From Desulfonatronum lacustre DSM 10312 (GTDB taxonomy: Bacteria > Desulfobacterota > Desulfovibrionia > Desulfovibrionales > Desulfonatronaceae): DNA of 64,000 nt. The notes below the pieces were generated by a model. That model was not told the DNA's origin and searched no databases. It was given only the letters and a program-made list of their open reading frames with translations. A program made the position numbers and the translations under genes. Within the stretch, counting starts at the first letter, position 1. The number at the start of each line of letters is the position of its first letter. Below, piece by piece: positions 1-64,000 of the stretch. The stretch covers positions 3,585,921-3,649,920 of the forward strand of contig NZ_KI912608.1 in NCBI RefSeq assembly GCF_000519265.1, in the 5' to 3' direction.

Positions 1-706
1 GAAAGATGCTGCCGAGGCCGTGGAACATGCTGTCGGAAGAATTGCTCTTCGCGGCGAGCGTGGGAGCATGGGAGGCATACCCCCGCTGTGTCGGGTCGTC
101 GCGGACGATCAGCCAGATGGCCGCGCCTAGGATCAGACAGATGAGTCCCAGAATCCACATCACTCCGCGCCAGCCCATCAGATCGACCAACAGGCGCAGC
201 GGCGCTCCGGCGGTGACCGCGCCCATCACCCCCACCAGCAGCCCGATCCCGGTGACGAAAGCAAACATCCGTGGCGGGAACCAGTGGGTGGCCAGTTTCA
301 TCAGGGTCACCCAGGCCACGGCCACGGAACCGCCGATGAGCAGCCGACCGATGTTGGCCAGGAGCACGGTGTCGGCCAAGGCGAAAAAAATGGTGCCCAG
401 GGCCGCCAGCAAGGCCCCGGCCGTGAGCAGCCGCCTCGGCCCCCAGTGGTCCGCCAGCATGCCCGTGGGGACCTGCATGGCCACATAGCTGTAGAAATAA
501 AAGGCTGAAAAATTGCCCAGGGCAGCGGCTCCGATCTGGAAATCGCTCATCAGCAGGTCGGTCATCACCGCCGGGGCCACCCGCTGGTAGAAACTCATAA
601 AGTAGAGCGCAGCGCCCAACCCCCATATCAGCCAGGAAAGCCCAAGGGGAGGAGGGGCGAGGTTCGCCGGGACGCGATCGTCAATGGGGGACATCGAGGG
701 CTTCAT
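1..706 (-). CDS. MFS transporter, N-terminal part (runs off window)
   Basis: Translating the minus strand from the ATG at 706 gives an unbroken 235-codon reading frame that leaves the window at base 1. The start reads MKPSMSPIDDR, followed by hydrophobic helices and the segment GMLADHWGPRRLL. That segment is the GxLaDrxGxRrll loop between TM2 and TM3 that is diagnostic of the major facilitator superfamily. About six membrane segments lie before the edge. A second in-frame ATG at 694 could be the start, since neither has a clear Shine-Dalgarno. It lies 10 bp downstream of the EamA transporter gene, so the two are probably co-transcribed. The substrate cannot be told from sequence. Confidence 0.85.
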   Translation of the reverse strand, partial: MKPSMSPIDDRVPANLAPPPLGLSWLIWGLGAALYFMSFYQRVAPAVMTDLLMSDFQIGAAALGNFSAFYFYSYVAMQVPTGMLADHWGPRRLLTAGALLAALGTIFFALADTVLLANIGRLLIGGSVAVAWVTLMKLATHWFPPRMFAFVTGIGLLVGVMGAVTAGAPLRLLVDLMGWRGVMWILGLICLILGAAIWLIVRDDPTQRGYASHAPTLAAKSNSSDSMFHGLGSIF

Positions 707-716
707 CAAGAGTATT

Positions 717-1604
717 TCATCGGGGTGCCGCCCCTTTTCGATTGGTGAGGTACACGCCCAAGCCGACCATGGCCGCTCCCAGAATCAGGGTCAGGCTGAT
801 GGTTTCACCCAGGATCAGGAATCCGGAGGCAATGGCCCAGACGGGCACGAAGTTGATGAATACCGCGGCTCTGGACGGGCCGATGGTTTTGACGCCCTGA
901 TAGAACCAGGTGAAGCCCAGCACCGTGCCGAACACTCCAAGATAAATCAGGGCCGCCCAGCGTGTCCAGGTCAGCGCCAAGACGTGGCCCGGCAAGCCCT
1001 CGGCCAAGCTAAAGGGCAGCAGTGCCGCGACGCCCACCAGGCAGGACCAAGTCACCGCCGCATGAGGTGAAAGATTCTTCATCATCACTTTGCCCACCAG
1101 GAGATAGATCACCCAACTGGCCACGCAACCGAAAATGGCCAAATCACCCCAAGACAAGGCTTGGTTAAAAATATCCTGGGGGCGGCCGCCGGTAATGGCC
1201 AGGATCGCCCCGCAGACCGAAAGTCCGATGCCGAGCAGTCTGCCCATGCCCAGCGGTTCCTTAAACAGTGGAGCGGCCAGCAGGGCGACGAAGATGGGAT
1301 TGGTAGCCACGATCACCGCCGCCCGTCCGGCTTCTACGGTGCGCAGGCCGGTGAAGAACAACACATTGTAGGCGAAGATGCCGCTCATGCCCAGGATGAA
1401 CACCGGAAGCAACTGACCCAGGCGAAGTCGCGGCAGGCCGCCTTCGTACACGCGCACCAGAATCACCAGGCTGACTGAGGCGATGGCGAAGCGTAAAAAC
1501 GCCGCGGAGAACGGCGGCAGGTCCGCGGCCACCACTCGCCCGGCCACGAAGGTGCCGCCCCAGAACATGGAGGTGCAGAGCAGCTTGAGGTAGGTTTTGA
1601 ACAC
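717..1604 (-). CDS. EamA/DMT-family transporter
   Basis: The product is a 295-residue inner-membrane protein with about ten hydrophobic helices arranged as two repeated EamA halves, the usual size and layout of drug/metabolite transporters. The N-terminus carries the family-typical start MFWGGTFVAGR, with PPFSAAFLRF after it. The second half has ITGGRP and later VFGTVLGFTWFYQGV. These proteins export metabolites or amino acids, and the substrate here is unknown. It follows dapA and its terminator on the same strand and precedes the MFS gene by 10 bp, so it and the MFS gene probably form a small transport operon. Confidence 0.9.
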   Translation of the reverse strand: MFKTYLKLLCTSMFWGGTFVAGRVVAADLPPFSAAFLRFAIASVSLVILVRVYEGGLPRLRLGQLLPVFILGMSGIFAYNVLFFTGLRTVEAGRAAVIVATNPIFVALLAAPLFKEPLGMGRLLGIGLSVCGAILAITGGRPQDIFNQALSWGDLAIFGCVASWVIYLLVGKVMMKNLSPHAAVTWSCLVGVAALLPFSLAEGLPGHVLALTWTRWAALIYLGVFGTVLGFTWFYQGVKTIGPSRAAVFINFVPVWAIASGFLILGETISLTLILGAAMVGLGVYLTNRKGAAPR

Positions 1605-1656
1605 GAGGGATCTTTCCCCGGGCTGTTGGAATGGTTGTCGTTTGCGGGACGCGGAA

Positions 1657-1687
1657 TAAAAAAGGGACGAGGGAGAACCCTCGTCCC
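1657..1687 (-). terminator. Rho-independent terminator after dapA
   Basis: A perfect 10-bp inverted repeat (gggacgaggg, AGAA loop, ccctcgtccc) lies at 1664-1687. On the minus strand it is followed by a run of Ts (1657-1663). It begins 29 bp past the dapA stop and separates dapA from the EamA gene. Confidence 0.9.
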
Positions 1688-1715
1688 TGGTCGCCGAACC
1701 GTGTGCGGCGGTGGA

Positions 1716-2606
1716 TTATTTTTTCAGGGTGATCAGGCCGGCTTGTCCGAGAATGTCCTTGAGTCGGGCCTCGTTGTTGGGCTGCATCCGAACCATGGGC
1801 AGACGGAACTCCGGCTTGACCTTGCCCATCAGGGACAAAGCGGTCTTGGCGGGTGCCGGGTTGGTCTCCAGGAACATGGCCCGGCACAGCGGGGCCAGTT
1901 CGTAATGCAGATCCTGGGCCTTGGCGGTGTTGCCTTCTCGATATTCGCGGCAGAGGGCGCTCATTTTGTTTGGAGCGATGTTGGAAACCACGGAGATGAC
2001 CCCCTTGCCGCCCAGAGCCAAGAGGGGCAGGACCGTGAAGTCGTCCCCGGAAAGAACGATGAAGTCCGATCCGCAGTATTCGAGCACTTCGGAAACCTGA
2101 GCCATGTTCCCGGTGGCCTCCTTGACGCCTTTGACCTCCGGAACTTCCCGGAACAGCCGGGAAAGGGTCTCCGGGAGCATGTTCACGCAGGTCCGGCCCG
2201 GAACGTTGTACAGGATCATGGGAATGGAAACTTCCTTGGCCACGGCCCTGAAGTGGGCCACCAGTCCTTCCTGGGTCGGCTTATTGTAGTAGGGCGTAAT
2301 CAGCAGAACGCCGTCGGCCTTGGCCTGTTTGGCCACTTTGGTCAGTTCGACGGCCTCCTTGGTGCTGTTGGAGCCCGAACCGGCCAGCACGGGGACCCGG
2401 CCTTTGACTTGATCGACGCAGATCTTGACAACCTGAGCGTGTTCGGCGTGGGACAGGGTCGCGGATTCGCCGGTGGTGCCGCAAGGAACCAACCCATTGA
2501 TTCCTTCCTCGATCTGCCACTCGATCAGACTTCTGTAGGCGTCTTCATCAATCACGCCGCTGTTGAACGGTGTGACCAGCGCGGTGAACGCTCCGTGAAA
2601 CGACAT
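1716..2606 (-). CDS. dapA: 4-hydroxy-tetrahydrodipicolinate synthase
   Basis: DapA condenses pyruvate with aspartate semialdehyde in the cytoplasm, the first committed step to diaminopimelate and lysine. The 296-residue protein has the family's standard length. It shows GTTGES at residues 43-48, the tyrosine of YNVPGRT (Tyr133) and the Schiff-base lysine in VKGVKEATGN (Lys162), matching the known catalytic set. dapF lies 70 bp upstream on the same strand, so the two diaminopimelate genes are probably co-transcribed. A strong terminator follows. Confidence 0.97.
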   Translation of the reverse strand: MSFHGAFTALVTPFNSGVIDEDAYRSLIEWQIEEGINGLVPCGTTGESATLSHAEHAQVVKICVDQVKGRVPVLAGSGSNSTKEAVELTKVAKQAKADGVLLITPYYNKPTQEGLVAHFRAVAKEVSIPMILYNVPGRTCVNMLPETLSRLFREVPEVKGVKEATGNMAQVSEVLEYCGSDFIVLSGDDFTVLPLLALGGKGVISVVSNIAPNKMSALCREYREGNTAKAQDLHYELAPLCRAMFLETNPAPAKTALSLMGKVKPEFRLPMVRMQPNNEARLKDILGQAGLITLKK

Positions 2607-2676
2607 ATTTCCTCCTTGTGCTGTACGTGCGTGCCGGTGCCGGGCGAATGAATCCGGCCATGGACCGTGTCGCGGA

Positions 2677-3594
2677 TTATGGCTCGGTCCGATTCAGACC
2701 CAGGGATCGGAGATTGAGATTGGCCGTAAAGACCAGGACGGCCTTTCCGGTCAGAAAAACGGCGTCTTGGTGAATGGTGATGCCGAGCAGTTCGCCTCCG
2801 GATGTGCGGATGTTCACCTCCGGTCCGGTTCGGTTCAAGGCGTGGGTTATCAGGGCCGAGGCCGCCGCTCCGGTGCCGCAGGCGTAGGTTTCCCCCTCAA
2901 CGCCGCGTTCGTATGTGCGCAACAACAGATTCTCCCGGTCCTGGACCTGGACGAAATTGACGTTGGTGCCGCTGGGGGCGAACCGGGGATGCTCGCGGAA
3001 CCGGCGTCCGAGGTCTTGGACGTCCAGGCCGGCCACATCCGGAGAGAAGACGACCAGATGCGGAACTCCGGTGTTCACGAAGTGAGCATCCCAGGAGGGC
3101 GTTGATTCGAGTTGTTCGGAAGCCTTCGGAAGAGACGATTCCAGAGTCAGAGTCAGATTCAGACCCAGGCGCAGATCGTGGTGCGGGGTCAGCTGGACCT
3201 TGACCAAGTCCTGGTCGGGCAAGACCTCGGCTTTGATGGGACCGGCGTCCGTGCCCAGAACATGCGTCTTTCCGGCCAGCCCCAATTCATGGGCCAGTCG
3301 GGCGGCGCACCGGGAACCGTTGCCGCACATTTCGGCCCGGGAGCCGTCGGCATTGTAGAAGTGCCAGATATAGTCCGCCTCCACGCCCGGAGGCGTCGTG
3401 TCCAGCAGGATCAGCCCATCGGCTCCCACGCCGAAGGCCTTGCGGCAGACGGCCCTGGCCCAGTCGGGCATTTCATCTTGGGCAAGTTGCAAGGCCCGGT
3501 TGTCCAGGACGACGAAGTCGTTGCCGCTGCCCTGCATCTTGCAGCATTCCACCCAGGGACCGAACGCGTCGCTGGTTGATATCCGTTGGTTCAT
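2677..3594 (-). CDS. dapF: Diaminopimelate epimerase
   Basis: DapF interconverts LL- and meso-diaminopimelate using two cysteines as acid and base. Both are visible: Cys90 in the motif MCGNGSRC and Cys239 in YACGTGAAAS. At 305 residues the protein is slightly longer than typical (about 275), mostly from a 15-residue N-terminal lead and an insert near residues 140-170. The KMQGSGNDFVVLDNR segment near the N-terminus is also family-typical. It heads the dapF-dapA pair supplying meso-DAP for peptidoglycan and lysine. Confidence 0.97.
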   Translation of the reverse strand: MNQRISTSDAFGPWVECCKMQGSGNDFVVLDNRALQLAQDEMPDWARAVCRKAFGVGADGLILLDTTPPGVEADYIWHFYNADGSRAEMCGNGSRCAARLAHELGLAGKTHVLGTDAGPIKAEVLPDQDLVKVQLTPHHDLRLGLNLTLTLESSLPKASEQLESTPSWDAHFVNTGVPHLVVFSPDVAGLDVQDLGRRFREHPRFAPSGTNVNFVQVQDRENLLLRTYERGVEGETYACGTGAAASALITHALNRTGPEVNIRTSGGELLGITIHQDAVFLTGKAVLVFTANLNLRSLGLNRTEP

Positions 3595-3680
3595 TGCGCT
3601 TCCTCAGATCGTGGGCGATGCACGCGCCAATGTTGTGTGACGATACCTGCTCAAAAACTCCGAGGTGACCGTCCTCTCAT

Positions 3681-3789
3681 GCTCAGCGAAGCGGTGCTCG
3701 TGCTCGTGTTTGGAATCGAGCTGGAAGGTTCGGGAAAACGACCGATTACGAGTACGAGCGCCGCCGTGAGCGGCTGAGCACGAGCACGA
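3681..3789. repeat. 6-nt periodic extragenic palindrome
   Basis: Between dapF and the IHF gene, the left arm (3681-3708) carries gtgctcgtgctcgtg and the right arm (3751-3789) carries gagcacgagcacga. The arms are mutually inverted and built on a GAGCAC/GTGCTC hexamer, with related gagtacgag units between them. The rest of 3595-3825 holds no supported gene. It looks like an interspersed repeat or an mRNA hairpin; its function is unknown. Confidence 0.55.
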
Positions 3790-3825
3790 TTGGGCGTTGT
3801 TCCCTACGACGTTGCGCTTGCAGCG

Positions 3826-4107
3826 CTACGCGTCTTCGTTCAGGTGGTCCTTGAGCTCCTTGCCCGGTCGGAAGAAGGGCAGTCGTTTGGGCTGGACTTC
3901 CACGGACTGACCGGTTTTGGGGTTGCGGCCCTTGTAGCCCTGGTAGTCCTTGACCTTGAAGCTGCCGAATCCCCTGATCTCCACGCGGTCGCCCTGGATC
4001 ATGGCATCCTTGATGGACTGAAAAAAGGTGTTCACCACAGTGGTTGCGTAATCCATCGGGATGTCGTTCTTTTCGGCAAGATTGCGGATTAATTCGCTTT
4101 TGTTCAT
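3826..4107 (-). CDS. IHF/HU-family DNA-binding protein (IHF-beta-like)
   Basis: This 93-residue nucleoid protein belongs to the bacterial DNA-bending family. The body reads VEIRGFGSFKVKDYQGYKGRN, followed by PKTGQSVEV and PFFRPGKELKDHLN. The FRPGKEL ending resembles IHF subunits more than HU (usually FKAGK.L). I place the start at MNKSELI because GGAG lies nine bases upstream; two upstream in-frame ATGs (4113, 4122) would add three or five residues. It likely acts as a homodimer or IHF-type heterodimer in replication, recombination and transcription. It stands alone, with over 100 bp free upstream and 230 bp downstream. Confidence 0.92.
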   Translation of the reverse strand: MNKSELIRNLAEKNDIPMDYATTVVNTFFQSIKDAMIQGDRVEIRGFGSFKVKDYQGYKGRNPKTGQSVEVQPKRLPFFRPGKELKDHLNEDA

Positions 4108-4214
4108 GAGCATTTTCTCCAAATCTGTATGGCGGGCGATACGAAAAACACCACGGCAAGGGCCAATTCGCGACTACCTACACCGATACGTGAAAAAATT
4201 CTATAGGTTGAAGG

Positions 4215-5039
4215 TTAAAAATTTGCCAGGGCCGGTTTGTCGAGCAATCCCGGCATCAGGGCCGCGCGCAGGGATTGCAGCCGTTCGGCCAGGACCCGAA
4301 TGTCCTCGGCAGCCGGTGATTTGGGCGCGATGCGCATCAGGGCTTGCTGCTTGGCCACGGCTTTTCCCATGTTCGGATCACTCCGGACCATGCCCAGGTA
4401 GTGGGTTTTGAAGCCGAGGAATTTTTCCACGGCAGCGTCCAGGCGTCGATGGGTGGTTTGGGCCTCCTCCCGGTTCGCGACCTGGTTGACCAGGATCAGA
4501 AAGTCGTGAATGTCGGCTTTGGCTGAAAGCACTTTGATTACGGCGTAGGCGTCGGTCAGCGAGGTGGGCTCCGGAGTGAGCACGACGATCCGCTTGGCAG
4601 CGGCCCGTGCCATGGCCAGCAACGTGGGGTTCAGACCGGCGGCCATGTCCAGGATCAGAAAGGCGTAGTCGGATATGATCGGCTCCAGTTTTTTCAGCAA
4701 CAGGCCGCGCTGGTCCTCATCCATCTCCACCAGTTCGGGCACACCGCTGGCAGCCGGCAGCAGATCCAGGTTTGGGGCCACCGGCTGGACGAGTCGTTGT
4801 GCGGCGATGTCCCGGACCAGCAGGTCCTGGATGGTGGCTTCGCTGGAGATTCCCAACAGGATGTCCAGATTGGCCAGCCCGAGGTCGCAGTCCATCAGCA
4901 GGCAGCGCAGTCCGGATTCACTGAGGCAGAAGCCCAGGTTCGCGCTGAGGCTGGACTTGCCGACACCGCCCTTGCCGCTGAATACGGCGATGCTCAAGGT
5001 CCCATTGGGGTTGGTTTGCATTGGTTGGTGGGGGTTCAT
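4215..5039 (-). CDS. MinD/ParA-family ATPase, FlhG-like
   Basis: The 274-residue cytoplasmic P-loop ATPase has the deviant Walker A SGKGGVGKSS at residues 21-30, switch motif LLMDCDLGLANLDILLGI and LILDMAAGLNP. The phrase DLGLANLD is typical of FlhG/YlxH, the MinD relative that counts and places flagella. No flagellar biosynthesis gene is near, so the role stays tentative and another polar-positioning job is possible. The gene begins 5 bp after the diguanylate cyclase gene, which suggests co-transcription with prfB and the cyclase. Confidence 0.88.
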   Translation of the reverse strand: MNPHQPMQTNPNGTLSIAVFSGKGGVGKSSLSANLGFCLSESGLRCLLMDCDLGLANLDILLGISSEATIQDLLVRDIAAQRLVQPVAPNLDLLPAASGVPELVEMDEDQRGLLLKKLEPIISDYAFLILDMAAGLNPTLLAMARAAAKRIVVLTPEPTSLTDAYAVIKVLSAKADIHDFLILVNQVANREEAQTTHRRLDAAVEKFLGFKTHYLGMVRSDPNMGKAVAKQQALMRIAPKSPAAEDIRVLAERLQSLRAALMPGLLDKPALANF

Positions 5040-5044
5040 GGTGA

Positions 5045-5911
5045 TCAGGCGGACAATCCTTGGAAAAGAAAATTCTTCTCCGTGGCATCCACCAAGGTTT
5101 GGGAAGCCGAATCCGGAGCGATGTCCCGGAACGGGGCTTTTTCCAGACGATCCTTGCCGGCCCGCTTGGCTGAGTACAAGGCGTTGTCCGCCAGTTCGAG
5201 CAGTTCCACGGGCAACATGTTCCGGAACCCCTTGTAGCAGGCCAGTCCGGTGGAAATGGTCACCTGGGGGACGGTGGAAGGAGCGGGACAGTCGAAACGC
5301 AGCTTCCGTACGGCGTCCATGATTCGCTCCAGCAGGATCACCGCGCTGGTCTGGGTCGTGGCGGGCATCAGCAGGGCGAATTCCTCCCCACCCAGGCGTG
5401 CGGCCAGATCGGCCCTGCGGATGTTTTTGCGCAAAACCTCGGCCACGGTTCGCAGGACCAAGTCTCCGTGGACATGGCCGCAGTCGTCGTTGATTTGCTT
5501 GAAGTCGTCGATGTCCAGAATGGCCAGGCTCAAGGACAGTTTGGAGCGCCGGGTGCGTTCCATCTCCGTGTGCAGGGCCTGATCGAAGACGACTCGCCGG
5601 GCCAAATCGGTCAGATCGTCATGGCCGGCGGCGTGGGTCAGATCGTCGATTCGGGCCTGAAGGCGGCTCAGGGCCGGGTAGACATCTCCTTCCAGGGGCA
5701 GAAGCATCCAAGGGAAACCCTGAAGCACGGCCTGCACTTCGGCGGACCGTTGCGGAGAAAGGCCCCTGAGCAGACGAAACAAGACCGCGTCCGCACCGGG
5801 GTCTTCAGTAGGGTTGGTGGCGAGAGGCAGGGAGGCCAGTCGGCCCCGCAGGGTTTCCAACTCGGCTCGCAACTCCGAAGGCGCGGGAAGGCTAGGCGAC
5901 TTTCCGGACAT
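5045..5911 (-). CDS. Diguanylate cyclase (GGDEF)
   Basis: From the ATG at 5911 the product is 288 residues. The first 90 residues are an unassigned helical sensory or regulatory region, and the C-terminal half is a GGDEF domain. It has the signature GGEEF at 174-178, DIDDFKQIND at 133-142, and an RRAD inhibitory site (165-168) exactly five residues before the signature. It should therefore make cyclic di-GMP and be product-inhibited. No membrane segment is visible. The start lies inside the end of prfB (20-bp overlap), so translation is probably coupled. A PilZ-domain receptor gene lies about 4 kb upstream in the same run. Confidence 0.93.
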   Translation of the reverse strand: MSGKSPSLPAPSELRAELETLRGRLASLPLATNPTEDPGADAVLFRLLRGLSPQRSAEVQAVLQGFPWMLLPLEGDVYPALSRLQARIDDLTHAAGHDDLTDLARRVVFDQALHTEMERTRRSKLSLSLAILDIDDFKQINDDCGHVHGDLVLRTVAEVLRKNIRRADLAARLGGEEFALLMPATTQTSAVILLERIMDAVRKLRFDCPAPSTVPQVTISTGLACYKGFRNMLPVELLELADNALYSAKRAGKDRLEKAPFRDIAPDSASQTLVDATEKNFLFQGLSA

Positions 5912-7050
5912 GGGTCTCCAAAAGATGGTTCCGGATAAAGCCGTCGATGTCCCCGTCCAGCACGGCCTCGACGTTGCCCATCTCGAAATTCGTGCGATGG
6001 TCCTTGACCAGACGGTAGGGCTGGAGGGTGTAGGTCCGGATCTGGCTGCCCCAGGCAATGGCGTCCTTGGTGGCGTATTGGGCCTGTTTTTCGTCTTCGC
6101 GCTTGCGCAGTTCCAGTTCGTAGAGGCGGGCCTTGAGCATCTTCATGGCCGCGTCCTTGTTGCGGTGCTGGGACTTTTCATTTTGGCACTGGGTCACGAT
6201 GTTCGTGGGCAGGTGGGTGATTCGGATCGCGGAACTGGTCTTGTTCACGTGCTGTCCCCCGGGACCGCTGGCCCGGAAGACGTCGATGCGCAGATCTTCC
6301 TCGTTGATTTCGATCTCGATCTCCTGACCCACGTCCGGGTAGATGTCCACCGAGGCGAAGGAGGTGTGCCGCCTGCCGGAGGAGTCGAAGGGCGAAATGC
6401 GGATCAAGCGATGAATACCTTTTTCACTTTTCAGCAGGCCGTAGGCGTACGAGCCTTCGATCTGGAGCACCACGCTCTTCACTCCGGCCTCGTCCCCGGG
6501 CAGATAGTCCAAAATCTGGACCTTGAATTGATGGCGCTCGGCCCAGCGCCGATACATCCGCAGGAGCATTTCGGCCCAGTCCTGGGCTTCCGTGCCCCCG
6601 GCACCGGGATGGATTTCCAGGATAACCGGGTGCTGGTCCTCCGGTGCGCTGAGCAAGGTATGCAGTTCCGCCTGTTCCAGTTTGTCGGACAAAACGGCCA
6701 TGTGCCGCTGAACCTCTTCCAGGATTTCCCGCTCGGGTTCGTCTTCGGCCATGGCCAGCCACTCGCCCAAATCCTGCTTGGCCTTGCGCAGAGCGTACCA
6801 TTCCTGGAGCGCGGTACTGAGTCGGGTCTTTTCCTGAAGCAGAGGCGTCATGCTCCGAGGGTCGTTCCAAGCCTCGGGATGGGAGATGGCCTTGTCGATT
6901 TCCACCAGGCGGGCTTCGTAGGCATCCCGGTCAAAGGCTCCTCCAGAAGCTGTCGAATTGGACTTCCAGGTTCGCACTTTCCGTTTTTAATTCGGAAAAC
7001 TGCAAGAGTTTCTTGCCGTTCTCGGCGCGTTGGGCTTCAGCCGTGTTCAT
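5892..7050 (-). CDS. prfB: Peptide chain release factor 2, programmed +1 frameshift
   Basis: RF2 releases peptides at UGA and UAA codons. The gene is read in two frames. Codons 1-39 run from the ATG at 7050 (GGAG nine bases upstream) to an in-frame TGA at 6931-6933. After a +1 slip at CTT, translation resumes at GAC (6932) and runs to the TAG at 5892-5894, giving 385 residues. The RF2 codon-recognition tripeptide SPF (about 219-221) and the catalytic GGQ (about 264-266) are present. A TTG at 7005 would give 370 residues, nearer the family norm. In-frame-only annotation would mis-start this gene at 6977. Confidence 0.95.
6930..6945 (-). promoter_or_regulatory. prfB autoregulatory +1 frameshift site
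   Basis: On the minus strand the site reads TGG AGG AGC CTT TGA C. An internal Shine-Dalgarno-like GGAGG lies three bases before the slippery CTT, followed by the UGA stop and a C. This matches the classic prfB layout (SD, short spacer, CTT TGA C), in which low RF2 lets the ribosome slip +1 and make more RF2. Confidence 0.92.
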
Positions 7051-7104
7051 GAAACAAGACTCCATGGTTCGATGCGGTGCTTGACGATAGTCAAAAAAAA
7101 TATC

Positions 7105-8643
7105 TTATTCCATCCCGAAAGACGCTCGCCGTCGACGCAGCCACCAGACCGATCCGAGCAACACGCCGACGGTCGCGGGCAAAAGCGCCTGGAGGATCGT
7201 GTAGTGCCGGTGATAAAACGTGCGGTCTTCGAGGAGGAGAACTTCCGGATAGGAGAGGGTCAAACGATGGAACAATCCTCCGGCTTCAAGTCGTCGGCCT
7301 CGTGGGTCGATGATCGCCGTGACGCCCGTATTGGTGGAACGAACGAGAAATCGGCCCTGCTCCACGGACCTGAGGACGGCCTGGTTCAAGTGTTGTCGCG
7401 GAGCCGAGGAGCGGCCGAACCAGGCATCGTTGCTAATGTTCACCAGGAGGTTCGCTCCGGCGCGAACCCGTTCCCGGCTCAATCCGGGAAAGATCGCTTC
7501 GTAGCAAATGAGCATGCCCAGGGCAAGCCGGTCCCAATGGAGCGGAGCGGGGTCGTTGCCGGCCACGAAGTCGCCCTCGCTCTGGGCCAGACGACGGATG
7601 AAGGGCAGGAGGTGGCCCAAGGGAACATACTCGCCGAAGGGGACAAGGTGTTCCTTGTCGTAGACGTCGAGGGTTTCTCCCCTCGGGCCGAGCAAAAAGG
7701 CCGAGTTGCCGTATCCGATTTCTCCGGTGGACAGGTTTACTTCGTAGCGCGGAGCGCCGGTAAGCAGGGCGAAACGTTCCTGGGAGCGGACGAAATCCCG
7801 CACCTGCCTGGACAAGGCGTTTTCCTCCTGAAGGTAAAAGGGCATGGCCGTTTCCGGCCAAATCACCAATTCCGGCGCGGAGGAGAGTTCCTTGGCGGTC
7901 AGGTCGAGGTAAGTACGAATCGTGGCTTCCTGGTATTCCGGCTCCCATTTCACGGTTTGGTCGATATTGCCCTGGACCAGCGTGACCCGGACCGGTGCTC
8001 CTTCCGGGAGAGGCTTGGTCAGCATCACAGCGCCGAAGCCGATCAAGGCCAGGGGCGTAGCAATGCCCAACAACAGGCTGAACGTGCTCCCACGAGCCAG
8101 GATCAGCCAAGCCGCGGCGGCCACGAACACCGCAGACAACCAGTATTCGCCCACCAAGGCCAAGCCCTGGATGGCCGCGGGCCAGGGCGCCAGGGCCGCC
8201 GGGAGCGTCAGCCAGGAGAAGCCGGTGAACAGCGTTCCCTGGGCCATTTCCAATCCTCCCCAGAGCAGACCGGCACCCAAGCCAAGAGGAACAGGGGAAA
8301 GGACGGGACGCGCCCAATGGATCAGGGCGGAAAACGCTCCGCCGTACAGGCCCAGGTACATGCCCAGCAGGATCGGGCAGGGCAGGGCCAGAATCCAGGG
8401 CAGGCCGCCGTGGACGTGGACCGGGATGAAGACCCAGTACAGGCAGGCGGCGTAGGCCAAGGCGGCGCAGATCCAGCCGGAGCGGAAGGCCGCGCCTGGA
8501 GAGGAGGCTTTCAGGGCGATCCAAAACAACGCGGCCGGAAAAAGAACCGCCGCCCCAGGCACATGGGAGATCGGGTTGGCATGGCCGAACCAGGCCCCGG
8601 GCAGGGCGACCAAAAGCGCGGCGGGCAGCGTGGCCGAGATCAT
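7105..8643 (-). CDS. lnt: Apolipoprotein N-acyltransferase
   Basis: Lnt adds the third acyl chain to lipoproteins in the inner membrane. The first 210 of 512 residues are hydrophobic with several membrane helices, followed by a periplasmic nitrilase-type domain. The catalytic Glu-Lys-Cys triad is visible as Glu264 (WPETAMPF), Lys330 (YDKEHLVPFGEY) and Cys380 (MLICYEAIF). The start ATG overlaps the corC stop in an ATGA, so the two are translationally coupled. The corC-lnt pairing is widespread in proteobacteria. Several lipoproteins in this window would be its substrates. Confidence 0.96.
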   Translation of the reverse strand: MISATLPAALLVALPGAWFGHANPISHVPGAAVLFPAALFWIALKASSPGAAFRSGWICAALAYAACLYWVFIPVHVHGGLPWILALPCPILLGMYLGLYGGAFSALIHWARPVLSPVPLGLGAGLLWGGLEMAQGTLFTGFSWLTLPAALAPWPAAIQGLALVGEYWLSAVFVAAAAWLILARGSTFSLLLGIATPLALIGFGAVMLTKPLPEGAPVRVTLVQGNIDQTVKWEPEYQEATIRTYLDLTAKELSSAPELVIWPETAMPFYLQEENALSRQVRDFVRSQERFALLTGAPRYEVNLSTGEIGYGNSAFLLGPRGETLDVYDKEHLVPFGEYVPLGHLLPFIRRLAQSEGDFVAGNDPAPLHWDRLALGMLICYEAIFPGLSRERVRAGANLLVNISNDAWFGRSSAPRQHLNQAVLRSVEQGRFLVRSTNTGVTAIIDPRGRRLEAGGLFHRLTLSYPEVLLLEDRTFYHRHYTILQALLPATVGVLLGSVWWLRRRRASFGME

Positions 8644-9482
8644 GCTTCCGGACCGGATTCCGTTTCCAGGGGTTGGACGTCGATCCAGCGGACCTTTTTC
8701 TGATCCGCGTCCTTGATCCGGAAGCGGAAGTCCTGAATGTCGAAAACATCGCCCTTGCGTGGGACCCGTCCGGCCAGTTGAGACAGGTAGCCCCCGATGG
8801 TGTCCACCTGGTCGCTATCCAGATCGACCACAAGGTTTTCGCGCAATTCCGTCAGTTCGGTCCTGCCGGAGATTAGGTAGCCTCCATCTCCCTGGACCTG
8901 GATGTCGTCGGGACGCGGGGCGTCGTATTCGTCCTCAATGTCCCCGACGATCTCCTCCAGGACGTCCTCGAAGGTGAGCATGCCCGAGGTCCCGCCGTAC
9001 TCGTCCAGGGCGATTGCCAGATGATTTTTGCGCGACTGAAACTCCTGGAGCATTTCCATGACGTTCTTGGTTTCCGGAATGAACAGGGGCTCGCGCAGGA
9101 TTTCCTCCAGTCTGTTGCGAGGGGATGGCGTGGGATGGAGCACGAACTGCAAGAGGTCCTTGGCGTGCACGATGCCCACGATGTTGTCCTTGTTGTCCTT
9201 GTAGATCGGAATCCGGGTGTGACCGTGGGCGATGATCAACTCGGCCACGTCCTCGATCCGATCCTCGATCTCGGCGCAGACGATATCCGTGCGCGGAATC
9301 ATGATTTCATGGACTTGCTTGCGTCCCAGGCGAAGCACTTTGAGGACGATGGAGGCCTCCTCCTTGCGGATCTCGCCTTCGTCCCTGGCCGCCAGAATGA
9401 TGGCTTCAATGCTGGATGCGTCGTCCTTGCGGAAAATCCGTTTGAACATGCTCCAGAATTTGCCTTCTATGCCCTCTTCCAA
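8640..9482 (-). CDS. CorC/HlyC-type CBS-domain protein
   Basis: The 280-residue soluble protein has two CBS domains (about residues 65-185), with family motifs IMIPRTDIV and EYGGTSGMLTFEDVLEEIVGDI, and a C-terminal CorC_HlyC domain (about 195-270) with TIGGYLSQLAGRVP. Members are linked to magnesium/cobalt efflux and membrane integrity. The start is a TTG at 9482, supported by GGGAGG five bases upstream; the first ATG would remove 11 residues. It lies between the PilZ gene and lnt on the same strand. The N-terminal DUF21 membrane domain of larger relatives is absent, as in E. coli CorC. Confidence 0.92.
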   Translation of the reverse strand: MEEGIEGKFWSMFKRIFRKDDASSIEAIILAARDEGEIRKEEASIVLKVLRLGRKQVHEIMIPRTDIVCAEIEDRIEDVAELIIAHGHTRIPIYKDNKDNIVGIVHAKDLLQFVLHPTPSPRNRLEEILREPLFIPETKNVMEMLQEFQSRKNHLAIALDEYGGTSGMLTFEDVLEEIVGDIEDEYDAPRPDDIQVQGDGGYLISGRTELTELRENLVVDLDSDQVDTIGGYLSQLAGRVPRKGDVFDIQDFRFRIKDADQKKVRWIDVQPLETESGPEA

Positions 9483-9538
9483 AGATTCCTCCCGTTTTGT
9501 TTGGTTTTGGGGGTTAGGGGGTCAACCTAAAAAAATCA

Positions 9539-10576
9539 TCAAACCAAGCCCTTTTCTCGGTACAAACCCAAATGACGCTTGAAAACCCAGTCCTCGATTT
9601 CTTCAACACCCTTGCCGTCCAGAGATTTCCAGCGTCTCGAGCCTTCCATGGCGGGCAGGTGGGCGACGAAGGAGAGTCCGATCAGGCGTTTACCGTGGGT
9701 CGGGTCGATGAAAACATTCCGGACCTGGGTCAAGAGCTGGTAGGTTTGCGCAGAGCCTTGCTCCGGGTCGCGCAGGACCAAGCGGATGTAGAACCGGTGG
9801 CCTTTTTCCAGGTCCGCACCCAGGGCCTTGGGCAGCGGAGGGCGCAGTTCCAGCAAAAGGCCGCCGGCGGAAATGTTCAGAACGCGGAGTGGGTTCTCCT
9901 GTTGGGTGACCAAGTACTCCAGCAGGGGCGGATCATCCTCGGGGCGGTGGAGATTGGAGAGGGTTTCCGGCCAGATCTGAAGCTCGGGGATATCCTCGCT
10001 GGGCGGGTCCAGGCGGAGGTGGTCGCGACGCTGCTTGCGATCCAATTGGTCCGGGATGGCCAGGACGATGCGCTGGATCGCTTGGCGGGAGGCGATGTCG
10101 ATGATGGTGGTCGCAAAGGAGAAGAACAGCCATTTTGTTTCTTTGCGTTGTCCGGCGATTTTGAAGTAGCAGACGACGCGCCGCCCGACCCAGGACGGCT
10201 GGGGCTTGATGAACCCGGAAACTTCCAGCGTGATCCCTACGGCGGGATCAATGTCCGTGGGGGAGCAGGCAAAACCGGTTCGCTGGGCGCTTTCGTCCTG
10301 GAACCGTAATTCATGCGTGGCGCGCTGTTGGAGCGCTTCGTTGAGAATGTCTTGAATCTTGGTCGGTTCGTGGATGGAAAAACCGGCGGTTCCCGAGCCC
10401 CTGGCGCGACGATACAGCGTGACCGCCGCGGAAACCAGGGCCAGGAACAGAATCAGGGCGATGGTTATGGTCAACGGTTTTTGGGCGTCCGAAACGCTGA
10501 ATCCCCAATTCTGGAAATAGAACCCGGCCTGGCTCACGGGCAATGGAAGGAGAGCGACCGGGCTTACGGGGAACAT
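9539..10576 (-). CDS. Membrane-anchored PilZ-domain protein
   Basis: This 345-residue protein has one transmembrane helix (about 34-56) and a cytoplasmic region that ends in a PilZ-like domain. The c-di-GMP contact residues fit the PilZ pattern: RDHLR (184-188, RxxxR) and NISAGG (234-239, NxSxxG). The middle (about 70-180) looks like the YcgR-N-type beta domain. It probably senses c-di-GMP at the inner membrane. It overlaps the upstream lipoprotein gene by 13 bp, which places it in the mla-like operon. No Shine-Dalgarno was seen, but only one Met lies near the N-terminus. Confidence 0.8.
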   Translation of the reverse strand: MFPVSPVALLPLPVSQAGFYFQNWGFSVSDAQKPLTITIALILFLALVSAAVTLYRRARGSGTAGFSIHEPTKIQDILNEALQQRATHELRFQDESAQRTGFACSPTDIDPAVGITLEVSGFIKPQPSWVGRRVVCYFKIAGQRKETKWLFFSFATTIIDIASRQAIQRIVLAIPDQLDRKQRRDHLRLDPPSEDIPELQIWPETLSNLHRPEDDPPLLEYLVTQQENPLRVLNISAGGLLLELRPPLPKALGADLEKGHRFYIRLVLRDPEQGSAQTYQLLTQVRNVFIDPTHGKRLIGLSFVAHLPAMEGSRRWKSLDGKGVEEIEDWVFKRHLGLYREKGLV

Positions 10577-11289
10577 GGCTGAATCAGGCCGCGCAGGAGA
10601 TCAACGCGGTTTTGGATGTGGAGAACCTCGGCCGGGTCCGGAGTCAAGGACAGGATAAAGTTCCAGTCTTCGATGAGAAAGACGACCCAGCCTTGCCCGG
10701 CATCCAGTTCGCGGGTCCGGTGGATGAGCATCCGGGCCTGTTCCAACTGGTCGGCTTCCAAGGCGGCTTTGGTGGCCTTGCGTCCGTAGACCGAGGCGAA
10801 GAGCGGGTCCGGCTCCGCGCCCAGCTTGGCGGCAAGGGCCGTGAACGCCCCTTGTTCGAGCATTTCGCGGTAGGCACGGTCCGTCGGCGTGAGATGATCT
10901 TCGGCTTGAACTTCGTGGACCGCGTCGGTGCCGGGAAGGTCGAGCTCCGGACAGGCCAATCCGGTCTCGGCCAGGTTTCGGGCCGCTTCCAGATGGTGGT
11001 CCGCGTCCAGGTTCAGGTATTGGTGCAGTTTCCAGGCGATCAGGTGGTTTCGCGCGGCGGAGCAAAAGTCGTCCTGGAGCTGATAGCTTTCCAGGCTGCG
11101 TTCGAACAGTCCCTGGGCCTCGCACCAGCGGCCTTGCAGGAAAAGCTGGATGAACTCATGCCGTTGGGCTTCGGCCATGCGCAGTGTGTCCGGGGGGGGG
11201 TACGCAGTCCGCGACGAGGAAGACCCGCAGGCCCACAGGGTCGGAAAAAGGGCGACGAGCAGCGCCAGAAATATGATGCGGATCGACAC
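10564..11289 (-). CDS. Putative lipoprotein of the mla operon
   Basis: The 241-residue protein begins with a hydrophobic signal ending LWAC, so Cys21 is a plausible lipidation site although Trp at -2 is unusual. The rest is alpha-helical and soluble with TPR-like character (LFERSLESYQ, EADQLEQARMLIH), with no domain I can name. The start is a GTG at 11289 with AGGAG eight bases upstream. It lies 14 bp after mlaD, so it is probably the outer-membrane or periplasmic partner of the lipid transport system, a position often held by an ABC-type lipoprotein. It may be an MlaA/MlaC analogue, but it shows no homology to either that I can see. Confidence 0.75.
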   Translation of the reverse strand: MSIRIIFLALLVALFPTLWACGSSSSRTAYPPPDTLRMAEAQRHEFIQLFLQGRWCEAQGLFERSLESYQLQDDFCSAARNHLIAWKLHQYLNLDADHHLEAARNLAETGLACPELDLPGTDAVHEVQAEDHLTPTDRAYREMLEQGAFTALAAKLGAEPDPLFASVYGRKATKAALEADQLEQARMLIHRTRELDAGQGWVVFLIEDWNFILSLTPDPAEVLHIQNRVDLLRGLIQPCSP

Positions 11290-11303
11290 CGTTCACTCTC
11301 CTT

Positions 11304-12287
11304 TTACGGCCAGGGATAGGCGTGTTCCGGCCCGGTCGCCTCCCGGCGGGAAAGCGGCCAGGTTTCCTTGAGCCGCAACAACAGTTCCGTGCCCAGCCGC
11401 AGGCTGTACTCCCCCTGACGGCGCAGGCTGACCAGGTCGTGGGTCGCGGTTTTTACGTCTTCGGAAATCTGGGTGATGTTGGCCAACAGCGGCGTGACGT
11501 CCTCACGAATGCCCTGGAACTCCACGATCAGAACGTTCACCTCTCGGATCACCCCGGCGATCTCCTCCTGGATCGGCGCCAAGTCTTCCACCCGCAGCGC
11601 CGCGGTGTCCAGCAGGCGGTTGACGCCCTGCATCGCGGTATCAGCTTGACTTAGGATCTGATCGATATGCTCGACGGGGCGAGGGTCTTCGGCAAGGTAG
11701 TGGATCAGGCCGTGTTCGGCCAGGAGACGTTCGGTCATGGTTTGGGCGTTGACCAGGATGCGGCGCACCGGGCCTTCCTGGTCAACGAGGTAATCGGTCA
11801 GATCCCAGATGTTGATCACGATGGCCCTGAGCGCCTCGACCACCGGTTGCATTTCCTCAATCAGCTCGGTGATCCCGCCGACTCTGTCCAGGCGGATCAC
11901 CGAGCCTTCCTCCAGTACCGGAGAGGTTTCCGTGCCGGGCAGGAGCTTCAGGAAGCTGTTGCCGATGAAGCCCTCTTGGTCCAGAATGATCCTGGCGTCC
12001 TCGGTGAACCACTGCTGATAGCGCTTCAGGACGCGGATGGTCACCCGGACTTGGTCCACCCGGTCCAGGGTCACTTCCGTGACCTGCCCGACGTTGAAAC
12101 CGGAGAGGCGAACGGGAATGCCCGGTTCGATCCGTTCGCCGGTCTGGCTGATCACGGTGTATTGGATGCGCTCGGCGAAGAGGTCCTTCTTGATCCCGAT
12201 ATAGACGATCAGAACAACCACGGCGACGAGGATGGCCAGCACGAAAAAGCCGACCTTGAGTTCCAGGATGCGTTGGTTGAGGCTCAT
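11304..12287 (-). CDS. mlaD: MCE/MlaD-family lipid transport protein
   Basis: The 327-residue protein has an N-terminal membrane helix (about 12-33), then an MCE domain with YTVISQTGERIEPGIPVRLSG and VGQVTEVTLD. A long helical tail (about 150-310) is of the sort that forms tube or needle extensions in longer MCE proteins. MlaD sits in the inner membrane as a hexamer and carries phospholipid across the periplasm between inner and outer membranes. The start overlaps the stop of the MlaF-like gene (ATGA). It is longer than E. coli MlaD (183 residues) because of the tail. Confidence 0.92.
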   Translation of the reverse strand: MSLNQRILELKVGFFVLAILVAVVVLIVYIGIKKDLFAERIQYTVISQTGERIEPGIPVRLSGFNVGQVTEVTLDRVDQVRVTIRVLKRYQQWFTEDARIILDQEGFIGNSFLKLLPGTETSPVLEEGSVIRLDRVGGITELIEEMQPVVEALRAIVINIWDLTDYLVDQEGPVRRILVNAQTMTERLLAEHGLIHYLAEDPRPVEHIDQILSQADTAMQGVNRLLDTAALRVEDLAPIQEEIAGVIREVNVLIVEFQGIREDVTPLLANITQISEDVKTATHDLVSLRRQGEYSLRLGTELLLRLKETWPLSRREATGPEHAYPWP

Positions 12288-12829
12288 GGCGTCGAGTTCA
12301 GTTCAATGACGGGGTATTCCAAGGAAGTATAGACATCCTGATCGATTGACAAGCAGGCGACCCAGAGAAAAACGTCTTGATCCAGGATTTCCGCTGCCCG
12401 GTGCAGGATGTCGCAGTCCGAGCGGGAAAGCGTGGGCAAAAAAATAAAGGTCGATTCGTTGGCCATGCAGCGTAACAGATGCATTTTCAACAGCATCGGC
12501 CTGCTCATGAACTGGGCCTGCTGATCCAGGCTTTCATTCACTCCCAGGGCGTCGACGAGGTCCTGGATTTTCTTCCGGCAGGAATGAAGCGACATGGTCT
12601 TGTGGTACATGCACCCCAGGACGATGTTCTCCAGTGCGGAAAGGTTGGTCAGAAAGGGGAAGTCGTCGCTGATGATCCCGATGTGGAAGTCGGACTGAAG
12701 GACCATGGCCGTGAGCCGGGAAATCGTGGACTCGTCCTCGGAAACCAGGAGCAGGTGTCGGCGCTGGGCCGTGAGGGTGGAAATGGAGATCGGGAGCGTG
12801 GACATGGCTTTACGACGATTCGTTTGCAT
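12284..12829 (-). CDS. Degenerate MlaF-like protein (ABC ATPase without Walker A)
   Basis: The gene lies exactly where mlaF would be, between mlaE and mlaD. The 181-residue product keeps an ABC-like mid-region: FPFLTNLSALENIVLG resembles the Q-loop/LTVxENV stretch and KIQDLVDALGV the helix before the signature. There is no P-loop (GxxGxGKS), the LSGGQ position reads FMSRPMLLK, and the Walker B position reads TFIFLPT instead of hhhhDE. It is about 70 residues shorter than a normal ATPase. It is probably a structural relic or a non-hydrolysing regulator. The start is uncertain (ATG at 12829 or 12805). It overlaps mlaD by 4 bp. Confidence 0.72.
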   Translation of the reverse strand: MQTNRRKAMSTLPISISTLTAQRRHLLLVSEDESTISRLTAMVLQSDFHIGIISDDFPFLTNLSALENIVLGCMYHKTMSLHSCRKKIQDLVDALGVNESLDQQAQFMSRPMLLKMHLLRCMANESTFIFLPTLSRSDCDILHRAAEILDQDVFLWVACLSIDQDVYTSLEYPVIELNSTP

Positions 12830-12832
12830 CCT

Positions 12833-13612
12833 CTAAAACAGGTTGAAGAGCACTTCCACGGCGATGATCAGGGTGACGGTCTGGATCATGCCCTGGATCA
12901 GCCGGATGGGAACTTCCGTGAAGGAACGCTGGACGCTGAGTCCGCGCTGCAGGGCTACCAGACAGACCAGGCCGGCCATGATCGTGGATTTGGCGATCAT
13001 GGTCAGGACGTCGAAGACATGCACCGCTTCCAGGAGCCGGTCCAGGTAGCTGGCAAAGGTGATGTCGTGCAGGAACCCCAGCGTAAAAAAGCCGCCGAAC
13101 AGTCCGACGATACAGAAACAAAAGCTCAGGCAAGGGCCGGCGATCAGAAAGGCCGTCAGTCGGGGCAGATACAGATACTCCGCCACCGGAACAGCCAGGG
13201 CGTCCAGGGTGGCGATTTCCCGGTTGATCTTCATCAGGGCCACCTCGGTCAGCACCGCGGTTCCCGAGCGCAGGACGATGATCAGGGTGCAGGTGATGGG
13301 TGCGATGTAGTGGAGCATGGCCGTGACCAGATACGCCCCGATCTGTTCGTAGGCACCCAGGCTGAGCAGGATGCGCAGCAGGATGTGCACCGTGACCGAG
13401 CCCAGGATCAGGGCCGCCACGATGATGATGGTCAGCGGCTGGACCGCGGTGAAGTAGACTTGGCGGACAAGGACGAAAAAAACGGCTGGATTGAAAAAGG
13501 AAAGCCGCGCGAATGCCGAACCGGTCTGGCCCAGAATGCGCGCCATCCGGGTGTAGCTTTGGGACCGGTCAATGGCCCAACGACCCAGGGTTTGGACCAG
13601 GGGGAGGCTCAT
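12833..13612 (-). CDS. mlaE: MlaE-family permease
   Basis: The 259-residue inner-membrane protein of the MlaE/YrbE family has about five to six helices. It shows typical segments: [13 protein letters not shown]-like text ([10 protein letters not shown]), [20 protein letters not shown] and FGGFFTLGF. MlaE forms the membrane core of the retrograde phospholipid transporter. I place the start at 13612, where ATG overlaps the mnmG stop (ATGA); the open frame extends farther upstream inside mnmG, but that part is not family-like. It opens the mlaE, mlaF-like, mlaD, lipoprotein, PilZ series. Confidence 0.92.
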
Positions 13613-15594
13613 GGTTCGGGGGTGGTCGGCGGATTTGGCGGTGTGGAAGGCGTTTTCTCCATCTTGCGCAGGTGAATGCGTAGACATCCCAGGGCCGCCG
13701 GGGTGACGCCGGAAATCCGGCCGGCCTGGCCCAGGTTCAACGGCCTGACGCGGCACAACTTTTCCCGAACCTCACGGGAAAGTCCAGCAACATGTTCGAA
13801 GTCCAGGTTTTCCGGCAAACGGATTTGTTCCAGGGACTGGTCCCGGTCGGCCAGTTCCTCTTGCCGGGTCAGGTACCCCGCGTATTTAACCCGGTTCTCC
13901 ACTTCCTCGGCCACGTCCTGCTCCAGGCTTGCCAAGTCCGGCCAAAAATCGGTCAGGTCGCCCAGGTGCAGTTCCGGTCGACGGAGCAGTTCCTCCAGAG
14001 TGAGGACCTTGCCAGGCAGGGCCGTGCCCCGTGACTCGCAGAACGCCTTGGTGGCGGCGTCAGGTCGGATCGTGACGGCGCGCAGTCCTTCCAGCGTGGC
14101 GTGTAAGGCTTCTTGTTTGCGCGAAAAAATATGCCAGTGATCGTCCTGAACCAGACCCCGGGTCAGGGATCGGCCCAGGGGGGTCAGGCGCTGATCCGCG
14201 TTGCCCTCGCGCAACAACAGGCGGTGTTCGGCCCGAGAAGTGAACATCCGGTAAGGTTCGCGGGTGCCTTTGGTAACCAGGTCGTCCACCAGCACGGCCA
14301 TGTAGGCCTGGTCGCGCCCGAGGAGAAAGGGCGGATCGCCGGTCAGAGCCGCGGCGATGTTCAGCGCGGCCCACAGTCCCTGGGCCGCAGCCTCCTCATA
14401 GCCGGAGGTGCCGTTGATCTGTCCGGCCAAGTACAAGCCGCGAACGGCCTTGGTCTCCAGGGTTGGCAGAAGCTGTTCCGGGAAGACGAAATCGTACTCA
14501 ATGGCGTAGCCGGGGCGGACGATCTGGGCCTTTTCCAGGCCGGGGATGGTGCGCAGCATGGCTCGTTGAACTTCCAGGGGCAGGCTGGTGGGCAATCCGT
14601 TGGGATAGACTTCCGGATGGTCCACCCCTTCGGGCTCCACGAAGACCTGGTGGCGGTCCTTGTCCGGGAACCGGGCTATCTTGTCCTCAATGGACGGACA
14701 GTAACGCGCTCCGGTGCCCTGGATGATTCCGGTATACAGCGGGGAGCGGTCCAGGCCGGAGCGGATCACGGCGTGGGTGGCCGTGTTGGTATGGGTCAGG
14801 TGGCAGGGAATCTGGGGCAGACGGATGCCGGGAGAATGAAAACTGAAGGGCCGCGGCGGTTCGTCGCCGGGTTGCGGGATCATGGATTGGTAGTCGATGC
14901 TGTCGCGCCGCAACCGAGGCACTGTGCCGGTCTTCAGTCGACCCAGTTCCAGGCCGAGCCGGAGCAGGTCCGTGGAAAGCGATTTTGCCGGAGGGTCGCC
15001 GAGTCGCCCGCCGGAAAAGTGTTCCAGGCCGATGTGGATCAGGCCGCGCAAAAAGGTGCCCGTGGTCAGGAGCACGGCCCGGGCGGGCAGGTTTTCGCCC
15101 AGACGGGTGCGCACGCCCAGGACGCGTCCGTCCCGGTCAAGCAGGCCGTCCACCATTTCCTGTCGGACCCAGAGCCGCTCTTGGGCAAAGACGTCCCGCT
15201 GGACCACCCGCATGTAGACGTCCCGGTCGATCTGGGCCCTGGTGGCCCGGACGGCCGGCCCCTTGCGGGTATTCAAAATCCGAAACTGGATACCGGCCTG
15301 GTCGGCCCAAACACCCATGCATCCGCCCAGGGCGTCGATCTCCTTGACCATGTGCCCCTTGGCCAAGCCGCCGATGGCCGGATTACAGGAAAGGTGGCCG
15401 ACGCGGTCGATGTTGATGGTCAGCAGCAGAGTGTTCAGGCCCATCCGGGCCGCGGCCATGGCCGCCTCGCACCCGGCATGGCCGGCGCCGACGACGATGA
15501 CGTCGAATTGGTCCGGCTCCAGAGGCTTGCGAAGGATCACGCGGTTGGAGGGCCGGGGAGAGGGAGGTTCTTCAGTGGTCGAGGATCGAGGCAT
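13609..15594 (-). CDS. mnmG: tRNA U34 carboxymethylaminomethyl modification enzyme
   Basis: MnmG (GidA) is an FAD enzyme that with MnmE modifies the wobble uridine of several tRNAs. The 661-residue protein has the FAD-binding [15 protein letters not shown] near residues 31-45, the family signature [12 protein letters not shown] (here [12 protein letters not shown]), [16 protein letters not shown] and [13 protein letters not shown]. It is slightly longer than E. coli (629) because of an N-terminal Pro/Ser-rich lead. It precedes and overlaps mlaE by 4 bp. No mnmE is in the window. Confidence 0.97.
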
Positions 15595-15668
15595 GGGGAT
15601 GGCGAAGGACCACCCGGATCAAACCCGGGAGATCTCGGAAAGATTCGTCCCGATTTCCTGTTCGGTTT

Positions 15669-16904
15669 TCAGGCCGGGTCGTTCATGCACAGGACATGGG
15701 CCATGACCTGTGCATCGGCCAGGGTGTTTCGGATGGATGAATGCTCGTTGGGCTGGTGGGCCGTGCCCAAAAGAGTGGACCAGACCACGCAGGGGATGTC
15801 TTGGCGGCGCAGAAACGAAGCCACTGTGCCGCCGCCGATGCCCATGGGCCTGGGGTTGGTCCCGTGCACGGCCCGGACCGCGGCCAGCATACGCTGAACA
15901 ATGGGACTTTCCGGTGGGGTGGCCGGTGCCGAGCGGACTTCCTGGACGATCTCCCACTCCACGCGCACCCCGTGGTCCGCAGCCATCCCGACGCAGATCT
16001 CGTCCACGGCGGCTTGTACCTCGTCCAGGTCGTATTGGACCAGGACCCGGCAGTCCACATAAAAGACGTCCAGCCCGGGAATGGTGTTCACGTTGGGGAC
16101 ATTGGCTTCTTTTTTCGTCGCTTCGAAGGTGGAGTTGGGTGGAAAGAACAGCGGGTCCTGATGGTCGAAGCGGGTGTACAGGGAGCGCAGGCGCAGGATC
16201 AGGTCCGAGGCGGCGACCAGACTGTTGACGCCTTTTTGGGGGGTGGAGGCGTGACACTGTTTGCCGAAGACCGAGAATTTCAACCAGAGCAAGCTTTTCT
16301 CTGCCACTTCAACCATTTCTCCATCCGCGGTCCCGAAGTCCGGGATCAGGATCAAATCCTGGGGACCAAAGAGATCCCGGCGGTGGGTCAGCACGTAATC
16401 CAGTCCCTTGGCGCTGGCGGTCTCCTCGTCCGCGACGAAGAGCATCCCAAAATTGATGGGCGGCGGCTCAGACCCGGCGAGCACGGCCTCGGCCACCAGC
16501 AACGAGGCCACCAAGCCCTGGTGGTTGTCCTCCACGCCGCGTCCGTAGATCAGGTCCCCGTCCACCCGCAGCTCGTAAGGCGGGCTGGTCCACAATCCCG
16601 CGTCACCCGGAGGGACGATGTCGGTGTGCGAAATGACCCAGAATGTCCGCGAAGTGTCCCGGCCCGGAATCACCGCGGCCAGATTGGGCCGGAAGCCGCA
16701 GGACACGGTGTCGTCCGGAGCCGGGATCTCCTCGATGTGCTGGATACCCATGGACCGCAGCAGACGCAGCAGGTGTTCGGCCTTTTCCCGTTCTCCCTGG
16801 CCGCCGTTGATCGGGCCCAGGGCCGGGATAGCCACCAGATCGCGCTGCAGTTCGATCAACCGGTCGCGTCCACCGGCGATGAAGGAGCACAAAGCGTCAC
16901 ACAT
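15669..16904 (-). CDS. M20-family metallopeptidase
   Basis: The 411-residue cytoplasmic zinc hydrolase is of the M20 (ArgE/DapE/CPG2) type. The metal ligands and catalytic acid are visible: His93 and Asp95 in SHTDIVPPGD, Asp126 in GRGVEDNHQG, Glu160-Glu161 in VADEETASAKG, and His in AHQPNEHSS near the C-terminus. A dimerisation lid lies about 190-300. Annotation pipelines often call such proteins M20 family metallo-hydrolases. Substrate is uncertain: a peptide, N-acyl amino acid or N-succinyl-diaminopimelate is possible. It lies 74 bp upstream of mnmG on the same strand. Confidence 0.92.
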   Translation of the reverse strand: MCDALCSFIAGGRDRLIELQRDLVAIPALGPINGGQGEREKAEHLLRLLRSMGIQHIEEIPAPDDTVSCGFRPNLAAVIPGRDTSRTFWVISHTDIVPPGDAGLWTSPPYELRVDGDLIYGRGVEDNHQGLVASLLVAEAVLAGSEPPPINFGMLFVADEETASAKGLDYVLTHRRDLFGPQDLILIPDFGTADGEMVEVAEKSLLWLKFSVFGKQCHASTPQKGVNSLVAASDLILRLRSLYTRFDHQDPLFFPPNSTFEATKKEANVPNVNTIPGLDVFYVDCRVLVQYDLDEVQAAVDEICVGMAADHGVRVEWEIVQEVRSAPATPPESPIVQRMLAAVRAVHGTNPRPMGIGGGTVASFLRRQDIPCVVWSTLLGTAHQPNEHSSIRNTLADAQVMAHVLCMNDPA

Positions 16905-16934
16905 CAGAGCACGGTCCCGAAACCAAAAGGTCGC

Positions 16935-17189
16935 CTAACGTCCGCGAGCAGCGCGTTTGGAGGCCTTCAAGGGGTTGACCTTGATTTTACCCTGCTTGTC
17001 CACGCTGGCCTTGACATGGGTAGCGAAGTTGCAGACCCCCAGAGCCCACTTGGCCTCGGGTTCGGCGTAGCTGCTGCAATGGCGCAATCCATCGTCTTCC
17101 TTGATCCGCTCACAGCCCTCGCACTTCTCCACCACGGGCTGAAATACAAAGGCGCCGGCGGCGCCGTTTTTCGTCTTTTCGACTTGCAT
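16935..17189 (-). CDS. PxxKW-family cysteine-rich protein
   Basis: The 84-residue protein has the family-naming motif PEAKW and four to five cysteines (KCEGCERI, HCSSY, GVCNF) that may bind a metal. Function is not established. It is common in Desulfobacterota. AGGAG seven bases upstream fixes the start at 17189; a longer open frame to 17384 crosses a repeat and is not protein-like. The basic Lys/Arg tail (KASKRAARGR) is notable. It lies 30 bp upstream of the M20 peptidase gene. Confidence 0.88.
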   Translation of the reverse strand: MQVEKTKNGAAGAFVFQPVVEKCEGCERIKEDDGLRHCSSYAEPEAKWALGVCNFATHVKASVDKQGKIKVNPLKASKRAARGR

Positions 17190-17496
17190 CGCAAAACTCC
17201 TGAAAAAGAAATTGGAAAAAGAGAGGTCTTTTATGGACAACCGCTTCGGTCTGTCAAGGCAGGACAATTTTGTTCTCGAACTACGGGGCGCTCTTGATCG
17301 GTATCGAAATCGAAATCGTGGTCGAAATCGATTTGGTAACATTCTGATTTCGATAGCGATTTCGATGGTTGCTGGCCCACCCATGGGGGTTCCTCTTGAA
17401 CATCCTGCAATCTACCACTCTGAAAGTATGGATATTTTCCAGAGAACAAAATGGCCCTGTCTGTCAAGGTGACGTTTTTCGCCCTTCCTCCTCTGC
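17190..17496. other. Non-coding gap with 6-nt periodic repeat
   Basis: This 307-bp stretch between the PxxKW gene and the HTH tail holds no supported gene. Its centre (17296-17368) is a repeat of CGAAAT and its complement: atcgaaatcgaaatcg on the left, gatttcgatagcgatttcg inverted on the right. It is similar in style to 3681-3789 and probably an extragenic palindromic element. Confidence 0.6.
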
Positions 17497-18035
17497 TCAG
17501 GATTTCGACTCCACCTGGTCATGCAGGCGCTGCAATGACGAAAGGCAGCGGTCTTGCAGGTTGAGTCGGCCGCGAGTGTTTTCCCAGCGGTAGACGCTGG
17601 CCGGAGTCACGCCCAGCTTGGCGGCGAAATCCTGGACCGTAAGGCCGGACTTTTCGCGCAACCTGGATATGCTCGTGCCCTTGGGCACGAAGGGTTTGGG
17701 CTTGGGGGCGGCTTGCGGCGTGGCCCTGGTTTTGGCGGACTGGTCTTTGGTTGGCTTTGGAGCACGAGGTTTGCCAGGCTCGACGGCTGTTTTGGCTTTT
17801 GACGCGACAGGAGGTTTGGCGGTCTTCTTCGTCGGCGAGGCAACGGTTTTTGCGGATGCTTTGCTGCTCGGCGCTGTTTCGGCCTTGGCCTTGGTCCCGG
17901 CTGGCGTTGTTTTCGTCGTTGCTTTTCTCCGCGGACTCGCGGTGGTGGTTTTGGAGGCAGGCTCGGCAGGCGGGCCAGGATCCATTGCTTCGTCCAGTTC
18001 GATGCCGAAAATATCGCCCAGGGAATCTGCTTTAG
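17497..18035 (-). pseudogene. Orphan C-terminal part of a Lys/Ala-rich XRE-type HTH protein
   Basis: In a frame different from the SNF2 gene, this stretch encodes ADSLGDIFGIELDEAM, then about 90 residues rich in Ala, Lys, Pro and Thr (histone H1/AlgP-like), and a C-terminal helix-turn-helix. The helix-turn-helix includes LREKSGLTVQDFAAKLGV, then TPASVYRWE. The sequence looks genuinely protein-like, yet it has no upstream start of its own: the first ATG in frame is at 17985 and no Shine-Dalgarno is visible. It reads as the tail of a DNA-binding protein whose 5' end was lost when it was joined to the SNF2 gene. Confidence 0.6.
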
Positions 18036-20174
18036 GCGCATCAGGGTTTGCAGAACCAGCCCCCGGCGGGCCATGGCCTCGACCTCTTTCAGGGTCTTGG
18101 TCATGTGGTTCACCACCTGCTGGTAGAGTTTGACCTGGGTTTTGGTCAGCAGGCAGTAGCGCACGGTTTCGGTCTTGTCCGGGAGGTCGGCGATGATCCT
18201 GCGATCGGTTTTCAGCCGTCTCAGGATATACGGGCCGGCCAGGCGACGCAGGGGGCCGAAGGGGTCGTTCTCCCGGGCCTCCAGGGCCTTGACGAAATCC
18301 TTGAACCGCTTGGCGTTGCCCAGCAGGCCGGGGTTGAGAAAGTCGAACAGGCTCCAGAGTTCGCCCAGCCGGTTTTCCACGGGCGTGCCGGTCAGGGCCA
18401 CCCGCGCCTGGGCAGGGAGTTTTTTGGCCGCTCTGCTCTGGGCCGTGGAGGGGTTCTTGATGGCCTGGGCTTCGTCCAGGATCACCAGCCGCCAGGGCTG
18501 CCCGGCCAGCCAGGGCATTCGTCCGACCATGGAATAGGTGGTCACGACCAAGTCGATGCCCGAAAGAATCCGGGTGTGATCCCGGGCCAGGGCGTCCAGA
18601 TCCTTGCGCGGGGTTTCCGAGGGGTGCGCGAAAAGCAGACGCAGATTCGGGGCGAAATGCCGGGCCTCGGCCCGCCAGTTGCCCAGCAGCGAGGCTGGAA
18701 TGAGCAGCAGGGAAGGCCCGGCTCGCCCCCCGGCTTCCGCGGCTTCGGCCTTGATTCGGCTGAGCAGGCCGAGCACCTGGATGGTCTTGCCCAGGCCCAT
18801 GTCGTCGGCCAGGCAGGCCCCCAGACCCAGGCTGGTCAGGAGGTGCAGCCAGCCCACGCCGTCCTTCTGGTACGGCCGCAGGGTCGCACTCAGGCCGATG
18901 GCGGACTCGTCCACCCGCAACCGGGCCGGATCGCGCAGGGTGTCCAGAATTTCGCGCAAGGCCGTTCCGGCCTGGACATGGGCCCACTCCCGGATGGCCT
19001 CGTCCTGGTCGTCGTCGCGCAGATCCGCCGATGCCCCGGCCAGCAGGCGCATCCCGTTGATAAAGGATATCTGGCCTTCCTGGGAGGTCCGGGCCTCCCG
19101 CTCCAGCCGCTTCCAATGCTCCAGGGCTTCCTGCAGCCGTTCCCGGTCCACCTCCACCCACTGGCCCTTGAACAAAACCAGGCTCTCCGTGCCGGAGAGC
19201 AGCTCCTGCATATCCTCCCCGGTCAGCGGCGTATCCCCCAGGGCGACCTGCACCCGGAAATCCAGCATGGCCTCCGCGCCCAGGGACGTCTTACGCTGCT
19301 CGCCGATGACCACGCCCACCTGGGGCCTGGGACGCTTCCGCCACCAGTTGGGCAGGCGCACGGACAGGCCGCTGTCCTCCAGGGACGGAGCGGATCGGAG
19401 CATCTCGTAGGCCCGGGGGACGCTCCAGGCCATGGGCCGATAGACGTCCCCCTCGTCCACCAGAACCTTGACCCAATCCAGGCGGTTGGCCGCCTCATGG
19501 ACCGGGGTCAGCAGCTTGAGCAGGGCCGCCTTGTTGCCGGCTCCGGCGTAAAGTTCCAGGGCCTTGCGCAGCGGCAGGTGCCGGACCTGGCCCGAGGCAT
19601 CCATGCCGGTGCTGAAACTGGCCATGAAGGCAAAGGGGCGGTCCTCGTCGGTCTTGTTCTCAGCCAGATGAAAGGTGACCCGGCCGACCTGGTTCCAGCG
19701 CGGGGCGCGCTTGCGCAGAAATTCCGAGGGGCCGTTGTCCCGGGCCATGGTCTCCTGGGCCCAGGCGGACAGCTCGTCCCAGATTCCAGCCAGCAGATCA
19801 GAGGAAAGGTATTCCCCACCGACCATCGGCGGGGCGGAATCGGCCCAGGACTGAAAACGCTCCGGGGGCGGCGGCGGAAGCTGAATGGAAGGGGGGGGCG
19901 GCAAACGGTGCTCAAGTCCGCGTGGTCCCGTGGATTGGACATGTGCGGCGGCCTCTGGCGCGTGGCACAGCCTGGTCAGGTAATCCGCCGCTATCCTGGT
20001 CCAGAAGCTCATGGAAGGCGACGAGGCCAGATCGCCGCGAGCCGCGAGCAGAAACAGCCCTTCGCGCCAGTCGCGGGCAAAGGCTTCGGTCAGGGCCGTG
20101 GACGCGGGTGCGAGGTCCGTGCCCGGGGCGTGCAGACTCAGCCGACCGGTGGGCGTGAGACGGATTTCAGGCAT
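17607..20174 (-). CDS. SNF2-family ATPase, truncated (C-lobe missing)
   Basis: From ATG 20174 the frame gives an SNF2/Swi2-type ATPase: a long N-terminal region, then helicase lobe 1 with ADDMGLGKTIQVL (Walker A, about 455-463), LVVTTYSMV and DEAQAIKNP (about 566-572). GTPVENRLGELWSLFDFLNPGLLG follows. At about residue 715 (LMRLKQI, base about 18030) homology stops where CNHP and lobe 2 should begin. The remaining ~140 residues are out-of-frame reading of the HTH tail. No lobe 2 is found in any frame, so the protein should be unable to translocate. rsmA lies 25 bp upstream. It could be called a pseudogene. Confidence 0.75.
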   Translation of the reverse strand: MPEIRLTPTGRLSLHAPGTDLAPASTALTEAFARDWREGLFLLAARGDLASSPSMSFWTRIAADYLTRLCHAPEAAAHVQSTGPRGLEHRLPPPPSIQLPPPPPERFQSWADSAPPMVGGEYLSSDLLAGIWDELSAWAQETMARDNGPSEFLRKRAPRWNQVGRVTFHLAENKTDEDRPFAFMASFSTGMDASGQVRHLPLRKALELYAGAGNKAALLKLLTPVHEAANRLDWVKVLVDEGDVYRPMAWSVPRAYEMLRSAPSLEDSGLSVRLPNWWRKRPRPQVGVVIGEQRKTSLGAEAMLDFRVQVALGDTPLTGEDMQELLSGTESLVLFKGQWVEVDRERLQEALEHWKRLEREARTSQEGQISFINGMRLLAGASADLRDDDQDEAIREWAHVQAGTALREILDTLRDPARLRVDESAIGLSATLRPYQKDGVGWLHLLTSLGLGACLADDMGLGKTIQVLGLLSRIKAEAAEAGGRAGPSLLLIPASLLGNWRAEARHFAPNLRLLFAHPSETPRKDLDALARDHTRILSGIDLVVTTYSMVGRMPWLAGQPWRLVILDEAQAIKNPSTAQSRAAKKLPAQARVALTGTPVENRLGELWSLFDFLNPGLLGNAKRFKDFVKALEARENDPFGPLRRLAGPYILRRLKTDRRIIADLPDKTETVRYCLLTKTQVKLYQQVVNHMTKTLKEVEAMARRGLVLQTLMRLKQIPWAIFSASNWTKQWILARLPSLPPKPPPRVRGEKQRRKQRQPGPRPRPKQRRAAKHPQKPLPRRRRRPPNLLSRQKPKQPSSLANLVLQSQPKTSPPKPGPRRKPPPSPNPSCPRARAYPGCAKSPALRSRISPPSWA

Positions 20175-20199
20175 GTAAGGGAGTGTCGTCGTGGTTGCT

Positions 20200-21039
20200 T
20201 TACATCGATTCGTGGGCCCCGTTTGACAAAGGCGGGAAGACGAGGTTCGCCAAAAGTTGGAAGCGGTGGGGCGAGAGTTCTTCGGGGCGGCTTTCCGGGC
20301 GCAGGTCTTGGTCTTGGAACCATTGATCCAGGTGGTCGCCCCAGAGTGGGCGGAGGATGGTTTTGAGTTGTTTGCGGCGTTGCTGGAAGCACAGGGGCAG
20401 TAATCGGCGGAGCGGGCCGGAGTGTTGAAGGCGTTCTTCCGGTGCCAAGGTGGTGAGGCGGACCACGGCGGAGTCCACTTTGGGGCGGGGGTGGAAGACC
20501 TGGGGGCCAACGGTGAACAGGCCGCGAACCTGGACATGGCTCTGGACCCAGACGCTCAGGGCCCCGTAGTTTCGCGAGCCCGGCGCGGCGGCCAGCCTTT
20601 GGGCGACTTCCTTTTGAACCATGAATATTCCCCGTTCGAGGTGCGGGACGTCGGCGGCCAGATCCCAGATGATCGGCGAGGCCACGTTGTAGGGCAGGTT
20701 GCCGATGATCCGCCATGGGCCGTGGAGTTTGGTCCAGTTGAACCGCAGCGCGTCCATCACGACCACTGCAAGCGTCGGCCAGCGGTGTTTCAGCTCTCCG
20801 GCCAGGACATCGTCCTTTTCCAGGGCGTACAGCCGGCAACCGGACTCCAGGAGCCGTCCGGTCAGCGCACCGCGCCCCGGACCGATTTCCAGAACCGGGT
20901 CTTCGGATGAGGCCTTCAGGGCGTCCGCGATCTTATGGGCCGTGCCCTGGTCGGAGAGAAAATTCTGTCCCAGGCTGCGCTTGGGCCGGTGGGTGGTCCT
21001 CTGAGCGATTTGTCGCTCCGTCTTGGGCATGGCTGGCAT
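20200..21039 (-). CDS. rsmA: 16S rRNA (adenine1518/1519-N6) dimethyltransferase
   Basis: RsmA (KsgA) dimethylates two adjacent adenines in the 3' hairpin of 16S rRNA using SAM. The 279-residue protein has the opening SLGQNFLSDQ, SAM motif LEIGPGRGALT, and catalytic NLPYNVASP. The start ATG at 21039 touches the DUF2062 stop (TAATG); a second ATG at 21030 (MPKTERQ) is equally possible. It sits between DUF2062 and the SNF2 gene on the same strand. Confidence 0.96.
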   Translation of the reverse strand: MPAMPKTERQIAQRTTHRPKRSLGQNFLSDQGTAHKIADALKASSEDPVLEIGPGRGALTGRLLESGCRLYALEKDDVLAGELKHRWPTLAVVVMDALRFNWTKLHGPWRIIGNLPYNVASPIIWDLAADVPHLERGIFMVQKEVAQRLAAAPGSRNYGALSVWVQSHVQVRGLFTVGPQVFHPRPKVDSAVVRLTTLAPEERLQHSGPLRRLLPLCFQQRRKQLKTILRPLWGDHLDQWFQDQDLRPESRPEELSPHRFQLLANLVFPPLSNGAHESM

Positions 21040-21605
21040 TATGCGTCCGAACCAGGCTGATGAGGAGGGGTGCGGGAAGATTCGGACGAGGGCGAAAGGA
21101 AGTGCCTTTTATACGGCGACGTGGCCATTTTCCTGGCGCGGCGGGCCTGGTGGGCCCGGGTCACGGCCAGGGTCAGGAAGTAGGCCAGCACGGCGCTGGG
21201 CACGGCGATCACGAACCCGCCCAGCAGGATGCTGCCGTAGAAATGCCAACCGGCTTGCAGGAGTTCGCCGATGGTCCAGTGATCCGGGTTGAGCCGTCCC
21301 CGTCCGTCGGGGAGAAAAAAGCGGCCGATCCGGAGCATGATCAGGTAGAAAAACGGAATGGTCAGCGGATTGGTGATCAGGGTGCCGATCAGGGCGGTCA
21401 GTTTGCTGCATCGCAAAAGCAGGGCCAGGGCCAGGACCACCACGGTCTGCAGCGGGATGATCGGCAACAGGCCGATGAACACTCCCAGCCCCATGCCCAG
21501 GGCGATGTCCTCGGGAGAGGATTTGAGCCGCAGAATTTTCTTATATCCATGGCGGATTCCCCTGATCAGGTTCTCCCACCAAATTCTGGTCCGTCGTGGA
21601 TGCAT
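21039..21605 (-). CDS. DUF2062 membrane protein
   Basis: The product is a 188-residue inner-membrane protein with the DUF2062 core: SSPEDIALGMGLGVFIGLLP near the N-terminus, TNPLTIPFFY mid-way and SILLGGFVIAVPSAVLAY after that, ending in a basic and Ser/Pro-rich cytoplasmic tail. Function is not established. A GTG at 21620 overlapping the EF-G stop (GTGA) would add five residues and is a credible alternative start. It lies between the EF-G paralog and rsmA, likely in one transcript. Confidence 0.88.
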   Translation of the reverse strand: MHPRRTRIWWENLIRGIRHGYKKILRLKSSPEDIALGMGLGVFIGLLPIIPLQTVVVLALALLLRCSKLTALIGTLITNPLTIPFFYLIMLRIGRFFLPDGRGRLNPDHWTIGELLQAGWHFYGSILLGGFVIAVPSAVLAYFLTLAVTRAHQARRARKMATSPYKRHFLSPSSESSRTPPHQPGSDA

Positions 21606-21616
21606 GGGAGCGGGGA

Positions 21617-23707
21617 TCACGCCAGGACGTCGAAGCGGGAGAAACGCATGGTGAAGCCGGCCCGGCCCTGGGAGGCGGAGCGCAGGGCCGTGGAAAAGCC
21701 GAAAAGTTGCCGCATGGGAGCCATGCCGGTGACCACCTTGGCTCCGGAACGGTCGAACATGTTGCCCACCCGACCGCCTCGGGAGTTGAAGAGACCGATC
21801 ACCTCGCCCACGAATTCGTCGGGAACGGTCATTTCGATGTTCATGATCGGCTCCAGGAGCACCGGAGCGGCTTCGTTCAAGGCCTGTTTCAGGGCCTGGG
21901 CCGCGGCCATTTGGTAGCCCACCGGCGAGGATTCGCCGTCACGCCGTTCCAGGTGGACGATTTCCACCAGCACGTCCTGGACAGGGTATCCCTTGGCCAC
22001 GCCGCTTTGCAGGCCGTCGGCGACGCCTTGCTCCACGGCCTTGACCCAGGTTTCCGGCCAGCCTTGGGTGTCCATGGTCCAGCGTACGGCGTTACCCGCG
22101 TCCCGGTGGCGCGGAGCCACGGCGATTCGGACCGCGCCGAAATGCGGAATCTTGGCCAGCTCGCGTTCGAACACGGCCTGGCCATCGGCGGGTTTGAGGA
22201 TGGTTTCCTGATGCAGCACCTGTGGGTTGCCGGTCCGTGGGGAAACTCCGTACTCCCGGTGCATCCGCTCCAGGACGACGTCCAGGTGCAGCTCGCCCAT
22301 TCCGGAGAGGATCAATTGGTCGGTTTCCTCGTCCTGGCTCAGGAACAGGGTCGGGTCCTGGAGCAGGAAGAACTGGAGCGATTCGGAGAGTTTCTTGGCG
22401 TCCGCCTGGGTCTTGGGCTCCAGGGCTAGGGAGATCACCGGCTGGTAGGCGGTGATTTGCTCCAGAAGCACCGGGCTGTTCAACGTCGCCAGCGTATCCC
22501 CGGTACGGGTGACCTTGCAGCCGGCCAGAGCCACGATCAGGCCGGCCCCGGCCTTGTCCTGGCGTTGCTTTTTGTCGGCGTGCATCCGGTAGATATGGGC
22601 AATACGTTCATCCTGGCCCTGGGTCACGTTGCGGATCTGCTCGCCTTCGGCCAGGGTGCCGGAGTAGATCCGGGCATAGGCCAAGCGCCGGCCGGCCTCA
22701 ATGGTGATCTTGAAGACCAGGGCGGCCAGCGGCCCGCCGGGGTCCGCGGACAGGGAAATGGGGTCATGGCTGACCGGATGGACGCCTTTGGCGGCTGGGG
22801 CATCCTCTGGGGAAGGCAGGTAGGCGCAGATCGCGTCCAGCAGGGGTTGGATCCCGGCGTTTTTAAGGGCTGAGCCGCAGAGCACGGGAACCAGGGCACC
22901 CTCCAGCGTCGACCGACGGATCACGGCCTGAACGGCGTCCAGGTCCATGGGCGCGCCGGAAAGATACGCCTCCAGCAGAGTGTCGTCCTGTTCGGCGATC
23001 TTTTCCAGGAGCTGCTCCCGCCAGGGCCGGGCGGCCAGTTCCTGTTCAGCGGTCAACTCCGTCTCTTGCCACTGCGCGTTCGCATTTTTGTCCTCCGGAA
23101 CGAAGCTCAAAAAGCGCATCCCGAGCAGGTCGATCACGCCTTTGAAGTCCTGGCCCTGTCCGTCCGGAATTTGCAACGGCAAGGGCGTGGTGCGCAGCTT
23201 GGAGCGCATGTCCTCCAGCACGGCGGCGAAGTCCGCCCCCAGCCGATCGAGTTTGTTGATGAAGGCCAGTTTGGGCACGCCGAATTTTTCAGACTGCCGC
23301 CAGACCGTCTCGGACTGCGGCTCCACTCCGCCCACGGCGCAAAACACGCCCACGGCCCCGTCCAAGACCCGCAGGCTGCGCTCCACCTCAATGGTGAAGT
23401 CCACATGGCCCGGAGTGTCGATGATGTTCAGAATATGTTCATGCCACTGCGTGGTGGTACAGGCCGAGGTGATGGTGATCCCCCGTTCCTGTTCCTCGGG
23501 GAGATAGTCCATGGTGGCGTTGCCTTCGTGCACCTCGCCCATGCGGTGAATGGCTCCGCTGAAATAGAGGATGCGCTCGGTGACCGTGGTTTTGCCGGCG
23601 TCGATGTGGGCGATGATCCCTATGTTGCGGACCAGAGACAAGCTGGAACGTTTTCCCGGTCCGTGGCCGGATGAAGACATCGTCGGCGTGGATTTGGCTT
23701 TGCTCAT
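21617..23707 (-). CDS. Elongation factor G paralog (EF-G)
   Basis: The 696-residue translational GTPase has all G motifs: AHIDAGKTT (G1), the ERGITITSA switch, DTPGHVDF (G3), NKLDRLGAD (G4) and CGSALKNAG (G5). These are followed by EF-G domains II to V, including GMGELHLDVVLERM. The gene is not in a str operon (no rpsL, rpsG or tuf nearby), so it is probably a second EF-G (fusA2-like) acting in translocation or ribosome recycling. Whether another fusA exists elsewhere cannot be seen. A Ser/Lys-rich extension of about 25 residues precedes the GTPase domain. Confidence 0.9.
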   Translation of the reverse strand: MSKAKSTPTMSSSGHGPGKRSSLSLVRNIGIIAHIDAGKTTVTERILYFSGAIHRMGEVHEGNATMDYLPEEQERGITITSACTTTQWHEHILNIIDTPGHVDFTIEVERSLRVLDGAVGVFCAVGGVEPQSETVWRQSEKFGVPKLAFINKLDRLGADFAAVLEDMRSKLRTTPLPLQIPDGQGQDFKGVIDLLGMRFLSFVPEDKNANAQWQETELTAEQELAARPWREQLLEKIAEQDDTLLEAYLSGAPMDLDAVQAVIRRSTLEGALVPVLCGSALKNAGIQPLLDAICAYLPSPEDAPAAKGVHPVSHDPISLSADPGGPLAALVFKITIEAGRRLAYARIYSGTLAEGEQIRNVTQGQDERIAHIYRMHADKKQRQDKAGAGLIVALAGCKVTRTGDTLATLNSPVLLEQITAYQPVISLALEPKTQADAKKLSESLQFFLLQDPTLFLSQDEETDQLILSGMGELHLDVVLERMHREYGVSPRTGNPQVLHQETILKPADGQAVFERELAKIPHFGAVRIAVAPRHRDAGNAVRWTMDTQGWPETWVKAVEQGVADGLQSGVAKGYPVQDVLVEIVHLERRDGESSPVGYQMAAAQALKQALNEAAPVLLEPIMNIEMTVPDEFVGEVIGLFNSRGGRVGNMFDRSGAKVVTGMAPMRQLFGFSTALRSASQGRAGFTMRFSRFDVLA

Positions 23708-23818
23708 GTGGGAGATTGTTACAGATGAACGTCCGGCCTTACAAGGGGGCTTCTGGGAAGGGGCGTTCAGGGAAAATGAATGTCCACGGCGTGCAAATGG
23801 CTCGTTTGGGGTCGGCGC

Positions 23819-24739
23819 CTAGGATGCGATCGCCTCACCTCGAGAGTCGGCAAGGGCCATGCCGCGCTGAAAGCACAAGAAGCCCGGATCAAGGTCCGGC
23901 CAGTACCAACAGCCTTCCTGTCCCGGCGTGAGAATCAGGCCGGGGCCCGGTAGGTCCGACAGGCGGGCGTGAAGCATGTCCGCGCCGACGCCCAGGACCG
24001 CTCCGGGTAAGCGGCGGAAGTCGTCCCAGTCCCCGTCGCCCTGGAGCACCCGGTCCGACGCGGTTTCACGGCATGGGCCCCAGGCTTCGATCCGGGCATG
24101 GGGGTGGTTCCATTCCAGGGTCGACCAATCCCACTGATCGGGAGTGGCGCACCAGATTCGGAGTTGCCGTGAAAGTCGGGGACGCCAGACCATGGTTCGG
24201 TGGAAGACCTCCGCCGTGAGCGGATCACAAGAAGCCAGGCCTCCCAGATCCAGGATCAAGCCAGCAGGGTCCCGTGCGACGAGGACGTGGAGTTCCTTTG
24301 GTATTGCTTTTCGGGGAACAGCGTATACGTTTTCCAAGCCGCATAGCTCAAGAGTGGTCAGCAGGTGGGCGGACTGCAGGGACGAAGGAGGCAGGATCGC
24401 CAGAATGTCGGTAATGCCCGCGGTCATCACCGGTACCAGGGCCGCCGCGATTTCGGCCGGACCGGCTCCGGCTTCGGACATTGATTCCGGGCACACCAGG
24501 CACGCCCAGGGCCTGGCAAGACGGGTGGACGTGGTGGCAAGGCCGCCGCTCCAACTGGTACACGTGCTGGAGCGGTCCGTGCCCCCGGGAGGGTGCAGGG
24601 CGTAGAGCTGGGCGATATTTTTTTTGATCCAGGAACGCTCGACATCACCGACGGACGAATATGAGGCGGCCAGGACGTCATCCTGGACCCGCAGATCATC
24701 CGAGAGAACGGGCCAAGCCAAGGTGCCGGGTTCAGGCAT
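23819..24739 (-). CDS. Hypothetical protein, faint HisD-like segment
   Basis: I do not recognise this 306-residue protein. The middle section, PAEIAAALVPVMTAGITDIL and later LLTTLELCGLENVYAVPRKAIP, faintly recalls the histidinol dehydrogenase core (movement of AxEI and GxxxIYxVGG), but no zinc ligands or the catalytic His pair are evident. The C-terminus is rich in Trp, Asp and Gly. No signal peptide is evident. The start is uncertain: ATG at 24739 or a TTG at 24769. It lies alone between the EF-G paralog and bamD on the same strand. Confidence 0.6.
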   Translation of the reverse strand: MPEPGTLAWPVLSDDLRVQDDVLAASYSSVGDVERSWIKKNIAQLYALHPPGGTDRSSTCTSWSGGLATTSTRLARPWACLVCPESMSEAGAGPAEIAAALVPVMTAGITDILAILPPSSLQSAHLLTTLELCGLENVYAVPRKAIPKELHVLVARDPAGLILDLGGLASCDPLTAEVFHRTMVWRPRLSRQLRIWCATPDQWDWSTLEWNHPHARIEAWGPCRETASDRVLQGDGDWDDFRRLPGAVLGVGADMLHARLSDLPGPGLILTPGQEGCWYWPDLDPGFLCFQRGMALADSRGEAIAS

Positions 24740-24816
24740 GGTGAACGGGCAGGCCGAAAAGTAGCGCAAAAGCCAGGGAACGGGTGGAAAGCATTGTCAC
24801 GCGACGGGCGGCGGGA

Positions 24817-25551
24817 TCAGAGCCAGTCCAACAGACGTTTCCAGGTACCTTCCCGCTCTTCCCGGTCTTCCTGGGACTGCTGCTTCTGAAAGCGGTAGTA
24901 GGCGAAATCACTTTGCCGCTGGGCGTACTCCGAAATTTCCGGAATGTCCCCGAACTCTTGCTGAACGGCTTGGTATCGCCGCCAAGCCGGCCCGTACTGG
25001 CCTCTGCGCCAATAGAAGTCGGCCACGAACAACTCGTGCTCGGCGATGCGGCTCCGGGTCTCCTGGATGGCTTGTTCGGCGTCCCGGGCCTGGGGAGACT
25101 GAGGGAAGGTCTGTTGAAGGCGTTGGAAATATTGCAGAGCCAGGTGGAGGTTGTCGGTGGGCCGGTCGATGGAGCGAAATTGTCGGAGATTGGCCATGCC
25201 GACCTGGAACAGGACGTAGGGGATGGCCTCGTGGCCTGGGTGCAGGGACTCGAACTCCAGATAGGTCTGGACCGCGGCCTCGTATTGCTCCGAGAGATAG
25301 TAGGCGTCGCCCAAGGCCAACTCCGCCGCGGAGGTGAATGGACTGAAGGGATACCGGTCCTTGAGTTTGGTAAAGGCGGTGATGGCCCGGCGATAGTCCT
25401 TTTCCTCCATGGCTTCGAACCCGGCCTGGGCCAGTTCCTGGGCCGTGTCTTCCGGAGGCGTCAGAAAATAATAGTCGATGATGCCGCAACCCGAAAGATA
25501 TGCGGTGAGCAACAAGCAGGACAAAAAGGCGAAGATGGGTGTTTTGTTCAC
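24817..25551 (-). CDS. bamD: Outer membrane assembly lipoprotein BamD
   Basis: BamD is the essential lipoprotein of the BAM complex that inserts beta-barrel proteins into the outer membrane. The 244-residue protein has a signal ending LSGC (lipidated Cys22) and five TPR-like repeats of the YfiO family, including FTKLKDRYPFSPFTSAAEL and YLEFESLHPGHE. The start is a GTG at 25551 that overlaps the trxB stop (GTGA). Length matches the family. Confidence 0.94.
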   Translation of the reverse strand: MNKTPIFAFLSCLLLTAYLSGCGIIDYYFLTPPEDTAQELAQAGFEAMEEKDYRRAITAFTKLKDRYPFSPFTSAAELALGDAYYLSEQYEAAVQTYLEFESLHPGHEAIPYVLFQVGMANLRQFRSIDRPTDNLHLALQYFQRLQQTFPQSPQARDAEQAIQETRSRIAEHELFVADFYWRRGQYGPAWRRYQAVQQEFGDIPEISEYAQRQSDFAYYRFQKQQSQEDREEREGTWKRLLDWL

Positions 25552-26468
25552 AGGGAGTCCAGAAAAAGGGATGCGGAATGGGCGGCCGTGGCACCGTCTC
25601 CCACGGCCGTGGCTACTTGGCGGCAGAGCTTGTCGCGAACGTCCCCGGCGGCGTAAATTCCCGGCAGGTTGGTTGCCATTTCCAGGTCGGTGACGATGAA
25701 GCGCGCCGGGGAGAGGGGCAGCGTTTCGGGAACGAAGTCGGTCAAGGGGGTGGATCCCACGAAGACGAACAACCCGGAGACGTCCAGAAGGCGCTGTGCG
25801 CCGTCGGGCAGATGCGTCACCCGGATACCTTTGAGTTCCGTGTCACCCACGAGTTCCGTGGCCACGGACCGCATCACGCACTCGATGTTCGGAATGCGCT
25901 TGATTCGTTCCTGGAGGATCTTGTCGGCTCGGAAGGCGTCGCGACGGTGGATCAGGTAGACCTTGGCGACGATTTTGGAAAGATAGATGGATTCCTCCAG
26001 AGCCGTGTTGCCGCCGCCCACCGCGGCCACGGCCTGGCCCCTGAAGAAATTGGCGTCGCAGAGGGCGCAATACGAGATGCCCCGTCCGGTGAAGTACTCT
26101 TCCCGCTCCAGTCCCAAGCGCTTCCAGGCCACGCCGGAGCAGATCACCACGACCTTGGCCTGAATGGTTTCCTCTTCCAGATGCACGAGGTTGCTCCCAG
26201 GACCCTGGTGTTCGATGGATCGGACCTCCTGGCGCAGGGTCGTGTAGGAAAAATCTTTGAGGTGATCGGCCATCAGGTCGGCCAACTCATAGCCCTTCAC
26301 GCCCTTGGGGTGGCCGGGATAGTTTTCGATCCTCTCCGTGGTCAGGATCTGGCCGCCGGGAGCGAGGCGTTCCACCAAGGCCACGGAGGCTCCGGAGCGC
26401 AACAAGTAGAGGGCGGCCGTCATGCCTGCCGGGCCGCCCCCTATGATGACCGAATCAAAAGATTTCAT
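25548..26468 (-). CDS. trxB: Thioredoxin reductase
   Basis: TrxB uses NADPH and FAD to reduce thioredoxin. The 306-residue protein has GGGPAGMTAALYL at the N-terminus, the redox pair Cys134/Cys137 in SYCALCDANFF, and the nucleotide-binding GGGNTALEES. Family members usually read CATC, so CALC is a mild variant. trxA lies 9 bp upstream and bamD overlaps by 4 bp downstream, so trxA-trxB-bamD is one operon. Confidence 0.96.
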   Translation of the reverse strand: MKSFDSVIIGGGPAGMTAALYLLRSGASVALVERLAPGGQILTTERIENYPGHPKGVKGYELADLMADHLKDFSYTTLRQEVRSIEHQGPGSNLVHLEEETIQAKVVVICSGVAWKRLGLEREEYFTGRGISYCALCDANFFRGQAVAAVGGGNTALEESIYLSKIVAKVYLIHRRDAFRADKILQERIKRIPNIECVMRSVATELVGDTELKGIRVTHLPDGAQRLLDVSGLFVFVGSTPLTDFVPETLPLSPARFIVTDLEMATNLPGIYAAGDVRDKLCRQVATAVGDGATAAHSASLFLDSL

Positions 26469-26477
26469 GCTCGAGAA

Positions 26478-26795
26478 CTAGATTTTCTTGGAGATCATTT
26501 CCTTGATGCTGCTCTTGGAGACGGCGCCGGTCAACTGCTCGACCACTTCCCCGTTCTTGAAGAGGATCAGCGTAGGGATGGCCCGAATGCCGAAGCGAGA
26601 AGGAGTTTTTGAGCTTTCGTCCACGTTCATCTTCGCAATTTTGACCTGTCCGGTCAGCTCCTGGGAGAGTTCTTCGATGACCGGGGCGATGGCCCGACAC
26701 GGACCGCACCAGGGCGCCCAGAAATCGACGAGGACCGGAAGGTCGCACTGCAGGACTTCAGCGTCGAAATTCGTATCGTTTAGTTCATGAGCCAT
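26478..26795 (-). CDS. trxA: Thioredoxin
   Basis: The 105-residue cytoplasmic thioredoxin carries the active site WCGPC (Cys30, Cys33), the buried Asp in LVDFWAPWC, and the cis-proline in [14 protein letters not shown]. It reduces protein disulfides and is recharged by TrxB, encoded 9 bp downstream. Confidence 0.97.
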
Positions 26796-26916
26796 GTTCG
26801 TCTCCTTTTCGCTTGCGGGTTCGTATGACGTGCCGTTTGGTTACGTGAACGGATAATGCCGGAAGTAGAGCAAACTCCTGTGCAGCCAATCAAACTAGTT
26901 GTGGGGGCTGTACGTG

Positions 26917-28011
26917 TCAAGGTGAGGCGGACGGGTTCGGAAAAGATCGAGGGCGGTAATCCCAGGGAATGGGTTTGCCGCGGGGGAGGGCTTCCACGGT
27001 CAGGTCGTGTTCCCAGCCGTCCCGAGCCAGTAGCCAGCCGGAGTAGGCGATCATCGCGGCGTTGTCCGTGCACAGGGTCGGGCTGGGCAGAATCAGTTCC
27101 AGGTCATGGGACTGCGCGGTTTTCGCCAGCATGGAGCGGAGCATGGTGTTGGCGGCCACGCCGCCGGCCGCGATCACGGAGCGGTAGGCTGTTTTGTCCG
27201 TCAGGGTTCGTTCGACCTTGGTTCGCAGGGTTTCGGCGATGCTCCAGTTCAGGGATGCGCAGACCGTGCCCACTTCCGGATGGTCCTCGGCCCATCGGGT
27301 CAGGGCGGCGTCGTCCGGGAGGCGCGGCAGGCGCAGATCGGGACGCTGGGCAAGATGCTGGGAAAAAGCGGTCTTCAGACCGCTGAAGCTGAAATCCAGG
27401 TTCCGGTTGTCCAAATAGGGCCGGGGAAACAAGGATCGGTTCGGTTCGGATCCCGCGGCCAGGGCGTCGATGTGTCGGCCGCCGGGGTAGGGCAGGTTGA
27501 GCATGGACGCGGCCTTGTCCAGAGCCTCTCCGGCCGCGTCGTCCAGGGTTCGGCCCAGCAGGTCGAATTGGAACGGAGAGGTGATCCGGTACAATTGGGT
27601 GTGTCCTCCGGAGACCAAAAGCCCCAGGGCCGGGAACGGGATATCCCGCTCCAGTCCGGCGGCCAGCAGGTGGGCGTGTAGGTGGTTGACGCCAACCAGG
27701 GGGACGCCCAGGGACAGAGCCAGGCCCTTGGCCATGCCCAGGCCCACCAGCAGGCTGCCCAGCAGTCCGGGCCCTCTTGCGGCGGCCACGATCTGCACGT
27801 CCCGAATGGTCAGGCCGGTCCGCTCCATGAGCCGTTCCAGGAGAACCGGCAGGGCCGTGAGATGTCCTCGGGAAGCCAGTTCCGGAACCACCCCTCCGAA
27901 TAAGGCGTGGAGTTTTTCCTGACTGTGCAGACACTGCCCCAGCAGTCGTCCGTCGTGGACCAGGGCCAACGCGGTTTCGTCGCAGGAGGTTTCAATGCCG
28001 AGGCAGAGCAT
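26917..28011 (-). CDS. tsaD: tRNA N6-adenosine threonylcarbamoyltransferase
   Basis: TsaD transfers the threonylcarbamoyl group to A37 of tRNAs that read ANN codons. The 364-residue protein shows LGIETSCDETALAL at the N-terminus, the metal-binding histidines in VNHLHAHLLA, VSGGHTQLY, PGGRHIDALA and SFSGLKTA. Length is slightly above the usual 335-345. It begins 31 bp after fbp on the same strand. Confidence 0.96.
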   Translation of the reverse strand: MLCLGIETSCDETALALVHDGRLLGQCLHSQEKLHALFGGVVPELASRGHLTALPVLLERLMERTGLTIRDVQIVAAARGPGLLGSLLVGLGMAKGLALSLGVPLVGVNHLHAHLLAAGLERDIPFPALGLLVSGGHTQLYRITSPFQFDLLGRTLDDAAGEALDKAASMLNLPYPGGRHIDALAAGSEPNRSLFPRPYLDNRNLDFSFSGLKTAFSQHLAQRPDLRLPRLPDDAALTRWAEDHPEVGTVCASLNWSIAETLRTKVERTLTDKTAYRSVIAAGGVAANTMLRSMLAKTAQSHDLELILPSPTLCTDNAAMIAYSGWLLARDGWEHDLTVEALPRGKPIPWDYRPRSFPNPSASP

Positions 28012-28042
28012 GGGAGAAAATGTGAGCCGGTTTCTGGTCGGC

Positions 28043-29050
28043 TCAACCGGCCTGGAGCAGTTCCCGGACCTTGAGCACGTCCAGCTTGGAACCGATGACC
28101 AAAGGAACGCGCTGATGCAGTTCCGTGGGTTGGATGTCCAGGATGCGGTTGATTCCGTCGGTGGCCATGCCGCCGGCCTGCTCCACGACCATGGCCAGGG
28201 GGTTGGCCTCGCACATCAGGCGCAGTTTTCCATGGGGATGACTGGAGTCTTTGGTGTCCGCCGGGTAGAGAAAGACGCCGCCGTAGAGCAGGTTGCGATG
28301 GAAGTCCGCCACCAGGGAGCCGATGTACCGGGAGCGATAGACCCGCTTGGAGTCGTTGTCCGGATCCTTGAAATAGTCGATGGCCTTGCGGGTGGGCTGG
28401 TCCCAATAGTGCCGATAGCCTTCGTTGGCGGAGTAAATCTTGCCCCGTTCCGGAATCTGGATGTCCGGATGGGAGAGCAGGAATTCCCCGACGCTGGGGT
28501 CCAGGGTAAAGCCGTGAACCCCTTTGCCCGTGGTATATACGAGCATGGTGGACGATCCGTAGATGATGTACCCGGCGGCCACCTGTTGGGCGCCCTTTTG
28601 GAGCACGTCGGCCATGGTGGCGGGTTCCTCGCAAGCACTGGTCCGGCGAAAAATGGAGAAGATCGTGCCGATGCTGACGTTGGCGTCGATGTTCGACGAA
28701 CCGTCCAGGGGGTCGAAAATCAGGATGTAGTCCCCTTGGGGGCAGTCGGCGGGGATATGGATCAAATCGGCGTTTTCCTCGGAAGCCAGGGCGCAGAGCA
28801 CACCCGCCCGCTGCAAGCGGTGCACCAGGACTTGGTTGGCGAATTCATCCAGCTTGCGGACCTTTTCTCCCTGAACGTTGGTCTCCCCGGTCAGCCCCAG
28901 GATTTCCACCAACCCGGCCTTGTTCACCTCTTGATTAATAATCTTTCCGGAGAGGATCATTTCCGAAAGAAGGCGGGTGAATCGTCCCGTGGCCATGGGG
29001 GATTCCTTCTGGTGGAAAAGCAGGTGTTCGATGACCGTGATCTGGGGCAT
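28043..29050 (-). CDS. fbp: Fructose-1,6-bisphosphatase, class I
   Basis: This enzyme removes the 1-phosphate of fructose-1,6-bisphosphate in gluconeogenesis. The 335-residue protein has the class I metal and substrate motifs: [40 protein letters not shown] and the lysine-bearing [20 protein letters not shown]. Length matches the family. Confidence 0.96.
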
Positions 29051-29072
29051 GGGGCGACTCCATAAAATAGCG

Positions 29073-29837
29073 TTAGTTGGGCAGGGCCAGGGCGTAGATC
29101 AGTTGCAGGGTTCCGATGGGCCGAGACAGCCAGAGGAAGGTCTTGGTTTCAGCCGATTGACGGCCGTGAACCCGGTCCCGGAGGATGTTCTCCCAGGGGG
29201 CTTCCGTGATTTTTCGGGTCGCTTCCTGGTCGACGCCGGTCCAGAGAAGGGTTTCCGGAGTCAGCAGGACCAAGCGCTCTGAAGCCGTGGCGAAGGCTGT
29301 CAGGGCGCGAGGATCGAAGTGGGCGATGATCAACCCTTGCCACGCCCCGTCGTGGAAGAACGGGCCGGCGATGATCACTTCCGGACCCAACGGCGTCTCC
29401 TCGACGAATCCTTGCAGGTCGCGATGGAGCATGGACCATTCCCGTTCCAGCAACGCCTCCACGGGGACGCTTTTCAGCGGGGTCTCCGGATGGCTGGTCA
29501 GCACTCGACCCTGGGCGTCCACCGCCAGAACGGCGGTCATCCAGGGAAACCGCTCCAGAAACGCGGTGAACCAGGCCGAGGGCGGAAATCGATCCTGAGG
29601 TGCCAGGGTCCGCAAGGCCTCCTCCAGATGTTGGTCCATCAGGCTGAACTGCGTGGCTAAGAGTTGTTCGTTTCTGGACAAGCCGGGACGGCGGTCCAGG
29701 TCGATCTCCGGTTTGGGGTCGACATAGGTTTCATAGGCGTCGGAGGTTTTGTCCCAGGCGCTTTGGATGGTCGAGCAGCCGGCCAGGGAAATGAGTAGGG
29801 CCAAAAGGCTCAGACGGAAAAGAATGTGGATGGTCAT
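29073..29837 (-). CDS. Lipoprotein with Cache-like sensor domain
   Basis: From ATG 29837 the 254-residue product starts with a signal ending LAGC, so Cys21 should be lipidated. The body contains [32 protein letters not shown] and [21 protein letters not shown]. These resemble PAS/Cache ligand-sensing folds found in periplasmic sensors, although no signalling output domain is attached. It may bind a small ligand and relay to a partner. The open frame extends upstream to 29999 with low-complexity basic sequence that I do not think is translated. Confidence 0.75.
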
Positions 29838-29886
29838 AATCGCGGTGAACTCCAATCGCATGCAGTGTGGAACGTGTTCGGGGAGG

Positions 29887-31029
29887 CTATTTTTCGGCCC
29901 GGGATTCCAAGCGTTCCGCAAGCTTTTTGAGGGTTTGTTTCGTGGTCGCGGTTTTCGGCGACGGGGCCGTGGAGGGCGAAGCGACGGGATCGTCCGCATC
30001 GTGCGGCACTTCTCCCTTCCCGATGCTCAATTTCGGTTCCGGGACTGTCCCAGGCTCAGGCTCAGGCCCAGGCTCAGGCCCAGGCCCAGGTTCAGGTTCA
30101 AATTCCGGCTTTGTTTCAGACTCTGGCTGTGGTTTCGCGTCTTTTTCGGCTGGTTTGGAATCCAGATCCTTGAGGCCTTTGGCGGCCCGGTCCCGCAGTT
30201 CCTGTATCCGAGCCTCCAGGTCCAGGCGTTGTGCGTCGTCCGGAGACGTTTGGAGCAGTTTTGCGTACAGGTCCAGGGCTTCGTCCTGCTCGCCCTGCTT
30301 GGCCAGCAGGTCGGCATAAGTTTTTGTCTCATAGTACCGTCGCTCGCCTTCGGAAAGGTGAGCCTCGGCCTCCGCCTCGGGGCGCGGCACTTCGACCGGT
30401 TCGGGCTCCGAGGGAAACGTTTGCGCTGTTTCCGTTTTAAGTTTCGGCTCGGGTTCCTGTTCGGGGTCGGGCGTAAGGTCCGGCTCCGGAGCCGGATCAG
30501 ACTCTGGCTTCGACAGGGGGTCGGGTTCCGGAGGTGTAGAGTGTTCTTCCTCCTGGGGAGCGGGAGTCTGAAGTTCTTCGCGTCCTCCGGTCACCGCGCG
30601 CAGGCCCTGTTCCAGAAGCGTCTCCCAGGTGATCCGGGCTCCGCCGAGTTGGACCGCGAGCATGTCCAGGGTCACGGCGAGGTCGGTCCGGCCGTCGGCC
30701 CTGCTTCGGGCGGCCCAGTGCCTCCAAAAGGAAGGGTGTCCGGCCAACGCCTTGACGAGCGATTCCAGTTCCGGGGAGGAGAGGGCCTCAGGAGTTTCTT
30801 CGGTGGAAGAAGGGAAGTCCTTGGAGACGACGTCCAGCTGGGAGAGGCATTCGATCAAAAGGAGGCGGGCTTCCAGGTGTTCCGGGTGAAAGGTCAACCC
30901 CTTGCGCAATATGGCGATGGCGTCCTCGGGCCGATGATCCTGCGTATATGCCTGGGCCAGGGGGAAAAACAGCTTGGAGTTGGGCTCCAGGCGCAACACC
31001 TCTTCAAACCAGGCGATTTTTTCGGTCAT
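29887..31029 (-). CDS. TPR protein with Pro-Glu-rich central linker
   Basis: The 380-residue protein has TPR motifs near the start (WFEEVLRLEPNSKLFFPLAQAY, then FHPEHLEARLLL) and again near 230-280 (YADLLAKQGEQDEALDLYAKLL). Between and after them are long runs of Glu-Pro-x repeats. The function is unknown; such scaffolds are common near pilus or division genes. The start overlaps the FtsB-like gene stop by 4 bp, so translation is coupled. A hexanucleotide DNA repeat encodes part of the second linker (see 30049-30107). Confidence 0.8.
   Translation of the reverse strand: MTEKIAWFEEVLRLEPNSKLFFPLAQAYTQDHRPEDAIAILRKGLTFHPEHLEARLLLIECLSQLDVVSKDFPSSTEETPEALSSPELESLVKALAGHPSFWRHWAARSRADGRTDLAVTLDMLAVQLGGARITWETLLEQGLRAVTGGREELQTPAPQEEEHSTPPEPDPLSKPESDPAPEPDLTPDPEQEPEPKLKTETAQTFPSEPEPVEVPRPEAEAEAHLSEGERRYYETKTYADLLAKQGEQDEALDLYAKLLQTSPDDAQRLDLEARIQELRDRAAKGLKDLDSKPAEKDAKPQPESETKPEFEPEPGPGPEPGPEPEPGTVPEPKLSIGKGEVPHDADDPVASPSTAPSPKTATTKQTLKKLAERLESRAEK
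30049..30107. repeat. In-frame hexanucleotide repeat (GGCTCA/GGCCCA)
   Basis: About nine copies of a 6-bp unit, ggctca with variants ggccca and ggttca, lie in tandem inside the TPR gene. On the coding strand they specify Glu-Pro/Gly-Pro dipeptides. Tandem 6-bp repeats can change copy number without breaking the frame, so the linker length may differ among strains. Confidence 0.8.
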
Positions 31030-31325
31030 GGCAGCCTCCGGAACGTATCGTTTTGTGGAATATAGAGGATTTCATCGGGCCGAAGGTAGTGCATCTCCAC
31101 CCGGATCACGCTGGCCACGTAGTCGTGGTCCGTGGTCAGACGACGGATTTCCCGGCTCAGATCCAGATTGACCTCGTCCACGGCGGCAATCTGCTCGACA
31201 AGCGTATCCCGGCGGTCCCGCAGTTCCAGGTAGGATTTCCAGCCCTGATCATGGATCAGAAGCGTCCAGGCCAAAAAGCCGCTCAACAGCAGGAGGAAAG
31301 AAAAGAGCAGGCGGGTCCATTTCAT
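31026..31325 (-). CDS. FtsB/DivIC-like septum formation protein
   Basis: A 99-residue single-pass membrane protein (from ATG 31325) with a short cytoplasmic head, one helix (LLFSFLLLLSGFLAWTLL) and a coiled coil (YLELRDRRDTLVEQIAAVDEVN). It ends in VASVIRVEMHYLRPDEILYI, the FtsB/DivIC family ending. FtsB joins FtsL and FtsQ at the division site to activate septal peptidoglycan synthesis. An upstream ATG at 31358 is possible. No other division gene is nearby. Confidence 0.85.
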   Translation of the reverse strand: MKWTRLLFSFLLLLSGFLAWTLLIHDQGWKSYLELRDRRDTLVEQIAAVDEVNLDLSREIRRLTTDHDYVASVIRVEMHYLRPDEILYIPQNDTFRRLP

Positions 31326-31376
31326 GGCGTGGTCACTTCGCGATGAGTCGGGGGGCATCCCAGACCGTAAAACATT

Positions 31377-31649
31377 TTATTGGAGCAACCGGTCGGCGTG
31401 GGGCCTGGTTTCCAGGTACTGAAACTGTACTCCCAACTCCTGTAAAAAAATGGTCGTCGCCAGTTCAATGCGCTTAATGTCCGCCTCGTCCACCGGGGTC
31501 CGCTCCAGTTTGAGGCCATGGATCAGGGATCGCAGAGACGAGAGTTCCGCCACCAGCGCTCCGGCCTCGCGCAGGGAGCGCAATTGGGACTCCATTTCCA
31601 GGATGGTTTCCAAGCAATTCAACAAACGTGCTTTTTTTTGCGATTCCAT
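31377..31649 (-). CDS. Hypothetical small coiled-coil protein
   Basis: I do not recognise this 90-residue protein. It is mainly helical and charged, with heptad-like leucines (LETILEMESQLRSLREAGAL) and no cysteines or membrane segment. It is a plausible cytoplasmic partner protein. It lies 14 bp after the zinc-ribbon/receiver-like gene and 51 bp before the FtsB-like start, all on the minus strand. Confidence 0.6.
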   Translation of the reverse strand: MESQKKARLLNCLETILEMESQLRSLREAGALVAELSSLRSLIHGLKLERTPVDEADIKRIELATTIFLQELGVQFQYLETRPHADRLLQ

Positions 31650-31663
31650 ATCCGTCGTGAACG

Positions 31664-32296
31664 TCAGTTCGTGGGTTTGCCCGATTCTTCAGCGGCCAGA
31701 CGCCACATTTTGTAGGTTTCCTCGTACCCGTCAATGACGGTCCGCACAAGCCGGGGGACGTCGGCGACGTCGCTTCGGTGCAGGTACCAGTTCACGCCGT
31801 TGCGAAAAGAGGTGTCGGGGTGCAGGCTTTTGGCCTCGTCGCCGACCAGGACGACGTTCACTCCTCGGCGCTGGATTCCCGGCCAGCCGTGGACGCGTTG
31901 CAGCACTTCGGCTCCGTGCGGGGCATGGTCGATGAATACGAGTTCATAAGCGGCGGAGTCAATTTTTTGAAGTGCTTCCGCCGGACCATCGGGGACGGCC
32001 AAATGGTAGCCTTGTTCGTCCAGACAGGAGACCAGGGCGGCTTTCCATTCCGGATCGCGTACCAAAACAAAGGCGATTTTCGCTCCCGGAGGATAGAAGT
32101 CCAGCTCTTCCGCGGTTGGAGGCGTCGGTGACGCAGAGGACATGGTGTTTGAACCGGAAGGTGTGCCAACGGAGTCAGGCTCCACGGTGAACGGCTTGTT
32201 GCATTGCGGACAGACTAATTTAAAGCGTTGGCCGGACGGGATTTTTTCGTCGGCCACGGAGAGTTGTCGATCACAGTGCGGGCAGTTCAGGCGCAT
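31664..32296 (-). CDS. Zinc-ribbon plus receiver-like domain protein
   Basis: The 210-residue protein opens with an MJ0042-type zinc ribbon: MRLNCPHCDRQL plus LVCPQCNKPF, two CxxC pairs. After a Ser/Thr-rich linker, residues 75-195 resemble a response-regulator receiver: FVLVRDPEWKAALVSCL, then ELVFIDHAPHG where the Asp could be the phosphorylation site, then VNVVLVGDEA. The usual paired acidic residues and the conserved Lys are not clear, so it may be a pseudo-receiver. It lies 36 bp downstream of the PilT/PilU pair and may act with them. Confidence 0.75.
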   Translation of the reverse strand: MRLNCPHCDRQLSVADEKIPSGQRFKLVCPQCNKPFTVEPDSVGTPSGSNTMSSASPTPPTAEELDFYPPGAKIAFVLVRDPEWKAALVSCLDEQGYHLAVPDGPAEALQKIDSAAYELVFIDHAPHGAEVLQRVHGWPGIQRRGVNVVLVGDEAKSLHPDTSFRNGVNWYLHRSDVADVPRLVRTVIDGYEETYKMWRLAAEESGKPTN

Positions 32297-32332
32297 GCGG
32301 AAATTTCCTGTTTCGGTGTTGAACTTACGTTC

Positions 32333-33520
32333 TCAAAAATCAGAGTTGCGTTGATCGTAGTTTGTATCCAGTTCCAACCCCTCGATGTTCGTCACTTTTT
32401 CCCCGCGCAGTGTCTTGACGCGGTTGATGGTCTGGCCCAGGCGGGAACGGTCCGAGGCCGTGTTCATGGCCGTTTCCTCGGTGATGGCTTCTTCGGAATA
32501 CAGCCGAGCCAGGTGTTGGTCAAAGGTGAACATGCCGTAAGCATCGCCGGACTCGACCACATTGTAGAAGGTCTTTTCACCTGATTCGCCGTTGATGATC
32601 AATTCTTTGATCCGTAGCGTGTTGGTCAGCACTTCCAGGGCCGCCACCCGTCCGCCGCCGATGCGGGGCATCAGCCGCTGGGAGACGACGTACTTCAAAG
32701 CCTGGGACAGGCGTTGGCGGATCAGGCGTTCTTCGGCCAGTTCGAACATGCCGATGATCCGGTTGATGGTCTGGCCCGTGTCGCTGGTATGCAGGGTGCC
32801 CAGAACCAAGTGGCCGGTTTCCGAGGCCTGCAGAGCGATTTCAATGGTTTCCCGGTCTCGGATTTCGCCTACCAGGATCACCTTGGGAGCTTGACGCAGG
32901 GCCGCGCGCAGGCCGGAGGAGAATCGGTCGAAGTCCGTGCCCATCTCCCTTTGGTTGACCGTGCCGCGTTTGTGGTGATGCACGAACTCCACCGGGTCTT
33001 CCAGAGTCAGGATGTGCTTGGAGTGGCGTTCGTTGATGGCGTCGATCAGCGCGGCCAGGGTGGTGGATTTTCCGGTCCCGGTTCCGCCGGTGAGCAGGAT
33101 CAGCCCGTATTTTTCGTCGGCCATCCGGTCGAAGAGCGGGGGGAGGTTGAGATCCTTGAGCGTAGGGATCGTGCTGGGCATCTTGCGCATCACGATGGAG
33201 GCCGAGCCCTGCTGAAAAAAGATGTTCACCCGGAAGCGGCAAAAGCCCGGAAGGTCGTAGGAGAGGTCGCAGGAGCCCTGCTCTTGAAGATCCTGAAACA
33301 GACGCAGGCTGCCGGAGTGCTTGTTCAGCATCATGCAAAACCCCACGGACTCGACCTGAAACGGGACCAGGGCATCGGAGAGCAGGGCCGTGGGCACGTC
33401 GGTCAGCCTGCCGTGAACCTCGGCCTGGATGGGCTTGCCCACGGTGAACAGGATGTCCGAGGTGTCCGGGGCCTTGGTCAGCACCTCGGCGATGGTGGCG
33501 TCCAATTGGCTGCGGTGCAT
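32333..33520 (-). CDS. PilT-family twitching motility ATPase (PilU-like)
   Basis: A 395-residue retraction-type pilus motor with Walker A GGTGTGKSTT, LTLEDPVEFVHHHK, the Asp box LVGEIRDRETIEIAL, the His box LGTLHTSDTGQTINR and C-terminal AALEVLTNTLRIKELI. PilU proteins carry a longer C-terminus than PilT, as this one does. PilU hydrolyses ATP with PilT to retract type IV pili. It begins 3 bp after the PilT gene, so they form an operon. Confidence 0.93.
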   Translation of the reverse strand: MHRSQLDATIAEVLTKAPDTSDILFTVGKPIQAEVHGRLTDVPTALLSDALVPFQVESVGFCMMLNKHSGSLRLFQDLQEQGSCDLSYDLPGFCRFRVNIFFQQGSASIVMRKMPSTIPTLKDLNLPPLFDRMADEKYGLILLTGGTGTGKSTTLAALIDAINERHSKHILTLEDPVEFVHHHKRGTVNQREMGTDFDRFSSGLRAALRQAPKVILVGEIRDRETIEIALQASETGHLVLGTLHTSDTGQTINRIIGMFELAEERLIRQRLSQALKYVVSQRLMPRIGGGRVAALEVLTNTLRIKELIINGESGEKTFYNVVESGDAYGMFTFDQHLARLYSEEAITEETAMNTASDRSRLGQTINRVKTLRGEKVTNIEGLELDTNYDQRNSDF

Positions 33521-33523
33521 GGA

Positions 33524-34606
33524 TCAGACCTCTGTGAAATCCTGTGGGGGCTCGGTGAGGAAATCCCGGAACTTGGATTTGGAAACAGCCTTGTTATATG
33601 CGTCCGTGGGGGAGACGGCCCCTTCCTGAAGGAGCTTGAGAATGGCGTCGTCCAGGGATTGCATGCCGTATTTGCGTCCGGTCTCAATCACGGAATTGAT
33701 CTGGAAAGTCTTGTTTTCGCGGATCAGGTTGCGCACCGCCGGGACGCCCACCAGAATTTCCAGGGCCGCGCACCGACCCGGACGGTCGATGCGTTTGAAC
33801 AGGTTCTGAGAGATGACCGCCCGCAGGGATTCCGAGAGTCCGGAGCGGATCTGGCCCTGAACATCGCCGGGAAAGACCTCGATAATCCGGTCGATGGTCT
33901 TGGACGCGGAAATGGTGTGCAGGGTGGAAAAAACCAGGTGACCGGTTTCCGCGGCTTCGATGGCCAATTCGATGGTTTCCAGGTCGCGCATTTCGCCTAC
34001 CATGATGATGTCCGGGTCTTCGCGCAGGGCTCCGCGCAGAGCGGATTTGAAGCTCACTGTGTCCCTGGAGACTTCTCGCTGATTGATCAGGCAGCTGACG
34101 GGCTCGTGCACGAATTCGATGGGGTCCTCGATGGTCAGGATGTGATCCTTGCGATTCCGGTTGGCGTAGTCCACGATGGCGGCCAGGGTCGTGGACTTAC
34201 CGCTGCCCGTGGGGCCGGTGACCAGGACCAGTCCCTTGGGGAGCATGGCCAAGCTCTTGAACAGCGGGGGCAGTTTCAGGTCGTCGATGCTCAGGATTTT
34301 TTGCGGGATTTCGCGAAAAACCGCGGCGCAGCCGCGACGCTGCTGAAAGAAATTGACCCGGTACCGGGCCAAGTTCGGGATTTCGTAGGAAAAATCCACG
34401 TCCCCGGTTTCCTCGAAGTTCTTGACCTTTTGCTCCGGCGTGATCTCATAGAGCATCTTCTTGAGTTCCTCATGCTCCAGGACTTTGTACTTGATGCGCT
34501 GCAAATCGCCGTGCAGGCGGATGATGGGCTGGGAGCCGGAGGAGAGGTGCAGGTCCGACGCCCCGAGTTCGTGCATCATCCGAAAAAACGCGTCTATTTG
34601 GGCCAT
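33524..34606 (-). CDS. pilT: Twitching motility retraction ATPase
   Basis: The 360-residue PilT hexameric ATPase shows GPTGSGKSTTLAAIV (Walker A), LTIEDPIEFVHE, MVGEMRDLETIELAIEAAETGH and LVFSTLHTISASKTIDRI. The C-terminal AALEILVGVPAVRNLIRENKT is typical of PilT. It drives type IV pilus retraction for twitching motility and DNA uptake. No pilus structural genes (pilA, pilB, pilC) lie in the window, so the machinery is elsewhere. Confidence 0.95.
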   Translation of the reverse strand: MAQIDAFFRMMHELGASDLHLSSGSQPIIRLHGDLQRIKYKVLEHEELKKMLYEITPEQKVKNFEETGDVDFSYEIPNLARYRVNFFQQRRGCAAVFREIPQKILSIDDLKLPPLFKSLAMLPKGLVLVTGPTGSGKSTTLAAIVDYANRNRKDHILTIEDPIEFVHEPVSCLINQREVSRDTVSFKSALRGALREDPDIIMVGEMRDLETIELAIEAAETGHLVFSTLHTISASKTIDRIIEVFPGDVQGQIRSGLSESLRAVISQNLFKRIDRPGRCAALEILVGVPAVRNLIRENKTFQINSVIETGRKYGMQSLDDAILKLLQEGAVSPTDAYNKAVSKSKFRDFLTEPPQDFTEV

Positions 34607-34678
34607 ACGGGGCTCCTTGGCGTGAGGTCGAGAGCGAGGTTCTTTCGTTTAGTTGAGTATTGAAAAGATCCTTATCCA

Positions 34679-34738
34679 CAGTCCGTTCAAAACCCCCAAT
34701 TGCAGCGACGCAGCAATTGGGGATTTTTCAACGGACTG
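34679..34738 (-). terminator. Long imperfect palindrome after pgsA (terminator or repeat)
   Basis: Outer arms cagtccgtt and aacggactg flank inner arms ccccaattgc and gcaattgggg around a 9-base loop. On the minus strand the inner hairpin is followed by GTTTT. It abuts the pgsA stop codon at 34739. It can act as a pgsA terminator. The double-arm form is also typical of interspersed extragenic palindromes. Confidence 0.6.
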
Positions 34739-35290
34739 TTAGAACCCGTCGTCCCGGTTCACCTGGCGAAAGAAGTGGATCACGTACTTCGCGCCGGAAA
34801 AGACGGTCAGGATCAGAGCGATGGCCAGCAGCCCCGCGCCCAGAGGCCGGGGGTCGAAACCCCACCAGGGATAGTGGAGGATCAGCGGACACAGGGCCAC
34901 CACCTGGATCACCGCCTTGAGTTTGCCGAAGCTGTCCGCGGCCAGAACATGGCCCTGGTCCGCGGCGATGGCCCTAAGGCCCGTTACGGTCATCTCCCGG
35001 GCGATGATCACGATGGCCATCCAGGCTTGGACCCAGCCGTGGAACACGAGCATGATCAAGACGGAACTGATCAAGAGCTTGTCGGCCAAAGGGTCGAGAA
35101 ACTTGCCCAGATTGGAGACCATTTGCCAGCGGCGGGCGATGAAGCCGTCGGCCAGGTCGGTCAGGGCCACGAGAATGAACACGATCATGGCCGCGGCGTT
35201 GACCGGCTTGCTCGGGAAATACAGCAGCAAGATCAGGACGGGGATGGCCAGGATGCGGCCCAAGGTGACTTGGTTGGCGAGGTTGAGCAT
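34739..35290 (-). CDS. pgsA: CDP-diacylglycerol--glycerol-3-phosphate 3-phosphatidyltransferase
   Basis: PgsA makes phosphatidylglycerol phosphate, the committed step to phosphatidylglycerol and cardiolipin. The 183-residue inner-membrane protein has the CDP-alcohol phosphotransferase signature at DLADGFIARRW, continuing VSNLGKFLDPLADKLL (DxxDG...AR...G...D...D). Several hydrophobic helices follow. The lytic transglycosylase gene lies 3 bp upstream. Confidence 0.94.
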   Translation of the reverse strand: MLNLANQVTLGRILAIPVLILLLYFPSKPVNAAAMIVFILVALTDLADGFIARRWQMVSNLGKFLDPLADKLLISSVLIMLVFHGWVQAWMAIVIIAREMTVTGLRAIAADQGHVLAADSFGKLKAVIQVVALCPLILHYPWWGFDPRPLGAGLLAIALILTVFSGAKYVIHFFRQVNRDDGF

Positions 35291-35293
35291 GGC

Positions 35294-35896
35294 TTAGTTT
35301 CGCGCCGCCCGCCGACGGTCGTAGTTGGTCGTGACCTTGCGGACGTAGTCCTGGGTTTCCCGGAACGGAGGAATGCCGTTGTAGCGTTCCACGTTGGCCG
35401 GTCCGGCGTTGTAGGCGGCCAGGGCCAGGGAGAGGTCCGGGAAGCGGTCCATGAGCATTTTCAGGTAACGGATGCCTGCTTCGATGTTCTCCGCCGGGTC
35501 AAAGGGCGCGGTTAGCCCCAGGTCTTGCTGTGTGGCCGGCATGATCTGCATCAGGCCTTGGGCTCCGGCCCGGGAGACGGCCTGATGATTGAAGCCGGAT
35601 TCAACCTCGATCACGGCCATGACCAGGTGTGGATCAAGGCCGTATCTCTGGCTGTACTGCTCCACGTGGCGGGTGATGGAGGCCCGGTCCGCGCTGCTGC
35701 CCATGCGCGAACGCAGGGAGAGAAACGGACGGAACTTGGACGAGGTGGGGGTGTCCGTAAAATGCATCACCCCATGTTCGTCCTTGTAGAAAAAGATCGT
35801 GCCCGCGGCACATAATCCGGTCCAGAGCAGCAACAGCACGGAAATACCGGCCACGGCTCCGAAAAAGGAGAAAAAACGACGTTGTTTGGTCAGCAT
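35294..35896 (-). CDS. Lytic transglycosylase with N-terminal DUF4124 strand
   Basis: A 200-residue exported muramidase. A hydrophobic N-terminus (residues 9-30) acts as signal anchor, then a DUF4124-like beta segment (IFFYKDEHGVMHFTD), then an SLT domain. The catalytic Glu is in AVIEVESGFNHQAVSRAGA, followed by GLMQIMPATQ and AAYNAGPANV. GAGG six bases upstream supports the ATG at 35896; another ATG 15 bases farther back lacks one. It cleaves peptidoglycan to make 1,6-anhydro-muramic acid ends. It lies 3 bp before pgsA. Confidence 0.92.
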   Translation of the reverse strand: MLTKQRRFFSFFGAVAGISVLLLLWTGLCAAGTIFFYKDEHGVMHFTDTPTSSKFRPFLSLRSRMGSSADRASITRHVEQYSQRYGLDPHLVMAVIEVESGFNHQAVSRAGAQGLMQIMPATQQDLGLTAPFDPAENIEAGIRYLKMLMDRFPDLSLALAAYNAGPANVERYNGIPPFRETQDYVRKVTTNYDRRRAARN

Positions 35897-35938
35897 GTTC
35901 GACCTCGTCATGGCTGGAGGGCGTCTGCCGAAGACCGC

Positions 35939-36859
35939 CTACTGTGGCGGTCCACCGGCGGCGGCCTCCAGGCTGTTTTCAGATGTCCGGATGACCGTTT
36001 CCGCCAGTTGCAAGAGGGCGCGCTTGGCCGGCGTGTCCTCGTCCAGCATGACCACCGGCTTGCCCAGGTCACCGGCGACCACGGCCGCGGGGTCCAGGGG
36101 GATGGCGCCGAGAAATTCCAGCCCGTACTTTTTGGCCAGGGTCTCTCCTCCGCCGGTTTTGAACAGTTCGATCCGCTCGGAGCAGTGCGGGCAAATCAGC
36201 CCGCTCATGTTTTCCACCAGTCCGAGAATGTTGGCGTGGGCGTACTGCAGGAAGTTGATGGCCTTGCGCACGTCGGCCAAGGAGATTTCCTGGGGCGTGG
36301 TGACCACGATGCTCAGGGCCTCGGGAATGGTCTTCAGCACGGTCATGGGCTCGTCCCCGGTTCCGGGGGGAGAGTCCACCACCAGATAGTCCAGGTGGCC
36401 CCAATCCACGTCGGCGATGAACTGGCGGATGGCCGCGGTTTTCATCGGACCACGCCAGAGCACGGCTTGATCCGGATCTTGGAGCAAGGATTCCATGGAG
36501 ACGACGAAGAGACGTTCTCCGTATCGTTTCGGCGAGATCAGCGAACCCCGTGACTGTTCCAGGGGGCCGGACAGACCCAGGAGGTGCGGGACGCTTGGAC
36601 CGTGAATGTCCACGTCCAGCAGGCCCACGCGGTGTCCCTTCAGGGCCAGGGCCGCGGCCAGGTTCACGGCGATGGAACTTTTGCCGACCCCGCCCTTGCC
36701 GCTCATCACGAAGAGTTTGAAGCGGATGTTGTCCAGGGTGGATTTGATCAACTGATCCTGAACGTTACCGACGGCGGAACGTTCGCCGTGTCCGCTTTTT
36801 TTTCGCGACGGGCAGGTGGAACAGGATGCGTCGGATGAGGTGTTTGAAGCGTTGGTCAT
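35939..36859 (-). CDS. Mrp/NBP35-family iron-sulfur carrier ATPase
   Basis: The 306-residue P-loop ATPase has the deviant Walker A MSGKGGVGKSS, LLDVDIHGPSVP, VDSPPGTGDEP and a C-terminal CPHC pair. The N-terminus has CSTC, giving further cysteine ligands. Mrp/ApbC proteins bind and deliver [4Fe-4S] clusters to apoproteins. The start chosen (MTNASN) matches relatives; the frame is open to an ATG at 36964 that overlaps pcm by 11 bp. The many FeS enzymes in this organism, such as Qrc and Kor, would be clients. Confidence 0.88.
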   Translation of the reverse strand: MTNASNTSSDASCSTCPSRKKSGHGERSAVGNVQDQLIKSTLDNIRFKLFVMSGKGGVGKSSIAVNLAAALALKGHRVGLLDVDIHGPSVPHLLGLSGPLEQSRGSLISPKRYGERLFVVSMESLLQDPDQAVLWRGPMKTAAIRQFIADVDWGHLDYLVVDSPPGTGDEPMTVLKTIPEALSIVVTTPQEISLADVRKAINFLQYAHANILGLVENMSGLICPHCSERIELFKTGGGETLAKKYGLEFLGAIPLDPAAVVAGDLGKPVVMLDEDTPAKRALLQLAETVIRTSENSLEAAAGGPPQ

Positions 36860-36953
36860 GGGTATCTTTTTTTGAGAGACGGTGTTGACTGGAGCGCTGG
36901 AGCCGGAGTTCCGGTGCGATGGCTCATCCTTGGCCGGTTGAGAGCTGACTTGG

Positions 36954-37598
36954 TCACCAACCATGGGCGCCGATCAAGTCGACGAACATGACGGCCCCAA
37001 GGTTCGCTTTCATAATTTTGCCTTCTTTCTTGACGAAGCGGATCAGCTCCTGGCTGCGCTGCCTGGCGCCCACGGGGATGATCAGAATGCCGGATTCGTC
37101 CAGCTGTTCCAGCAGGGGCGGAGGCACGTCGGGCCCGCCGGCGGTGACCATGATTCGTTGGAACGGACTTTCTTCCGGCCAGCCCATGGTTCCGTCGTCC
37201 AGTTTCAGGTGGACGCTGAAATAGCGCATTTTGTTCAGGCGGGTCAGCGCCGCGGAGTAGAGGGGCTGGACGCGCTCCACGGAATAGACCTCGGCTCCCA
37301 TTTCCGCCAATATCGCCGCTTGATAGCCGGACCCGGTCCCGATTTCCAAAACTCGCATCCCAGGTTGAACATTCAGCACGGCCGTCATCAGGGCCACGAT
37401 GAACGGCTGGGAGATGGTCTGGCCGTAGCCGATGGGCAGGGGATGATCTTCGTATGCCTGGGAGCGCAGGGCCTCTTCCACGAACAGATGTCGGGGAACT
37501 TTGCGCATGGCGGAGAGCACCGCCGGATCTGTAATGCCTCGCGACTCGATCTGTTCACGGACCATCCGCTCTCGATTGCGTTTCGGGTCGATTCTCAA
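36954..37598 (-). CDS. pcm: Protein-L-isoaspartate O-methyltransferase
   Basis: Pcm methylates isoaspartyl residues to start repair of damaged proteins. The 214-residue SAM enzyme has [29 protein letters not shown] and [18 protein letters not shown]. The frame starts with TTG at 37598; an ATG at 37565 (MVREQI) is the alternative, though relatives usually have about ten residues before that position. It lies upstream of the Mrp gene. Confidence 0.93.
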
Positions 37599-37706
37599 TC
37601 CGGTGCCCCAGTACTCCTAAAAATCTTTCGCGCCGGCGACAAGCCGGAAACAGGAACCTTGAACCCCGGTTTGAAAACAAATTTTCGCGTCCAAGTCAAA
37701 CGTGGA

Positions 37707-37752
37707 CGGGCACGGGGTCGAGCGGGCGCGAGCCCGTCTCGTCCCGTGCCCG
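37707..37752. repeat. Hairpin between peroxiredoxin-like gene and pcm
   Basis: Perfect 10-bp arms cgggcacggg (37707-37716) and cccgtgcccg (37743-37752) enclose a shorter inner stem (cgggc/gcccg). No T-tract follows on either strand, so it is more likely an extragenic palindrome or an mRNA stabilising stem than a classical terminator. Confidence 0.55.
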
Positions 37753-37800
37753 GAAACGGTGACGAAGGCAAGGGGAGGAAAAACGCTGGAGGAAAAGAGA

Positions 37801-38424
37801 TCAGTCCGTGAGGGTCTGAAGACCTTGCATGACGATCTCCAGCGGCGGACGGATGTTGATATCCTCCACGTGCAGAAAGCGGATCAGCCCTTGTTTGTCG
37901 ATGAAGATCAGGGCCCGTTCCGTGGTCCCGTCGCCGCGCAACAGACCGTAGGCATCGGCGGTTTTGCCGTGGGGCCAGAAGTCGGAGAGCACTGGAAACC
38001 ACAGTCCGCCCATGGCTTGGAGCCAGGAGTGGAGCGTCGGGATGTTGTCCACGGTGATGCCCAGAATGATGGTCTCGTGACGGTCGAAGATGTCTTGCAG
38101 GATGTTGTATCCGGGCCACTGGTCGGAGCAGACCGGGGTCCAGGCGGCGGGCACGAAGGACAGCATGACGTTTTTTCGGCCATGGTAGTCGCTCAAGGCG
38201 ATGGTTTCGCCGTGTACCGCGGGCAGGGAAAAGTCGGGAGCCGGATCGCCGATCCGGACCTGCAACTCGCTGTCGATGGGTTTGAGTTTCGGGTTTTGAA
38301 AAATAGCTCCCTTGGCTCCATCAGGCGTGCCGGCCAGTGTGCTCCCCGCGGAGAGCAGCACCCAGAGAAGCCCAAGAAGCAGTGCCGTTCGTATCGTGAG
38401 TCTGGGGGCATGAGCGAGGCGCAT
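37801..38424 (-). CDS. Exported 1-Cys peroxiredoxin-like protein
   Basis: The 207-residue protein has a probable signal peptide (LLLGLLWVLLSAGSTLAG) and an AhpC/TSA-type redoxin domain: GDPAPDFSLPAVHGETIALSDY and a peroxidatic-type Cys99 in WTPVCSDQW. That is the only cysteine in the mature chain, so it would be a 1-Cys peroxidase relying on an external thiol. It probably acts in the periplasm against peroxides. A thioredoxin-like exported gene lies 8 bp upstream, so the two may work together. Confidence 0.82.
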   Translation of the reverse strand: MRLAHAPRLTIRTALLLGLLWVLLSAGSTLAGTPDGAKGAIFQNPKLKPIDSELQVRIGDPAPDFSLPAVHGETIALSDYHGRKNVMLSFVPAAWTPVCSDQWPGYNILQDIFDRHETIILGITVDNIPTLHSWLQAMGGLWFPVLSDFWPHGKTADAYGLLRGDGTTERALIFIDKQGLIRFLHVEDINIRPPLEIVMQGLQTLTD

Positions 38425-38432
38425 GGCGTCTC

Positions 38433-39005
38433 CTAGTGTTTGGCGGTGAGCATTTCTTTCAGAAAATCTTCCACGGAATCGAACGCTCCGAGGTGCGAGA
38501 GTCGAACAACATGGCCATTCTCAGCTGAGCCGGAGGGCTGGACAAGGACGAAATAGGGGGTGCCCACGCCGCCGAAGGTTTTGTGCAGGACGTAGTCCGG
38601 GTCGGAGACCAGAGGGAACGGGATGTCGTAACGCTCTTGAAACACCTGGACTTCAAGGTCCGAATTGCCCGCGCCGAGGCCCAAAATCTTGATCATGTCC
38701 GCCAACCCCTCGCGTTGAAGAGCGGCGTACAGCGCGTTCACCTCCGGCGCTTCGCGCTGGCAGATCGGACAATACATGCTGAAGATCTGGATCAGGACGG
38801 CCGGGGCGTCCATATCGGCCAGGGTAAACTGGGACGCTTCCGCGGACAAACCCAAGTAGCTCCGGTGCGTAGAGGACTCCGGAGCGGTCATGGAAAAGGC
38901 GGGAAGGTGATCCCCGACGGAGAAGGGTTCGTTTTGGGCGTGACCCGTGAGGATGAGGGCGAGGGTGAAAAGCGGAGTGAACAAAAGAGGGGCGAGGCGG
39001 CGCAT
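38433..39005 (-). CDS. Exported TlpA-like thioredoxin protein
   Basis: A 190-residue secreted thioredoxin-fold protein. It has a signal sequence (LFTPLFTLALILTGHAQ), then the active site CPIC (Cys79, Cys82) in FSMYCPICQREAP, and a cis-Pro-type GVGTPYFVLVQPSG. AGGAG six bases upstream fixes the ATG at 39005; the open frame extends farther but is not protein-like there. It could reduce or oxidise envelope proteins, possibly regenerating the neighbouring 1-Cys peroxiredoxin. Confidence 0.85.
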   Translation of the reverse strand: MRRLAPLLFTPLFTLALILTGHAQNEPFSVGDHLPAFSMTAPESSTHRSYLGLSAEASQFTLADMDAPAVLIQIFSMYCPICQREAPEVNALYAALQREGLADMIKILGLGAGNSDLEVQVFQERYDIPFPLVSDPDYVLHKTFGGVGTPYFVLVQPSGSAENGHVVRLSHLGAFDSVEDFLKEMLTAKH

Positions 39006-39085
39006 TGGGGACTCCTGTAGCAAGATTTGAGGGGCAGGGAACGGCGTCCTGACGACGGTGGAAGGGACATGGTCGAAAACGCCGA

Positions 39086-39127
39086 GCGGCCACGAACATG
39101 AAGAGTTTTTATCACGTTCGTGGCCGC
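39086..39127. repeat. 12-bp inverted repeat upstream of the TlpA-like gene
   Basis: Perfect arms gcggccacgaac (39086-39097) and gttcgtggccgc (39116-39127) flank an 18-base loop with five Ts. The repeat lies 81 bp upstream of the TlpA-like start, so it may be a regulatory site or an upstream terminator. No gene was found in the rest of 39006-39288. Confidence 0.55.
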
Positions 39128-39288
39128 TTGCAAGAAGTGTTTTCAGAAACTTGCGCACGTTTCGGCACCCCGGATCAAGCGCTGGGGAAATTGCCGCGCT
39201 TCTCACTTCCTGTCTGGAGGCCCGAATGTTTCCCTGATTACGCCGGTTGGAATGTGATCCGGCCTTGCTCCGGGTGGAGGAATCGACG

Positions 39289-39552
39289 TCAGTAACAGGG
39301 GTTGCACGGAGCGTAAGGCGGCAGCACGGGGTTTACCACCGTGGTCCTGGTGACGTAGGGCAGGTGATAGGGCGTGCAGTAGCCCACATAGCCCGGATGG
39401 CAACGGTGCGGTCCATAGGTGGGGAGCACGGGCACCGCGGCAGGGATGGGCTGGGTGATCACCGCCGGCGCGCAGGAGATGCGCGCGGGGCAACAGGAGG
39501 ACGTGGTCAGAGCCACGCCAGCCAGGATGAGGATGATCGTCAGGTATCTCAT
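39289..39552 (-). CDS. Small Cys-rich exported protein
   Basis: An 87-residue product with a hydrophobic signal (YLTIILILAGVALTTSSCC) whose first Cys may be lipidated. The remainder is rich in Pro, Tyr and Cys (CHPGYVGYCTPYHLPYV) and recalls short PYC-type lipoprotein spacers. No function is known. GGAG seven bases before ATG 39552 supports this start; the frame upstream to 39711 is not used. It lies 41 bp after the FlgO-PG gene. Confidence 0.65.
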   Translation of the reverse strand: MRYLTIILILAGVALTTSSCCPARISCAPAVITQPIPAAVPVLPTYGPHRCHPGYVGYCTPYHLPYVTRTTVVNPVLPPYAPCNPCY

Positions 39553-39593
39553 GGGAGTTCTCCATGCGGTTGTCCAGGATAAGGTTCCGGAGG

Positions 39594-40445
39594 TCATTGG
39601 CCTGTTCCCTTGAACAGCTCCCGTTGCGCCGAGAGGTCCCAGGTCGTTGGCGAGGCGAGCTGGCGGTTGGACTTGAAGCGATTCAACGCGGCCCGTGAGT
39701 TTTTTCCCCAAATGCCGTCGATCCGGTCGGTATAGTAATTCAATTCCGCCAGTCGGGCCTGGATCAGTCGGGCGGCCAGGGAGTTCTTGGGATCCAGGAG
39801 GATGGTCCCACGAGCCAATGGCCCCTCGGGCACGGTTTCGCGTTCCGGTTGCGCCGTGGAAGGTTGGGTTCGCTTGGGCTCAAACGTGGCGGTGTTTCTG
39901 GTCACCAACTCTTGAATTTCCCGAGTTTTGCGCAAGGTGACGTCCCGTGTGGCCAGAATGGCTCCGTCCAGGGTGCTGAGCAGCTTCGCGGATACGATCA
40001 TCGCGTTGTCGGTCGCCACGTAGGTGCCCACCAGCACGGCCTGGGTGTCGTGGTTGGTCCGCACGTCCCGCAGGTCGCGGGACAGGATCATTTCTCCGGC
40101 GTTTTGGCTGACGACCATGGACCCTTGGCGCAGTTTGAGTTCAACCACCCGGTAGCCGAGCTGGGACATTCGCGAGGCCACCTGTTCGCCCAGCAGTCGG
40201 CCAAAGGTGCTGGACGTGTTCAGGTCGTCCAGGTCCACGAAGCTGGTGAACAAGATAGGCCGGGTCCGGTCAACGTACTGAACCAAATTGTGTTCCAGTC
40301 CGTCGGCCAGGGCGTAGGCCAGTCCCTGGAAACCTTGGACGTGGGAGTAGGAACCAGAGCCGTAATACGGGTGGGTGGCCGAGACGGTTTGGGCCAAGGT
40401 CAGGGTTACGCTGAACAGAAGGGCGGCGATGAGGTTTCTGAGCAT
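39594..40445 (-). CDS. FlgO-family protein with peptidoglycan-binding C-terminus
   Basis: The 283-residue exported protein has a signal peptide ending near residue 23, then a FlgO-like domain (ILFTSFVDLDDLNTSSTFGR, LGEQVASRMSQLGYRVVEL, VLVGTYVATDNAMIVSAKLL) and a C-terminal PG_binding_1-type module (RLIQARLAELNYYTD, IWGKNSRAALNRFKSN). In Vibrio, FlgO supports flagellar rotation at the outer membrane. Here it is adjacent to a lipoprotein and faces a paralog across 41 kb. No flagellar genes are near. Confidence 0.88.
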   Translation of the reverse strand: MLRNLIAALLFSVTLTLAQTVSATHPYYGSGSYSHVQGFQGLAYALADGLEHNLVQYVDRTRPILFTSFVDLDDLNTSSTFGRLLGEQVASRMSQLGYRVVELKLRQGSMVVSQNAGEMILSRDLRDVRTNHDTQAVLVGTYVATDNAMIVSAKLLSTLDGAILATRDVTLRKTREIQELVTRNTATFEPKRTQPSTAQPERETVPEGPLARGTILLDPKNSLAARLIQARLAELNYYTDRIDGIWGKNSRAALNRFKSNRQLASPTTWDLSAQRELFKGTGQ

Positions 40446-40457
40446 GATTGCGTCTCC

Positions 40458-41189
40458 CTAGCGGTCCACGAGCTGGTAGTTGACCGTCGCCGGTTGGCTG
40501 GGCTGGGCGTGTTGCTTGTAGTGCCACCAGTCCGCGTCGTTGATGTAGTAAATGGAGGAATCCCGCATCAGGAAGTGTTCCTCGAAGACAAGGGACGAGG
40601 TGATCAGGACCTCCATCCTGGGCAGCTCGTGAGTGTAGGCCCCGGACTCCACGTTGACCTCCGCGGCTTCCAGCATGGCCTGGTTGACTAACGCGCCATG
40701 GCCGTCCGGGGTGAGCAGAGAGGAGCGCTGGACAAAAACGTCCGGGGCCAGAGCCTTGTAGATCCCTTTTCCCGTGCGCAGGACACGGTTGCCGTGGCGG
40801 ACCGCCTCAATGTCGAAACTCAGGACCATGACGTTGGTAAAGCCGCTGGACACGGCGATGTTCCGCTCCACCAGCTTGGTGATCAACAGGGCATGAAAGG
40901 ATTTGGCAAAGGGGGTCGTGCCGGACGGAGCCACGTGGACGGGAAACTGACGCTCCAGGACGCGACGCTCCAGGGCCTCGTGGACCCTGAGGGCCACGTC
41001 GTCGGCCAGGACTTCCCAATGCTGCACGGCCTGCATTTTGGGTTGGGTTTTCAAAGGGTAGGCCGTGGGAACGGGAACTTGGGACAAGACCGGCAACGGG
41101 GTGTAGACCATTTGCACCGGTTGCCTCGCGCATCCCGGACCGGCCAGGAGGACGAAGCCGAGGAGAATTCCGAGCAACATTGTCCGCAT
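40458..41189 (-). CDS. Putative lipoprotein of the FlgO locus
   Basis: The 243-residue protein starts with a hydrophobic signal ending AGPGC, so Cys20 may be lipidated. The remainder (KTQPKMQAVQHWEVLADDVA, then LERQFPVHVAPSGTTPFAK) is not in a family I recognise. It precedes the FlgO-PG gene by 12 bp, so it is probably its partner in the outer membrane. Confidence 0.72.
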   Translation of the reverse strand: MRTMLLGILLGFVLLAGPGCARQPVQMVYTPLPVLSQVPVPTAYPLKTQPKMQAVQHWEVLADDVALRVHEALERRVLERQFPVHVAPSGTTPFAKSFHALLITKLVERNIAVSSGFTNVMVLSFDIEAVRHGNRVLRTGKGIYKALAPDVFVQRSSLLTPDGHGALVNQAMLEAAEVNVESGAYTHELPRMEVLITSSLVFEEHFLMRDSSIYYINDADWWHYKQHAQPSQPATVNYQLVDR

Positions 41190-41458
41190 GTGACGTCGTT
41201 CCTTTGGTTACGTTCCGCGTGTCGGAGCACAGGGGCCCGGTTTTTCGGACACGCAAGGTTGGATCGAAATTTGCTAAAAGCCGAGATGAACTCGGAAGCG
41301 GGCAAATTTTGCATTCCGGATGAGCTCCGAAAATCAAGGTCAGGAAGATTTCCGTGCGCAGAGATTTATCCGGTTGCTCCTCTTATCGGCGGTCGTCCGG
41401 TTTTCTTTAGGGCAAGGGCGTGTCCGTTGCGGCACGGAATTGATGGAGAAGAAAAGTC

Positions 41459-42166
41459 ATGCTTAGGAAGATGTTCCCTGAATCAAGGCGGTGCGGCTTC
41501 GCGATGCTTTGGCTGGCCGGACTCTGGTTGGTCGGGTTCTGGCTGGTCGGATGCTCCCGGCCACATGGCCCGTACATCGCGCACCAACCGGCGGTGGAAC
41601 TGATCACGGTGCATTACACCGTGGCGGACACGCTGTACGAGGCCCTGTGCAAGCCGGAAGTCTGTGAAATGCCCCTGCTGATGTCCTCCTTCGTCATGCT
41701 GGAGGACCTGGACCGGACCAGCCCGCTGGGGCGGATCATCCCGCAGCAGATCGGCTCCCGCTTCGCCCAGCACGGCATGCACATGGTGGACGTGCGCCTG
41801 CGCACCCAGTCCCTGCTGGTGCGCAAGGGCCAGGGCGAGTTCGCGCTGTCCCGGGAACTGGACAAAATCAACCGGGACATCAACGCCTTCGCCGTGCTCA
41901 CCGGCACCTACTCCGTGGTCTACGGCCGGGTCTACGTCACGGCCATGATCCTGCGCAGCACCGACGGCGCGCTGCTGGCCTCCCTGGATTACTTCCTGCC
42001 CGTGGACCGTAGATCTCTACGACCAGGCGGCTTGGAAACCGCGCCCCCAGCTTTTCAGGTCCCTGGAGAGCTTCCCGAGCCCTTTGACGGCACGATTCAG
42101 CCATCCGTTCTGACGCGGCTGTCCTTTTTCCGCGACCGCGTCATGGGCGGCGAGCTCCAGGGTTGA
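41459..42166 (+). CDS. FlgO-family lipoprotein
   Basis: The 235-residue plus-strand protein has a lipoprotein signal ending LVGC (Cys32), with a tandem LWLAGLWLVGFWLVG pattern. It shares the FlgO domain with the gene facing it: SSFVMLEDLDRTSPLGRIIP, QQIGSRFAQHGMHMVDVRLR, LTGTYSVVYGRVYVTAMIL. It is divergently oriented from the FlgO-PG locus across 269 bp that carry no other gene. The last 60 residues are Pro-rich. Confidence 0.88.
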   Translation: MLRKMFPESRRCGFAMLWLAGLWLVGFWLVGCSRPHGPYIAHQPAVELITVHYTVADTLYEALCKPEVCEMPLLMSSFVMLEDLDRTSPLGRIIPQQIGSRFAQHGMHMVDVRLRTQSLLVRKGQGEFALSRELDKINRDINAFAVLTGTYSVVYGRVYVTAMILRSTDGALLASLDYFLPVDRRSLRPGGLETAPPAFQVPGELPEPFDGTIQPSVLTRLSFFRDRVMGGELQG

Positions 42167-42289
42167 GGTCGTCGTCAAGGAGCCTTGGGTCGTTGGATCT
42201 TCGGCGACGGAGGGGTCGTCTTGGGCTGGAATTTCACTCGCTCCGTCTATCGTTGAACCGCTGAACAACTGAACCAGGAACCTCCCCCG

Positions 42290-43144
42290 TTACATATAGC
42301 TCTCCATCAACCGCGTCAGCTTTACCCTGTCCGGGGTGCGCCCGAAGAGGGGGCCTTCCTGGAGGACGGGGAAGTGGGATTCGAAGGTGGGACGGGATTC
42401 GTCGCGGCGGATCACGCCGATGGGGATGCGGTCGCCGAACATCCGGGCCAGGGTCATGGCCTGATTCCAGTCCGCGGGGTCGTGGTCCTCCGGGATCTCC
42501 CAGACGCGTTCCTTATACCAGGAAAAGGTGTTCACCTTGTTGAAGGAGCCGCAGGGCTGGAGAATGTCCACCAGGGCGAAGCCCGGGAAGGCGTGGGCCT
42601 GGCGGATCAGGTCGGCCAGGTGGTCCGGCTTTCCGGCGAAGCCGCGGGCCACGAATCCGGCCTGCATGGCCACGGCCACGGCCACGGGGTTGAAGGCCTG
42701 TGAGGACGCTCCCTGGGGTTGGGCCTTGGTGGCGTGGCCGTGCTGCGTGGTGGGGCTGGCCTGGCCTTTGGTCAGGCCGTAGATCTGGTTGTCGTGGACC
42801 AGCATGGTGATGTCCGCGTTGCGCCGTAGCGCGGCCAGGAAATGGTTGCCGCCCTCGCCGTAGGAGCAGCCGTCTCCGCTTTCAACGAAAACGTGGAGCC
42901 CTGGGTTGGCCAGCTTGGCGCCGGTGGCCGCGGGCAAGGCCCTGCCGTGCAGGCCGTTGAAGACGTTGCAGCGCAGATAGTGCGGCGTCTTGGCCGCCTG
43001 GCCGATGCCGGAGACCATCAGCACTTGGTGGGGGGCCAGGCCGCTGTCGGCCAGGGCCTTTTTGAGCGCCTTGAGGATGGAGAAGTTTCCGCATCCCGGG
43101 CACCAGGCCGTTTCAAACTCCCCGAAATCTTCGATCGTCGTCAT
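42290..43144 (-). CDS. korB: 2-oxoacid:ferredoxin oxidoreductase, beta subunit
   Basis: The 284-residue thiamine-diphosphate subunit has WCPGCGNFSILKALKKAL, and the TPP/Mg motif ESGDGCSYGEGGNHFLAALR. Partner of KorA, it oxidatively decarboxylates 2-oxoacids (probably 2-oxoglutarate) to acyl-CoA with ferredoxin as electron acceptor. It ends in LTRLMESYM. The start overlaps the korA stop (ATGA). No separate ferredoxin-like subunit is beside them. Confidence 0.93.
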   Translation of the reverse strand: MTTIEDFGEFETAWCPGCGNFSILKALKKALADSGLAPHQVLMVSGIGQAAKTPHYLRCNVFNGLHGRALPAATGAKLANPGLHVFVESGDGCSYGEGGNHFLAALRRNADITMLVHDNQIYGLTKGQASPTTQHGHATKAQPQGASSQAFNPVAVAVAMQAGFVARGFAGKPDHLADLIRQAHAFPGFALVDILQPCGSFNKVNTFSWYKERVWEIPEDHDPADWNQAMTLARMFGDRIPIGVIRRDESRPTFESHFPVLQEGPLFGRTPDRVKLTRLMESYM

Positions 43145-44904
43145 GTGTCTCTCCCCACGGCCTTGCGGGATTCCTGTTCCCGGCCGGTTTCGACATTCAG
43201 TTCGCGCAAAATGTCAGCCGCTGTGAACGGCAGTCCGTCGTAGCGCAGGATGGAGCGGGAGACGCTGAATCCGACCTCCTTGCGCAGCAGTCCGGCGAAC
43301 TGCCCCGTGGCGTTGCTCTCGATGCAGACGGTTTCCCGGGCTTGCCGCAACCGCTCCAGAAACTGCTCCGGCCGCAGGGGCCAGACCTGACGGAAGTGGA
43401 GCAATCCCACGTTGCGTCCCTCCTTGCGCAGGATCTCCGCGGCCTCGTCCGCCGGTCCCAAGGTCGATCCCCAGCAGATCAGCAGCAGATCGCTCTGCTC
43501 GTCCCCGATGTAGGTCGGGGCCAGAGCGGCTTCCCGCAACCTCCGTTCCTTGGCCAGCCGCTTTTCGACCATCCGCTTTCGGATGGTCAGATCCTCGGTG
43601 ATATGTCCGTCCTCGGTATGCTCATCGCTGTCCAGGACCACCAGATGCTCTCCCGTGCCGGGCAGCAGCCGGGGGGATGCGCCGTCTTCGGTAAAGGCGT
43701 AGCGCTTGTAGTCGAGCGGTTGATCGCAGGTCCGGGCCGGGCGGAGTGGTTCGCTGAGCATGTCCAAATCAAACGGCGGGACGGCCTGGATGGTGTCGGC
43801 CAGGTATTGGTCGGTCATGACGATGACCGGACCTTGGGAGTGTTCGGCCAGGTTCACGGCGGCGTGGGTCAGGCGGAAGCACTCCTCGACGCTGCCAGGG
43901 GTAAGAATGGCTCGGGGAAACTCCCCGTGTCCGGCGTAGAGGGCCAGGTTCAGATCGCCCTGTTCGGTCCGGGTGGGCAGGCCGGTGGCCGGTCCGGGTC
44001 GTTGGCCCAGAACCAGCACCAGGGGGGTTTCGGTCATTCCGGCCAAACTGATTCCTTCGGTCATCAGGGCGAATCCACCGCCGGAGGTGGGCACGATGGC
44101 CGGCGCTCCGGCATAGGATGCGCCAAGGGCCATGTTCACCGCCGCGATCTCGTCCTCGGCCTGCTCCACCACCAGCCCGAAGTCCATGGCCGCGGCGCTC
44201 AGGGTCAGAGCCACGCCCGTGGCCGGGGTCATGGGGTAGAAGGCGCAGAAACGCGTGCCTGCGGCCAAGGCCCCCAGGGCTACGGCTTGGTTGCCGTTCA
44301 AGACCATGCGTCTGGTCGGCTTCGGAGGTTCGGGGAGGGGCTGAAAGGCCGCGGACTGTTCGGAGGCCCACGCCGCCGCGGCGTGAAGGACGTTCACGTT
44401 TTTCTCCGCCACGTCGGCCTTTTTTTTGGCGAAAGCTTCTCGAACCAAGTCCGTGGTCACGTTTTCTGGAAGCCCGAGGAGCCGGGCCGCGACTTCCAAG
44501 GCCACGATGTTGTGGAAGACTTTATTGGGGGCCAGCTCGGCGAAGGGAACGCGCAGGGCGCGGTCCCTTTTGGCTTCCTGATCTCCGTCCCTCGTTGCGG
44601 CTTGGTCGTCGTGTTCCGCGTCCATAAGGACCAGGGCGTTTTCGGTCAGCTCCTCGCGATGCAAGGAAATGCTTTCCCGGTTCAGGGCGATCAGGAGATC
44701 CACGTCCCGGATCCCGGCCCGGATCGGCCCGAGGCCGGTGCGCACGGCAAAGGTGTTGTGCCCGCCGCGAATGCGGGATTCGTACCCCTGGGTGACGAAA
44801 ATTTCATAGCCTGATCTGACCAGGGCCTTGGCCAGAAGCATGCCCACCGTGGCCAAGCCCTGCCCGGCTTCCCCGGCGATCAGGATGTTTTTGGATAGGC
44901 GCAT
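43141..44904 (-). CDS. korA: 2-oxoacid:ferredoxin oxidoreductase, fused gamma-alpha subunit
   Basis: In this 587-residue protein the gamma domain (residues 1 to about 190, with IAGEAGQGLATVGMLLAKAL and YESRIRGGHNTFAVRTG) is fused ahead of the alpha domain. The alpha domain (from MVLNGNQAVALGALAAGTRF) carries YPMTPATGVALTLS. The GGAG six bases before ATG 44904 fixes the start; the frame continues upstream but is non-coding. It supplies reduced ferredoxin or runs reverse carbon flow, fitting an anaerobe. Confidence 0.93.
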   Translation of the reverse strand: MRLSKNILIAGEAGQGLATVGMLLAKALVRSGYEIFVTQGYESRIRGGHNTFAVRTGLGPIRAGIRDVDLLIALNRESISLHREELTENALVLMDAEHDDQAATRDGDQEAKRDRALRVPFAELAPNKVFHNIVALEVAARLLGLPENVTTDLVREAFAKKKADVAEKNVNVLHAAAAWASEQSAAFQPLPEPPKPTRRMVLNGNQAVALGALAAGTRFCAFYPMTPATGVALTLSAAAMDFGLVVEQAEDEIAAVNMALGASYAGAPAIVPTSGGGFALMTEGISLAGMTETPLVLVLGQRPGPATGLPTRTEQGDLNLALYAGHGEFPRAILTPGSVEECFRLTHAAVNLAEHSQGPVIVMTDQYLADTIQAVPPFDLDMLSEPLRPARTCDQPLDYKRYAFTEDGASPRLLPGTGEHLVVLDSDEHTEDGHITEDLTIRKRMVEKRLAKERRLREAALAPTYIGDEQSDLLLICWGSTLGPADEAAEILRKEGRNVGLLHFRQVWPLRPEQFLERLRQARETVCIESNATGQFAGLLRKEVGFSVSRSILRYDGLPFTAADILRELNVETGREQESRKAVGRDT

Positions 44905-44962
44905 GAACGACTCCGGGGTGAAAGGTTGGCCGCATGTGTGCGGTCTGGAATTCGAAAAGAGC

Positions 44963-44998
44963 CTTGTCCCGGCGCGCGCCGCCGTGCGCCGGGACAAG
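44963..44998 (-). terminator. Terminator downstream of ferritin
   Basis: Perfect 13-bp arms cttgtcccggcgc and gcgccgggacaag (44963-44975 and 44986-44998) with a 10-base loop. On the minus strand the stem is followed by GGCTCTTTT. It begins 45 bp past the ferritin stop and lies ahead of korA. Confidence 0.75.
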
Positions 44999-45042
44999 AC
45001 GGCGTATCGTGGAGGATGCGTCGTGAAGCGGAAAAAATGCGG

Positions 45043-45561
45043 TCAGGCGGTCGGCTGGGAGCAAGGGCAGGCAGAGGCCCTGCCGGCCAGTTCCCGGTCG
45101 ATCATGAACAGGCCGCCGCCGTCCTTGCCCAGGAGTTTCAGTTTTTGCAGCACGGCGTTCACGCTGGCTTCCTCTTCCACCTGCTCGGTGACGAACCACT
45201 GCAAGAAGATGTTCGTGGCATGGTCTTTTTCTGCAATGGCCAGGTCGACCAAGTTGTTGATCAGGGCGGTGACTTTTTGTTCGTGTTCCAGCACGGCCTC
45301 GAACACGGCCGTCGGAGAATCCCAGGACGAGGGCGGGGCCTCGATGGCTTTCAGAGTGTTTTTTCCGCCCCGTTCGTTGATGAAGGCGTAAAACTTCATG
45401 GCATGACCGAGTTCTTCCTGGGACTGCATGTTCATCCAGTGGGTGAAGCCTTCCAGGTCGTGGTCGCTGAAATAGGCGGCCATGGCCAGATAGAGGTAGG
45501 CCGAGTAGAGTTCGGCGTTAACCTGCTCGTTCAGGGCCTGTTCGATTTTCGGGGTCAGCAT
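45043..45561 (-). CDS. Ferritin (bacterial non-heme type)
   Basis: The 172-residue four-helix ferritin stores iron. It shows [43 protein letters not shown] and [10 protein letters not shown] with the di-iron ligands, and ends with ACPCSQ. A strong AGGAGG seven bases upstream supports the start MLTPKIEQ; the frame extends further upstream but that part is not conserved. A terminator follows. Confidence 0.93.
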
Positions 45562-46029
45562 GTAGGGTTCCTCCTGACGTTGAGCGATGAAGGGGACGAA
45601 ATTCGCCTTTGCGGACGGAATCGATCCGAAGCGCAAGAGGCTTGTTCAAGATGGATAAGAAATCTACAGAATCCAGATGCACAGGTCAAAGCCGTCGGAT
45701 CAGCTCGCGAATGATGAAACCGGGGGGTGAGAGGGAGTCTCGACCTTCGTCGGCCAAGGGATCGCAATCGCAATCAATTCTGAAATCAAGGTGTTGAAAA
45801 GGGTGTCGGAAAAACTCTTTTCGATCAGGATTTCGAATTGGTCCCGGTACATGTGCACAGTGAGTTCAGATAGGTCCCGTTGTTCTCCGAATCAATGGTT
45901 GCAGGGATGCCTTGAGCAGGGTAAGGACGTGGCGTGCACGTTCGTGCATTATGGAACAAGGAGCCCTGGGGTTGCATCGACAGCAAGGGCCTGCCCTAAG
46001 ATATGGATATCGCAAGGAGTCTTTTTTTG
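45562..46029. other. 468-bp intergenic region
   Basis: This is the divergent gap between ferritin (minus) and manC (plus). Two short ATG frames here look random. A short 6-nt periodic patch (gatcgcaatcgcaatc, 45761-45776) recalls the other extragenic repeats. AAGGAG at about 46013-46018 is the manC Shine-Dalgarno. No Fur-like box stood out to me. Promoters are expected but not pinned. Confidence 0.5.
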
Positions 46030-47484
46030 ATGAACAAAGCGGAAGTGGATTCCAAGATTTGGGAAAATGCCTGGGCCATCGTGCTGGCCGGCGGCTCCGG
46101 CACCCGGCTGTGGCCCATGTCCCGGGCCCTGCTGCCCAAACAATTGCTGGCCTTGAACGGGGAGAAAACCTTGCTGCAACAGACCGCCGAGCGGTTGTTG
46201 GGGCGACTGCCCGCCGAGCGAATCGTCACCGTGACCAACGAGGAACATTTTTTCGAGGTTTGCTCGCAGTTGGCCGAAGTGCACCCGGGCCTGAAGGATC
46301 ACGTGCTCAAGGAGCCCCTGGCCCGCAACACGCTTCCGGCGATCCTGCTCGGCCTGGACAGGATCGTCGCGGCTCAGGATACGGAGCACGGGCAGGCTCT
46401 GGTGGGCGTTTTCCCTTCGGACCACATGATCGGCGATCAAGCCAGGTTCGAGGCCGATTGGGGACAGGCCTTGGCCCTGGCGGATCAGGACTGGTTCGTG
46501 ACCTTCGGCATTCCGCCCACCAAGCCGGAGACCGGCTACGGATACATCGCCAAGGCCGAGGAACTGGCGCCGGGCGCGTACAAGGTAGCGGGCTTCGTGG
46601 AGAAACCCCCGCTGGAGGCGGCGCGGGAGTTCGTCAGCGCCGGCACCCACTCCTGGAACAGCGGAATGTTCATTGTTCCCTCCTCGGCGTTCCTGGACGC
46701 CGTTGAAGAATTTCAGCCCCGGCTCTGGGCGTGGTGGCGGGAGCGGGACGAACGTGACTTGGCTTCCGGGTACGGCGACATTCCCGACATTTCGGTGGAC
46801 TATGGGATCATGGAGCATGCCCGGCGCTTGGCGGTGGTGGAAGCCGGATTTTCCTGGGACGACCTGGGAAGCTGGGAAGCCATGTTCCGGATGGGCGAGC
46901 AAGACGCCGTGGACCATTGCGTGGTCAAGGGCGACGTGCTGGCCCTGGACTGCCGGGACAGCCTGCTGTTTTCCTCGGGCGGCAAGCTGGCCGCCGTGGG
47001 GCTGGAGGGCGTGGCCGTGGTCCAGACCAGGGACGCGACCCTGGTCTGCCCGTTGAGTCAGGTCCAGCGAGTCAAGGACGTGGTCAACCGGCTGAAGGCC
47101 GAGAAGTCCACCCTGGTGGAGGCTCACGTCACGGTACGTCGGCCCTGGGGCAGCTACACGGTGTTGGAGGAAGGCCAATTCTACAAGATCAAGCGGATCA
47201 TGGTCCATCCGGGGGCGAGGCTGAGCCTGCAGATGCATCACCATCGCAGCGAACACTGGGTGGTGATCAAAGGCACGGCTCTGGTCCAGGTGGGGGACAA
47301 GGAAACGCTGGTCGCGGAGAATCAGTCCGTGGACATTCCCAAAACCGCGATGCACAGACTTTCCAATCCGGGCCGGGTTCCGGTGGAGATCATCGAGATC
47401 CAGAGCGGGCCCTATCTGGAGGAGGACGACATCGTTCGGTTCGACGATGTTTATGGACGGAGCCGGCCCGAGCCTTCCAAGTGA
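46030..47484 (+). CDS. manC: Mannose-1-phosphate guanylyltransferase/mannose-6-phosphate isomerase
   Basis: This 484-residue type II PMI/GMP enzyme has the nucleotidyltransferase signature LAGGSGTRLWPMSR, FPSDHMIG and GYGYIAKAEEL (N-terminal domain, GDP-mannose synthesis) and a C-terminal cupin (LSLQMHHHRSEHWVVIKG, then GYLEEDDI-like YLEEDDIVRFDDVYGR) for the mannose isomerase. It makes GDP-mannose for polysaccharide or LPS. AAGGAG ten bases upstream supports MNKAEV; an ATG at 46003 exists without a Shine-Dalgarno. No other polysaccharide genes are adjacent. Confidence 0.92.
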   Translation: MNKAEVDSKIWENAWAIVLAGGSGTRLWPMSRALLPKQLLALNGEKTLLQQTAERLLGRLPAERIVTVTNEEHFFEVCSQLAEVHPGLKDHVLKEPLARNTLPAILLGLDRIVAAQDTEHGQALVGVFPSDHMIGDQARFEADWGQALALADQDWFVTFGIPPTKPETGYGYIAKAEELAPGAYKVAGFVEKPPLEAAREFVSAGTHSWNSGMFIVPSSAFLDAVEEFQPRLWAWWRERDERDLASGYGDIPDISVDYGIMEHARRLAVVEAGFSWDDLGSWEAMFRMGEQDAVDHCVVKGDVLALDCRDSLLFSSGGKLAAVGLEGVAVVQTRDATLVCPLSQVQRVKDVVNRLKAEKSTLVEAHVTVRRPWGSYTVLEEGQFYKIKRIMVHPGARLSLQMHHHRSEHWVVIKGTALVQVGDKETLVAENQSVDIPKTAMHRLSNPGRVPVEIIEIQSGPYLEEDDIVRFDDVYGRSRPEPSK

Positions 47485-47495
47485 GGCGGATACGG

Positions 47496-47536
47496 GTTGC
47501 CTGAACTGTTCGTTAGTAAGGCAACATGTTTTTTTT
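47496..47536 (+). terminator. Possible manC terminator
   Basis: Arms gttgcct (47496-47502) and aggcaac (47519-47525) are inverted, with a 16-base loop, and are followed by atgtttttttt. A 7-bp stem is short but the T-run is long. It starts 12 bp after the manC stop. Confidence 0.5.
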
Positions 47537-47583
47537 ATTCATCTTAACTTGCGCCCATGCTTCGTGAATTTTTTCATTTATGC

Positions 47584-47612
47584 TTGACAGGGCTTTGCTC
47601 TCTTGCATAGGG
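47584..47612 (+). promoter_or_regulatory. Possible qrc promoter
   Basis: A perfect TTGACA (47584-47589) is followed at 16-17 bases by CATAGG/ATAGGG, which fits a -10 box only weakly. The position, about 75 bp before qrcA and after the manC terminator, is sensible. Spacing and -35 are good, -10 is poor. Confidence 0.35.
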
Positions 47613-47685
47613 TGCCGAAAATTTGGATCCAGGTAGGGAAACCTGAGGCTCTTTTCATCATCAACACTACAGCATGTGAGGCAAC

Positions 47686-48276
47686 ATGATGGAAGAAAAG
47701 AAAGGGGGAACGAGTGCGGGCGGAGTAGTTCTGCCGTTCTTGTTGGGGTTTGTGGCCGCGTTGGCCTTCGGATGGTGGGGAGTTCCACAGCTGTTATACA
47801 GCAAGAAGGTCCAACCGCTTGTTTTTACACACCAAAACCACATCGAGTTGTATGGGATGATGTGTGACGACTGTCACTCCTTCCGGAGGGATGGCTCCTT
47901 TGCGGGGTTGCCCGATAATGCCAAGTGCGCGGAGTGCCACTCTTTTCCCATGGGCGACCATCCGGATGAGATCAAGTTCGTGGAAGAGTACTACGAAAAG
48001 GGGATTGAGGTTCCGTGGCTGGTTTATCAGTATCAACCGGACAACGTCTTTTTCTCCCACGCCGCGCACAGAGAGTATGATTGCGCCACCGCCGGCTGTC
48101 ATCCGGACGTGGGCAGTTCCAACGAGTTGCCGGCCTACTATGAAAACCGCCTGACCAAGTACAGTCGGGATACGATGAAGATGAAGGACTGCGAGCGGTG
48201 TCACGCCACGGTGGCCGCCCAGGAGCCGGAGCGGTTCGCTGGTGCTCCCAATGCCTGCCAGATCTGTCATAAATAG
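47686..48276 (+). CDS. qrcA: Qrc complex multiheme cytochrome c
   Basis: QrcA receives electrons from periplasmic cytochromes. The 196-residue protein has an N-terminal membrane anchor (about 13-36). It has five heme-binding motifs: CDDCH (60-64), CAECH (81-85), a CX4CH at 133-139 (CATAGCH), CERCH (169-173) and CQICH (191-195). Described QrcA proteins carry six hemes. I see no sixth conventional motif. GAGG lies four bases before ATG 47686 and seven before the next ATG at 47689. It opens the qrcABCD operon. Confidence 0.95.
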   Translation: MMEEKKGGTSAGGVVLPFLLGFVAALAFGWWGVPQLLYSKKVQPLVFTHQNHIELYGMMCDDCHSFRRDGSFAGLPDNAKCAECHSFPMGDHPDEIKFVEEYYEKGIEVPWLVYQYQPDNVFFSHAAHREYDCATAGCHPDVGSSNELPAYYENRLTKYSRDTMKMKDCERCHATVAAQEPERFAGAPNACQICHK

Positions 48277-48292
48277 AGAGGGGTGATATAAA

Positions 48293-50452
48293 ATGGCACT
48301 TAATCGGAGAAGTTTTCTCACGTTTGCTGCCGGGGGTGTCGCGGGAACCCTGTTCACCCCGGTGATTTGGAAATCCATTGACGACACGGCCATCTGGACC
48401 CAGAACTGGCCGTGGATTCCCCGGCTGGAGTACGGACCGCGGGCCTATGCCGCGACCACCTGCAAGCTCTGCCCCGCCGGGTGCGGCCTGAACATTCGCA
48501 CCGCCGGCGGCCGCCCCGTGGCCGCTGAAGGACGAACCGATCATCCGCTGAGCCAGGGCGGGATCTGTCCCCTGGGCGCGGCCGCGGTGCAGCTGCTGTA
48601 CGCTCCGGCCCGGATCAAAGGACCGATGCAGAAGCAGGCCGACGGAACGCACCAGCCCATTTCCTGGGACCAGGCCGAAGCCTTGTTGAAGGAGAAGTTG
48701 GCTGAACAGAACGGCAAAAAAGACGCCGTGGTCTGCGTCAGCGGGGATGAAAACGGGACCATCAACGAACTCTTTTCCGCCTTGCTGGGCGGCCTGGGTT
48801 CGGACGGCTGTTTCCTGATGCCCGGCGAGCAGATCGTGGCTTCCAAGATTCTTCGCGAGGGAAGCATCGGCTACGACCTCGAAAACGCGGATTTCGTCCT
48901 GGTTTTCGGCGCGGACCTGCTGGACGGTTGGGGCACCGCCGTCCGGAACAAAAAGGCTTACGGCGCCGCGCACCCCATGGGCGAGGAAGCCTCGGCGGAA
49001 TACGTCTATGTCGGACCGACGCAGAACGTCACCGGCGGCGCGGCCGACCAGTGGGTCTCTATTGCTCCGGGCATGGAAGGCGTTTTAGCCCTGGGCGTCG
49101 CCTACCATCTCCTGCAGGGCGGGATGACCGCTCCCCAGGCTCATGACTTTTTCGCCTATCGCAATTTCGTCATCAATCGCTACACCCCGGAATACGTCGA
49201 ACGCCTGACCGGCGTGGCTCCGGAGCAGGTGGCCGAATTGGCCCGAAAGCTGCGCTCCGCAAACAAGCCGCTGATCATCCCGGGGTCCACCATCGCCCAG
49301 GGCGGCGGCGTGTTCAACTTTGCCGCGGCCTTGAGCCTGAACATGCTGTTCGACAACGTCAACTCCGCGGGCGGTATTCAAGTCCTGCCGGATCTGCCCA
49401 CGGTGGTTTCGGGAGCCAAGGAGCCAGCCCAGGTTCGGGCCAAGGACCTGGTCGCCTATGTTCAGGGCGTGGCTGAAGGCAAAGTGAGCAAGCCGGCCGT
49501 GTGTTTGGTCTACGAGGCCAATCCGCTCTTCGCCCTGCCGCTGCCCGACGTGACGGCCCAGGCTTTTGACGGCACGTATCTGGTCAGCTTCAGCACATTC
49601 TACGACGAAACAGCCGCCCAGGCAGACCTGCTGCTGCCCACGCCCACCTTCATAGAACGGTTCGACGACGTCCAGACGCCCTATGGCTCCGGTTTCGCCA
49701 GCTACAGCCTGACGCGGCCGGCGATCCGCCAGCCCATTTTCGACACCAAGCCTACCGGCGACGTGCTGCTGGCCGTGGCCAAGGCGCTGGGGATCGATCT
49801 TGGATTCGCGTCTTTTGACAAGGTGCTGGAGGCCAAGGTGGCCGTCTTGAGCGAGCTGGAAGGCTTCTTCACGGACAAGGTTCAGCCCTGGGAGGCCAGA
49901 GCCGGCAAAGCTCCCGCCGCGGCTTCGGGCAACCTGTGGCGGACCATCTCCAGAGGCGCTGTCTGGGCTTCCATCACGGAACCCTTTCCCACGGCCATGC
50001 AGCTCGGCTCCACGATCATTTCCCAGACCGCTCCCCCCGACGCCGAGGACTGGACCTTCCCGGTCAGCTTGGCGGCCATGGACAGCCGGACCTACGGCTC
50101 CCGGCACATCGCCATTCCGCCGTTTTGCCTGCCGCTTTTGGGCGAACAGGAAATCCAGGGCGACGTGTTCTACGTCTGGATGAATTCCGCCACAGCCCGC
50201 TCCTACGGCTTGCAAGCCGAGGACAGGGTCACGTTGACCGGCCCCAACGGCTCCTGTCTGGCCAAGGTGCGCATTTTCGAGGGCGTGGGCCGGAACATGG
50301 TCGCTGCTCCGCTGGGCTTCGGCCACACGGCTTGGGACAAGTTCAGCCGGAACAAGGGAGACAACATCTACAAAGTGTTGACGGTACGTACCGAACCGGG
50401 GAGCAACCTGGCCGTTTGGGCCGATTCCCGCGTGCGCATCGCCAAAGCCTAA
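48293..50452 (+). CDS. qrcB: Qrc complex molybdopterin-oxidoreductase-like subunit
   Basis: QrcB is a member of the molybdopterin oxidoreductase superfamily that, in described Qrc, carries a [4Fe-4S] cluster but has no molybdenum activity of its own. The 719-residue protein begins with a twin-arginine motif (NRRSFLTF, Arg5-Arg6), then the cluster cysteines C57, C60, C64 and C92. The body has the family fold (GSTIAQGGGVFNFAAALSLN). It lies on the periplasmic side and links QrcA to QrcC. Sixteen bases separate it from qrcA. Confidence 0.95.
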   Translation: MALNRRSFLTFAAGGVAGTLFTPVIWKSIDDTAIWTQNWPWIPRLEYGPRAYAATTCKLCPAGCGLNIRTAGGRPVAAEGRTDHPLSQGGICPLGAAAVQLLYAPARIKGPMQKQADGTHQPISWDQAEALLKEKLAEQNGKKDAVVCVSGDENGTINELFSALLGGLGSDGCFLMPGEQIVASKILREGSIGYDLENADFVLVFGADLLDGWGTAVRNKKAYGAAHPMGEEASAEYVYVGPTQNVTGGAADQWVSIAPGMEGVLALGVAYHLLQGGMTAPQAHDFFAYRNFVINRYTPEYVERLTGVAPEQVAELARKLRSANKPLIIPGSTIAQGGGVFNFAAALSLNMLFDNVNSAGGIQVLPDLPTVVSGAKEPAQVRAKDLVAYVQGVAEGKVSKPAVCLVYEANPLFALPLPDVTAQAFDGTYLVSFSTFYDETAAQADLLLPTPTFIERFDDVQTPYGSGFASYSLTRPAIRQPIFDTKPTGDVLLAVAKALGIDLGFASFDKVLEAKVAVLSELEGFFTDKVQPWEARAGKAPAAASGNLWRTISRGAVWASITEPFPTAMQLGSTIISQTAPPDAEDWTFPVSLAAMDSRTYGSRHIAIPPFCLPLLGEQEIQGDVFYVWMNSATARSYGLQAEDRVTLTGPNGSCLAKVRIFEGVGRNMVAAPLGFGHTAWDKFSRNKGDNIYKVLTVRTEPGSNLAVWADSRVRIAKA

Positions 50453-50467
50453 AGGAAGGTTGAGCAT

Positions 50468-51241
50468 ATGGTTTTGTATCTCAAGGAATTCAAAATCAAG
50501 TGGGGAATGGTCATCGACCTGGACCGCTGCACCGGTTGCGGAGCCTGCATGGTCGCCTGTCAGGCGGAAAACAACATCGCTCCTCCGGTGGACGCTTCGA
50601 ACAAGCGCTATAGCCTGACTTGGCTGTTGGTCTACCAGCTCTCCAACAAGCAGCCCTATCCGAACCACGACGTGGCCTACATGCCGCGCCCGTGTTTACA
50701 GTGCGGAAAGCCGAACTGCGTGCCGGTCTGCCCGGTCATCGCCACGGACAAGAACCAGGAAGGCGGGATCGTCAGCCAGGTCAACGCCCGGTGCATCGGC
50801 TGCCGGTACTGCATGGCCGCCTGCCCCTATCATGCCCGATACTTCAACTGGCATGACCCGGTCTGGCCCGAAGGCATGGAAAAGACTCTCACTCCGGACG
50901 TTTCCACCCGGCCCCGGGGCGTGGTGGAAAAATGTCTGTTCTGTCACCATCGCTACATGGCCGCTCGGGACAAGGCCCGGATCGAAGACCGCGACCCCAA
51001 CGCCCTGGCCGAGGGCGACTACATCCCGGCCTGCGTGGAGATGTGTCCCACCGGGGCCATGGTTTTCGGCGACCTGGAAAATCCGGAGCACAAAGTCCAT
51101 AAGCTTTCCAAAAGCCCGTATGCGTTTCGGCTGTTGGAGCGCTTGAACACCAAACCTCAGGTCTACTACTACAGCAAGCGGGAATGGGTCCGGAAGCAGG
51201 GCGACAATTACCTTGAACATGAAACGGTCGGAGGGGTCTAG
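50468..51241 (+). CDS. qrcC: Qrc complex iron-sulfur subunit
   Basis: The 257-residue ferredoxin-type protein shows four cysteine groups: CTGCGACMVAC, CLQCGKPNCVPVC, CIGCRYCMAAC and a last group CLFCHHR with CVEMC. This resembles HmcB/PsrB-like four-cluster electron transfer subunits. It passes electrons from QrcB to QrcD. Start ATG lies 15 bp after qrcB; qrcD follows 3 bp after its stop. Confidence 0.95.
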   Translation: MVLYLKEFKIKWGMVIDLDRCTGCGACMVACQAENNIAPPVDASNKRYSLTWLLVYQLSNKQPYPNHDVAYMPRPCLQCGKPNCVPVCPVIATDKNQEGGIVSQVNARCIGCRYCMAACPYHARYFNWHDPVWPEGMEKTLTPDVSTRPRGVVEKCLFCHHRYMAARDKARIEDRDPNALAEGDYIPACVEMCPTGAMVFGDLENPEHKVHKLSKSPYAFRLLERLNTKPQVYYYSKREWVRKQGDNYLEHETVGGV

Positions 51242-51244
51242 ACC

Positions 51245-52480
51245 ATGAGTGATAAAGAATTGTGGCCCGAAGGGGTCCAGCGTTGCTCCTTGAAGCTGTT
51301 CATCGCCTGGCTGGCGGTCATCTTCGCCGTGCTGGCCTGGGGCGTTTACGCCGCCTACGTGGTCTGGTCCGGCGGGCTGATCGTCACGGGCATGGACAAT
51401 TACTTCGCCTTTGGCTTGTACATCATCTTCGACTTGGCCGTGATCGCCCTCGGGGCCGGGGCCTTTTTCAGCGGGCTCTTGTATTACCTGATCCGCGTCG
51501 AAGGTCTGAAGAACATCATCAACCTGGCGGTGATCATCGGCTTCATCTGCTACTCCGGTGCGCTGCTGATCCTGACCCTGGAAGTCGGTCAGCCGCTGCG
51601 GGCCTGGTTCGGATTCTGGCACCCCAACGTCCACTCCATGCTCACGGAAGTCATCTTCTGCATCACTGTGTACATGTTGGTGCTGACCATCGAGTTCATT
51701 CCGATCATTCTGGAGAACCGCAAGCTGAACAAGATCAAGTTCCTGCATCACATGGCCCACAACTTCCACGTGATCATGCCCTTGTTCGCCGGTGTCGGGG
51801 CCTTCCTGTCCTTCTTCCACCAGGGCTCTCTGGGCGGCATGTACGGCGTGCTGTTCTCCCGGCCCTACGCTTTTCGTGAAGGCTTCTTCATCTGGCCCTG
51901 GACCTTCTTCCTGTTCATCCTTTCCGCCGTGGCCTCGGGACCGGGCTTCACCATGCTGGTCGCCACGCTGATGGAGAAAATGACCGGCCGCAAGCTGGTG
52001 GACTTCAGCGTCAAGGCCTTGATGGGCAAGATTTCCGGTACCATGCTGGCCATCTATTTGGTCTTCAAGTACCTGGACACGTGGGCCTGGGCCACCGGCA
52101 TCCTGCCCCGATCCGGCCTGACCTTCAGTGAAGTGTTCTACGGCGTGGCCTACGGCAAGTGGCTGCTGTTCTCCGAACTGATCGTCTGCGGCCTGTTCCC
52201 GGCCATCCTGCTGCTCAACGCCAAGACCCGGAACACCCCGTGGATTCTCTATTCCGCATGTACCCTGGTCGGCATCGGCGTGATCATCAACCGGTACGTC
52301 CAAACCGCCCAGACCCTGGCTCACCCGGTCATGCCCTTCGACCGCTGGTACGTCTACATGCCCACCTGGGCTGAATGGGCCCCGTCCCTGGCCATCATCG
52401 CCTACGGCGCCCTGATCCTCAGCCTGGCCTACCGCTATCTGCCGGTTTTCCCGCAGGAGCGGAAGCTGAATCAGGCCTAA
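51245..52480 (+). CDS. qrcD: Qrc complex integral membrane subunit (NrfD-like)
   Basis: The 411-residue NrfD/PsrC-family membrane protein has about ten helices and binds menaquinone. It shows LAWGVYAAYVVWSGGLIVTG, FGFWHPNVHSMLTE, MYGVLFSRPYAFREGFFIWP and SLAIIAYGALILSLAYR. It completes the Qrc complex, reducing menaquinone with electrons that originate from periplasmic hydrogenases and formate dehydrogenases. The operon ends here with a strong terminator. Confidence 0.95.
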   Translation: MSDKELWPEGVQRCSLKLFIAWLAVIFAVLAWGVYAAYVVWSGGLIVTGMDNYFAFGLYIIFDLAVIALGAGAFFSGLLYYLIRVEGLKNIINLAVIIGFICYSGALLILTLEVGQPLRAWFGFWHPNVHSMLTEVIFCITVYMLVLTIEFIPIILENRKLNKIKFLHHMAHNFHVIMPLFAGVGAFLSFFHQGSLGGMYGVLFSRPYAFREGFFIWPWTFFLFILSAVASGPGFTMLVATLMEKMTGRKLVDFSVKALMGKISGTMLAIYLVFKYLDTWAWATGILPRSGLTFSEVFYGVAYGKWLLFSELIVCGLFPAILLLNAKTRNTPWILYSACTLVGIGVIINRYVQTAQTLAHPVMPFDRWYVYMPTWAEWAPSLAIIAYGALILSLAYRYLPVFPQERKLNQA

Positions 52481-52504
52481 TATCTACGAGGCCTAAAGAC
52501 GACA

Positions 52505-52541
52505 AAGCGCCCCTTTCCGTGAGGAGAGGGGCGCTTTTTTA
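52505..52541 (+). terminator. Rho-independent terminator of the qrc operon
   Basis: A 14-bp near-perfect stem (aagcgcccctttcc with ggagaggggcgctt, one G-U pair, loop GTGA) followed by a T-run, 24 bp after the qrcD stop. Confidence 0.95.
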
Positions 52542-52607
52542 TGTTTGGAGTTTGGTGAGGATTCGGCTGAGATGAGGGTGCAGGGTCGGAAAAAAATCTT
52601 TTTGTCG

Positions 52608-54023
52608 CTACTTACTCAGCAAGTCTCGAAGGGAGCGAAATCCCGGCTCGAAAGTCGGTCGGACAATGTGCCGCCCGCTACCCGGTTCGGCGTTGACGCG
52701 GCCTTCGCGCACCACTTCCCATCCAGCCAGATAAGTGGCCACGGGTGCGCCGCGAAAGGCCATGCCTTCGAACACGCTGTAGTCCACGGCGTGGTGATGA
52801 GTTTTGGCGCTGACCGTGTGTTCGGCCTGGGGATCCCAGAGCACGATGTCCGCGTCCGCGCCGGGAAGGATGCAGCCCTTGCCGGGATATATGTTGAACA
52901 GGCGGGCCGCGTTGGTGGAGGTTACGGCCACGAATTGTTCCGGCGTCAGACGGCCCTGGGCCACGCCGCCGTCCCAGATCACCCGCATCCGATCCTCCAG
53001 TCCCGGGGTGCCGCTGGGCAGCTTGGAGAAGTCGCGCAACCCGCCTTGGCGTTGGGCGTCGGTGAAGGCGCAGTTGTCGCTGGCCGTGACCTGGATGGCC
53101 CCGGTGGTCAGCCCGGTCCACAGGGCTTCGCGGTCCTCCTTGGGGCGAAACGGCGGGCTCATCACAAAGCGGGCCGCGGCCTGGGCGTCCTCCTGCTCGT
53201 AAACTGTCGCGTCCACGGCCAGATGGCCGCCCAGGCATTCCGCGAACACGGGCAAGCCGCGGGCCCGGGCCGCGATCACCGCGTCCAGGGCCTGGGCGCA
53301 GGAGAGGTGGACGATGTAAAGCGGCACGCTCGCGGCCTCGGCCACGGCAATGGCCCGCCACGTGGCGTCCGCCTCCCCGGACGCGGGATGGGAGATTGGG
53401 TGGCCCCTGGGGTGGGTTACTCCCTGGGCCAGGAGCTTGCGTTGCAGAAAGGGGATGATCTCGGCATTCTCGGCATGAACGGTGCACAGACAGCCCAGCT
53501 CCCCGGCCCGGGCGAAGCTGTCCGGCATCTGCTCCGGATCGAGCATCACCGTGCCCTTGTAGGCCATGTAGTGCTTGAAGGAATTGACCCCCCGCTCCCG
53601 GGCCAGCACGCCCATTTCCTGGGCAACACGCGCGTCGAACCAGGTCACGGCCACATGAAAGGAATAGTCGCAGGTGGCGCTGCGGGCCAATTTCATCCAG
53701 GCGTCATGAGCCTGGAGCAGGGATTGCCCCTGGCGGGGAATGACGAAGTCGATGATCGTGGTGGTCCCCCCGGCCAGGGCGGCCCGTCCGCCCTGTTCAA
53801 AATCGTCCGCGGTGCGGGTTCCGGCAATGGGCATGTCCAGATGGGTGTGCGGGTCGATGCCGCCGGGCAGGGCCAGCAGACCCTCGGCGTCCACGATCCG
53901 TGTTCCGGATGGAATGTCCAGATCACGGCCCACGGCGCGTATCTTTCCGTCGGAAACGAGGATGTCCGCCCTGGCGGAGTGGTCGGCGTTGACCACGGTG
54001 GCGCCTCGGATCATGATCTGCAT
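52608..54023 (-). CDS. Dihydropyrimidinase/D-hydantoinase-family hydrolase
   Basis: The 471-residue amidohydrolase opens cyclic amides such as hydantoins or dihydropyrimidines. It has GGIDPHTHLDMPIAG (metal ligands His59, His61), FKHYMAYKG where Lys150 is the position usually carbamylated, and TASDNCAFTD with the catalytic Asp. GGAGG four bases before ATG 54023 fixes the start. It is transcribed divergently from mocA, across 66 bp. In SDMH loci such genes (e.g. hyuA) are often found, consistent with purine-ring catabolism. Confidence 0.9.
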   Translation of the reverse strand: MQIMIRGATVVNADHSARADILVSDGKIRAVGRDLDIPSGTRIVDAEGLLALPGGIDPHTHLDMPIAGTRTADDFEQGGRAALAGGTTTIIDFVIPRQGQSLLQAHDAWMKLARSATCDYSFHVAVTWFDARVAQEMGVLARERGVNSFKHYMAYKGTVMLDPEQMPDSFARAGELGCLCTVHAENAEIIPFLQRKLLAQGVTHPRGHPISHPASGEADATWRAIAVAEAASVPLYIVHLSCAQALDAVIAARARGLPVFAECLGGHLAVDATVYEQEDAQAAARFVMSPPFRPKEDREALWTGLTTGAIQVTASDNCAFTDAQRQGGLRDFSKLPSGTPGLEDRMRVIWDGGVAQGRLTPEQFVAVTSTNAARLFNIYPGKGCILPGADADIVLWDPQAEHTVSAKTHHHAVDYSVFEGMAFRGAPVATYLAGWEVVREGRVNAEPGSGRHIVRPTFEPGFRSLRDLLSK

Positions 54024-54089
54024 GCTGCCTCCGTGCAAAAAGGTTGAGGGGTTAGAAATGAAATACGGTTGGGTTGGCAAGGATCACGA

Positions 54090-54746
54090 ATGTACAAATT
54101 AGCCGGCTTGATCCTGGCCGCCGGGGCCGGTCGGCGGATGGGCGGCGGGCTCGGGGGCAAGTTGTTGCTGCCGTACCGCGGCGAGCCGCTGGTTGTCCAT
54201 GTGGCGCGCAAGGCATTGGCGGTCTGCGATCCGGTGGTGGCGGTGACGGGTTGCAACGCGGAAGCTGTTGCACAGGTTCTGCGGGAGCAGGCTCCTGGAT
54301 TGCGCTTCGCCCATGCGCCGGATTGGCGCGCAGGCCAAGCCCGTTCGCTCCGGGCCGGACTGGAGTCGCTTGAGGGGGATATGGCAGCAGACATTGCCGG
54401 AGTCCTGGTTTTTCTGAGTGACCAACCTCTCGTGCGTATGGAGACGCTGGAAACTTTGGCCGCGTCTTTTCGTGATCACCCGGAAGATTTCGTCGCTCCG
54501 CGGTATCGCGGCAAGCGGGGCAACCCGGTTTGTATTCCACGGGCATGGTTCGCGCGGGTCATGGCCCTGGACGGAGATGTTGGAGCCCGGCCGCTTCTGG
54601 ATCATCCGGATGCGCGGTTACGCCTGGTGGACGTGGATGACTGCGGAGTGCTGCGGGACGTGGACACGGTCGAGGACTACCATGCGCTCATGAACTGTCG
54701 GGAATCAGTCGTCATCCAAGAAGCGCAGCCAGCCCTCCGTGACTGA
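54090..54746 (+). CDS. mocA: MocA-like molybdenum cofactor cytidylyltransferase
   Basis: The 218-residue nucleotidyltransferase has LILAAGAGRRMGGG (nucleotide-binding), FLSDQPLV, and RGKRGNPVCIPR. MocA attaches CMP to molybdopterin to make MCD, the cofactor form used by xanthine-dehydrogenase-family enzymes. AAGGA lies six bases before ATG 54090, favouring it over the upstream in-frame Met at 54069. Its 3' end overlaps yqeC by 42 bp, in convergent orientation. Confidence 0.9.
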   Translation: MYKLAGLILAAGAGRRMGGGLGGKLLLPYRGEPLVVHVARKALAVCDPVVAVTGCNAEAVAQVLREQAPGLRFAHAPDWRAGQARSLRAGLESLEGDMAADIAGVLVFLSDQPLVRMETLETLAASFRDHPEDFVAPRYRGKRGNPVCIPRAWFARVMALDGDVGARPLLDHPDARLRLVDVDDCGVLRDVDTVEDYHALMNCRESVVIQEAQPALRD

Positions 54747-55484
54747 CCCGGCGAACCACTCCGTCGCGGATATCGGGCCGTCCGGATGCGCGGCTTTGAC
54801 GAGTCGCCGGGCATGACGCAGCATGTCCCATGCAGCCTCACCGACTCTGTCCATCTTGTTTGCGAAGAAGATCCGCCGACAACGTAGCTGGACGTTCTTA
54901 AACAATCCCAGAGGATGCGCGACCAGATGGGCCAGAACGCGGGCGTCCAAGGAGTCCGTGGGGGGCATGTCGCAAAGCACGGCCAGCCGTTCGGGACGGA
55001 AGACATGCTCATTGACCAGGGACACACCCAGGGCATCCGCGCCAACAATTCCGATCACCAAATCCGTTGAGCGGGGAATCACGGGTTCGTGGTCCGCCGG
55101 GGCCTTGAGCGATTTGCCGCGTGCGCCGTCGGCTTCCACGAAAATCCGGTCCGCCAGCCCGGAAGCGGCCAGCAGGTCCACGGCCTCGGGCGTAAGGCCG
55201 AGGAGTTTGCCTGTGGCGGGGGCACGGTCCCGGGCCAATATCATGGACCGGCACCGGAAGAGGCGGGACTGGAGACGGGGTAGGGACGACTCCTGGCCGT
55301 CCCAGAAAACAGGGTATGCCATATTGGCGGCCAGTTTCGTCGTGGTGGTGAGGACAACGGTCTCGCCCGCGGCCACGGCATGGGCGGCCATGGCGGCCAT
55401 CAGGCTGGTCTTGCCGCCCGCGCCCACCAGAGCAACGAGCGTTGCGTCCGGTAGGTAGAATTCGGCCGGTACGTTTGGGATCAA
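54705..55484 (-). CDS. yqeC: YqeC-like selenium-dependent hydroxylase accessory protein
   Basis: From a TTG at 55484 the frame gives 259 residues. YqeC proteins are P-loop GTPase/ATPase-like maturation factors for selenium-dependent molybdenum hydroxylases. Here: [17 protein letters not shown] (Walker A-like), [22 protein letters not shown], and [11 protein letters not shown]. The TTG overlaps the stop of the iron-sulfur subunit gene (TTGA); no ATG/GTG start is nearby and no Shine-Dalgarno is clear. Its 3' end overlaps mocA. Confidence 0.88.
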
Positions 55485-55996
55485 GGTGGCGTGGATTCGG
55501 TGTGGTCGTGGGGCGTAGCGGGCTGGTCGAGAGATTGGCGCACGGCCTGGACAATAGTGTCGTAGCCCGTGCAACGGCAGAGGTTGCCGGCATGGGCTCG
55601 GCGGATGTCGTCCTGGGTGATATCTTCGGGATCGCGGCCTTGGTCGCGGCAGGATTCCACAAAAGCGGTGGTGGTCATGATCAGCCCGGGGGTGCAGAAT
55701 CCGCACTGCACGGCTCCGGCATCCACGTAGGCCTGCTGGACCGGGGAAAGATGGCCGTTTTTTACCTCTCCCTCCACGGTGCGGATGCGTTTGCCGTGAA
55801 CCCAGGTCGCCAGATAGAGGCAGGCGTTCACGGCCACGTCGTCCACCAGTACGGTGCAGGCTCCGCACTCGCCCACGCCGCAACCCTGCTTGACGCTGGT
55901 CAGGCCCTGGTCCCGAAGCAGGTCCAGGAGCGAGGAGCGGGGATCGATGGTCAGCTCGTAGGGGCGATCATTGATGGCGCAGGAGATGGTCAGCAT
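55481..55996 (-). CDS. Xanthine-dehydrogenase-family [2Fe-2S] subunit
   Basis: The 171-residue protein has two [2Fe-2S] sites: a plant-type ferredoxin cluster with Cys39, Cys44, Cys47 and Cys59 ([15 protein letters not shown]) and a helical one with CGFC (98-101) and CRC (140-142). It carries electrons from the Mo centre to the FAD subunit. It overlaps the FAD subunit gene by 7 bp upstream and yqeC by 4 bp downstream. Confidence 0.95.
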
Positions 55997-56934
55997 GTCC
56001 GGACCTCGCGGTGTTCGGCAACGTGGGTGATGAAGCGCTCCGCGGCGGTGCGGATCATTCGCCCGGCCAGGGTGCGGATGATGTGCATCCGGAAATCTCC
56101 CGCCGCCCGCCAGGAGGTGCGGGGGGAGACGTCCTGGTCCAGGGCCGCGAGGGCGGCCTGGACGGCTTCGTCCAGGGGCAGTCCTCGGGCCGCGGCTTCG
56201 GCGGCCGGGCAGCGCACCGGGGTGGGCGCGGCCACGGTGAAGGCCAGGCGCAGTTCGTCAACGATTCCCGTGCATCTCTCTGATTTTCCGTTTCCCTCGC
56301 TCTTGGCCGATTGTCCGTCTTGGATGCGAACGCCCGCGCCGCAGCCGATGGTGGCGATGTCCATGGCCTGGCGCATGGAATACTTGACGTAGGCCGTGCC
56401 CAGGTTTTGATCCGGTTCAGGCTTGATCCGCACCGAGCGCAGAATTTCCCCCTGCCGCAGCTCCACCCGGCCCGGGCCGAGATGAAACCCGCGCAGGGGG
56501 ATCAGCCGCTGGCCTTCCGGGCCGATCAGGTCCAGGTGGGCGTTGAGGACCAGAAGCGGGGCCGCGGAGTCCGCGCAGGCCGAGCCGTTGCAGATATTCC
56601 CGCCGATGGTGGCCGTGTTGCGGATCTGCGGTCCGGCCACCCAGCCCGCGGCCTCGATGAGCACAGGGGCTAGGCGGGCCACCAGTGGTGAGGCCATCAT
56701 CGTGGCGAAGGTCGTGCCCGAACCGATGCGCAGTTCGCCGTGTTCCTCGGTGATGCTGTCGAGTTCCGGCAGGCCGTGGATGTCCACGATGTCGGCGTAG
56801 TCCTTGTGCCCCTCCCGCAACCGGACCAGGATGTCCGTCCCCCCGGCCATGGGGCGGGCAAAAGGGTTCGCGGCCAGCAGTTCCACGGCCTCGGTCAGGC
56901 TTTGGGCGCGATGGTAGGATTCGAAGGCGTACAT
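55990..56934 (-). CDS. Xanthine-dehydrogenase-family FAD-binding subunit
   Basis: The 314-residue protein has the FAD-binding [18 protein letters not shown] and [19 protein letters not shown], which are typical of CO-dehydrogenase/XdhB flavin subunits. It also has [10 protein letters not shown]. It takes electrons from the iron-sulfur subunit and gives them to an external acceptor (NAD or ferredoxin). The gene lies 12 bp after the molybdenum subunit gene. Confidence 0.95.
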
Positions 56935-56946
56935 GGCGGATAGTCC

Positions 56947-59247
56947 TCAGCGCGGTCCCAGCAGCCCGGCGTCTCGGAACAGCGGGAACAGGGCCTTGGG
57001 GGTGAGGGGGATGAAGTCGGCCTTGACGCCGGTGGCGTCCCAGACCGCGTTGCGGATGGCCGGGCCGGGGGAGAGCAGGGGCGGTTCGCCCAGGGACTTG
57101 TTGCCGAAGCCCCCGGAGGGCTCGGCGGTCTGGACAAAGGCCACGTCCAGCTCGGGCAGGTCCGGGAAGGTGGGCATTTTATAGTCCAGGAGGTTGTTGT
57201 TGCGCACCCGGCCGGTGCGCGGGTCCACCAGCAATTCCTCGTACAGGGCCCAGCCGATGGCCATGGCCATGCCGCCCTGGGCCTGGCCCCTGGCCGTGAC
57301 GGGGTTGATAACCACGCCGCAGTCGTGGACGTTGAGCATGTCCGTGACCCGGACCCGGCAGAGCGGGATATCCACCTCCACTTCCACGAAGGTGCAGCCG
57401 AAGGAAGGCGCGTTGCTCCGGGTTTTGACCGAGCGCTCCGCGGTGAGTTGGCCGCCCCGTTCCTTGTGGTAGTAGGCGTCCAGGGCCAACTCGTTCAGGC
57501 TCATGAAGACCCGCGAGGGCTGGCGGGCCGCGACCACGAAGCCAGCCTCCAGGGCCAGGGCCGGAGCAGGATACCCGGTCATCAGCGCGGCATGGTCCAG
57601 GATTTTTGCGCGCAGTTCCAGGGCCGCGGCCTTGACCGCCGGACCGACGACGTAGGTCTGGCGGGAGGCGAAAGCCCCCGGGTCAAAAGGAGTCACGTTC
57701 GTGTCCTGGGTGGAGACCACGCGCACGGAAGTCATGGGCAAGTCCAGGACCGATGCAGCCATTTGGGCAAAAACCGTGTCCGCGCCCTGGCCGATTTCCG
57801 TGGCCCCGGCCTGGAGCGTCACGCAGCCGTCCTGGGCCAAGGTCAGGCGGACCCCGGAAATCTCCACGCCCACGGGATAGACCCCGGAATTGAAACTGAA
57901 GCAGGCCACGCCCACGCCGCGTGGTTTTTCGGGATCAGCTTGCTTGGTCCGAGAGGCCTGGGCTGCGGCCCGGCGCTCGTCCCAGTTGAATCGCTCCCGA
58001 CCCAGGCGCAGGCAATCGGCCAGACCGTGGGTTTCGATGGGTTTGCCGGAGCGAGGATTGACGTCCCCGGGGCGTCCGGCATTGATCAGGCGCAGGTCCA
58101 GTGGGTCCATGTCCAGAACCCTGGCCGCTTCCTCCAGCAGGCATTCGCAGGCAAAGATGATCTGGGGCGAGCCGTAGCCGCGCATGGCTCCGGCAATGGG
58201 CAGGTTGGTGTAGACCGTGGCCGCCTGGAAGCGGACTCCGGCGTGGGGATACATGCTGCACAGCTTGCCCCCGCCCGCGGAGACCACGGAATGGCCGTGG
58301 GAGGCATAGCCCCCGGTGTTGGACACGGCGTCCATGTCCATGGCCAGCAGCCGCCCGTCCCGGGAAAAGCCCGCCTTGGCCCGGATGCGCATGGCATGGC
58401 GGGTGCGGGTGATCATGCTTTCCTCACGGGTCAGGGCCATGCGTACCGGTCGGCCCAGCTTCCAGGCCAGGAAGGCGACCATGGGCTCCAGGAGCACATC
58501 CTGCTTGGCCCCGAATCCCCCACCCACATAGGGCTTGACGATCCGCACCCGACTCCAGTCCAGGCCCAGGGCCTGGCCCACCACCCGGCGGCAGATGTGC
58601 GGAATCTGGGTGGAGGTGATCACGGTGATCCGCTCCATGTCCTCCATGTAGGCGTGGGCCACCACGGGTTCCATGTGGCAGTGCTGGGTCACCGGGGTCT
58701 GGTACTCGCCCTCCACCACCACGTCGGCCTGGGCAAGGAGAGCATCCACGTCTCCGCCGACGCTGAACCCGTCCTGCTTGACGATGTTGCCGCCGGGGTG
58801 GATGGCCGGAGCCCCGTGGGCCATGGCCTCCCGGGGATCGGTGAGCACCGGGAATTCTTCGTAGGACACCGCGACCAGGCTCGCGGCGCGTTGGGCCGTA
58901 AGCTCGTCCCGGGCCACCACCACGCCGATCTCGTCACCATGAAAGCGGACATGCTCGGTGAGCAGCAGGCGGTCGGCCACGTCGGCATGGGCCGGATCAA
59001 GGGAGAAGGGATGGCCAGCCGGGGCGTAGGGCAGTCTGGGCACGTCGGCGAACGTGAACACGGCCTCCACGCCGGGCAGGGCCAGGGCCGCCGAAACGTC
59101 CATGGTCAGAACACGGCCATGGGCCACGGTGCTCCGGATATACACGGCCGAGAGTATGCCCGCGGGGAGCATATCCTCGGTGTACCGGGCCCGGCCCGTG
59201 ACCTTGGCCTCGGCGTCCAGACGCTTGACGGGTTGTCCGATGCTCAT
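56947..59247 (-). CDS. Xanthine-dehydrogenase-family molybdenum subunit (SDMH type)
   Basis: The 766-residue catalytic subunit binds molybdopterin cytosine dinucleotide. It has GRARYTEDMLPAGILSAVYI, QHCHMEPVVAHAY, the Moco-binding VGGGFGAKQD, and an active-site Glu region GATEIGQGADTVF. Neighbouring YqeB, YqeC and MocA identify it as a selenium-dependent molybdenum hydroxylase, in which a labile selenium may sit on the Mo. The likely substrate is xanthine, nicotinate or another purine-like ring; which one cannot be read from sequence. No in-frame Sec codon is needed. Confidence 0.93.
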   Translation of the reverse strand: MSIGQPVKRLDAEAKVTGRARYTEDMLPAGILSAVYIRSTVAHGRVLTMDVSAALALPGVEAVFTFADVPRLPYAPAGHPFSLDPAHADVADRLLLTEHVRFHGDEIGVVVARDELTAQRAASLVAVSYEEFPVLTDPREAMAHGAPAIHPGGNIVKQDGFSVGGDVDALLAQADVVVEGEYQTPVTQHCHMEPVVAHAYMEDMERITVITSTQIPHICRRVVGQALGLDWSRVRIVKPYVGGGFGAKQDVLLEPMVAFLAWKLGRPVRMALTREESMITRTRHAMRIRAKAGFSRDGRLLAMDMDAVSNTGGYASHGHSVVSAGGGKLCSMYPHAGVRFQAATVYTNLPIAGAMRGYGSPQIIFACECLLEEAARVLDMDPLDLRLINAGRPGDVNPRSGKPIETHGLADCLRLGRERFNWDERRAAAQASRTKQADPEKPRGVGVACFSFNSGVYPVGVEISGVRLTLAQDGCVTLQAGATEIGQGADTVFAQMAASVLDLPMTSVRVVSTQDTNVTPFDPGAFASRQTYVVGPAVKAAALELRAKILDHAALMTGYPAPALALEAGFVVAARQPSRVFMSLNELALDAYYHKERGGQLTAERSVKTRSNAPSFGCTFVEVEVDIPLCRVRVTDMLNVHDCGVVINPVTARGQAQGGMAMAIGWALYEELLVDPRTGRVRNNNLLDYKMPTFPDLPELDVAFVQTAEPSGGFGNKSLGEPPLLSPGPAIRNAVWDATGVKADFIPLTPKALFPLFRDAGLLGPR

Positions 59248-60200
59248 CCGGTTCTCCCGAGATGGATGGGTAGGGGTGATGGTTCAGGATGGGACTTCGG
59301 CGGGGTCTGGCCCAAATCAGGCTCAAGGCGAGGCTCAAGCCCGGGAACGGTCCCGGCCCGGAGGCCGTCCAGATGGGCGCGAACAGCCCGCAACACGCCT
59401 TGGCCCACGGCCCGCGCCTTGTCCGAGACGCGGCGGCAACGCCATGTTTCGCCCCTGGGGTCCACGTCCCCCAGTTTCAGGCCTTTTTCGACCACGACGC
59501 CGGAGCGCAACAGTCCGCGAATCACCCCGGAAGTCAGAGCCGTCACCGGGGCGACGGTCCCGTGCGCGTCCACTTGGCCCACGGTCTCCCCTTCTTGGAC
59601 CATGTCGCCGATGGTCCGGCAGGCTGTAAAGACGCCGTCCATGGGCGCACGCAAAAGCCGCTCCAGAGACTTGCCCAGCACTGGACCCGGAATGCCGGTG
59701 TTCGGAAAGGCCGAGCCGGTGGAGCGGATCTCGCCGAGACCTTGACCGCGATGGGTTTCCACCACGCAGTGCACATCCTTCCCAGCGGTGAAACCCGGCC
59801 CCAGCCCGATGACCAGAGGAGCCATGTCGCGATGGACCCCAGTATTGCGCTTGGCTATCAGGGCGTCGACTAAGACATGGGGGAGAAGTTGGGGCTGAAG
59901 CTGCTTCAGGCAGGTCATGTCCGGGTCGACGAGAACCGGAATCTCTCCCTTGGTCCAGGCCGACGTCGCTTGGTCCAAGGCGTCGATCCGCACCGCCCCA
60001 ATCCCTTCCACGTCGACCCGGCCCTCGTGGACCGCCTCGGAAAACGCCACCAGCCGCCGTACGGCCAGCGGCCGCGCGCGTTCCAGCAACAGCAGACGCC
60101 TCAGCCCGGCCTCGTAGAGTTCCAAGGCGACGCCCGTGGCCAGGTCTCCGGCTCCGCGGATGAGGATGGAAGGGGTAGCTGGTATATTGGATGGGGGCAT
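59244..60200 (-). CDS. yqeB: YqeB/EF2563-family SDMH maturation protein
   Basis: The 318-residue protein belongs to the YqeB family found only with selenium-dependent molybdenum hydroxylases. It shows IRGAGDLATGVALELYEAG (Rossmann-like), LLLERARPLAVRRLVAFSEAVHEGR, VLVDPD, and VDALIAKRN. It is thought to help insert selenium into the Mo centre; the mechanism is unproven. The stop overlaps the Mo subunit gene start (ATGA). 42 bp separate it from the nucleotidyltransferase gene. Confidence 0.93.
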   Translation of the reverse strand: MPPSNIPATPSILIRGAGDLATGVALELYEAGLRRLLLLERARPLAVRRLVAFSEAVHEGRVDVEGIGAVRIDALDQATSAWTKGEIPVLVDPDMTCLKQLQPQLLPHVLVDALIAKRNTGVHRDMAPLVIGLGPGFTAGKDVHCVVETHRGQGLGEIRSTGSAFPNTGIPGPVLGKSLERLLRAPMDGVFTACRTIGDMVQEGETVGQVDAHGTVAPVTALTSGVIRGLLRSGVVVEKGLKLGDVDPRGETWRCRRVSDKARAVGQGVLRAVRAHLDGLRAGTVPGLEPRLEPDLGQTPPKSHPEPSPLPIHLGRTG

Positions 60201-60242
60201 GAGAATATGTGAGAAAATTGCAGAAGGAAACTGTTCGTTTTT

Positions 60243-60566
60243 TTATACAGTAATCTGGACGCCTTCGCGACGCGCGCATTCAATAATGGTGCTTTCATCA
60301 TCCGTCTTCCAGCGGTTCAACCCAACGGGCAGCGGTTCAATCCGACTGTCCGTCCGCGCGGCTGTTCGCCAAAGCAGATTGATGTCTTCTCGGCTGTAGG
60401 GCGTGTCGTAGGCCGGAGATACGACAAGTAGGTCAATGTCGCTCCAGCGATGAAAATCATTGCGGGCACGGGAGCCGTACATGACCCCGAAGCAGACTGG
60501 GATGCCGAGGCGAATCAGTTCTGTCAGGTAGTTTTTTACGGCAATTTGAGTTGATTCTTCAGGCAT
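60243..60566 (-). CDS. MNT-type nucleotidyltransferase
   Basis: The 107-residue minimal nucleotidyltransferase has the diagnostic GSRARNDFHRWSDIDLLV (GS...DxD). In HEPN/MNT toxin-antitoxin pairs this domain is the antitoxin, which AMPylates its partner HEPN toxin. ATG 60566 is chosen; a TTG at 60575 is possible. It overlaps a 55-residue upstream ORF by 8 bp, which could be its partner, although that ORF is smaller than a typical HEPN protein. Confidence 0.85.
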   Translation of the reverse strand: MPEESTQIAVKNYLTELIRLGIPVCFGVMYGSRARNDFHRWSDIDLLVVSPAYDTPYSREDINLLWRTAARTDSRIEPLPVGLNRWKTDDESTIIECARREGVQITV

Positions 60567-60726
60567 GAGGCTCAAGATGTTCCTCGTAAACTTCCAACAT
60601 ATCCCCCAGTACCTCTATCAGTGCAGAGAGTGGGTGATCAGCATCATCGCGGACGATGTCGAGAAGATGATGCAGCAGGCAAGTTGCCTGCTGGTATGTC
60701 AGCCCTGAAGAGTGTTCATTTTCCAT
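60559..60726 (-). CDS. Small 55-residue partner of the nucleotidyltransferase
   Basis: This short ORF reads MENEHSSGLTYQQATC, then LLHHLLDIVRDDADHPLS, and finishes EVYEEHLEPHA. It is helical, acidic and His-rich. It begins one base after the ygfK stop and overlaps the nucleotidyltransferase start by 8 bp, so the pair is translationally coupled. I do not recognise its family. A truncated HEPN helix is conceivable but HEPN's RxxxxH motif is not present. Confidence 0.6.
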   Translation of the reverse strand: MENEHSSGLTYQQATCLLHHLLDIVRDDADHPLSALIEVLGDMLEVYEEHLEPHA

Positions 60727-60727
60727 T

Positions 60728-63463
60728 TTAAAGTATCCCCAACGGCGACCTCATGGTCATTGTGAACAGCAATCCCGCCTCCATGGCTGGTCCAAGGTCG
60801 ACCAGGTTCGAATTCGGGGGCAGGTCGGCGCTGGTGGGTTCCAGGGTATCCGGGTTGAGAGTGAGGGTCAAAGATTTGCTTTCGTAGCGCAGGCCCTGGT
60901 GGGTGCGGGTCAGGCTGGCCGGGGTGCCGTGATGCAGGATTTCCATGTGGTCCGGGGTGGCCGGGAAATAGCCGTTCTGTTCGTCCTCGAAGCCGGCCCT
61001 GGTCAGGTGAATGCGCGGCTTGTCGCTGAAGGGCGCTCCGGAGGAGGGGCAGAAGGTGGCGCAGTTGCCGCAGGTGTTGCAGACGTCGGCCAGGATCACG
61101 ATCTGGGTGCAGTCGGTCAGGGGGCGGTTTGCCGTGATGCGGAGGGCGGGCTTGCCGTCCGGGTCGCGGTGGACTTCCCCCCTGGCAATGGGGCCGAGGA
61201 AGGGCGGCAGGGCCAGGATGGCCCGGTTGGGGCAGACCGTGACGCAGATTTCGCACAGGCTGTCGCAGCGCAGGCAGCGGGCGGCCTCCAGGGGCATGGC
61301 TTCGTCGTCGGTGACTTTACGAGACCCGGAGTCAGGGTCGGCATAAGGGCCGAAATCGCGGATGTGACGGGCCGAGCGCAACGCCGAAATGTCGGCCTCG
61401 GGGCGAGATGGCCTGTCCGCGGGTTGTGGAGGCAAGTCTTGGGATCGCAGATAGGCTTTTGCGGCCTCGCGGCCCAATGCTACGGCCCTGGGCAGGCTGC
61501 CGGGGCCGGTGGGCAGGGGGCCGTCAAAGGTGATGACGTGGTCGCTCTTCGGCTGGTCCTGGGTTGCACCGTCAATGACAACTAGAGTTCCGTATCGCGT
61601 CCCGTTTTGAGAGGCGCTTAGGCTCAAGGCTCTCAGGTCAGCGAGATCCGTAAGCAGGGCGCGTTTGGCTGGCGAGGCTCCCTCTGCTTGGAGGGCATTC
61701 TCCGGTACGAGCAGGGTCACGTCCACCCCGGCCTGGATCAGGGTCCCGGCGCAGCTTACGCTCCGGGCATCCAGGCCATGCACGACCACGGAGGCGGTGT
61801 TTTCGGCGTTGCTCGTTGCTTGTGGTTGGTCAGGCGAACTGGAGTCAGGCCCTCCCAGACGGGCCGCCGCGGCCTTGGCCTCCCGGATGCGCAAGGGCGT
61901 ATCCAGGTTGCCCCGTGTGCAGCGCTTGCGGCACAGGGCGTCGCAGGCCAAGCCCAGGTGGTGGGCCGGAGCATTGGTAGCCCGGATGGTGGCCAGCGCG
62001 GCCGTGGGCCTGTTTTGCGCCAAGTGGCCCAGGTAGGCCGGAATATCCTGGCTGGCGGCGCAGGCCGCCCTGCAGGGAGCGGTGAAGCAGTCCAGGCGGG
62101 GCAGGGGGCGGGGGATTTTGACGTCCGCGTGGGTCTTGGCCGTTTTGGCGTAGCGTCGGGCTGTGGCCGTGGCTTGAGCGTAGGCGGCCAAACCCGGGCC
62201 TTGGGCCTGCCACTTCTCCAGGCTTTCGGCTCCGGCGGCGGCCATCCGCTCTTTGAGGACGTCCATGTATTGGCGGAGACGACCATACCCCCCGGGTTTG
62301 AGCAGGTCGCTGCACGAGGTCACCGGCCCCAGCCCGGCGGCCAACAGATCCGGAATGTTGAAGGCGTCGGCCCCGGCGCAGAAGGACATGGGCGGACAGC
62401 CTTCGGACTGCTCTGGCCCGGAGTCCTGTTGCTCTCCCAAGTGTTCACGCAGCAGCAGGGCCACGTGTACGGCCAGGGGGTGCAGGGGGCGGCCGCTGCA
62501 ATAGACCTGCTGTTCCGCCTCGGGCAGGGCTGAGCGGTTCACGCAGGGCAGGGTGTTGGTCAGCTTCAGGTTGAACTCCACGCCCCGCTTGCGGGCCGCG
62601 GCGGACAGGGTGCGGATGATGGGCAGGGCCTGATCCAGGGACAGGTCATTGGCGAAAACTGCATCCGGCACCTCCATATCCCAGCCCAGGCCCTGGAGCA
62701 GGGCGCGGACCCGCTCCGGCCCGAGCAGGGTGGGGTTGAGCTTCAAGGTGGTGTGCAGCCCTCGGTCCTCGATAAAATGCAGGGCAATGCGTTGGATTTC
62801 GTCCGGGGGGCAGCCGTGCATGGTGGAGATGGTCAGGCTGGTGCTGACCCCGTCGGGCAGGTCCACCCAGGCCAGTTCGGGGCAGACGCGGGACAAGCGC
62901 GTCGCGGCCTCGGCCATGTCCTCCGGACAGTGGGTCATGCGGTCCAAAAAGCGGGTCATGGCCGGACTGGTGATCCCGGCCAGGTCGTACCCGGCGCTCA
63001 TGTTCAGGATGAATCCCGGGTCGCGTCCGTCCCCGCCGGCGGGAAAATTCATTTTACGGCGCAGGGCCAGGATCAGCAGCAGGCCGTTCAGGTACTCATC
63101 AAAGGACTGCTCCAGCTTGAGTTCCTGCGACCACTCGCAGTTGTAGCCCTCGTCGCGCATGTCGATGCACGGTCTGGCCAGGGTCAGTTCGTCCAGGATC
63201 TGGACGGTCTTCAGTTCCAGATATCGCCCCCCGCACAGCCAGGCTGCCACCAGGTTGCGGGCCAACTGGGTATGCGGTCCGGCTGCCGCGCCGATGGGCG
63301 TTTCCAGGCGCTGGCCGTAGCGGGTCGTGGTGAAGGGGTCATCCGGGCCTGGCTGGAAAAAACAGGCCTTGGGTATGCCCAGGATCTGCCCATGCTTGAG
63401 TTCGTCGAGCAGGGAAGCCAGAAGTTTGTCGTGAGGGATGGGATGGAAGCGGTCCATGGTCAT
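60728..63463 (-). CDS. ygfK: YgfK-like iron-sulfur protein with reduced FAD/NAD module
   Basis: From the ATG at 63463 this 911-residue protein starts like YgfK (putative selenate reductase subunit): HPIPHDKLLASLLDELKHG, then a dihydroorotate-dehydrogenase-like barrel (ETPIGAAAGPHTQLARNL, GYNCEWSQELKLEQS). It continues with GltD-type cysteines (CFTAPCRAACAAS, CDALCRKRC) and two ferredoxin-like groups (CLRCDSLCEICVTVC, CNTCGNCATFC). In E. coli a roughly 350-residue FAD/NADPH module lies between these. Here only about 150 residues remain, and no GxGxxG nucleotide site is visible. A GTG at 63475 is an alternative start. Confidence 0.85.
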   Translation of the reverse strand: MTMDRFHPIPHDKLLASLLDELKHGQILGIPKACFFQPGPDDPFTTTRYGQRLETPIGAAAGPHTQLARNLVAAWLCGGRYLELKTVQILDELTLARPCIDMRDEGYNCEWSQELKLEQSFDEYLNGLLLILALRRKMNFPAGGDGRDPGFILNMSAGYDLAGITSPAMTRFLDRMTHCPEDMAEAATRLSRVCPELAWVDLPDGVSTSLTISTMHGCPPDEIQRIALHFIEDRGLHTTLKLNPTLLGPERVRALLQGLGWDMEVPDAVFANDLSLDQALPIIRTLSAAARKRGVEFNLKLTNTLPCVNRSALPEAEQQVYCSGRPLHPLAVHVALLLREHLGEQQDSGPEQSEGCPPMSFCAGADAFNIPDLLAAGLGPVTSCSDLLKPGGYGRLRQYMDVLKERMAAAGAESLEKWQAQGPGLAAYAQATATARRYAKTAKTHADVKIPRPLPRLDCFTAPCRAACAASQDIPAYLGHLAQNRPTAALATIRATNAPAHHLGLACDALCRKRCTRGNLDTPLRIREAKAAAARLGGPDSSSPDQPQATSNAENTASVVVHGLDARSVSCAGTLIQAGVDVTLLVPENALQAEGASPAKRALLTDLADLRALSLSASQNGTRYGTLVVIDGATQDQPKSDHVITFDGPLPTGPGSLPRAVALGREAAKAYLRSQDLPPQPADRPSRPEADISALRSARHIRDFGPYADPDSGSRKVTDDEAMPLEAARCLRCDSLCEICVTVCPNRAILALPPFLGPIARGEVHRDPDGKPALRITANRPLTDCTQIVILADVCNTCGNCATFCPSSGAPFSDKPRIHLTRAGFEDEQNGYFPATPDHMEILHHGTPASLTRTHQGLRYESKSLTLTLNPDTLEPTSADLPPNSNLVDLGPAMEAGLLFTMTMRSPLGIL

Positions 63464-63503
63464 TTCTTGATTCACCTACTCGGCTGGTAAAAGCTCTTTT
63501 GGG

Positions 63504-63707
63504 TCATTGCAACAGATCGTCAAAGGAAAGCTCGGCGTCTCTCAGGATTTTCCTCAACAGGCCTTTTCCGACATCCTGACAGGAATGAGAAGGGACTGTT
63601 ACCGTGCGTCCATCCTGGTGACGCAGTCGGACATGGCTGCCACGCTGGCGGACAGTCAAAAAACCTTGCCTTTTCAGCGCCTTGAGAACCTCTTTAGATG
63701 TAAGCAT
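63504..63707 (-). CDS. hicA: HicA-family mRNA interferase toxin
   Basis: The 67-residue toxin has a dsRNA-binding-like fold with the conserved His in RQRGSHVRLRHQDGR and then TVTVPSHSCQDVGKGLLRKIL. HicA cleaves mRNA unless HicB is bound. Its ATG at 63707 overlaps the hicB stop; a TTG at 63725 would add six residues. Gene order on the transcript is hicB then hicA. 40 bp separate it from ygfK. Confidence 0.9.
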   Translation of the reverse strand: MLTSKEVLKALKRQGFLTVRQRGSHVRLRHQDGRTVTVPSHSCQDVGKGLLRKILRDAELSFDDLLQ

Positions 63708-63921
63708 GGGAAGGTTCGTAATCAATGCTCACCTTTTGGACTCCAATGAACTCGTTTTGCGAGTAGGGTTCTTCAATGCACATCTCTATGACTTCCCGGA
63801 TGTTACGCAGCATCTCTTCCATGGTTCTTCCCTGCGCGTAACAGGCTTGCAAGCTGGGGACTTCACCGACAAAAAAGCCGTCCTCATCCTTCTCGACCAC
63901 GACGAAAAAGTCCTTGGCCAT
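63694..63921 (-). CDS. hicB: HicB-family antitoxin
   Basis: The 75-residue antitoxin has an RNase H-like fold: FFVVVEKDEDGFFVGEVPSLQACYAQGRTMEEML. GGAGG five bases before ATG 63921 fixes the start; a GTG 12 bases upstream is weaker. It neutralises HicA and may repress its own operon. No separate DNA-binding tail is evident, unlike longer HicB proteins. Nothing is recognised between 63934 and the end of the window. Confidence 0.88.
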   Translation of the reverse strand: MAKDFFVVVEKDEDGFFVGEVPSLQACYAQGRTMEEMLRNIREVIEMCIEEPYSQNEFIGVQKVSIDYEPSHAYI

Positions 63922-64000
63922 GTGTTCCTCCACCTTCAGATCTTATTGTTCAGAGATATTCCACGCCTGTGACGTTTACTCTCGAGGCGTCCATGTTCAG

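Follow-up and report, generated by a model that had tools for sequence, protein, structure and literature searches.

In the genome of Desulfonatronum lacustre DSM 10312 (G000) an SNF2-family helicase gene breaks off at the boundary between its two motor lobes and runs, out of frame, into the end of a gene for an HTH protein. This raises the question of how such a joint came about, and whether the locus is the remains of two known genes or something new. We analysed a window of 64,000 nucleotides around it (G000:C1:3585921-3649920), taken from a genome of 3,761,451 bases that is assembled as a single contig and is 99.69% complete. Relatives hold intact SNF2 and SWIM zinc-finger genes in order, which supports the reading that a deletion, seen in one assembly, very probably fused SNF2, at the boundary of lobes 1 and 2, to the SWIM gene. 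Because the pair is intact in relatives, this would be ordinary gene loss, not a new system.

The helicase stump and the SWIM remnant

The helicase part lies at positions 18025 to 20174 of the window on the minus strand. It begins with an ATG at 20174, shortly after a ksgA-like gene on the same strand (20200..21039), and comprises about 717 of roughly 912 codons, without stop or frameshift. The product carries DUF3670 (PF12419) and lobe 1 (PF00176), and is 78-80% identical to the intact genes of the congeners G003, G004 and G006. The Pfam SNF2-rel_dom profile (PF00176) matches it with an E value of 3.3e-54 over profile positions 1-267 of 290, where the match is cut at the joint. The helicase reading ...QTLMRLK ends at 18030 and is followed by Q (18027-29) and I (18024-26), after which the sequence is out of frame; a Pro/Arg/Lys-rich stretch of 138 codons follows (17607..18023, minus strand) up to a stop at 17607. 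The preliminary description had placed the end of the SNF2 sequence after LMRLKQI, where CNHP is due, and all 12 aligned intact homologues do read through this point as LKQ[IV]CNHP. It had also reported no lobe 2 in any frame. This agrees with our whole-genome profile search for Helicase_C (PF00271), which gave 12 matches in G000 and none inside the window; in a Pfam search the domain was found in an intact relative and was missing from the window protein. SF2 motors require both lobes, and without lobe 2 half of the ATP site is gone; the lost lobe also held what we take to be motif VI with its arginine finger. On established knowledge of SF2 enzymes the stump cannot act as a motor. Elsewhere G000 keeps an intact SNF2 paralogue, an open frame of 1,096 aa near C1:76501-77862.

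The second part, from 17497 to about 18024 on the minus strand, is read in the -1 frame with respect to SNF2 and is what remains of the 3' end of a gene for a SWIM zinc-finger protein. It consists of a Lys/Ala-rich linker and a C-terminal HTH (HTH_3, E value 1.4e-7), both typical of the SWIM subfamily, and ends at a stop at 17497. Its match in G006 is to residues 236-407 of a SWIM protein of 408 aa, with 54% identity. Since it aligns solely to the C-terminal part of that protein, the earlier view of it as an HTH half in another frame, without its own 5' end, was correct. Calling it unrelated to SNF2 was not: it forms the tail of the SWIM protein that usually follows the helicase, as in 64 of the 69 usable named loci listed below. 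Compared with a DUF3670-type bacterial SNF2 helicase (PF12419 + PF00176 + PF00271), the window shares the conserved DUF3670 and lobe 1 but lacks lobe 2 and is out of frame after LMRLKQI. Compared with the SWIM protein that stands beside the helicase, it shares the linker and HTH but lacks the start, the N-terminal region and, by alignment to relatives, the CxC...CxH motif (CSC...CKH); the relatives' proteins match PF04434 (SWIM), whereas the remnant has no such motif.

The intact pair in relatives

Four of the eight genomes of the genus examined carry an SNF2 gene of this kind (G000, G003, G004 and G006), and the other four contain only weaker SNF2 paralogues of 41-43% identity. In the genus the helicase is about 912 aa long and the SWIM proteins 388-434 aa. 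The congeners of G000 that have the pair show a three-gene layout, with a coiled-coil gene in the middle. In G006 (locus L034) the SNF2 gene (1375-4113), the coiled-coil gene (4220-5083) and the SWIM gene (5226-6452) lie on one strand and encode proteins of 912, 287 and 408 aa, the last combining a SWIM zinc finger with an HTH at its C-terminus. In G004 (L035, minus strand) the SNF2 gene is at 6380-9121, the coiled-coil gene ends at 5578 and the SWIM gene is at 4396-5562; taken from the first start codon the products are 913, 260 and 388 aa, the 260 being probably over-long at the start. G003 has the SNF2 and SWIM genes on two short contigs, both of which end inside the middle gene. We observed internal repeats in the middle gene, and the copies in G006 and in G004/G003 differ in length by repeat units. 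The G006 copy belongs to no Pfam or NCBIfam family.

Other members of the order lack the middle gene, and their SNF2 and SWIM genes stand side by side. We measured nine such pairs: in eight the matched ends are separated by -9 to 180 bp, and in G009 by 782 bp, with a second SWIM match inside that gap. With the lobe-1 stretch as query we obtained at least 80 named loci; the 69 with 1.8 kb or more of downstream DNA were usable, and 11 with less were dropped. Among the matches listed, lobe 2 directly follows the matched part in all 69 usable loci, and 64 of them have the SWIM N-terminal region on that strand, no more than 4 kb further downstream. The comparison that the preliminary description had proposed, with the same locus in relatives, therefore finds intact SNF2 and HTH (SWIM) genes in the same order and orientation. 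Nowhere among the 12 aligned homologues and the 69 listed loci is the truncated layout the normal state.

The nearest NCBIfam model for the intact relative is the SCO1167/SCO6262 family helicase, at 565 of the 1200 bits of the cut-off; by its listed entries, the literature on SCO6262/SCO1167 concerns Streptomyces regulation. We also considered a defence helicase (ZorD, DpdE, DrmD) and rejected it, as the PADLOC models match the intact relative chiefly over the shared motor (about residues 395-905, with one DpdE model from 275). Its NCBIfam scores were 283 against a cut-off of 1500 for ZorD and 34 against 500 for DpdE. Among the listed papers on SWIM and SNF2, mostly eukaryotic by title, we met no treatment of a bacterial SNF2-SWIM pair.

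The probable deletion, its joint and its age

The ancestral locus would have held an SNF2 gene with DUF3670, lobe 1 and lobe 2, followed by a SWIM gene, possibly with the coiled-coil gene between them. A single deletion probably joined SNF2 codon ~717 to the SWIM gene just before the conserved DSLxDIFGI segment. It would have removed lobe 2 with its motifs, the SNF2 stop, the intergenic DNA or the middle gene, and the CxC...CxH part of the SWIM gene. With the SWIM remnant left in the -1 frame, translation from the SNF2 start would end 138 codons on, and neither protein could be produced in its normal form. Measured from the two breakpoints, the deletion would span 2,462 bp by the G006 layout and 2,125 bp by the G004 layout. 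The compact layout gives about 1,276 bp with G041, 1,277 bp with G056 and 1,381 bp with G018, at slightly different endpoints; a fourth compact locus (L064) gave only one endpoint. The idea of a deletion put forward earlier is supported, but its size of several hundred bases was too small and becomes ~1.28-1.38 kb or 2.1-2.5 kb. The only further match to lobe 2 in G000 is a 40% paralogue at C1:76501-76974; the SWIM N-terminal region is found nowhere else in the genome, where a full SWIM protein finds the window tail alone, and the middle gene has no match in it. An inversion or translocation was rejected, since none of these three pieces is found elsewhere in G000.

A blastn comparison of the window with L034, together with a DNA alignment, puts the joint at 18025..18028 (minus strand), the SNF2 alignment to G006 ending at 18025 and the SWIM alignment at 18028. 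The two parental alignments overlap by 4 nt, AGAT, of which AGA is certain and T likely, as judged from relatives. At the joint the relatives' SWIM genes read GAAGACTCC(C/T)TGGC and the window reads GCAGATTCCCTGGG. The 9 nt proposed earlier as a microhomology, AAAGCAGAT, does sit at the joint (18025-18033); that length is not borne out, as the nine bases do not appear on each side in relatives, whose alignments leave ~4 shared bases. By hand calculation an overlap of at least 4 occurs in ~1.6% of random joints and one of at least 3 in ~5%, so microhomology is suggested, not proved, with breakpoints placed by relatives ~80% identical and the joint read from one assembly.

Short-homology deletions in bacteria arise by slippage or end joining. 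The locus resembles them in its clean joint and ~4 shared bases, with parents that are here reconstructed from relatives. G000 has two adjacent Ku genes (C1:1214406-1215690; L188, L189), and Ku was found in one of 14 control genomes. Non-homologous end joining is therefore probably available in G000, and one event through a ~4 nt microhomology joint could have been made by end joining with its own Ku proteins or by replication slippage.

The SNF2 stump keeps 180 of the 181 columns that are invariant among ten relatives, a single departure, and leave-one-out departures in the ten intact relatives range from 1 to 11; the comparison leaves out G003 and G004 as near-copies of G006 and has little power for a young event. 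No relaxed constraint is visible in the stump. The lack of decay in lobe 1 points to a probably young event, the other reading being that the test is too weak to show decay.

Could the joint be a product of the assembly? The preliminary description had raised this, and one assembly only shows the joint; the chromosome could hold an intact pair from which the assembly or the library lost 1.3-2.5 kb. This is a single-contig genome of near-full completeness, however, in which the joint region occurs once and the missing pieces occur nowhere else. Usual assemblers are not misled by an overlap of 4-9 nt, which is too short for that. The single contig and the clean short joint make an error less likely, and we regard an artefact as very unlikely. 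We find it very unlikely, too, that several successive events shaped the locus in place of one deletion, such as separate losses and truncations or an insertion that came and went. The different site of the cluster in G006 and G004, and the variable region in G002, where the SNF2 and SWIM genes are missing from the site, would fit such a history. Against it, the joint is clean and the parental alignments meet with their 4-nt overlap and no filler DNA.

It is also conceivable, at long odds, that the locus encodes a working protein, either lobe 1 alone with a new basic tail or, through -1 frameshifting, a fusion of SNF2 and HTH. Lobe 1 is undegraded, the frame stays open for 138 codons, and two X_XXY_YYZ heptamers lie shortly ahead of the HTH, CCCAAAC from 17700 and AAACCCT from 17697. 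Two more such heptamers occur in the SNF2 part, however, and those near the HTH may be fortuitous. Lobe 2 is kept in 12 of 12 aligned homologues and 69 of 69 listed loci, SF2 motors need both lobes, and a young event accounts for the lack of decay. A new protein of DUF3670 and an ATP-binding lobe 1 with a strongly basic 138-residue tail, or with the HTH reached by -1 slippage near 17700, is highly improbable. In that case the basic tail would come from reading the Lys/Ala-rich linker of the SWIM gene out of frame, and the protein would be a DNA-binding switch without motor activity.

The chromosomal site and the probable loss of the pair

The stretch 17260..20233 is missing from the syntenic site of the sister species G002, which has ~155 bp there instead. 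G002 is close to G000, with protein identities of 94% for fusA, 86% for ksgA and 94% for the M20 peptidase. The names ksgA, gidA, fusA and M20 peptidase are ones that we presume from the sequence. Gene order is kept on both sides in G002, including the ksgA-like flank, and no SNF2 or SWIM genes lie at the site; a small Cys-containing protein gene follows ksgA after ~220 bp. In the window this small gene lies downstream of the pair at 16935..17189 (minus strand), and it adjoins the M20-peptidase gene in all seven congeners. The SNF2-SWIM cluster is variable within the genus. In the interval from the SWIM remnant to the small gene, GAAATC/GATTTC words are repeated at 17300-17370, and a similar stretch lies upstream of the small gene in G003.

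Its absence from G002 means either that the cluster was added at this site in the G000 lineage or that it was fully lost in G002. In G006 and G004 it sits at another chromosomal place, by a flavin-reductase-like gene (named by inspection), so at least one further event belongs to its history. The SNF2 genes of G000 and G006 are 79-80% identical, like fusA (81%), which gives no sign of a transfer into the genus from elsewhere. G+C gives no signal of a foreign origin either, the stretch having 0.642 against 0.640 and 0.633 in the flanks. At gidA and M20, G003 (440 contigs, 4% contamination) shares 92-94% identity with G000, and its SNF2 gene is 95% identical to that of G006 (L182 = G003:C336, L037 = G003:C424). 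Genome mixing or exchange within the genus could explain this oddity.

The widespread and conserved pairing, in 64 of 69 listed loci, suggests from gene order that the helicase and the SWIM protein may work together, and the breaking of both genes at once fits such joint working. The deletion in G000 would be a clean, probably young example of the loss of an SNF2-SWIM pair, broken in one of the four carriers of the genus. It would be ordinary gene decay, notable mainly for breaking both members of a widespread pair at once.

Follow-up and report, generated by a model that had tools for sequence, protein, structure and literature searches.

The anaerobic breakdown of uric acid was elucidated only in 2025. 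In the anaerobic pathway of E. coli, XdhD-YgfM reduces urate to yanthine, and YgfK, a flavin enzyme, acts as an NAD(P)H-dependent yanthine reductase whose activity is detectable only when coupled to SsnA (PMC12507026). The reductant types named so far are NADH (YgfK), ferredoxin (UacX), and F420 (PMC12507026). UacX of Clostridioides difficile has no FAD domain, and ferredoxin has been proposed as its donor (PMC12507026). A biochemical precedent is provided by PydAc, the uracil reductase of Clostridium chromiireducens, which is without the FAD and NADPH domains, keeps both ferredoxin domains, and has been shown to use reduced ferredoxin (PMC7332683).

Here, we analyzed a YgfK homologue in a 64,000-nucleotide stretch of DNA from Desulfonatronum lacustre DSM 10312; this whole stretch is referred to as the window. 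A preliminary description of the gene had suggested that its product lost the FAD/NAD(P)H domain, retained all cysteine clusters, and might exchange electrons with ferredoxin or another partner instead of NADPH.

An uninterrupted gene with an eroded FAD/NAD(P)H module

An open reading frame scan placed the gene at positions 60728..63475 of the minus strand, encoding 915 amino acids from a GTG start at 63475 and interrupted by neither a stop nor a frameshift. Alternative ATG starts are found at 63463 and 63457, the latter corresponding to the conserved MDRF start. The YgfK model TIGR03315 matched the protein with an E-value of 2e-165 and 552 bits, below its cut-off of 835 bits. The main match ended at model position 567 of 1012 and was followed only by two short C-terminal pieces (model positions 810–905 and 911–963), indicating that the intervening region is missing from the protein. 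In a Pfam search, Fer4_20 and Fer4 were present, while neither Pyr_redox_2 nor the DHO_dh barrel PF01180 gave a match at E<1, the latter despite a fold resembling DHODH.

Four parts could be delimited, all on the minus strand. A DHODH-like (FMN-type) barrel domain spans residues 8–455 (62111..63454), as judged from the structure model, fold matches, and kept alignment columns. It is followed by the Fer4_20 domain, the N-terminal Fe-S domain of the GltD/DPD type, at residues 461–540 (61856..62095; PF14691, E=1.4e-9) with six invariant cysteines, and by the eroded FAD/NAD(P)H module, of which only a remnant is left, at residues 562–680 (61436..61792), located by alignment and structure model. 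Finally, the alignment placed a C-terminal two-cluster ferredoxin region with nine invariant cysteines at residues 733–812 (61040..61279).

As a measure of module length, we counted the residues between the last Fer4_20 cysteine and the RCxxC motif and found 211 in the window protein, compared with 383 in E. coli YgfK and 359–403 in all 21 of the long forms. The claimed loss of the module thus held, while the reduction from roughly 350 to about 150 residues was somewhat overestimated: approximately 170–190 residues are gone. Where long forms have the fingerprint VxVIGAGPxGL, the remnant reads VVVHGLDARSVSCAG, in agreement with the claim that a GxGxxG fingerprint is absent. Alignment with the 1,032-residue E. 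coli YgfK and homologues from clostridia shows VHGLDARSV in the place of VIGAGPAGL, and the alignment with YgfK homologues revealed no GxGxxG, NADPH motif GxGNxAMD, or VYRRT..MPA in the window protein. The first beta-alpha-beta unit of the FAD domain, a short middle part, and the last helix can still be traced, whereas the NAD(P)H domain is missing. The short YgfK proteins are very probably unable to use NAD(P)H.

The Fe-S clusters show the opposite pattern. All 15 conserved cysteines (positions 463, 468, 472, 511, 515, 519, 734, 737, 741, 744, 748, 799, 802, 805, and 809 of the window protein) are invariant across an alignment of 42 YgfK sequences, bearing out the claim that the clusters remain. 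To quantify the erosion, we took the alignment columns invariant in 21 long forms and checked them in the window genus. The barrel kept 71 of 80 such columns, Fer4_20 kept 20 of 22, and the C-terminal ferredoxin region kept 23 of 24, compared with 7 of 41 in the FAD/NAD(P)H module. The erosion singles out the NAD(P)H module and leaves the barrel and the clusters in place. The SGG motif of the barrel reads CAG in the window protein, as it does in some long forms.

Loss of the module could have inactivated the enzyme and left a decaying gene. The dN/dS of the remnant in short forms (0.26–0.43) is elevated over the value of about 0.1 for the same region in long forms, as expected under that explanation. 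However, the barrel shows a dN/dS of 0.13–0.18, the reading frames are intact in 12 genomes, most columns of the catalytic domain and all cysteine columns are kept, and the gene has been retained in genomes of 1.4 Mb. We consider decay very improbable; the remnant is under relaxed yet real constraint.

The structure check suggested in the preliminary description succeeded for one part of the protein only. The AlphaFold2 model of the window protein had a mean pLDDT of 66, with a good barrel (mostly 75–95), while the remnant was poorly modelled as a few strands and helices with pLDDT of about 40–64. The best PDB fold matches were DHODH barrels and DPD. A control model of the long form at locus L047, built from the same 42 sequences, reached a pLDDT of 88, and its top hits were Nfn/Stn, DPD, and glutamate synthase, matched in their GltD-type modules with E-values down to 3e-35. 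The alignment behind the models contains only two short forms, and the low pLDDT of the remnant partly reflects this depth; the contrast between the two models supports the loss of the module, without proving the absence of flavin.

Distribution and phylogeny of the short form

We searched 297 genomes of the order and 288 genomes of the family f5 for the short form. It is carried by five species of the window genus and, in three further genera of this order, by seven genomes, in total 12 genomes from four genera, and the module spans 178–231 residues in these compared with 359–403 in the long forms. Whether other sulfate reducers share the form had been asked in the preliminary description; other Desulfovibrionales do. 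Within the family f5, YgfK was found in 12 genomes, 7 with the short and 5 with the long form. The short forms tested scored 552–661 bits against TIGR03315 (607–661 for those other than the window protein), below the cut-off, which was exceeded by the long forms tested from this phylum (851–906). Similarly, these long forms had complete Pyr_redox_2 matches, and the other short forms tested had fragmentary ones or none. Outside the phylum, the NADPH motif was found in nearly all of the 79 YgfK loci listed; the two exceptions (L084 and L116) both keep the FAD fingerprint, and one of these reading frames ends at a contig end.

The gap or frameshift error that had been named as the alternative to a real loss was not found. 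The short form of about 910–919 amino acids recurs in four further genomes of the window genus (G001, G003, G004, and G005) with 73–86% identity, which excludes a local assembly error; the five species agree on its length and boundaries, no internal stop is present, and short forms of other genera include one from a single-contig genome (G503). The probability of a sequencing or assembly artefact is negligible. YgfK without the NAD(P)H module is a conserved variant of a known enzyme and is apparently undescribed; the open-access literature, seen largely at the level of abstracts, yielded no description of such a form.

Two features, an insert that separates the two C-terminal cluster motifs and an extension at the C-terminus, were considered as hallmarks of the short form and rejected, as the long forms of the phylum carry both. 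Across loci L147–L163, they are common to long and short YgfK of the Desulfobacterota type, whereas YgfK of E. coli and clostridia lacks them. Among the genomes with a short YgfK, three of genus g10 (G503, G536, and G489) are only 1.4–1.6 Mb in size and keep a near-complete urate cluster, which suggests that they live in association with a host and that urate is important to them there.

A tree inferred from the barrel and Fe-S columns placed the long and short YgfK of the Desulfobacterota type in one clade with support of 100/100. Within it, the long forms cluster together (98/98), and the base consists of three short lineages in unresolved order. Multiple independent losses of the module could not be established, since a single clade of all short forms passed the topology test (p-AU 0.48). 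The window genus sits on a long branch of 0.97 changes per column, and its substrate may thus have changed. In Desulfobacterota, long forms are found in the genera g264 and g268 and in four genomes elsewhere in the phylum.

The forms can be ordered by their degree of erosion. The module is complete in g264 and g268; in g10 and g292, the NAD(P)H domain is gone and the GxGxxG fingerprint kept; in g276, the fingerprint is partly degraded, retaining GSGxxG without the acidic residue or GG; and in the window genus, GxGxxG, the acidic residue, and GG are all lost. It is conceivable, if on balance doubtful, that these grades of Desulfovibrionales YgfK record the ongoing conversion of a ring reductase from NAD(P)H to ferredoxin dependence, with the remnant perhaps serving as a docking surface for the new donor and the change perhaps having occurred repeatedly.

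The urate gene cluster and the candidate electron donor

The gene lies in a urate cluster. On the minus strand, it is followed by YqeB, a protein for selenium-dependent Mo cofactor maturation (59244..60200; TIGR03309, 308 bits, cut-off 220), and by the Mo, FAD, and 2Fe-2S subunits of xanthine dehydrogenase: XdhA (56947..59247; NF043082, 1146 bits, cut-off 780), XdhB (55990..56934; NF043083, 342 bits, cut-off 310), and XdhC (55481..55996; NF043084, 222 bits, cut-off 217). Further along the same strand are the selenium cofactor protein YqeC (54705..55883; TIGR03172, 162 bits, cut-off 73), whose real start is probably downstream of the listed one, judging from a domain match that begins at residue 150, and HyuA, a hydantoinase/dihydropyrimidinase for the ring-opening step (52608..54080; TIGR02033, 549 bits, cut-off 393). 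A MocA/YgfJ-like cytidylyltransferase is encoded on the plus strand (54069..54746; TIGR03310, 145 bits, under the cut-off of 186). Just outside the window, the same genome encodes Se_dep_XDH, over its own cut-off, and an SsnA reading frame, of which a close homologue in G004 was best matched by SsnA models with scores below their cut-offs; a CysK-like PLP enzyme is encoded further out.

Every complete YgfK locus checked is near SsnA and mostly accompanied by HyuA, YgeW, YgeY, and Mo-hydroxylase genes. The other genomes with the short form contain near-complete urate clusters, including the single-contig and 1.4-Mb genomes, and across the other loci the pathway is often complete. In the window genome, YgeY and YgeW occur together at a second locus, both over their cut-offs (L168:9631-15301; G000:C1:2595000-2614900); this locus adjoins genes resembling a TRAP transporter. 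No protein of the window genome exceeded the family cut-off for YgeX, the diaminopropionate ammonia-lyase, for which one of the PLP enzymes near the urate cluster may therefore stand in. These cysteine-synthase-like and threonine-synthase-like enzymes are encoded at L125:5650-7131, immediately to the right of the window, and at L120:395-1708. The small reading frames on either side of ygfK (window positions 60243-60575 and about 63504-63933) resemble a nucleotidyltransferase (MNT-type, with a weak HalB match) and, by eye, a HicA/HicB toxin-antitoxin pair; in G005, no nucleotidyltransferase was called between ygfK and yqeB.

The preliminary description had spoken of a variant SDMH electron chain. 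This wording was not upheld: YgfK does not carry electrons for the selenium-dependent hydroxylase but, in E. coli, reduces yanthine itself in an SsnA-coupled reaction (PMC12507026), and the neighbourhood here is that of the urate pathway. The protein should rather be read as the ring-reducing enzyme of urate catabolism.

By analogy with known enzymes, we consider it likely, with a probability of roughly 0.65, that the short YgfK is a yanthine reductase that receives its electrons from ferredoxin or from another Fe-S protein of similarly low potential, its NAD(P)H input having been deleted. Yanthine (2,8-dioxopurine) would be reduced and de-aromatised at FMN in the DHODH-like barrel as a step of the anaerobic reductive uric-acid pathway, with both substrate and FMN occupancy being predictions; SsnA would trap the product, and HyuA would open the ring further. 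As the module has no NAD(P)H domain and the clusters are kept, the electrons probably come from ferredoxin. With the input from NAD(P)H to FAD deleted, they would enter directly at the Fe-S clusters, through Fer4_20, the C-terminal ferredoxin domain, or both, and the precedent of PydAc makes such direct input the best explanation. The donor would be of the kind shown for PydAc and proposed for UacX; of the earlier proposal, a donor of this kind is the best-supported consequence, while ferredoxin itself is a candidate by analogy. Against this reading, no ferredoxin or reductase gene adjoins ygfK in the window genus.

The distribution of XdhD-YgfM, the urate reductase bearing an FAD subunit, is suggestive in this respect: it was found in none of the 12 short-form genomes and in 6 of the 9 long-form genomes (Fisher p=0.0015, computed over relatives that are not independent). 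Its absence would fit a ferredoxin-fed pathway but is confounded by kinship, and XdhD-YgfM is also missing from three long-form genera. Glu606 of E. coli XdhD was considered as a marker of urate reductases; it sits in an insert that Se_dep_XDH lacks, and so does not identify the enzyme here.

The module might alternatively have moved to a stand-alone oxidoreductase that supplies NAD(P)H electrons in trans, as PreT serves PreA. As a separate gene beside ygfK, it was sought and not found in the window genus, and only genus g276 offers a candidate: a GltD-like stand-alone protein of the PRK12770 family (358 amino acids) beside an AegA/YgfT-like 4Fe-4S ferredoxin (164 amino acids), near the urate cluster (L169:1538-3105 in G528 and L170:10350-12106 in G561). 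The pair directly adjoins ygeY in G528, but in G561 it is separated from the cluster. A homologue of the GltD-like protein is present in all five genomes of the window genus (in the window genome at G000:C1:600287-601294, with 49% identity), yet the window-genome copy is unlinked to ygfK, two long-form genomes also have a homologue, and the short-form genera g10 and g292 have no close one. The g276 pair is a possible trans donor for the short YgfK or for another enzyme of the pathway, and the possibility of a trans donor is strongest in that genus; as a general explanation we think it unlikely.

Electrons could also be given by a partner docking on the remnant, such as the FAD-less Se_dep_XDH, instead of free ferredoxin. 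Such a role would accord with the remnant being retained under purifying selection instead of deleted, and Se_dep_XDH is encoded close to ygfK both in the window genome and in the short-form genomes from the three remaining genera. Several long-form genomes contain Se_dep_XDH as well, however, making it unspecific to the short form, and we consider this explanation quite unlikely.

Comparison with known systems

Annotation as YgfK implies the use of NAD(P)H and is very probably misleading for the short forms. These would join the NADH, ferredoxin, and F420 types (PMC12507026) as a further route, one derived from YgfK. The short forms also provide a natural series of intermediates in the loss and replacement of a GltD-type module; the mechanism is well precedented, and the presence of both forms in one family makes the switch of donor directly testable.

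The window protein shares with E. coli YgfK the barrel, Fer4_20, the C-terminal two-cluster ferredoxin region, the adjacency to ssnA, and the context of Mo-hydroxylase and hyuA genes. It differs in having a remnant of the module and a score below the TIGR03315 cut-off, whereas in the E. coli enzyme the module is complete and NAD(P)H serves as reductant (PMC12507026). Full-length YgfK has the combination of Fer4_20 and FAD/NAD(P)H module in common with pig DPD, Nfn, and GltD, which the long-form control model matches best, while the fold matches of the short form are led by DHODH barrels. UacX likewise catalyzes the yanthine-reducing step of a urate cluster without an FAD domain and with ferredoxin as the proposed donor, but it is a PydA-type (PF01180) replacement of YgfK, whereas the window protein descends from YgfK and lost its module by erosion. 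PydAc, finally, is also an FMN-barrel reductase of an aromatic ring from a strict anaerobe, with the FAD and NADPH domains absent and both Fe-S domains kept. It differs in belonging to the PydA/DPD family, in acting on uracil, and in having two eight-cysteine ferredoxin domains, and the use of ferredoxin, shown for PydAc, is predicted for the short YgfK.
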